Below are positions 1-23,263 of a stretch of 23,263 nucleotides of DNA, piece by piece (position 1 is the first letter of the stretch; every line of letters starts with the position of its first letter). Origin of the DNA: a virus. Both the position numbers and the translations under genes were made by a program. The DNA lies in the IMG/VR virus record IMGVR_UViG_3300047199_000009, positions 1-23,263 of that record, one strand, 5' to 3'. A model generated the notes under the pieces. The model was not told the DNA's origin, did no database searches, and saw only the letters and a program-made list of their open reading frames with translations.

Positions 1-121
1 GCCTATACTCATTTACTGCAATTTGCGCGGCGTCTTTAGTGCTAAATCCAGATAGATAAACCTGGTCGCCTTCATGATAAAATCTGACTCCATAACCTTT
101 TTTTAACTTAATAAAATGCAT
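1..121 (-). CDS. int: Tyrosine integrase, N-terminal fragment (cut by window edge)
   Basis: Forty codons are visible, starting with ATG at 121 and reading off the left edge. The upstream minus-strand sequence holds a strong AAAGGGGGG ribosome site. The peptide has the pattern of the arm-type DNA-binding domain at the N-terminus of phage tyrosine recombinases: a lysine-rich start (KLKKGYGVRFYHEG), short beta strands, then SGFSTKDAAQIAVNEYR, resembling the usual 'F.TK.EA...' helix. That domain binds arm sites flanking attP and is followed in full-length proteins by core-binding and catalytic domains, which lie outside the window. The place at the left end of the lysogeny module, divergent from the early genes, fits an integrase. 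The catalytic residues cannot be checked here. Confidence 0.7.
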   Translation of the reverse strand, partial: MHFIKLKKGYGVRFYHEGDQVYLSGFSTKDAAQIAVNEYR

Positions 122-188
122 AAAAATCCCCCCTTTGGAAAGATTATACATTATTTTGAATAATAAATCTCAGGATATAGAAAATTAA

Positions 189-776
189 TTAATTATTTTG
201 GCTGATTACTTTTATGTAATTGGTTTTATAATCAGATGTAGCAGTGACGTTTTGCAATATTTTAGCACCAAAAGCATTTTTAGCCCGATATGTCATAAAT
301 ATTGTTAGCCCATCGCCATTATCGATATAAGTAGTTTTTACATGCTCAAAACTGTCAGCATCGTTTAAGTTTTCCGTGATTAAATCAACTAATGATTTAT
401 GTGAGCCATCCCAGGCACTAAATTGATTATCAATCCATTTTTGATATTTTTCTTTTTCTTTTTTTGCTGCTTGTTTTGCTATTTGTTCTTGCGTTAATGT
501 TGGTGCAGGGGTAGGCGGTATTGTAGGTGCTAAACTTGCCTTGATAGTCGCCTTTGTAACAGGTGCCGATCTAGTAGTCGCAACCTTGGATTCATCGGGA
601 TTATTGCTAGATGCAACGCATATAAAAAAAATCCCTAAAATTATACTTAATGCAATATTTACGGTTTTGCTATAATGTTTATTTTTCCATAAACTAAAAA
701 TCCCTATTGGTGTAAAAATAAATAACATAACCCATGTAAACCATAATTTTTGATGAAATTTCTTTTGTTCGTCCAT
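189..776 (-). CDS. Membrane protein of the lysogeny module, unknown function
   Basis: A 195-residue protein with a GGGGGA ribosome site just upstream of ATG 776. Two hydrophobic segments (about residues 12-30 and 38-55) form a hairpin in the membrane. A Thr/Pro/Ala-rich linker (about 65-95) follows, then a Lys/Glu/Gln-rich helical stretch (about 96-118) and a folded C-terminal domain (about 119-195). I do not recognise the family with certainty; proteins with this layout occur widely in Bacillota. Genes between integrase and repressor are often expressed from the prophage and change the host (superinfection exclusion, lysogenic conversion), so such a role is a reasonable inference but not shown. 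It has its own minus-strand promoter at 811-839, with a Spo0A-box-like heptamer in the spacer. Confidence 0.75.
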   Translation of the reverse strand: MDEQKKFHQKLWFTWVMLFIFTPIGIFSLWKNKHYSKTVNIALSIILGIFFICVASSNNPDESKVATTRSAPVTKATIKASLAPTIPPTPAPTLTQEQIAKQAAKKEKEKYQKWIDNQFSAWDGSHKSLVDLITENLNDADSFEHVKTTYIDNGDGLTIFMTYRAKNAFGAKILQNVTATSDYKTNYIKVISQNN

Positions 777-810
777 AATTAATTCCCCCTATACTTATTT
801 GCTTAATTAC

Positions 811-839
811 ATTATACTCTACATAATTCGACAATTCAA
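811..839 (-). promoter_or_regulatory. Sigma-A-type promoter with embedded Spo0A-box core
   Basis: On the minus strand the order is TTGAAT (834-839), a 17-nt spacer, then TATAAT (811-816), about 35 nt before the start codon of the membrane protein. The first seven spacer bases are TGTCGAA (827-833), identical to the core of the Spo0A binding site (0A box) of Bacillus and Clostridium. The promoter is well supported. The 0A box is one 7-bp match, and with this base composition about three would be expected by chance in the window. Confidence 0.6.
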
Positions 840-892
840 CGCAAAATTGCTAAAGATGACATTATCCACGCTAAAAATGATAATATCAACTA

Positions 893-957
893 TTCGGTAC
901 CAAAAACATGCATTTCGGTAAATAGCTATTGACAAAAATAAAATATACCCATAAATA
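893..957 (+). promoter_or_regulatory. Rightward sigma-A promoter with flanking operator-like repeats
   Basis: TTGACA at 929-934, a 17-nt spacer and TAAATA at 952-957 form a strong rightward promoter. A perfect 10-bp palindrome AATAGCTATT (921-930) overlaps the -35 box, and the direct repeat TTCGGTA occurs at 893-899 and 914-920, 21 bp apart (two helical turns). This suggests a regulated promoter. It fires toward the 3' end of the repressor gene, so it either serves the small ORF at 1108 or makes RNA antisense to the repressor. Confidence 0.5.
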
Positions 958-1029
958 CTAATGTTTATATTGTCGTAATAAATATATAATTTTACAAAAT
1001 ATGATAAATTTTTTATTGCATATATTAAT

Positions 1030-1058
1030 AATTGGTGATATTATGGTAATTACCAATT
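1030..1058. promoter_or_regulatory. Nested inverted repeats, possible operator
   Basis: AATTGGT (1030-1036) and ACCAATT (1052-1058) are inverted arms, and a perfect palindrome GGTAATTACC (1045-1054) overlaps the right arm. The site lies downstream of the 929-957 promoter and upstream of the 1108 ORF. It could be a protein-binding site or an RNA hairpin; nothing further can be said. Confidence 0.3.
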
Positions 1059-1107
1059 TACATATATAGGGTAATGTTGTGTTGTATTTAGAAAGGTAGT
1101 GTCATAT

Positions 1108-1284
1108 ATGGATAATGCTATAGAGAATAAGATATTAAAGAACTTCACAATCAAAAATGAAGGTGAAGTTTCCATTTTAAACGCTACATACGATACTATT
1201 GCTTTTTTTCGTAACGGTCACGAAGATTCGTTACAATCGTTAGAGCGTCTTCTACATCACCTAAGGATACACCTTCAGCCTTAA
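1108..1284 (+). CDS. Possible small protein, convergent with and overlapping the repressor gene
   Basis: A 58-residue ORF from ATG 1108, with GAAAGG 11 nt upstream; an in-frame GTG at 1099 sits too close to that site. It follows the strong rightward promoter at 929-957. Its last 89 nt are antisense to the end of the repressor gene, so its C-terminal third (about residues 30-58) may only mirror repressor codons. A hairpin that could end the repressor transcript lies inside it. I recognise no family. It may be a real small protein or a chance ORF on an antisense RNA. Confidence 0.25.
   Translation: MDNAIENKILKNFTIKNEGEVSILNATYDTIAFFRNGHEDSLQSLERLLHHLRIHLQP
1141..1170 (-). terminator. Possible terminator of the repressor transcript
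   Basis: AACTTCAC (1141-1148) and GTGAAGTT (1163-1170) form a perfect 8-bp stem with a 14-nt loop. On the minus strand it follows the repressor stop codon by about 25 nt. The T-tract after it (CTTTAAT) is weak, so the call is tentative. Confidence 0.3.
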
Positions 1285-1570
1285 CTTTTTCCATGAATTT
1301 TATCCATTCTTTATCAAAATCTATTTGACGCCGAACATCAGAGTGCCCCAATAAATATGCCGTATCAACGTCAAAATATTTTGCTAAAGTTTCAGCCATT
1401 TCAAGTTTTATAGGTACACGACCGGATATGTAACGAGAAATAGAAGCCTTATTAGAATGTACCGCTTTTGCAATATCTATGAGAGTAACGTTTTTTTCAG
1501 TTTTTAAATATAAAAATCTCTCCTTAAATGTCACCACTCTGTCACCATTCCTCAACGCATTATCCCACAT
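1196..1570 (-). CDS. XRE-family phage repressor (CI-like)
   Basis: A 124-residue protein with an N-terminal helix-turn-helix of the XRE/lambda-repressor type at about residues 17-72. The recognition region reads 'DIAKAVHSNKASISRYISG', followed by 'AETLAKYFDVDTAYLLG', typical of HTH_3 repressors. The C-terminal ~50 residues are charged and helical and may oligomerise; there is no LexA-like peptidase domain, so induction by RecA-stimulated self-cleavage is not expected. I chose ATG 1570 because an AGGAGG site lies 8 nt upstream; an in-frame ATG at 1588 has no ribosome site and would overlap that AGGAGG. It diverges from the Cro-like gene across an operator-rich region and should keep the early promoter at 1654-1682 silent in the lysogen. 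Confidence 0.85.
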   Translation of the reverse strand: MWDNALRNGDRVVTFKERFLYLKTEKNVTLIDIAKAVHSNKASISRYISGRVPIKLEMAETLAKYFDVDTAYLLGHSDVRRQIDFDKEWIKFMEKVKAEGVSLGDVEDALTIVTNLRDRYEKKQ

Positions 1571-1600
1571 AAAATTTGACCTCCTCATAATATAATATTA

Positions 1601-1657
1601 TTGCTTAAATAGAAACAAAATTACTAAAATAGAAATTATATTTCTAAAATCTATTGA
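1601..1657. promoter_or_regulatory. Operator cluster of the genetic switch
   Basis: TTGCTTAAATAGAAAC (1601-1616) and TTACTAAAATAGAAAT (1621-1636) are near-identical copies spaced exactly 20 bp. The second copy also forms a perfect inverted repeat, TAGAAAT-tat-ATTTCTA (1630-1646). A third related sequence, TTTCTAAAATCTATTG (1641-1656), runs into the -35 box of the early promoter. This arrangement between divergent repressor and Cro-like genes is what multiple repressor operators look like. A TATAAT on the minus strand (1635-1640) may be the -10 box of the repressor promoter, but I see no good -35 box for it. Confidence 0.6.
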
Positions 1658-1682
1658 CACGTTCCTCAAAGAGTAATATACT
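1654..1682 (+). promoter_or_regulatory. Early rightward promoter (PR-like)
   Basis: TTGACA (1654-1659), a 17-nt spacer and TATACT (1677-1682) form a near-consensus sigma-A promoter. It directs transcription into the Cro-like gene and the early operon. The operator-like repeats abut its -35 box, consistent with repression in the lysogen. Confidence 0.75.
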
Positions 1683-1770
1683 AAAACCACAGAACGTGTC
1701 ACAAAGTATTATATCATTAATATATTGCACAATTTGTCAAAATATATACATAGTAAAAGAGGTGAAAAAA

Positions 1771-2001
1771 ATGCCGACAAAAAACTTAAAATTAAAAGCT
1801 GAATTAACATCATTAGGGTACACTTTAGATGATTTTGTGAAAATAATAAAAAATGATTGCAAAATAAAATCAAAAGCATCTTTATCAAAAAGGATTAATG
1901 GAGTAGTACCATTTACGCAGGATGAAATAATCGTGATCTGTAAAACACTTAAGAAATCACCAATTGAAATTTTTTTTACCAACTGGTTACTCGTAGGGTA
2001 A
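1771..2001 (+). CDS. Cro-like small transcriptional regulator
   Basis: A 76-residue protein starting at ATG 1771 behind an AGAGGTG site; an earlier in-frame start at 1654 lies within the promoter and is not credible. The sequence has the helix pattern of short XRE/Cro-like phage regulators: 'LKAELTSLGYTLDDFVKII', a 'SKASLSKRINGVVPF' recognition-helix region, then 'TQDEIIVICKTLKKSPIEIFF'. These resemble the small Cro/CI-type HTH proteins (DUF739-like) that are the first early gene in many Bacillota phages. Its place as the first gene after the early promoter, opposite the repressor, supports a role as lytic-switch regulator acting at the 1601-1657 operators. Confidence 0.7.
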   Translation: MPTKNLKLKAELTSLGYTLDDFVKIIKNDCKIKSKASLSKRINGVVPFTQDEIIVICKTLKKSPIEIFFTNWLLVG

Positions 2002-2048
2002 CAAATCAATCATTTAATTTCTAAAAAAGTAATAATTGGAGGTGTCAA

Positions 2049-2285
2049 ATGAATACAACAAATGAAGTCATGACGGCTAAACAGGCTGGCGAATATCTCA
2101 ACATGCCAGCAACGACAGTTAAATTATACTGTCGTAGAAATCAAATCCCCCACATAAAGCTAGGTAGGTCGTACAGGTTCAGTAAGCTTGCCCTTGATAA
2201 ATGGATGGTTGCAGAATCATTTAGCAATATCAATCAGGTGGATAATGTGTCAGATATCGATGATTACTGTAAAGGGGGTGAATGA
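2049..2285 (+). CDS. Excisionase-like helix-turn-helix protein
   Basis: A 78-residue protein with a GGAGGTG site before ATG 2049. Residues about 8-55 match the excisionase-type (MerR-like winged helix, HTH_17) pattern: 'MTAKQAGEYLNMPATTVKLY' then 'CRRNQIPHIKLGRSYRFSK' and 'LDKWM'. Such proteins either assist the integrase in excision (Xis) or regulate early transcription. The position, second in the early operon, fits either. The C-terminal 20 residues are acidic. The stop overlaps the next start (ATGA-type overlap), so the two are probably translationally coupled. Confidence 0.75.
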   Translation: MNTTNEVMTAKQAGEYLNMPATTVKLYCRRNQIPHIKLGRSYRFSKLALDKWMVAESFSNINQVDNVSDIDDYCKGGE

Positions 2286-2578
2286 GAGTGATTGACTACA
2301 AATTAACTTATGAAGAGCAAGAAACATCAGTAAACATTTCGGCAGCCGACAAAATAGCAAGTATATATACATGCATACCAGCACACATCAGGAAGTTAGA
2401 CAAGTTATGTGAGAAATATCCAGACCATTACAAACTAGAGACACAGGATCAGTACAGCAGAACATATCTGGTACCAAAAAAATTGATTAGATTTTGTTCG
2501 CCGGCAGCAAAGAAAATTTTGACCGAGGAGCAAAAAGAAATATTGCGTGAAAGGATGAGACGAATACATCAAAAGTAA
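2282..2578 (+). CDS. Conserved phage early protein, function unknown
   Basis: A 98-residue protein beginning at ATG 2282, which overlaps the upstream stop and follows AAAGGGGGTG. An in-frame GTG at 2288 is an alternative start. The sequence contains 'IYTCIPAHIRKLDKLCEKYP' and 'YSRTYLVPKKLIRFCSPAAKK', then a basic helix 'EEQKEILRERMRRIHQK'. From memory, similar short proteins with this 'RKLDKLCEKYPDHYKL' pattern recur in early regions of Clostridia and Bacilli phages, always as hypothetical proteins. No enzymatic motif is visible. The basic C-terminal helix could contact nucleic acid. Confidence 0.65.
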   Translation: MRVIDYKLTYEEQETSVNISAADKIASIYTCIPAHIRKLDKLCEKYPDHYKLETQDQYSRTYLVPKKLIRFCSPAAKKILTEEQKEILRERMRRIHQK

Positions 2579-2611
2579 GCATCTATTTTACAGTTAAACA
2601 ATCATAAAGAA

Positions 2612-2662
2612 GCACGTCTGATACAAAAGTAATATAAATTCACATTCAAAAATTAGACGTGC
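2612..2662. repeat. Inverted repeat in the gap between early genes
   Basis: GCACGTCT (2612-2619) and AGACGTGC (2655-2662) are perfect 8-bp inverted arms separated by 35 nt, in the 154-nt gap before the next candidate gene. Further right, TACAC (2691-2695) and GTGTA (2707-2711) form a smaller pair. These could be binding sites or an RNA element; no T-tract follows, so it is not a terminator. Confidence 0.35.
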
Positions 2663-2732
2663 AGGAACACGCTTATATCCTTTATAAAAATACACGTTTA
2701 CATAATGTGTATCAAGAAAGGGGGGTGAATAA

Positions 2733-2891
2733 TTGAAGACCATAGTCGTGACAGGACAAAAGAAATCAAGTGAAACCCGGTATACCCGGTATGAAGGGAG
2801 TGAGGCTAATGGCAAGAAAGACCAGGACAAATTGCGTACCATTGATCAATGGTACAGCAGCCCTAAAGATAGTAAGAGTGACAAGTCTTAG
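2733..2891 (+). CDS. Possible small TTG-started protein overlapping the next gene
   Basis: A 52-residue hydrophilic ORF starting with TTG 2733, placed 5 nt after an unusually strong AAAGGGGGGTG ribosome site (2717-2727). It overlaps the Cys-rich gene at 2809 in another frame for 83 nt. The peptide (starts MKTIVVTGQKK, Lys/Ser/Asp-rich) shows no domain. The ribosome site is the main support; otherwise its purpose would be unexplained, since the next start at 2809 has its own site. Confidence 0.35.
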   Translation: MKTIVVTGQKKSSETRYTRYEGSEANGKKDQDKLRTIDQWYSSPKDSKSDKS

Positions 2892-3075
2892 CTGCTTGGA
2901 CTGCCAATATTGCATATGTGACGATGAATATCCAAGTGTGAAGGTGTGCAATAGGACAAGTAAGGTGATACTAGCTGAGTGTGAAGATATTGAAGATACT
3001 GATATTTGTGGCTTATACAACGAAAAAAGCATCTCAGCTATGGCAAGCGAAGATGCCGGAGTGTTACCGTTTTAA
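2809..3075 (+). CDS. Small cysteine-rich phage protein
   Basis: An 88-residue protein. I chose ATG 2809 because AGGGAG lies 8 nt upstream; the in-frame GTG at 2770 has no ribosome site. The N-terminal half has a basic start (MARKTRTNCVPL). The centre holds a cluster 'SCLDCQYCICDD' followed by more cysteines ('KVCNRT', 'AECED', 'DICGLY'), eight in total. The spacing suggests a metal-binding fold, zinc or iron-sulfur, but it matches no family I can name. The acidic C-terminal half may be the partner-binding surface. It sits in the early operon before the recombination-linked gene. Confidence 0.6.
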   Translation: MARKTRTNCVPLINGTAALKIVRVTSLSCLDCQYCICDDEYPSVKVCNRTSKVILAECEDIEDTDICGLYNEKSISAMASEDAGVLPF

Positions 3076-3157
3076 ACAAAAAACATTGGTGTACAGTCGA
3101 ATCTTATCATAACACAAAAGTAATGTCAAATATTTCAAACTGAAAGAAGGTAAATAT

Positions 3158-3862
3158 ATGGATAATCAACTAGAAAATACATCCTTATCAATAATCGATA
3201 CTCTTAATATTGCATCCATGCAAGGTACAATAACTAAAATCGGGCAATTTCAAGCCCTTGTTCAAAGCCAACTAAAACAGGATCATGATTTTGGAATAAT
3301 CCCAGGCACCAATAAACCTACTCTTTTAAAACCCGGAGCAGAAAAGATTAACATGCTTATGGGGCTTACGTCTGAATTTGAAATCGTTGACAGCACAAGG
3401 GATTTCAAAGAAGGATTCTTTCAATATCAGGTTAGGGCTAAATTATTCAAAAATGGAACAGTTATTACTGAGGGATTGGGCAGTTGCAACACTAAAGAGA
3501 AGAAATATATCAAACAAGACCCATTCACGATGGATAATACCGTTTTGAAAATGGCTAAGAAAAGGGCTTTTGTTGACGCTACATTACTGGTAGGTAGTCT
3601 GTCAGACATATTCACTCAGGATATTGAGGATATGGACTTGAACGGTGTATCAGTGGAAGAATCCAGCAGGAAAATAGCTACTGATAACGGAGCTACAATC
3701 ACAGAAGGTCAAGCAAAAAGGATATTTGCCATCGCTAAAGGTGATGCAGACCTTGTTAAGGCAGTGTGTAGCAAATATGGATATACCAGCAGTAAGGATA
3801 TCAAAAAACTTGACTATGAAAAGATAGTTGAAGAAGTGCAAAAAGCAAAAGACGCAGCATAA
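3158..3862 (+). CDS. Conserved phage recombination/replication-linked protein
   Basis: A 234-residue protein with GAAAGAAGG before ATG 3158. The core contains 'DFGIIPGTNKPTLLKPGAEK', then 'INMLMGLTSEFEIV', a beta-rich segment ending 'GLGSCNTKEKKY', and 'NTVLKMAKKRAFVDATLL'. This pattern is widely conserved in siphophages of Bacillota and other hosts, next to replication genes. Its size and place, before the replisome organizer, recall single-strand annealing or ssDNA-binding proteins (Erf/Rad52-like), but I cannot assign it to a named family. The C-terminal ~50 residues ('TEGQAKRIFAIAKGD...') form a separate small helical domain. I hold 'DNA recombination or replication accessory' as an inference. 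Confidence 0.6.
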   Translation: MDNQLENTSLSIIDTLNIASMQGTITKIGQFQALVQSQLKQDHDFGIIPGTNKPTLLKPGAEKINMLMGLTSEFEIVDSTRDFKEGFFQYQVRAKLFKNGTVITEGLGSCNTKEKKYIKQDPFTMDNTVLKMAKKRAFVDATLLVGSLSDIFTQDIEDMDLNGVSVEESSRKIATDNGATITEGQAKRIFAIAKGDADLVKAVCSKYGYTSSKDIKKLDYEKIVEEVQKAKDAA

Positions 3863-3871
3863 CCAACCCTT

Positions 3872-3984
3872 GCCATAGCGGAATAGGCTTCATACATGAG
3901 CCGATAAAGTGCATGTGTGCGTCAACCCAACGAATGGGAATAGCTAATGTTATTAGGATACCGCAATTTCCGCTGTGGCTTTTT
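3872..3984 (+). ncRNA. Candidate multibranched structured RNA with terminator-like end
   Basis: GCCATAGCGG (3872-3881) pairs with CCGCTGTGGC (3970-3979) to give a 10-bp closing stem (one G-U), directly followed by TTTTT. Inside it three hairpins stand in series: GGCT/CA with TG/AGCC (3886-3902, one bulge), CCCA-acgaa-TGGG (3926-3938), and CTAAT-gtt-ATTAG (3944-3956). The next gene starts 25 nt later with its own GGAGG. This could be a small RNA, a leader regulating the repeat-protein gene, or an attenuator. It matches no RNA family I know. Confidence 0.45.
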
Positions 3985-4009
3985 AAATAAATTAAATGGA
4001 GGCGTACAA

Positions 4010-4579
4010 ATGAGCGAATTAAAAGATATTAACGGATATTGGGTGGATGATAAAAATAATAAATGGGATAAAGAATATTATACGTTGGAATTAGCTACAG
4101 AGCTACATAAAACTTTAATTAATTGCAGTGATTGCCGTAATTGCAGTGATTGCCGTAATTGCAGTTATTGCAGTGATTGCAGTGATTGCCGTGATTGCCG
4201 TAATTGCAGTTATTTCAGTGATTGCAGTGATTGCAGTTATTGCAGTGATTGCAGTGATTGCAGTGATTGCAGTGATTGCAGTTATTGCAGTGGTTGCCGT
4301 AATTGCAGTTATTGCAGTGATTGCAGTGATTGCAGTGATTGCCGTAATTGCAGTGAGTATAAATCAAATCCAGCACGATATATCACGCAAAATATTGGTA
4401 GCAGATGCAACAATACAACGTTTTATTTTTATGAAGGAAAAGTAAACGTAATATGTGGCTGTTTCAACGGTGATTTAGACTCATTCGTCGAAAAAGTACA
4501 TGCTACATATGCAGAAGGACACAAACACAGGATTGAATATGATGCAGAAATAGCTAAGGTTAGGCAATTGTTTATGTAA
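4010..4579 (+). CDS. Cysteine tripeptide-repeat phage protein
   Basis: A 189-residue protein; ATG 4010 follows GGAGG with good spacing, and an in-frame ATG at 3947 lies inside the putative RNA element. It has three parts. Residues 1-37 are an N-terminal region ('INGYWVDDKNNKWDKEYYTL'). Residues 38-115 are 26 consecutive tripeptides of type (N/D/Y/G)-C-(S/R), one with F in place of C. Residues 116-189 are a C-terminal domain with 'NPARYITQNIGSRCNNTTFY', 'VICGCFNGDLDSF' and a final helix. The C-terminal pattern recurs in phage and prophage proteins with pentapeptide-like or Cys-rich repeats. The function is unknown. A regular solenoid, possibly metal-loaded through its 25 cysteines, is a structural guess. 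Confidence 0.7.
   Translation: MSELKDINGYWVDDKNNKWDKEYYTLELATELHKTLINCSDCRNCSDCRNCSYCSDCSDCRDCRNCSYFSDCSDCSYCSDCSDCSDCSDCSYCSGCRNCSYCSDCSDCSDCRNCSEYKSNPARYITQNIGSRCNNTTFYFYEGKVNVICGCFNGDLDSFVEKVHATYAEGHKHRIEYDAEIAKVRQLFM
4121..4354 (+). repeat. 9-bp tandem repeat, 26 copies, inside the Cys-repeat gene
   Basis: The unit is RATTGCAGT or RATTGCCGT (mostly gattgcagt, aattgcagt and tattgcagt), repeated without interruption for 234 bp. Each unit is three codons, so copy number can change without breaking the frame. Copies are near-identical at DNA level, a sign of recent slippage or recombination. Confidence 0.95.
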
Positions 4580-4617
4580 AATAGCAATACGAATGAATAA
4601 GTCTAAGGGGTGTACAT

Positions 4618-5379
4618 ATGGCTAGTCGAAGAATGTTCAGCATAAATATTATCAATTCTGCGAGATTTATAAAATTACCTATAGATGCACAAAATTTATA
4701 TTTCCATTTGGGGCTTAGGGCTGATGATGACGGTATTGTTGAGGCTTTTCCAGTCATGCGAATGATAGGAAGCAACGATGATAATTTAAAACTTTTGCAC
4801 GTTAAACAATTCGTAAGAATTTTAAATGATGATCTAGTTAGCTATATTACTGATTGGAAGGAACATAACAATATAAGATCAGATAGAAAAATAGACAGTA
4901 TTTACAAAGATTTACTTGTGGAGATTTTACCTGAAATAAAATTACTTGAAGCCACGCAGCGAGTTGATGTTAAGGACAATTCAAACAGAGTAAAAAATAT
5001 TACAATGGACAGTCCGTGGACAGACAATGGACAGTCCGTGGACGGCATAGGTAAGGATAGGTTAGGTAAGGTTAGTTTAGGTAAGGATAAAAAACCTAAA
5101 GAAAAAGCACCGTCCATTGTTGATCAATACACGTCAAATATTAATCTTAAAGATGCAATTCAAGAATTTGTGAAAATGAGAACAAAAATCAGGGCATCCA
5201 TGACCGATAGAGCTATTCAGTTAATGTTATTGAAATTAGATTCTTTAGCATCTACTGACGAGCTTAAAATTAAAATTTTAAACCAATCCATAGAAAATTC
5301 TTGGAAGGGCATATTTGAAGTAAAACAAAATAAGACAAAAGACAGATATCAGGAGGTATCAAGCGATGATATTCAATAA
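4618..5379 (+). CDS. Phage replisome organizer / replication initiation protein
   Basis: A 253-residue protein. The start 'MASRRMFSINIINSARFIKL' followed by 'QNLYFHLGLRADDDGIVEAF' and 'VMRMIG' is the typical N-terminal winged-helix domain of phage replisome organizers (the DnaD/O-like proteins of Bacillota phages). Residues about 75-115 hold the 'W..HN.I..DR' motif. A low-complexity linker (about 120-165) includes the pentapeptides IGKDR-LGKVS-LGKDK, encoded by DNA iterons. The C-terminal helical region ('LKDAIQEFVKMRTKIRASMT' to 'NSWKGIFEVK') is the usual partner-binding tail. It should bind the origin and bring in the helicase encoded next (14-nt overlap). No separate helicase loader of the DnaC type is visible in the window. 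Confidence 0.85.
   Translation: MASRRMFSINIINSARFIKLPIDAQNLYFHLGLRADDDGIVEAFPVMRMIGSNDDNLKLLHVKQFVRILNDDLVSYITDWKEHNNIRSDRKIDSIYKDLLVEILPEIKLLEATQRVDVKDNSNRVKNITMDSPWTDNGQSVDGIGKDRLGKVSLGKDKKPKEKAPSIVDQYTSNINLKDAIQEFVKMRTKIRASMTDRAIQLMLLKLDSLASTDELKIKILNQSIENSWKGIFEVKQNKTKDRYQEVSSDDIQ
5002..5092. repeat. Candidate replication origin: two iteron families in the replication gene
   Basis: Two adjacent 22-bp direct repeats (5002-5023 and 5024-5045) share 21 of 22 bases; each contains GGACaGTCC and GTCCgtGGAC inverted repeats. They are followed directly by three 15-bp repeats starting TAGGTAAGG (5048, 5063, 5078). Iterons inside the initiator gene are the arrangement of lambda ori in gene O and of many Bacillota phages. 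The flanking sequence is AT-rich. Origin function is inferred from structure and place. Confidence 0.7.
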
Positions 5380-6637
5380 TGATGCTGAAAAGGCAGTATT
5401 AGCAAGTATTATCATAGACAAAAATAAAATAAATACAGTATTAAAGCTGTTAACACCTGATGATTTTTATAATGAAGTCCATAAAAACATATATAAAGCA
5501 ATCCTTGACTTATACAATGATAATACACCTGTTGATATCATTACTTTAAGTAACAAAGGATTTGAAATTACTTTTATTGCAAGCCTTATAGATAATCTTA
5601 CTACGTCAGAGGGAGTAACACACTATGCACAAATAGTAAAAGGCAAATCAATCAGGCGTAGATACCACGATGTAGGTCAAGATATACAGCAAATGGCTTT
5701 AAATGGTGAGTATGAGAATATAACCGACTTTAAAAATGACATAATGCAAAAGGTTGATATTGAAATAATAGACAAAAAAAGCAGAAATAATATTACTAAT
5801 ATTGTGTGTGATGCAGTTATGACAATCGAAAGACGAGCGGAAGGTATAGAGGATAACGGTTTGAAATATGGGTTGAAATGGCTGGACAACTGGACTGGTG
5901 GAGCTAAATCGAATGAATTAACGATACTTGCAGCACGTCCAAGTGTGGGAAAAACTAGCCTGGCACTACAAATAGCTATCAATATTGCAACAAGAAATAA
6001 GTATGTTGCTGTATTTAGCTTGGAAATGGGAGAAGAGCAGTTAATAGAGAGAATGATTTGCAATATATCCGGGGTATCATTGACCAAGATCAGGTCAGGT
6101 ATCGGATTAACTAAGGATGATTGGGATAAAATCAATCAGGCATCAGGCGTAATAAGTGCTATACATATTAATATAATCGATGATGTGTTTAAATCTGAGG
6201 AAATACGGGCTGAATGTAGATCATTGAGGAATAAAAAAGAATTGGATTTTGTTGTAATTGATTATCTGCAACTTTGTGAGTCCATGAAAAAAACAGGAAA
6301 TGAGACAGAAAGGCTAAGTAGTCTATCTAGACAGTTTAAATTATTGAATAAGGAATTAAAAGTGCCTATTTTACTATTGAGTCAGCTAAATAGGGACAAT
6401 GAAAAGGACAACAGGAAGCCATTGTTAAAAGATTTGAGAGGTAGTGGCAGTATAGAACAGGATGCCGATAATGTATTATTCTTGCATGATCCTAATACTG
6501 GCGATTATGAAGAAAACGAAAAGAGAGTAGATGAATTAATGCTTATTATAGCTAAACAAAGATCAGGCGAACGCGATAAATGCACGTCAAAGGAAGTAAA
6601 ATTTATTAAAACAACGCAAAGGTGGGTGAATAACTAA
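5366..6637 (+). CDS. dnaB: Replicative DNA helicase, DnaB family
   Basis: A 423-residue hexameric 5'-3' helicase that unwinds DNA at the phage fork. The N-terminal domain (1-100: 'DAEKAVLASIIID', 'DDFYNEVHKNIYKAILDLY', 'VDIITLS') is the primase-interacting domain. The RecA-like C-terminal domain has Walker A 'ARPSVGKTS' (about 190-198), 'VFSLEMGEEQL', Walker B 'FVVIDYLQL', a glutamine switch 'LLLSQLNRD', and 'DLRGSGSIEQDADNV' leading to the arginine-finger region. The length is near normal for phage DnaB (somewhat short of host DnaB, ~450). AGGAGG lies 9 nt before ATG 5366, and the start overlaps the replisome organizer gene. It is the only helicase gene here, so the phage probably builds its own replisome on host primase and polymerase. 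Confidence 0.95.
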   Translation: MIFNNDAEKAVLASIIIDKNKINTVLKLLTPDDFYNEVHKNIYKAILDLYNDNTPVDIITLSNKGFEITFIASLIDNLTTSEGVTHYAQIVKGKSIRRRYHDVGQDIQQMALNGEYENITDFKNDIMQKVDIEIIDKKSRNNITNIVCDAVMTIERRAEGIEDNGLKYGLKWLDNWTGGAKSNELTILAARPSVGKTSLALQIAINIATRNKYVAVFSLEMGEEQLIERMICNISGVSLTKIRSGIGLTKDDWDKINQASGVISAIHINIIDDVFKSEEIRAECRSLRNKKELDFVVIDYLQLCESMKKTGNETERLSSLSRQFKLLNKELKVPILLLSQLNRDNEKDNRKPLLKDLRGSGSIEQDADNVLFLHDPNTGDYEENEKRVDELMLIIAKQRSGERDKCTSKEVKFIKTTQRWVNN

Positions 6638-6795
6638 TGTCCAGAGAAGATGCAATGATAATTAAGCATGAATTAACCGCATTAGAGGCTACAATAAGGA
6701 ATATGAAAGCATACTTACACCGCATTGAAGCACAAAGCAGTGAGTTACACAATATATTGTATAAGGTTATAGCTGAGGACACGGTTAATAGATAA
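6637..6795 (+). CDS. Small coiled-coil phage protein
   Basis: A 52-residue ORF whose ATG shares one base with the DnaB stop (TAATG), behind AGGTGGGTG at good spacing. The peptide (starts MSREDAMIIKHELTAL) is one amphipathic helix almost throughout, with a heptad-like arrangement of Leu/Ile (LTALEATI, YLHRIEAQ, LHNILYKVI), so a coiled-coil dimer is likely. No family is recognised. The tight coupling to the helicase gene suggests a helicase-associated or loader-like role, but that is only inference from position. Confidence 0.65.
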   Translation: MSREDAMIIKHELTALEATIRNMKAYLHRIEAQSSELHNILYKVIAEDTVNR

Positions 6796-6837
6796 GTTGA
6801 ATGGCATGGGCATAGGGGATAACGGATAGGGGGATAT

Positions 6838-7515
6838 ATGAACAGCGATAAAATAATACTTGATTTGTGCGGTGGAACTGGAAGTTGGAGTAATTTTTAT
6901 AAACAGAATGGATTTGATGTTAGAGTTATAACTTTGCCAGATTATGACGTTACAAAGTGGAAGGGTTATGGCGATTTAACATATTTAGTTGAAAATAATA
7001 AAATATATGGGATTTTGGCGGCTCCTCCATGTACAATGTTCAGCCTGGCGAGAAATGATAAAACAGCAAAAATGCCAAGAAACCTGCGACAGGGTATGGC
7101 TATAGTGAATGCCTGCTTAGAGATTATACATGAATGTTTATACAGAAATCACACAAAGTCAGGCGAGGGAATAAAGTTTTGGGCGTTAGAAAATCCATAC
7201 TCCGGATATTTAAAGCGTTTTCTAGGTGATGCAGCTTTAGTGTTTGAACCATACGAATACGGTGACCCATACACAAAAAAAACAGCACTATGGGGTGAAT
7301 TCAACAAACCTAAATTAAACAAAGTTGAGCCAAGACAGTTTCAACATCCTACATCAAAAAACGCTAGGGACTTTGTGTCGTGTGTTGAACATTATGCAGA
7401 TCTAAAGTCTATACCTGATGGATATGCCGAAAAAACTGGGTATAGTCGTAGACAAATACTTAGAAGTATGACACCTCAAGGATTTGCAAAAGCATTTTTT
7501 GAAGCAAATAGATAA
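6838..7515 (+). CDS. Orphan C5-cytosine DNA methyltransferase-like protein
   Basis: A 225-residue protein that should transfer methyl groups from SAM to cytosine in DNA. Motif I is 'DLCGGTGSW' (residues 9-17, SAM binding). Motif IV is 'APPCTMFS' with the catalytic Cys at about 65. The motif VI equivalent is 'LENP' (118-120, in place of the usual ENV). The C-terminus 'RRQILRSMTPQGFAKAFFEA' replaces classical motifs IX/X and is typical of a compact phage subgroup. The protein is much shorter than HhaI-type enzymes (~330) and has no clear target-recognition domain. No restriction partner lies nearby, so protection of phage DNA from host restriction, or an epigenetic role, is likely. The ribosome site is TAGGGGGA. 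Confidence 0.8.
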   Translation: MNSDKIILDLCGGTGSWSNFYKQNGFDVRVITLPDYDVTKWKGYGDLTYLVENNKIYGILAAPPCTMFSLARNDKTAKMPRNLRQGMAIVNACLEIIHECLYRNHTKSGEGIKFWALENPYSGYLKRFLGDAALVFEPYEYGDPYTKKTALWGEFNKPKLNKVEPRQFQHPTSKNARDFVSCVEHYADLKSIPDGYAEKTGYSRRQILRSMTPQGFAKAFFEANR

Positions 7516-7538
7516 ATAAAAATTACAAGGGGGATAAA

Positions 7539-7982
7539 ATGATGGAATTAACTAAAGAGCAGATCAAAGAAATAGTAACAAATGTAACGATTGCAGTGGT
7601 TGACGTATTAATGTATAAGGAAATACCAGTAAAGAATAGGGTTACATCTTATAGCGACAGAGCTATTACTGCTGAGGAATTAGTGACTGACAAATTAAAA
7701 GGATTAAGTATACCTCAGCATGTAAAAGGCTTCAAATATCTAAGGAGTGCAATACTGATGATTATTAATGGCAGTAATACATGCCTGACGAAGTGCATAT
7801 ATCCAGCACTATCAAGGGAATATGACACAATGCCTAATAGAGTTGAGCGTGCAATACGTCACTCTATTGAGTTTGCACATAAAAACGGCGGATTTGGCGA
7901 GTATAGACCTACCAACAGTGAGATTATAATCTCGCTAGCGGATGAGATACGGCTAGATATGAAGAGGGAGGCGCAGGGATGA
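7539..7982 (+). CDS. Stand-alone Spo0A C-terminal (DNA-binding) domain protein
   Basis: A 147-residue protein. Residues about 48-143 match the effector domain of Spo0A, the response regulator that starts sporulation: 'LSIPQHVKGFKYLRSAI' (Spo0A: GVPAHIKGY.YLREAI), 'IYPALSREYDT', the DNA-recognition helix 'RVERAIRHSIE' (101-111, RVERAIRH identical in Spo0A), and 'RPTNSEIIISLADEIRLD' (Spo0A: KPTNSEFIAMVADKLRLE). The N-terminal receiver domain with its phosphorylatable Asp is absent, replaced by ~47 unrelated residues. The loop between the recognition helix and the PTNSE helix is about 14 residues shorter than in Spo0A. It should bind DNA without needing phosphorylation, as a phage regulator or to interfere with host Spo0A targets. 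A strong AAGGGGG site precedes ATG 7539. The gene is followed by RusA with a 4-nt overlap. Confidence 0.85.
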   Translation: MMELTKEQIKEIVTNVTIAVVDVLMYKEIPVKNRVTSYSDRAITAEELVTDKLKGLSIPQHVKGFKYLRSAILMIINGSNTCLTKCIYPALSREYDTMPNRVERAIRHSIEFAHKNGGFGEYRPTNSEIIISLADEIRLDMKREAQG

Positions 7983-8359
7983 TTAGCCTAACAGTGCAAG
8001 GCGAATTTCCAGGGCTGAATGAAATAATTAAAGAGTCAAAATGCCATTTTAGTAAATATGCCAAGAATAAACGATACTACACAGACATTGTAATGCTCAC
8101 ATGTCTTGGTGCTAGGCATAAGGCAATTAAGCAAAAGGTAAATATCGAACTGACTTGGTACACCAAAAATGCAAAAAAAGATCCCGACAATGTAGCAGCC
8201 GGAATTAAATATATCCTAGATGGGCTGACACTATCGGGTACATTAGAAAATGATAGCAGGAAATACATTGGCAGTATAACACATCATTTTTGTGTAGATA
8301 AAAATAATCCCAGAGTCGAGATAAAATTAATTGAATGCGTGGAGCAAAATAAAGCATAA
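7979..8359 (+). CDS. rusA: RusA-family Holliday junction resolvase
   Basis: A 126-residue endonuclease that cuts four-way DNA junctions made during phage recombination and packaging. The fold begins with 'VQGEFPGLNEII' (usual RusA start G.P..N) and carries the metal-binding acidic residues in 'KKDPDN' (D68, D70) and 'ENDSRKY' (about D92), with 'AGIKYILDGL' between. These correspond to the catalytic Asp residues and Lys of E. coli RusA. The length is normal for the family (about 120). The start overlaps the Spo0A-like gene (ATGA), so the two are co-translated. Confidence 0.9.
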   Translation: MISLTVQGEFPGLNEIIKESKCHFSKYAKNKRYYTDIVMLTCLGARHKAIKQKVNIELTWYTKNAKKDPDNVAAGIKYILDGLTLSGTLENDSRKYIGSITHHFCVDKNNPRVEIKLIECVEQNKA

Positions 8360-8478
8360 ACAATAAACGTGTGTGGCGCGTAGAAGCATGATAAACGATG
8401 TGGAAGTATAAATTTATATTGAATCAAGGAAACGCGTTCTAGGTGGCATAAAATCGATTTTGAATAGGAGGGGTAAAA
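8360..8478. other. Intergenic stretch without a recognised element
   Basis: This 119-nt gap between rusA and the next small gene has no ORF with a ribosome site. It contains a short AT palindrome (ATAAATTTAT) and a TTGAAT whose distance to the next TAAAAT (24 nt) is too long for a promoter. I see nothing else supportable. Confidence 0.5.
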
Positions 8479-8622
8479 ATGGATTATTGCACAGATCACA
8501 ATAAATGGGTGAGTGAGGTAGGGATTTGTCCAGTCCATGCTGACCAGATATTCAAGCATGGCAAAATAATAGGGTGCGAAGGATGTAGGTTTTTACGGAA
8601 AATTAAAGGAAAATATAAATAA
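8479..8622 (+). CDS. Mini zinc-finger-like protein
   Basis: A 47-residue protein with a strong AGGAGGGG site before ATG 8479. Three evenly spaced pairs of metal ligands are visible: C4/H7, C17/H20 and C33/C36 (CTDH, CPVH, CEGC), followed by a basic tail (RFLRKIKGKYK). The CxxH-CxxH-CxxC spacing strongly suggests one or two zinc sites, and the tail suggests nucleic-acid binding. I recognise no named family. It lies among small early/middle genes upstream of the late activator. Confidence 0.7.
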   Translation: MDYCTDHNKWVSEVGICPVHADQIFKHGKIIGCEGCRFLRKIKGKYK

Positions 8623-8688
8623 TATGACAATATATGATAATTAATTTTAGTTGCGGGACATAGGGAAATATAATTATTGGAGGTTAGC

Positions 8689-8952
8689 ATGGGATCATTT
8701 ATTGCAAGACAACCAAATGGACTATATTGCAGATTTAGCAACGTTGTTGATTGCCCGACAGATTGGAATATGACTGAGTCTGACTATATACAAATGCGAG
8801 GGGAAAAAGAAGCAAAATTAGTATTGAAACATTATTTAAAGCCGTTTCAAGATATCATTGATAGATTTGTGCCAAATAACATGACACAAAAAGAATTTGA
8901 TGCATGGGTCAAAAATGTAGGAGGTCAGCAATGGACACGAAAAGAGGACTAG
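8689..8952 (+). CDS. Conserved phage protein of unknown function
   Basis: An 87-residue protein from ATG 8689, preceded by GGAGG; an in-frame TTG at 8677 would lie upstream of that site. It begins 'MGSFIARQPNGLYCRFSNVV' and continues with 'DCPTDWNMTESDYI'. From memory, this start is very well conserved in hypothetical proteins of Clostridia and Bacilli phages near the late activator gene. The rest is helical ('EKEAKLVLKHYLKPFQDIID', 'TQKEFDAWVKNVGG'). No catalytic motif is apparent. The next gene's start overlaps its end by 22 nt. Confidence 0.7.
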   Translation: MGSFIARQPNGLYCRFSNVVDCPTDWNMTESDYIQMRGEKEAKLVLKHYLKPFQDIIDRFVPNNMTQKEFDAWVKNVGGQQWTRKED

Positions 8953-9029
8953 CGATATATGCAATAGTAGTAATAGGTAGTGCTGTGATTAGCTTTGGGA
9001 TTGGATTGACTATGGTATACATGAGATAA
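8931..9029 (+). CDS. Single-span membrane micropeptide
   Basis: A 32-residue ORF starting at ATG 8931, with AGGAGG 6 nt upstream inside the previous gene. After a short basic start (MDTKRG) nearly all residues are hydrophobic (LAIYAIVVIGSAVISFGIGL...), forming one transmembrane helix, and it ends VYMR. Such tiny membrane proteins are common in phage early regions and are usually missed. The function is unknown; the ribosome site and coupling make translation likely. Confidence 0.6.
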   Translation: MDTKRGLAIYAIVVIGSAVISFGIGLTMVYMR

Positions 9030-9041
9030 AGGGGTGTATTT

Positions 9042-9551
9042 ATGAAAATAACTGACGTACTAAAGAAATATAGATATAAAAAAGCTAGAATAGATACAGC
9101 ATATGCACGAATAAAAGGATTTGAAGAAATATTGAAACTTGGTAATTTTAGTATGTTGCAATGGAATAACAATAGTGATAATTTCGGGATGCCAAAAGCA
9201 AGGAATAATCAATCAATAATTGAAACTGAAATAATGATAAAAGATAATAATATTAAAATTACCGCTGAATTAGTAAAGCAATTAATTAAAAATGAAAAGT
9301 CAAGAATATTCCCTTTAGAACAGGAAATAAAATTAATTGACAAGGCGTTGAATGCATTAAGTCAACAGGATAGATATATAGTTGAATTGAAATACATGGA
9401 TAACCTTGATTGGCGTGATGTTGAAATAAGCTTTTTTGAACAATATCGAAAAAACTTAACAGAAATAAGGTTAAAACAAATAGCAGCTGAATCAATAAGC
9501 ATGTTAAATTGTATTCTTAACGAAAAGCAAACAGTAATTTATATAATTTAG
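9042..9551 (+). CDS. ArpU/sigma-region-4-like late gene activator
   Basis: A 169-residue protein. The C-terminal half has the sigma-70 region-4-like helix-turn-helix of phage late regulators (ArpU/RinA-type): 'LIDKALNALSQQDRYIVELK' followed by 'MDNLDWRDVEISF' and 'RLKQIAAESISML'. The N-terminal half is basic and helical ('LKKYRYKKARIDTAYARIKG'). Proteins of this type sit at the end of the early region and switch on packaging and morphogenesis genes. Here the stop codon is immediately followed by five 11-bp tandem repeats, a likely binding site. An AAGGGGTG site precedes ATG 9042. Confidence 0.7.
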   Translation: MKITDVLKKYRYKKARIDTAYARIKGFEEILKLGNFSMLQWNNNSDNFGMPKARNNQSIIETEIMIKDNNIKITAELVKQLIKNEKSRIFPLEQEIKLIDKALNALSQQDRYIVELKYMDNLDWRDVEISFFEQYRKNLTEIRLKQIAAESISMLNCILNEKQTVIYII

Positions 9552-9617
9552 ACTATACGAAAACTATATGAAAACTATATGAAAACTATATGAAAACTAT
9601 ATGAAAATTATACTTTT
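9552..9617. repeat. 11-bp tandem repeat array, probable activator-binding iterons
   Basis: One ACTATACGAAA (9552-9562) and four ACTATATGAAA (9563-9606) are perfectly tandem, followed by a decayed sixth copy ATTATACTTTT. The array begins at the base after the stop codon of the ArpU-like gene and precedes the whole packaging/structural operon. An 11-bp period puts one site per DNA helical turn, all on one face. Confidence 0.9.
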
Positions 9618-9619
9618 AT

Positions 9620-9651
9620 TATACTTATTATTAGATTTATCATGATAAAAT
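9620..9651 (+). promoter_or_regulatory. Candidate late promoter region
   Basis: TATACT (9620-9625) and TAAAAT (9646-9651) are possible -10 boxes just downstream of the 11-bp repeats, and neither has a good -35 box, as expected for an activator-dependent promoter. A perfect 14-bp palindrome TTTATCATGATAAA (9636-9649) overlaps the second one and may be an operator. Which -10 box is used cannot be decided from sequence. Confidence 0.4.
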
Positions 9652-9686
9652 AGTATTATCAGAATTACCCTTAAAGCCTCTTTGTT

Positions 9687-9721
9687 AAGACATGTTTGAA
9701 TTTGTTCAGGCGTGTCTTTTT
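9687..9721 (+). terminator. Hairpin with short T-tract ahead of the packaging genes
   Basis: AAGACATG (9687-9694) pairs with CGTGTCTT (9711-9718, one G-U), with an inner TGAA-tttg-TTCA stem, followed by TTTTT (9717-9721). It could end early transcription or attenuate the late leader. A weaker CTTAA/TTAAG hairpin (9670-9689) shares bases with its left arm, so the two are mutually exclusive. Confidence 0.5.
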
Positions 9722-9822
9722 GGTTTGATAGGTCAACAGATAATAGCACGTGTATTTAACGCTGTGGGGGTGATGCTGAAAGGTAAAGCGTTTAAGGTAA
9801 TAATTGAAAGTGAGTGATTGAT

Positions 9823-10353
9823 ATGGCAGACTTAACACCAAAACAGCAAAAAAAATTGCAAAATATAGCAATAGATAAATTGATGCTATGTACACGCAAT
9901 GCACGTACTCATTCTGAAGATCAAATAATAAAATTGCAGGCGAGCATAAAAGAATTTGGATTCGTTAACCCAATTTTAATAGATAGCGATTTTAATATAA
10001 TCGCTGGACATGGGAGATTATTGGCAGCCAAAAAAGAAGGATTAAAAGAAGTCCCGTGTGTTTGTGTGAACCATTTAACCGAGGTGCAAAAGAGGGCTTA
10101 TATTATAGCAGATAACAGGCTGGCTCTTGATGCTGGTTGGGATATGGATTTATTAAAATTGGAGCTTGCAGAACTAAAGACAATGGATTTTAATTTAGAC
10201 CTTACAGGCTTTGACAATTGCGAGATTGATTTGATGTTTGAGGAAAAAGAAGAGAAAAAAGCGATTGATCTTGATGAAAGCGAGAGCGACACAAAAAAAG
10301 GTACTGACTGCCATTGCCCAAAATGTGGCTTTGTGTTCAATGTTAATTTATGA
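9823..10353 (+). CDS. ParB-domain protein with C-terminal zinc ribbon
   Basis: A 176-residue protein from ATG 9823 (an in-frame GTG at 9814 is possible). Residues about 15-105 are a ParB/sulfiredoxin-type domain: 'LMLCTRNARTHSEDQIIKLQ', 'FGFVNPILID', the phosphate-binding motif 'IIAGHGRLLAAKKEGL' and 'KRAYIIADNRLALDAGW'. In many phages this exact domain is the N-terminal part of a larger ParB-methyltransferase; here the methylase part is absent. The protein ends after an acidic linker with a small Cys cluster (CHCPKCGF). The ParB fold may bind or hydrolyse nucleotides and bind DNA. The location directly before the terminase genes is usual. Confidence 0.8.
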   Translation: MADLTPKQQKKLQNIAIDKLMLCTRNARTHSEDQIIKLQASIKEFGFVNPILIDSDFNIIAGHGRLLAAKKEGLKEVPCVCVNHLTEVQKRAYIIADNRLALDAGWDMDLLKLELAELKTMDFNLDLTGFDNCEIDLMFEEKEEKKAIDLDESESDTKKGTDCHCPKCGFVFNVNL

Positions 10354-10404
10354 AAATATGTGCCTATGTATTAAGCGAACAGGCATAGAAAGAATGTGGA
10401 ATCA

Positions 10405-10872
10405 ATGACGAGGACGTCTAAATATGAAACACATGTAGAACCTTATCTTAATGATATTAAATATTGGCGCAAAGATGGGTTAACAGAAGAACAAATCGCC
10501 GATAAATTACATATTGCATATTCAACTTTTAAAGTTTATAAAAATAAGAATTCGGCTCTTTCGGCTATATTAAAGAATAGTAAAGAAACGTTAATAAAAG
10601 ATTTAAAGATATCAATGTATAACCGAGCAATGGGTTACGAATATGAAGAAACAAGAACATTAATTGAAAAAAATGGTAAAGGGAAGGAAAGAAGAAAGGT
10701 AGAAAAACATAAAAAGACATATTTTAGCGATACTCTTTTAATATTCGCTCTTAAAAAATTAGATCCAAACACATTTGGAGACATAATAAATGACGAAATT
10801 GACATAGATGATGGATTCATAGAAGCATTAAACATAGAAGCTGGAAAGGCGTGGGATGATGAAGAAAATTAA
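10405..10872 (+). CDS. terS: Terminase small subunit
   Basis: A 155-residue protein that recognises the packaging site and regulates the large subunit. The N-terminal helix-turn-helix is visible: 'DIKYWRKDGLTEEQIADKLH' and 'AYSTFKVYKNKNSALS'. A linker follows with 'MYNRAMGYEYEETRTLIEKN', basic 'KGKERRKVEKHKKTY', and 'LIFALKKLDPNTFGD', a layout typical of PBSX/SPP1-group small terminases. I prefer ATG 10405 (GAAAGA 11 nt upstream) over the GTG at 10396, which sits 2 nt from that site. The end overlaps the large subunit gene by 17 nt. Confidence 0.85.
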   Translation: MTRTSKYETHVEPYLNDIKYWRKDGLTEEQIADKLHIAYSTFKVYKNKNSALSAILKNSKETLIKDLKISMYNRAMGYEYEETRTLIEKNGKGKERRKVEKHKKTYFSDTLLIFALKKLDPNTFGDIINDEIDIDDGFIEALNIEAGKAWDDEEN

Positions 10873-12112
10873 AGCGGGCTTCAAGTTCAAGCCTTTTTCA
10901 AAAAAGCAAAAAAGAGTATTAACTTGGTGGATGGATGATAGCCCAGTAAAAGATAAAGAGGGAATAATTGCAAATGGAGCTATAAGAAGCGGTAAAACAC
11001 TGTCGATGTCTCTGTCTTTTGTTATGTGGGCAATGTACACATTCGCAGGGAGTAATTTTGCAATGTGTGGGAAGACAATAGGCAGTTTTCGACGCAATGT
11101 CGTATTCTGGCTAAAAATAATGTTGCGTTGTCGTGGCTATCACGTAGAAGATAAACGCACAGAAAACCTGTTAATAATACGAAAAAAGGGCAAAGAAAAC
11201 TATTTCTACATATTTGGTGGCAAGGATGAAAGATCACAGGATTTAATACAGGGTATCACGCTAGCAGGAATATTTTTTGATGAAGTAGCCTTAATGCCTG
11301 AGAGTTTTGTTAAACAAGCGACTGGACGTTGTTCTGTTGATGGGTCAAAATTTTGGTTTAATTGCAATCCAGAAGGCCCATATCACTATTTTAAATTAGA
11401 ATGGATAAATAAAGCGGATGAATTAAATATATTGGTCCTCAATTTTACGATGGATGATAATTTATCATTGACAGAAAAAGTAAAAGAGAGATACAGAAAA
11501 ATGTATACTGGGTTATTCTATAAACGATTTATTTTAGGGTTATGGGTATTAGCCGAGGGTATAATTTACGACATGTTTAACGATGATAAGCACATCGTAA
11601 AAACAGAGGATAGAGAATACAGCGAATATTATGTATCGTGTGATTATGGAACATTTAACCCTTGTTGCTTTGGTCTATATGGCAAGGCTGATAAATGGTA
11701 CAAAATAAAAGAATATTATCATGATGGCAGGATGGGAAAGCAAAAAACCGACGAAGAGTATGTTAATGATTTTATCAATTTTATAGGTGATGTAAAAATA
11801 AGAGCAATAGTAATAGATCCGACCGCAGCATCTTTTATTACGTCTATTAAAAAGAAAAGCAAATGGACAGTTATTAAAGCGAAAAATGATGTGCTAGAAG
11901 GTATAAGAAATTATGCCAATGCTTTAAATAATGGGTTGATAGCATTTAATGATTGTTGTACTCATTCATTTAGAGAATTTTCATCGTATATTTGGGATGT
12001 AAAAGCATCAGAACATGGTGAGGACAAACCATTAAAGCAGAATGACCATACAAAGGACGAAGAAAGATATTTTATTAATACTGTAGTAAGTCGAAAACGT
12101 ATGGGGTGGTAA
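10856..12112 (+). CDS. terL: Terminase large subunit (PBSX-type)
   Basis: A 418-residue packaging ATPase-nuclease that pumps DNA into the prohead through the portal. ATPase motifs: adenine-binding region 'KPFSKKQKRVLTWW', Walker A-like 'ANGAIRSGKTLS' (about 39-50), Walker B 'GIFFDEVALM' (about 136-145) and coupling motif 'FWFNCNPEGP'. The nuclease domain shows the RNase H-like acidic strands 'VSCDYGTFNPCCFGLYG' and 'RAIVIDPTA'. The length is normal for the Terminase_3/PBSX family. GGAAAGG precedes ATG 10856. The portal start follows 3 nt after the stop. Confidence 0.95.
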   Translation: MMKKIKAGFKFKPFSKKQKRVLTWWMDDSPVKDKEGIIANGAIRSGKTLSMSLSFVMWAMYTFAGSNFAMCGKTIGSFRRNVVFWLKIMLRCRGYHVEDKRTENLLIIRKKGKENYFYIFGGKDERSQDLIQGITLAGIFFDEVALMPESFVKQATGRCSVDGSKFWFNCNPEGPYHYFKLEWINKADELNILVLNFTMDDNLSLTEKVKERYRKMYTGLFYKRFILGLWVLAEGIIYDMFNDDKHIVKTEDREYSEYYVSCDYGTFNPCCFGLYGKADKWYKIKEYYHDGRMGKQKTDEEYVNDFINFIGDVKIRAIVIDPTAASFITSIKKKSKWTVIKAKNDVLEGIRNYANALNNGLIAFNDCCTHSFREFSSYIWDVKASEHGEDKPLKQNDHTKDEERYFINTVVSRKRMGW

Positions 12113-12115
12113 ATT

Positions 12116-13474
12116 ATGATCGATATAAATAACATAGTTAACATGATAAAGGCAGATCAGGCTAAAAAACAGAATAAATACGAAGCTAGACAGTTTTATT
12201 ATTATAAGCCCAAAGAGGTAGGCGAGACAACAGACACCTATCAAAACGGCATGATACACGAGTTTAGAAACAAAAAGTGTGAGATATACACTAATTATTT
12301 TAAGGTGCTTGTTAATCAGAAAATAGATTATATCCTAGCAAAAGAGGTTGCAATTGAAACGGATATGCCAGAGGAATTTAATATACAAGACATATTGGAA
12401 ACAGCTTTATTGAATTCCTCACTAGATTGCGTATCATGGCTACATTTATACATTAACGATGATGGGTTGCTTGACTGGATATTGATATCAGACGTTGAAA
12501 TATTGCCTATATACGACAGATATAATAAATATATAGTGCAAATAGTAAGGTACTACAAGGACAATAAAGATATAAAGGCTGAAATATGGGCTAAAGACGG
12601 AGTATCATTTGTTACGATTAGGGATAGTCAGTTAGTTGATGTAGTGAGTAAAACACATTATCTAGTTGAGTCAGTATACAACGGTACACCAGAGGATATA
12701 CAATATTTTAACTTTGGATTTGTGCCATTTATGCCATTATTTAATAATAAAGGCAAAGAATCAGATATGCAGGACTTGAAACCACTGTTGACGATGTATA
12801 ACAGCATATCGAGTGGATTTATAGATAATATAAACCAGTTTCAAGAAGCATTAATGAAGTTGAAAGGATATGGAGGCACTGACTTAGAGGCGTTCAAGGA
12901 ACAGCTCAAAAAATACAAAGTAATCCCAATCGATGAGGGTGGAGATTTTGAATACGTAAAAGTTGAGATACCTGTTGAAGCAAGGTCTGTAATATTAGAG
13001 ATCCTCAAACAAAATATATTTTTAATCGGTCGCGGTGTAAATCCTGATCAGATCGGTGATGGGAATATTACTAATATTGTTATCAAGAATCGTTATGCAG
13101 GGCTTGATATGAAGTGTAATGATGCCGAAAAGCAAATGAAATTGTTTTATAGACAATTGATTAATGCTATCAATACATACTACAGAGCAAACATTGACTA
13201 TGATGATATTACATTTAATCGCATACAAGTATTTAACGAGACAGAGCAAATTGATAATGTTGTAAAGTCATCAGGATTAATCTCAGAGCGAACATTATTG
13301 GCTAATCATCCGTGGGTTAGCAACGTTGACGGAGAGTTAAAACTCATGGAAGAGGATAAAGCAAACACAGCAACAATGTTAAACCTTGACAATCCTATAA
13401 TGAGTGACAATAGTAATAATAATGACAATAGCAATATACCTCCTAATAATGGTGGTGGTAATAGTGGACAATGA
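12116..13474 (+). CDS. Portal protein (SPP1 gp6-like)
   Basis: A 452-residue protein forming the dodecameric portal ring through which DNA enters and leaves. Recognisable features are 'ARQFYYYKPKEVGE', 'TNYFKVLVNQKIDYILAKEV', the central 'SWLHLYINDDGLLDWILISD' and 'FGFVPFMPLFNNKG', followed by the helical crown region 'MYNSISSGFIDNINQFQEAL'. The length is near SPP1 gp6 (503). The C-terminal ~30 residues are Asn/Gly-rich low complexity. GGGGTGG precedes ATG 12116. The 3' end overlaps the MuF gene start by 11 nt. Confidence 0.92.
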   Translation: MIDINNIVNMIKADQAKKQNKYEARQFYYYKPKEVGETTDTYQNGMIHEFRNKKCEIYTNYFKVLVNQKIDYILAKEVAIETDMPEEFNIQDILETALLNSSLDCVSWLHLYINDDGLLDWILISDVEILPIYDRYNKYIVQIVRYYKDNKDIKAEIWAKDGVSFVTIRDSQLVDVVSKTHYLVESVYNGTPEDIQYFNFGFVPFMPLFNNKGKESDMQDLKPLLTMYNSISSGFIDNINQFQEALMKLKGYGGTDLEAFKEQLKKYKVIPIDEGGDFEYVKVEIPVEARSVILEILKQNIFLIGRGVNPDQIGDGNITNIVIKNRYAGLDMKCNDAEKQMKLFYRQLINAINTYYRANIDYDDITFNRIQVFNETEQIDNVVKSSGLISERTLLANHPWVSNVDGELKLMEEDKANTATMLNLDNPIMSDNSNNNDNSNIPPNNGGGNSGQ

Positions 13475-14366
13475 GAAAATCCTGGATAAATTAACACTGA
13501 GCAAAGAAGAGGCACTAACGAATGAGTTAATAGGGGCTTATCAATTAGCATTAAAGGAAACACGCGGTAAGATCGCTATGGTGTATGAGAAATACAGTGT
13601 AGACGGTGTATTAGATATTGTTGCGATGAAGAAAAACGCTAGACTACCAGCGTTAATAGCAAGCATAGCAGATGAGCTTAAAACACTATATGCAAAGTCA
13701 GGGAAATTGATGCCTGAGAACCTAAGTGAAATATACAAACTTAATTATTATTACACAGGGTTTGCAATAGAAGGGATGGCAGGCGTTAATCTTAATTATG
13801 CTTTAATTAGCCCAGCAGTAGTTGAGGCAGCAATACAAATGCCTATAGGTGGATTGACGCTAAATAAACGATTGCAGCAGCACAGGAATGAGATTATATT
13901 AAACACTAGACAGCAGATAACACAGGGCATTATACAAGGCGAGAGTATAGATAAGATGGGACGCAGGATAAAAGGCTTATATGATGGTGATGCGTCTAAG
14001 GCGGTACTAATCGCAAGGACGGAAACTAACCGCGCAAGGAATACAGGGAAACAGGAGAGCTATAACACGGCAAGCGATTTGGGTGTTAAATTTAAAAAGG
14101 TGTGGGTGGCTACGTTAGACGATAGAACGCGAGATGAACACGCCGAATTAGATGGACAATACGCGAATGAAGATGGAATATTTGAAGTGGCTGGCTATAG
14201 TGCTGAATTCCCTGGAGACTTTGGCGATCCTGAAATGGATTGCAATTGCAGATGTACTACAAGAACAGAGTTTGAGGGGCTAGAGCCAAGTCTAAGAAAA
14301 GACAATGAAACGAAGGATTATATACCTTATCAAAAATATAATGAATGGATGAAAGCGAGGGATTAA
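13464..14366 (+). CDS. Minor head protein, MuF family (SPP1 gp7-like)
   Basis: A 300-residue protein ejected with or attached to the portal. The N-terminal helical domain includes 'LSKEEALTNELIGAYQLAL'. The MuF domain (about 150-285) has 'ARTETNRARNTGKQESY', 'KVWVATLDDRTRDEHAELDG' and the Cys-containing end 'FGDPEMDCNCRCTTR', all family landmarks. No toxin or protease extension follows, as some MuF proteins carry. I chose GTG 13464 because GGTGGTGG stands directly upstream; earlier in-frame codons only mirror the Asn-rich portal tail in another frame and lack a ribosome site. Confidence 0.88.
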   Translation: MDNEKILDKLTLSKEEALTNELIGAYQLALKETRGKIAMVYEKYSVDGVLDIVAMKKNARLPALIASIADELKTLYAKSGKLMPENLSEIYKLNYYYTGFAIEGMAGVNLNYALISPAVVEAAIQMPIGGLTLNKRLQQHRNEIILNTRQQITQGIIQGESIDKMGRRIKGLYDGDASKAVLIARTETNRARNTGKQESYNTASDLGVKFKKVWVATLDDRTRDEHAELDGQYANEDGIFEVAGYSAEFPGDFGDPEMDCNCRCTTRTEFEGLEPSLRKDNETKDYIPYQKYNEWMKARD

Positions 14367-14368
14367 TG

Positions 14369-14554
14369 ATGGCAATACCAAAAAAGAAACCTGTGGAAGA
14401 AGTGGAAAACGATGAAAATGTGTTAGAGCAATTTACTGTAAACGAGCTATTTAGAGAGATATCGAAACGTACAGGATATACAGCAAAGGTAGTATTTAGC
14501 GAGTTTATCGAGTGCATGAGAAAAGATGAATCAGCTTACAAAAACGAAGAATAA
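14369..14554 (+). CDS. Small head-module protein with HU/IHF-like helical segment
   Basis: A 61-residue protein. ATG 14369 has GAGGG at 7 nt; the overlapping ATG at 14366 is possible. The N-terminal third is Lys/Pro/Glu-rich and flexible. Residues about 28-55 ('FTVNELFREISKRTGYTAKV' then 'VFSEFIECM') resemble the first two helices of HU/IHF-type proteins (usually 'K.ELI..IA..TG..K.DV...'), without the DNA-binding beta arm. It may dimerise. Similar short proteins lie between MuF and scaffold in other phages, but the role is unknown. A terminator follows. Confidence 0.6.
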   Translation: MAIPKKKPVEEVENDENVLEQFTVNELFREISKRTGYTAKVVFSEFIECMRKDESAYKNEE

Positions 14555-14568
14555 ATAAAAATAATAAC

Positions 14569-14593
14569 AGCATCCAACAAGGGTGCTTTTTTT
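14569..14593 (+). terminator. Intrinsic terminator between MuF block and scaffold
   Basis: AGCATCC (14569-14575) pairs with GGGTGCT (14581-14587, one G-U) around AACAA, followed by seven T (14587-14593). It probably separates portal/MuF transcripts from the scaffold/capsid genes, or acts as a partial attenuator. Confidence 0.8.
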
Positions 14594-14674
14594 ATATCAA
14601 CAATTCGCCTAAATAGGGGCGTTAAAGGCTATTATGTCGACACTAAAGTCGTAAAAATGAGATCGGAGAACATT

Positions 14675-15235
14675 ATGTCAGAAAGAATTAAATCAAAAAT
14701 AGGCGAAGAGTTATATAAGCAGGTGATAGAAAAAGGAATTAAGCCAGAAGAGTTTGATTTGCTGGACGGGTTTGTGCCAAGGCAACGGCTGAACGAGGAA
14801 TCTACTAGCAAAAAAGCATTAGAAGAAAAAGTAAAAACCTACGAGCAGCAAATAACCGAAACCCAGACATTGTTAAAAGATGTTGAAGGAGTCAAAGAAA
14901 ACTATTCCAAACTACAAGAGAAGTATAAGGCTGATTTACAAGCAAAGGACAGGGATTTGGCTAACGTAATCAAGGTATCAGCGATAAAAGAGACTTTGAC
15001 AAAAGAAGGAGCTAAACACACTGATTTGCTGATGAAATCCATCGACATAGACAAGTTAACTATGGATGGTAGTAATATTGTAGGTTTGACAGACGTTGTA
15101 AAAGGCTTAAAAACCAATTATGCTGATCTGTTTACTCAGGAAACGCCAAAAGGAACACTAACTAAGAAGCCAACCAATACACAACCTGAGGAATTAGGCG
15201 GTATTGATTGGTCTGAAAAATTTAAAAACTTTTAA
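14675..15235 (+). CDS. Capsid scaffold protein (GP20-like)
   Basis: A 186-residue protein that guides prohead assembly and leaves before packaging. It begins 'MSERIKSKIGEELYKQVIEK' and 'FVPRQRLNEESTSKKALEEK', typical of the phage minor structural GP20/scaffold family. A long coiled-coil, Glu/Lys/Gln-rich, spans about residues 45-95 ('VKTYEQQITETQTLLKDVEG', 'YSKLQEKYKADLQAKDRDL'). The C-terminus is basic and then short acidic ('DWSEKFKNF'), as needed to bind capsid protein. I chose ATG 14675 (GGAG upstream) over the in-frame ATG 14657. It lies directly before the major capsid gene, the expected order. Confidence 0.88.
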   Translation: MSERIKSKIGEELYKQVIEKGIKPEEFDLLDGFVPRQRLNEESTSKKALEEKVKTYEQQITETQTLLKDVEGVKENYSKLQEKYKADLQAKDRDLANVIKVSAIKETLTKEGAKHTDLLMKSIDIDKLTMDGSNIVGLTDVVKGLKTNYADLFTQETPKGTLTKKPTNTQPEELGGIDWSEKFKNF

Positions 15236-15256
15236 AATTGAGAGGAATGATTAATA

Positions 15257-16156
15257 ATGGCAAATACAATAGGTTATGTCAGCGCGTACAACAACATGTT
15301 AGACGCGGTATATAAAAAAGGTGCTGCTACAGCAATCCTTGAAACCAATCCAGAAAACATCAGGCAGAGCGAAGTAAATCCAAAAACAATATACATTAAG
15401 AGATTTTCAGCCGACGGGCTAGGCACATATAGCAGAGCGTCAGGTTATGTTGCCGGCGATAATACCGTTGCATGGGACGCTTATGTATTCGCAATGGAAA
15501 GAGGCAGAAAGTACAACTTAGATGCACTAGACGCTATTGAAGCATATACGCAGGCAGCCGAGCTAATGGCAGAGATCATGAGAGTGAGTGTAATACCTGA
15601 AATTGACGCTTACAGATTCAGCAAGATATACACACTATGTAGCCACGATGTATCAGCAGATTTGACATATGATACAGCAGTATCAGCGATTGACACAGGG
15701 ATTAAAACTCTGGACGATGCCGAAGTCCCAGCAGAATCAAGGGTAATGTTTGTGAGCAACAATATGTATCAGCTCATGAAACAAAGTGGCGAATGGTTTA
15801 ACATGCGTGTTGCCAGTGCTCCTAATGCTGTACTATCCAGAGATATTCAGTCTTTCGATGGAATGCCTTTAATACGCGTACCATCAGCAAGGTTTAGGAC
15901 TGCATTTACGTTTAATGATGGTACTACTGGCGGGCAAACAGCCGGTGGATTCGCGTCAGGTGGAACAGCTATTAATTTCATGATCGCTGACCAGAGGGCA
16001 ATTACTGCAGCATTAAAGCATGTAAAGCCCAAAATGATTGCGCCTGAAATGAATGCTGATGCGGATGGATGGATTTTTGCGTTCCGCCTGTTCCACGACC
16101 TTTTCATCCCAGCGAACAAGCTAAGTGGCATATATCTCCACAAAGCAACATCATAA
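15257..16156 (+). CDS. Major capsid protein
   Basis: A 299-residue HK97-fold shell protein. Evidence is its place after the scaffold, an AGAGGAA site for strong translation, the length typical of SPP1/PBSX-group capsid proteins, and sequence features such as 'VNPKTIYIKRFSADGLGTYS', 'VFAMERGRKYNLDALDAIEA', 'EIDAYRFSKIY' (spine helix region), 'VPAESRVMFVSNNMYQLMKQ' and 'FDGMPLIRVPSARFRTAF'. Near the C-terminus 'MIADQRAITAALKHVKP' and 'WIFAFRLFHDLFIPANKLSG' match the end of this family. No N-terminal delta domain is present because scaffolding is supplied in trans. Confidence 0.9.
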   Translation: MANTIGYVSAYNNMLDAVYKKGAATAILETNPENIRQSEVNPKTIYIKRFSADGLGTYSRASGYVAGDNTVAWDAYVFAMERGRKYNLDALDAIEAYTQAAELMAEIMRVSVIPEIDAYRFSKIYTLCSHDVSADLTYDTAVSAIDTGIKTLDDAEVPAESRVMFVSNNMYQLMKQSGEWFNMRVASAPNAVLSRDIQSFDGMPLIRVPSARFRTAFTFNDGTTGGQTAGGFASGGTAINFMIADQRAITAALKHVKPKMIAPEMNADADGWIFAFRLFHDLFIPANKLSGIYLHKATS

Positions 16157-16168
16157 GGAGTTGATATC

Positions 16169-16435
16169 ATGGCAGCAAACACAGAAAAAGCAATGCTTGA
16201 CAATCTATTATCAGGCAATAACGGCGGTAAATATATAGCTGGTACAGACGCAACAACGCCTGATACCGGCTATGTTTTTACCTCTATATATGTTGCCTCA
16301 AACGCTGTTATTACGGCAGTAGGCAACATAACAGGTATAACAGGCATAACAGTGGCAGCAGGGTTGACAATACATGGTAGATTTACGTCAATTACGCTTG
16401 GTAGTGGTGCGGTGTTAGCTTATAACGGCATTTAA
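16169..16435 (+). CDS. Small structural protein, possible capsid decoration
   Basis: An 88-residue protein with AGGAG before ATG 16169. After a helical start (MAANTEKAMLDNLLSGNNGG) the rest is beta-rich and Gly/Thr/Val/Ile-rich ('VFTSIYVASNAVITAVGNIT', 'TIHGRFTSITLGSGAVLAYN'), the kind of sequence seen in head decoration or fibre-associated domains and in short domains carried by phage surface proteins. The position right after the major capsid gene fits a decoration protein. No specific family can be named. Confidence 0.6.
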   Translation: MAANTEKAMLDNLLSGNNGGKYIAGTDATTPDTGYVFTSIYVASNAVITAVGNITGITGITVAAGLTIHGRFTSITLGSGAVLAYNGI

Positions 16436-16484
16436 GGGATGGACGAAAATGGTTATAAAATAACTAATCGAAAGGATGATTATA

Positions 16485-17441
16485 ATGGCAAGCACATTAA
16501 AAGGCAAATTAGATAGTATAGCGGCAGGGTTGACATCAATTGATAGTGCCGCAACCGTTTTGGGTACTGCTGCAACTGCTGTTAGTACAGCAACCGCAAA
16601 CCTCACAAATACAGCAACTATAATTAGTGACGCTGGCGCAGTGATAGATTCTGTTGCTGACGTTATTGATGGTGGCGTTGACAGCATAGGCAATCAGTCA
16701 ACAAGCGTTGGCGTTTTAGCATCAACTATAATTGCTGATAGTGCAGGTAGCAAAGCAGCGTCAGCAGGTGCAAGCGTTGGATTGTTAGCGAGTACATTAA
16801 TAGCATTATCGACAGCAAGTAGAGTTAATAGCGTTGGTGCACAAGTAACCAGTATTGGATTACTTGAAAGTGCATTAATTGCAGACTCTGTAACAAGTAG
16901 AGTTGAATCAACAGCAAGTGCAGCAAAAAGCGTTGGGGTACAAGCAAGCACATTAATTGCTTTGTCAACAGCCTCTAAGGTAGATAGCGTTGGGGTCTTA
17001 AATAGCACAATAATAGCTGATAGTGCAGGAAGTAAAGCAACAAGCGTTGGACTGTTGGCAAGTACAATCATTGCAGACTCAGCAGGAAGCAAGGCGACAA
17101 GTGTTGGGGTATTGGCTTCTACACTTATTGCTAATTCAGTTCCATCGTTAATTGAATCGGCAACAAGCAAGATAGTCCTATTATCAACAGCATCCAAGAC
17201 GGATAGTGTTGGCGTTTTAGCAAGCACTATAATTGCTGACTCAGCAGGAAGTAAAGCTGTATTAGCCGGTGCAAGCGTTGGTCTGTTGGTTTCTGCAATT
17301 ATTGCCACCTCAGTACCATCATTGATTGAGTCGACAGCAAGTAAAATAGTAGCCTTATCAACTGCATCAAAAGTGGATAGCACAGGGGTTTTGCTTGCTA
17401 GCATAACAAGTTATCTGTCAAAAGTAGCTACCACAGCTTAA
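16485..17441 (+). CDS. Ser/Thr/Ala-rich repeat protein of the head module
   Basis: A 318-residue protein. ATG 16485 follows AAAGGATG; an in-frame ATG 16476 overlaps that site. It lacks Trp, Phe, Cys and His, has one Tyr and only two Pro, and consists mainly of Ser, Thr, Ala, Val, Ile, Leu and Gly. Residues about 1-70 are a degenerate leader; residues 74-309 hold about ten degenerate copies of a ~19-residue unit with consensus SVGVLASTIIADSAGSKAT. Some copies carry insertions (SVPSLIES, TASKIVALSTAS). The hydrophobic periodicity suggests a long helical or fibrous homo-oligomer. Between capsid and connector genes it may be a head fibre or decoration. The Ser/Thr content and the adjacent glycosyltransferase suggest it could be glycosylated. 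The function is not established. Confidence 0.65.
   Translation: MASTLKGKLDSIAAGLTSIDSAATVLGTAATAVSTATANLTNTATIISDAGAVIDSVADVIDGGVDSIGNQSTSVGVLASTIIADSAGSKAASAGASVGLLASTLIALSTASRVNSVGAQVTSIGLLESALIADSVTSRVESTASAAKSVGVQASTLIALSTASKVDSVGVLNSTIIADSAGSKATSVGLLASTIIADSAGSKATSVGVLASTLIANSVPSLIESATSKIVLLSTASKTDSVGVLASTIIADSAGSKAVLAGASVGLLVSAIIATSVPSLIESTASKIVALSTASKVDSTGVLLASITSYLSKVATTA
16704..17411 (+). repeat. Degenerate ~57-bp coding repeats
   Basis: About ten copies of a 19-codon unit run through the Ser/Thr-rich gene. Blocks such as AGCGTTGG, GCTGATAGTGCAGG and GCAAGTACAATCAT recur with small changes. Copies near 16981-17120 are the most alike, suggesting recent duplication. Confidence 0.8.
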
Positions 17442-17457
17442 TTCCCAAAATATAGAT

Positions 17458-17478
17458 AAGAGCCGAAAGGCTCTTTTT
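17458..17478 (+). terminator. Intrinsic terminator after the repeat protein
   Basis: AAGAGCC-GAAA-GGCTCTT (17458-17475) is a perfect 7-bp stem with a GNRA tetraloop, followed by a T-run (17474-17478). It separates the capsid block from the glycosyltransferase and connector genes, or attenuates read-through. Confidence 0.85.
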
Positions 17479-17503
17479 ATATTGTATAAAGGAGGTGTTG
17501 CCA

Positions 17504-18569
17504 ATGAATAAACCACTTACAATCTGTCATATTGCCCCTTTTGCTCCTAACAGATGTGGTTTATATTAGTTACGAGGCAGCCAGAGACATGGCAAGAGCC
17601 GATATATATGGAGGCAATGAAGTTATATTTGTTGACACTGGCATTACGTCAAATGCAGTAAGAGAAGCACCTTTGGTTAATGCAATTGACGAAAGGGCAG
17701 GATTTAGGCTTCAAACGGCAGAGCCAAAATTAATAGATACCGCGGATATTATAATAATGCATACAGGTGCTATTGACAATTGGATCGTAAAAAATCAAAC
17801 CCCTCTTATATGGGTTGTACATGGAAGACCGTTAGCATGTTTTAGACCAGAGACACAAGGCAAGGGTGAATCATATAGTTTATATGCCGATGTGTCTAGC
17901 TGGAAAAGGACAAAAAAGATGCTTTACTTTTGGCAAGAATTTACACCTCACTGGCAGCCTATTTTTAATGGGAAAGATTTAATCCTTGATTATCCAGTAA
18001 TTGACGAAACTAGGTTTTGCAATGTCGGTGATAAACATAAGTTTGGCAATCATGGAAAGTATAATATCTTAGTTTGCGACAGTCAAAGGGAAGATATTGA
18101 CTTGTATGAAATGGTTGTCGGTTTGTTGCATGCATGCGAAAAGTACCCTGGTATGAAGATCCATTTTTACGGGTTTGATATGCCTATACCAAATTGTTGG
18201 AATATATTGCTAGGCAAATTGAAGGATATTGGAGGGTTAGGCGATCTATCAGGTAGGGTTACTAATATGGAATTGGTATATCGTGCCTGTGATTGCCTTA
18301 TATCCCCTAATAGAATCATAACCAGGACTATAGGTGAAGCGTTAAACTGTGGAATCCCTATCATTAGTCAAAATAACCCTTACAACATGGTATCAGATTA
18401 CACCTGTGATATGTCTAATCCCGATGATGTATTAGAGGCAATATCGCTATTTGTTAGGGATTTTGATAATAAAATGATAGACAAACAGGCGATTATTGAA
18501 CGATCTAAAGTGTTTAATATGGCTAATTACAGCAAAAGAATGAATGAAATATATAAGGAAGTGATCTGA
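17504..18569 (+). pseudogene. Glycosyltransferase (GT4/GT-B type), frameshifted near the N-terminus
   Basis: An AAAGGAGGTG site leads to ATG 17504 and a short frame (MNKPLTICHIAPFAPNRCGL) that hits TAG at 17567. The next frame (+1) continues from 17574 with 'EAARDMARADIYGGNEVIFV' and runs to 18569. Joined, they give the standard start of phage glycosyltransferases ('...APN.CGLYEAARDM...'). Seven bases (TAGTTAC 17567-17573, or TATTAGT 17564-17570) are extra. The downstream part has the GT-B donor-site features 'RTIGEALNCGIPIISQNNPY' (E-x7-E type region) and 'GMKIHFYGFD'. A late internal start (TTG 17532 or an ATG near 17586) has no ribosome site. It would transfer a sugar from a nucleotide-sugar, presumably to a virion component. 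Either a decayed gene, a sequencing error, or a recoding/phase switch. Confidence 0.75.
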
Positions 18570-19159
18570 TGATACTTACAACAGCCGAATGCAAAACATT
18601 ACTCAATATTACGAATACAGCAAAAGACACTATGATTGCTGCATTATTGCCGATTGTAGAAGATAATATCAGGAAATATTGCAGGAATGATTTTTTGCAT
18701 AACTATAAAAATAGGTATAATGACGAGTTTTATCTTTGCGCCTCTACAATTGCATTTGTGGCGTCATCTAAGACCATTACAGATAGTGGTAGTGGATTAT
18801 TAACCGCTGGATTTATAAGCGGTCAAACGGTGCATATCACAGGCAGTAAATACAACGATGGTGTATATTATGTTACAACAGCGGTAGCGGGAACATTGAC
18901 GTTAGATAGTGCTGAAACACTAGTTGAAGAGACTGCAGGAAACGCCGTAACAATAACGCTTGTAACATATCCAAAATCACTTAAAATAATTGCATCACAA
19001 ATGGTCAATCATAGGCTGTTAAATCAAACTCCGGGCGTTAAGTCTGAATCAATCGATGATTACTCAATCTCTTATGATGATATATCAGGCGGTTATCCCC
19101 CCCAAATATTGGCATTATTAAACAATTATAGGCAAGTATATCAGCAAAGAAGGTGTTGA
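18569..19159 (+). CDS. Head-tail connector (gp6/gp15-like) with inserted beta domain
   Basis: A 196-residue protein whose ATG overlaps the glycosyltransferase stop. The N-terminal helices ('MILTTAECKTLLNI', 'DTMIAALLPIVEDNIRKYCR') and C-terminal helices ('YPKSLKIIASQMVNHRLL', 'YPPQILALLNNYRQVY') are the two halves of the phage DNA-packaging/connector family (HK97 gp6, SPP1 gp15). Between them, residues about 58-132 form an extra beta-rich domain ('SSKTITDSGSGLLTAGFISG', 'VHITGSKYNDGVYYVTTAVA'), absent from the usual ~100-residue protein. It should sit below the portal. Confidence 0.8.
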   Translation: MILTTAECKTLLNITNTAKDTMIAALLPIVEDNIRKYCRNDFLHNYKNRYNDEFYLCASTIAFVASSKTITDSGSGLLTAGFISGQTVHITGSKYNDGVYYVTTAVAGTLTLDSAETLVEETAGNAVTITLVTYPKSLKIIASQMVNHRLLNQTPGVKSESIDDYSISYDDISGGYPPQILALLNNYRQVYQQRRC

Positions 19160-19160
19160 C

Positions 19161-19496
19161 ATGATACAAGATTATTATACCGATATATCAGTATCGAGGG
19201 TAACGTCAACACCTAATGCATTTGGTGGGCACGTTGATGCATGGTCTACAAGTAGTGTTATACAAGGCGCGATAAACCAAAATAGCAGCGTTGAGATAAT
19301 GCTTGCTGAGCAATTAGGCGTCAAGTCTACGCATAAATTATATTGCGATGTAACATGCGATATATTACCTCCTGACAGGGTCATTGATTCTGATGGAAAG
19401 ATATACCGAGTTGTATCTGAGCCTAAAAATACAATGGGCATAAACCATCATTATAAAATTTTACTTGAATACCTGGAGGTCGATAATAATGGATAA
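19161..19496 (+). CDS. Head closure / head-tail adaptor protein
   Basis: A 111-residue beta-barrel-type protein, SPP1 gp16-like, which plugs the connector after packaging. Features are 'YYTDISVSRVTSTPNAFGGH' and 'WSTSSVIQGAINQNSSVE', 'THKLYCDVTCDILPPDRVID' and 'GKIYRVVSEPKN', matching the common 'adaptor' layout (H.....D...GDRI...G..Y.V...). AGAAGGTG precedes ATG 19161. The end overlaps the next gene by 8 nt. Confidence 0.82.
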   Translation: MIQDYYTDISVSRVTSTPNAFGGHVDAWSTSSVIQGAINQNSSVEIMLAEQLGVKSTHKLYCDVTCDILPPDRVIDSDGKIYRVVSEPKNTMGINHHYKILLEYLEVDNNG

Positions 19497-19821
19497 TGGG
19501 TATCAGTCAAATATAAATAATGTATTGAGTGCCTTAACACACGCGCAATTACAAACATTAACAGCTATAGGGCTATATGTAGAAGGTGAAGCTAAACTAA
19601 GGTGTGCGGTCGATACTGGTAATCTTAGATCGAGCTTAGATCATAAAGTCGATGAATCTGCTAAAGCTGTGCATATTGGCACTAATATTGAGTATGCTAT
19701 TTATGTTGAAAAAGGAACTAGCAAACAGCCCGAACAGCCATACTTGACACCTGCAGCAGAGGATAATATCAACAATATTAAGCGTTTAGCTGAAAGATAT
19801 GTCGGGGGTGGTATGAAATGA
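19489..19821 (+). CDS. HK97 gp10-like tail completion protein
   Basis: A 110-residue protein; ATG 19489 follows GGAGG. Hallmarks of the HK97 gp10 family are present: 'AKLRCAVDTGNLRSSL' (usual P.DTG.LR.S), 'HIGTNIEYAIYVEKGTSKQP' and 'QPYLTPAAEDN'. It acts in head-tail joining. An in-frame ATG at 19465 lies within the upstream gene without a ribosome site. Stop and next start overlap (ATGA). Confidence 0.88.
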   Translation: MDNGYQSNINNVLSALTHAQLQTLTAIGLYVEGEAKLRCAVDTGNLRSSLDHKVDESAKAVHIGTNIEYAIYVEKGTSKQPEQPYLTPAAEDNINNIKRLAERYVGGGMK

Positions 19822-20198
19822 CGGCTTTATTAACAGTCATATATAATCTTTTATGTGCAATAACAACAAGGGTATATCTTGAAACGGCTGATAAAGGGGT
19901 TATATTCCCATATGTTGTATTTAAAATCCCTAATTCTTCTGATGCTGATGGTAATCCTAACGGTAATAGAGAGGATTTTATACTAGAGGTAGATGTGTGG
20001 GATAATTTAGGAGATACAACCAGGTTAGAAGATCTTACTACCTCTATAGATGCAGCGTTACAAAGAACTCATAATTATAACACTAGTGTTGCCGTTAGCA
20101 TCTATAGACTATCAAAGATGATGATCCCAGACCCAGATAAAAATATACGTAGACGGCAATTGAGATATAGATTAGCAACATATTTATTTTATCAGTAA
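19818..20198 (+). CDS. Tail terminator protein
   Basis: A 126-residue protein of the tail-terminator/minor tail type (SPP1 gp17-like, DUF3168-like). It begins with helix 'LLTVIYNLLCAITTRVYLET', then 'FPYVVFKIPNSSD', 'DFILEVDVWDNLGDTTRLED' and 'IRRRQLRYRLATYLF'. These beta-sandwich features, and the position between the gp10-like and major tail genes, identify it. It caps the tail tube and sets its end. Confidence 0.8.
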   Translation: MTALLTVIYNLLCAITTRVYLETADKGVIFPYVVFKIPNSSDADGNPNGNREDFILEVDVWDNLGDTTRLEDLTTSIDAALQRTHNYNTSVAVSIYRLSKMMIPDPDKNIRRRQLRYRLATYLFYQ

Positions 20199-20216
20199 AA
20201 AAAAGGAGATGATTAT

Positions 20217-21080
20217 ATGCCAGCACCAAACAATATATTATTGGGCGATGGAGTGTTTTCCATTGGAGGGCATGATGTAGCATTGACACGCGGCGGAGGC
20301 AAATTTGCCGTCAAACGCGAATTGAAACAAATAGAAGCTGATGGAGATTTCGGGCCGGTAAAAGGTCGACTCAGAAAAATAAAATCAGTGGCAACATTAG
20401 AATTAGGGTTGTTGGAAATCGAGCCAACATATTTGAATTACTTTTATGCAGCCATGACAGTAGCATCTATTGCTGCTAGTGATACGCTCTCGGGTGCATC
20501 AGACGTTGCGTCAAGTGATTATCGTACAGTGACATGGACGGGGAAAACATTGGATGGCAGAGAAGTTGTAATAACTCTTGAAAATGCTATAAATCTAGAT
20601 GGTCCCGAATGGGATCTGAAAGATAAGGATGAAAGTGTGCCAAAGATTGTAATGACAGCAACATATCTTGAGGCTGCCAGAACAACTGAGCCTTGGAATG
20701 TCGTGTTTGCAACCGCTACTGGTGATGATGCTGTTGCTCCTGTAATGACAATAGCCTCAATACCTGCAGGCACATGGACAGAAATACTGCTAACATTTAA
20801 CGAAAAGTTACACGCTGATACATACGCAATTACTGATATTGCTAACTTATTATATGCCATCAGCAACTCGGGCGTGTCCGTTGCTTGTACAACAGTAGCA
20901 AACTCTATAGTGTGGATGGACACATTAACACAAAATCCAAAATGCTTAGTGAAAATACCATCAACAGTATTTGTAGCTGCAACAACTGTGACTGTAAATG
21001 CCAAAACTAACGCTATTAAGGATACAAGCAGTAATAAAATATCACAAGCATCAGACTTTACTACAGTCGTAACAGTCTAA
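20217..21080 (+). CDS. Major tail tube protein with C-terminal Ig-like domain
   Basis: A 287-residue protein; AAGGAG precedes ATG 20217. Residues about 1-165 form the tail tube fold ('ILLGDGVFSIGGHDVALTRG', 'FAVKRELKQIEADGDFGPVK', 'NAINLDGPEWDLKDKDE'). Residues about 170-287 form an Ig-like/SwmB-like domain ('VAPVMTIASIPAGTWTEILL', 'TFNEKLHADTY'), displayed on the tail surface in many phages and thought to bind cells weakly. A very strong terminator follows, consistent with high-level expression. Confidence 0.88.
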   Translation: MPAPNNILLGDGVFSIGGHDVALTRGGGKFAVKRELKQIEADGDFGPVKGRLRKIKSVATLELGLLEIEPTYLNYFYAAMTVASIAASDTLSGASDVASSDYRTVTWTGKTLDGREVVITLENAINLDGPEWDLKDKDESVPKIVMTATYLEAARTTEPWNVVFATATGDDAVAPVMTIASIPAGTWTEILLTFNEKLHADTYAITDIANLLYAISNSGVSVACTTVANSIVWMDTLTQNPKCLVKIPSTVFVAATTVTVNAKTNAIKDTSSNKISQASDFTTVVTV

Positions 21081-21086
21081 AACAAT

Positions 21087-21123
21087 AACAACAAAAGGGC
21101 ATTTCTGCCCTTTTGTTGTTTTT
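21087..21123 (+). terminator. Strong intrinsic terminator after the major tail protein
   Basis: A perfect 15-bp stem, AACAACAAAAGGGCA (21087-21101) with TGCCCTTTTGTTGTT (21106-21120), loop TTTC, continuing into TTT. It is near-symmetric and could act on both strands. Confidence 0.9.
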
Positions 21124-21135
21124 ATAGGAGGAAAT

Positions 21136-21471
21136 ATGGATTTTAAATTTAGAAAATTAATAACCAATGATCTTTTTGCGGTGTCCAGGATATTAAAAAA
21201 AATGGATTTACCAATAAAACTATCAGATGTTGAAAATAAATCACAAGATGAACTTGGGGCTGAATTAATAAGTAGCCTACTCAAAGGACTTATTGAAAAT
21301 ATATGCATGGCACAAGATGAAGTTAACGCATTTATCGGCGAGTTGATAGGGTTGTCTGGTGAAGAATTTGGGCAATTAGGGATAGACGATACGTTTGAAA
21401 TCATAAAAGCCTTTAAAAACATACCGAGCATAGGAAGTTTTTTATTAAAAGCAGGTCAATTGATGAAGTAG
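21136..21471 (+). CDS. Tail assembly chaperone (lambda gpG analogue)
   Basis: A 111-residue helical protein with AGGAGG before ATG 21136. Length, composition ('DFKFRKLITNDLFAVSRILK', 'ELISSLLKGLIENICMAQDE', 'FIGELIGLSGEEFGQL') and location between major tail and tape measure genes match the G-type chaperone, which coats the tape measure before tube polymerisation. Its last codons carry the slippery heptamer T TTT TTA (21438-21444), where part of the ribosomes should shift by -1 into the next frame to make the GT fusion. Confidence 0.85.
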   Translation: MDFKFRKLITNDLFAVSRILKKMDLPIKLSDVENKSQDELGAELISSLLKGLIENICMAQDEVNAFIGELIGLSGEEFGQLGIDDTFEIIKAFKNIPSIGSFLLKAGQLMK

Positions 21472-21490
21472 AAATTATTGATCTGCTTTT
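21438..21490 (+). promoter_or_regulatory. Programmed -1 ribosomal frameshift signal
   Basis: T TTT TTA (21438-21444) is in register with the gpG codons AGT|TTT|TTA, an ideal X XXY YYZ slip site. Two bases later AAAAGCAGGTCAA (21447-21459) pairs with TTGATCTGCTTTT (21478-21490): 13 bp, one G-U. If the weak A-T base of the stem melts, the spacer is 6 nt, the usual distance. The gpG stop (21469-21471) lies in the loop. Both frames stay open across the overlap (second frame open from 21417). Confidence 0.85.
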
Positions 21491-21755
21491 GAGCAGGTAT
21501 AGCGATATAACATATATACTCAGTCTTTACTGGGAGACCGGCATTGGCTTAATTATAAAATGTAACGACAAAAACGAAGAATCTAAAGCCTGGCAAATGT
21601 GGCTAACATTATATCCCAACATGGAGGAGAGCAATTTCATGGCATTTACGGAATATTATGAAAAAATAAGAGTGCCAATGATACCAAAGAGAACGAAAAA
21701 AGAAATAATGGATGATGTAAAACGCATCAGAGCAATGATGCCTCAAAAGGGGTGA
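21444..21755 (+). CDS. Tail chaperone GT: T part of the -1 frameshift fusion (fusion 21136-21755)
   Basis: After the shift at 21444 translation continues 103 codons to TGA 21755, giving a 206-residue fusion with gpG. The junction region reads 'IKSRSIDEVEIIDLLLSRYS', then 'SKAWQMWLTLYPNMEESNFM' and 'FTEYYEKI', typical of T-type extensions in siphophages (W..WL..YP.M....F..F..YY). The T part binds the tape measure and recruits tail tube subunits. An independent TTG start at 21489 is possible, but it sits in the hairpin, lacks a ribosome site, and would lose the conserved IDLLLSRY lead-in; fusion is much more likely. Confidence 0.85.
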   Translation: MKSRSIDEVEIIDLLLSRYSDITYILSLYWETGIGLIIKCNDKNEESKAWQMWLTLYPNMEESNFMAFTEYYEKIRVPMIPKRTKKEIMDDVKRIRAMMPQKG

Positions 21756-21761
21756 TGGAGA

Positions 21762-23263
21762 ATGGAGATATTTAAGATATTTGGGTCTGTATTTGTGGAC
21801 TCAAAACCAGCGATGCAAGAGCTTGACAAAGTTGAAGGGAAAGGGAAATCAACCAGTGGAGTACTCGGGAGTTTAGGTAAACAAGCTGCATTGATGGGAG
21901 CAGCAGTTGTTGCTGCTGCTGGTGGTGCAGTGATAGGGCTTGTTGCATTGGCTGAGAAATCAGTTGATAATGCTGCTGCAATGAAAAAGCTATCGATGAT
22001 CACTCAAATGAGCCTTAAAGACACTCAAGAATGGGCATATGTATTCACGAAAGCTGGTAGCAGTACTGATGTAATGCAATCAGCGATTAATAAATTAGGG
22101 CTAACTATGGGTAAGGCTGACGATGAAAGCAAAAGGGCTACTGCAGCTTTTGGTGATCTGGGAATTAAAATTGCAGATAATAACGGGAAATTAAGACCTA
22201 CAGGAGATTTATTTCAAGAGGCGATCAAGAAATTATCAGGAATGAAAGATATTACCGAACGAAATATAATAGCTCAGAGACTATTTGGTGGCACTTATCA
22301 AGAGCTAATCCCGATCCTAAATCGTGGATCAGAAGGGATTGATACGTTAAGAACTAGAGCCAATGAATTAGGCAAGGTAATGTCTGATGAGTCCATCAAA
22401 TCAGCAGCAGCATATAAAAAATCAATAAGCGATTTAAAAGAGCAATTCGGCGCGATAGGACAAAAAATAGTAACTGAATTAATGCCTTATATGGCTGAGT
22501 TTGCAAAATGGATTACGTCTAAAATGCCTGAAATAAGTAAGATCATGAAAGATGTCAGTAAAAACATAGTGATATCAGTAAAGGAATTTGCTGAGTTTGT
22601 AAAAGCCAATGTATTGCCTATATTAAAGGAATTTAATGATTGGTTTATTAAAAATAGCCCGACTATCAAGGTGATCATAAAAGAAGTATTCGAGAAATTT
22701 GGGCAGGTGCTAGGGTTTGTGAAAAATCATATAGATATCATATTGCCTGTTATGGCATCACTGCTTATTGCGATTAAGGCGTACCAGATTGTTGGTATTA
22801 TAAGTGGACTTATTGCAGCATGGACTGCGGTAACTGAGACGCAAACCATCGCTCAATGGTTGCTTAATATTGCCATGTCCGCGAATCCAATCGGGTTAAT
22901 TATAGCTGCAGTGGCTGGATTAGTAGCCGGATTTTTGATCCTATGGAATACAAACGAGGGATTTAGGAAAGCAGTTATCAATATCTGGGGCGCGATTAAA
23001 GGGTTCTTTGTTGGAATCTGGGATTGGGCGATTGGGTTTTTCAGCAAATTTGGGATTTATTTTCTCGTCTTGCTGGCACCGTTTATTGGTATCCCGATAT
23101 TGATATTTCAAAATTGGGACGCAATTAAGGCTAAATTACTGCAGGTTTGGAACTGGATAACGACTAGCATTAGTGCATCTATCGGGGCATTTATCCAGGG
23201 CTGGAATAATGCCTGGAATGGACTCAAGGATACATTTTTGGGGATTTGGGACGGTATTAAAAA
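21762..23263 (+). CDS. Tape measure protein, N-terminal part (runs off the window)
   Basis: An open frame from ATG 21762 to the right edge, about 500 codons with no stop. GGGGTGATGGAG provides the ribosome site. It begins 'MEIFKIFGSVFVDSKPAMQE', followed by a hydrophobic stretch, then the phage tail tape measure core ('WAYVFTKAGSSTDVMQSAIN', 'NNGKLRPTGDLFQEAIKKLS', 'RLFGGTYQELIPILNRG'). Further on are several hydrophobic helices (about 22740-22950 and 23030-23110) and Trp-rich repeats ('IWGAIKGFFVGIWDW', 'FIQGWNNAWNGLKD', 'FLGIWDGIK'). It fixes tail length and is ejected into the cell envelope. Downstream domains, such as a peptidase, cannot be seen. Confidence 0.93.
   Translation, partial: MEIFKIFGSVFVDSKPAMQELDKVEGKGKSTSGVLGSLGKQAALMGAAVVAAAGGAVIGLVALAEKSVDNAAAMKKLSMITQMSLKDTQEWAYVFTKAGSSTDVMQSAINKLGLTMGKADDESKRATAAFGDLGIKIADNNGKLRPTGDLFQEAIKKLSGMKDITERNIIAQRLFGGTYQELIPILNRGSEGIDTLRTRANELGKVMSDESIKSAAAYKKSISDLKEQFGAIGQKIVTELMPYMAEFAKWITSKMPEISKIMKDVSKNIVISVKEFAEFVKANVLPILKEFNDWFIKNSPTIKVIIKEVFEKFGQVLGFVKNHIDIILPVMASLLIAIKAYQIVGIISGLIAAWTAVTETQTIAQWLLNIAMSANPIGLIIAAVAGLVAGFLILWNTNEGFRKAVINIWGAIKGFFVGIWDWAIGFFSKFGIYFLVLLAPFIGIPILIFQNWDAIKAKLLQVWNWITTSISASIGAFIQGWNNAWNGLKDTFLGIWDGIK

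Follow-up and report, generated by a model that had tools for sequence, protein, structure and literature searches.

We identified a phage protein in which 26 consecutive three-residue units, all but one beginning with Cys, separate a conserved N-terminal leader from a conserved C-terminal domain. In our best reading, to which we assign a probability of roughly 0.6, it is a short-repeat beta-solenoid with three-residue units and a core of stacked cysteines, encoded as optional cargo of the early region. The window, i.e., the whole stretch of DNA analyzed here, is a 23,263-base virus record. Features of the gene are listed in Table 1.

Table 1. Features of the Cys-triplet gene and its product in the window
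Feature	Position	Strand	Basis
Ribosome-binding site GGAGG	3998-4002	+	7 nt before ATG 4010, from sequence
Cys-triplet protein gene, 189 aa	4010-4579	+	ORF; PHROG profile matches
N-terminal leader / N-cap, aa 1-38	4010-4123	+	W-x-D-x-x-N-N-x-W ... T-L-x-N, conserved in relatives
Array, 26 triplets (25 Cys + Phe69), aa 39-116	4124-4357	+	Sequence, TRF, gap-free AF2 model
C-terminal domain / C-cap, aa 117-189	4358-4576	+	IGSR ... CGCF.G; AF2, Foldseek, PHROG profile

The array and its gene

The gene starts with ATG at 4010 and ends with a stop codon at 4577-4579, and an ORF check agreed with the coordinates and reading frame given in the initial annotation. Its picture of a phage protein with a short domain at the N-terminus and a conserved one at the C-terminus also held. 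Its count of 26 Cys tripeptides was correct for the number of in-phase triplets, but only 25 of these begin with Cys, and one begins with Phe (aa 69, TTC). TRF described the array as a period of 9 with 26.1 copies and no indels (score 344), and runs of six in-phase TGY codons at 9-bp spacing occurred 18 times in the window versus 0 in 100 dinucleotide-preserving shuffles. The dominant 9-bp units were TGC-AGT-GAT/TAT and TGC-CGT-AAT. All 25 Cys codons of the array were TGC, whereas the TGC:TGT ratio elsewhere in the phage was 25:32; similarly, all six Arg codons were CGT, whereas AGA/AGG predominated elsewhere. Such codon uniformity, unlike the rest of the phage, suggests that the array in its present form probably arose by recent amplification of few units. 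The antisense strand of the array reads (HCN)n in parts because TGCA is palindromic, and the +2 frame is open for 105 aa and reads (IAV)n (4128-4445, + strand); both look like mechanical by-products of the repeat.

The gene is located between a PHROG 10048 gene and genes for a DnaD-like loader and a DnaB-like helicase, and its relatives adjoin helicase, primase or RecE-like exonuclease genes. The upstream neighbour of the window gene has relatives in seven phages that had no triplet array within the flanks read (mostly 3 kb on both sides), so the array gene is optional cargo. One phage carrying a relative of this upstream gene encoded an NSG-type short-repeat protein (L292:305-1252), and positions 16476-17441 of the window contain a further ORF of repetitive sequence, in which 'STIIADSAGSKA.SVG' units recur. 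Just upstream of the Cys-triplet gene, the intergenic segment 3862-3995 had a strong predicted RNA fold (MFE -41.8, z -3.97) with a 12-bp closing stem followed by TTTTT. Rfam gave only a sub-threshold THF riboswitch match for this segment (17 bits vs 36), and searches for its relatives found none. The segment may act as a terminator or a regulatory leader, or may encode a small phage RNA.

Relatives and conservation of the array

Profile searches matched the leader and array to PHROG 15341 (aa 5-118, E 4.5e-25), and the C-terminal domain to PHROG 20532 (aa 124-187, E 1.7e-7) and to the C-terminus of PHROG 7964 (E 3.1e-5). All three families are uncharacterised, and no Pfam or NCBIfam model scored above its cut-off for the window protein. 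PHROG 15341, which includes Cys-rich proteins of Campylobacter phages, has a leader and Cys-triplet array as in the window protein, but the latter adds the IGSR C-cap. A profile scan of IMG/VR revealed at least 116 related loci, and the best 80 of 116 were retained. A corresponding scan of prokaryote species genomes found 13 loci among 84,980, and PHROG 15341 had matches in 2 of 291 genomes of one bacterial class, one being the starting genome and the other having stops inside both matches. Plasmids were searched and had no matches. Judged from these searches, the Cys-triplet family is widespread in phages and rare in cellular genomes. Annotated phages with relatives include Campylobacter phages, and one of their proteins is annotated merely as 'conserved hypothetical protein, cysteine rich'. 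We found no published account of Cys-triplet arrays in phages in the full text of open-licence papers. Some phages contained five or six paralogues within a few kilobases (L134, L137, L165), and across the collected loci the same kind of array was combined with several different leaders and with six or more C-terminal modules. Several tandem leader and array genes were also present on one 61,847-base contig (L021 and L169), some with in-array frame changes that may possibly reflect decay or assembly collapse.

The array reading frame is under strong purifying selection on Cys. Among 157 arrays with 3,922 in-phase Cys residues, there were 320 minor synonymous Cys codons versus 13 isolated replacements, and the Cys-to-Cys spacing was three in 3,450 cases across the collected arrays. 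Decay of the repeat frame in relatives, which the initial annotation had named as evidence against its view, was looked for and was not the rule, as the 157 arrays keep Cys. In contrast to this constancy of phase and residue, the number of units varied. Two relatives with identical leader and C-terminal DNA had 37 and 42 triplets (L166 and L170), and two near-identical relatives had 22 and 32 (L266 and L267). Units are therefore gained and lost in frame, as had been anticipated for the window array from its 9-bp units.

Caps and predicted fold

Foldseek searches with the model of the window protein matched phage C-caps annotated as 'Beta solenoid repeat protein', YdcK-like, hexapeptide, polymer-forming and pentapeptide proteins. 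The PHROG 20532 C-cap also terminated a pentapeptide protein (L139, Pentapeptide match with E 2.3e-31) and a hexapeptide protein (L138, Hexapep match with E 1.3e-10), and probably a YdcK solenoid as well, judging from a match below the Pfam cut-off (L236). In addition, PHROG 31265 was common to the C-terminal module of one Cys-triplet protein (L126) and the pentapeptide part of L139, and PHROG 31567 was likewise common to another Cys-triplet protein (L233) and a pentapeptide protein. These shared C-terminal modules place the triplet array in a beta-solenoid slot in three cap contexts; this swap of repeat types is drawn from annotated phages and PHROG profiles and is not a census. The 16 C-cap sequences aligned were too diverse for a scan, and the five-sequence version used in their place returned the Cys-array subtype only. 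Judged by both profile and predicted fold, phage YdcK-like, hexapeptide and pentapeptide beta-solenoids have the window type of C-terminal domain, but differ in having units of five, six or more residues, aliphatic cores and other N-terminal parts. Pfam gave no match of the window protein, with its three-residue repeat, to the pentapeptide family (PF00805, at least eight five-residue A(D/N)LXX repeats), nor to the hexapeptide left-handed beta-helix (PF00132, [LIV]-G-x4).

When the full protein was modeled by AF2 with a gapped alignment, pLDDT was ~80 for the leader, 74-94 for the C-terminal domain and ~30 for the array. With a gap-free alignment of the leader and 22 triplets, the best model was a solenoid (pLDDT 75, pTM 0.62) in which each triplet contributed a single bridge residue, at C+1. 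This was the one of five models with moderate confidence, the other four having values of 46-58, and AF2 is known to call beta-solenoids too often in repeat proteins (PMC11795689). A giant-virus Cys array modeled independently in BFVD superposed at 1.1 A over 52 columns. A Foldseek search of the AF2 solenoid against PDB gave no significant solved match (best E 0.86), and coil periodicity in the sequence was limited to a weak lag-4 signal that was gone once identical 9-bp units were removed. The exact i+3 spacing of the cysteines, which had been suggested to line one edge of a helix or solenoid, is compatible with one face of a solenoid. Across the collected arrays, C+2 was Asp, Asn or Gly in 63% of cases, which fits turns, and C+1 was mainly Ser, Arg, Ile, Tyr, Asn or Thr. 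We infer a solenoid fold and a core role of the Cys residues from several lines taken together.

Role of the cysteines and alternative explanations

A high Cys content is shared with metallothioneins, and the initial annotation had proposed that the cysteines could bind metal or form redox arrays. In such a metallothionein-like or Fe-S store, rows of thiolates along the array would bind Zn, Cu or Fe for buffering or electron transport during infection. The 25 exactly spaced thiols in a cytosolic protein without a signal peptide, the overlapping CxxC motifs and weak compositional matches to CXXC zinc domains are consistent with it. However, relatives argue against the proposal. A search with the leader alone found 26 loci, all 26 with triplet arrays, and in one relative that keeps the window-type leader and C-cap, Cys and Leu alternate perfectly over 30 triplets with an 18-bp unit (L262:2001-2603). 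Another relative with both caps kept has Cys/Met alternation at the array start, its phase residues being C-M-C-M-C-M-C-C-C-C (L270). In metallothioneins Cys is kept as metal ligand, whereas in these two relatives Leu or Met replaces every second one. The array also has an exact period, and no metallothionein or other metal-protein family was matched. The 13 isolated replacements were Ser (seven), Leu (three), Phe (two) and Tyr (one), never His or Asp, and the slot of the array is common to metal-free solenoids. Leu and Met at alternate sites, together with sporadic Ser and Phe, point to a packed core position. In terms of sequence, what the phase position needs appears to be a small or hydrophobic side chain rather than a thiol, and several lines argue that it behaves as packed core and not as a metal ligand or redox thiol. 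We therefore consider a metal store unlikely.

Other architectures with three-residue periodicity were also considered. The Tenebrio molitor antifreeze protein is a solved beta-helix in which exactly every third residue (C2, S5, C8, A11) points inward (PMC8038014). It was the top PDB profile match of the window protein (1ezg), aligned in phase, although the match was largely compositional (bias of 41 bits vs a score of 23.5). It would share with the proposed solenoid a Cys-rich core and inward side chains at every third position; however, it is a secreted, ice-binding protein with 12-residue coils and disulfides. A disulfide-laddered helix of this kind, with Cys-Cys bonds across the core, is highly improbable for the array protein: the TCTxSxNCxxAx 12-residue consensus of the beetle protein is absent from its uniform CSD/CRN/CSY triplets, the AF2 solenoid did not superpose on 1ezg (TM 0.13), and Cys/Leu arrays place Cys at every sixth residue with Leu between. 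Moreover, the lack of a signal peptide suggests a probably reducing cytosol. Alternatively, the array may be a polyproline-II, 3-10 or disordered segment, a flexible linker of three-residue periodicity joining two folded caps. Exactly three residues per turn would suit polyproline-II or 3-10, confidence in the array was low with the gapped alignment, and polyproline-II antifreeze proteins exist (PMC10235112). Nevertheless, Cys or Leu at every third residue, in a strict phase under selection, implies packing; Asp, Asn and Gly at C+2 suit turns; the C-caps are those of solenoids; and the best gap-free model was a solenoid. Such a linker thus seems quite unlikely. An inhibitor of the MfpA/Qnr type, mimicking DNA to target gyrase or a defence nuclease, is suggested by the occupied slot, as the best-known pentapeptide solenoids mimic DNA (PMC8145042), and by the location of the genes among recombination and replication genes. 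The longest uninterrupted stretch of the window array is also acidic (-0.47 per triplet). On the other hand, array charge was not uniform (70% negative and 10% positive), and this variation of surface charge between members lends no support to a DNA-mimic role shared by all of them. A PADLOC search returned nothing, there was no match to a gyrase-inhibitor family, and we regard DNA mimicry, too, as a long shot.

The beta-solenoid of three-residue units would be a cytosolic, early-region accessory protein of a widespread phage family, closed by the leader as N-cap and the C-terminal domain as C-cap. The first residue of each unit (Cys, or occasionally Leu, Met, Phe or Ser) would face the narrow interior, the second (Ser, Arg, Ile or Thr) would lie on the wall and bridge to the next coil, and the third (Asp, Asn, Gly or Tyr) would make the chain turn. 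Cys may have been chosen as a small and mildly hydrophobic residue, stacked as free thiols, and not for metal. In-frame gain and loss of units would vary the rod length and the outward surface, and the most likely role of the rod would be to bind, as a scaffold, some macromolecule of the host or phage in early infection, in host take-over or counter-defence. This role is suggested by analogy, since characterised pentapeptide solenoids act through shape and surface. More tentatively, at somewhat less than even odds, phages may carry a third class of short-repeat beta-solenoids that has the smallest repeat and a reduced-Cys core, is exchangeable with penta- and hexapeptide solenoids between shared caps, and is tuned in length in frame.

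If true, this would define a minimal solenoid unit of three residues, of which one has its side chain facing inward, as well as a core of free cysteines in a sequence class that resembles metal proteins but is probably not one. Exchange of repeat types between shared caps may indicate how phages construct and resize rod proteins, and arrays of the Cys/Cys, Cys/Leu and Cys/Met types would provide a natural test of the purpose of cysteine in these proteins, which in many phages are neighbours of genes for recombination and replication.
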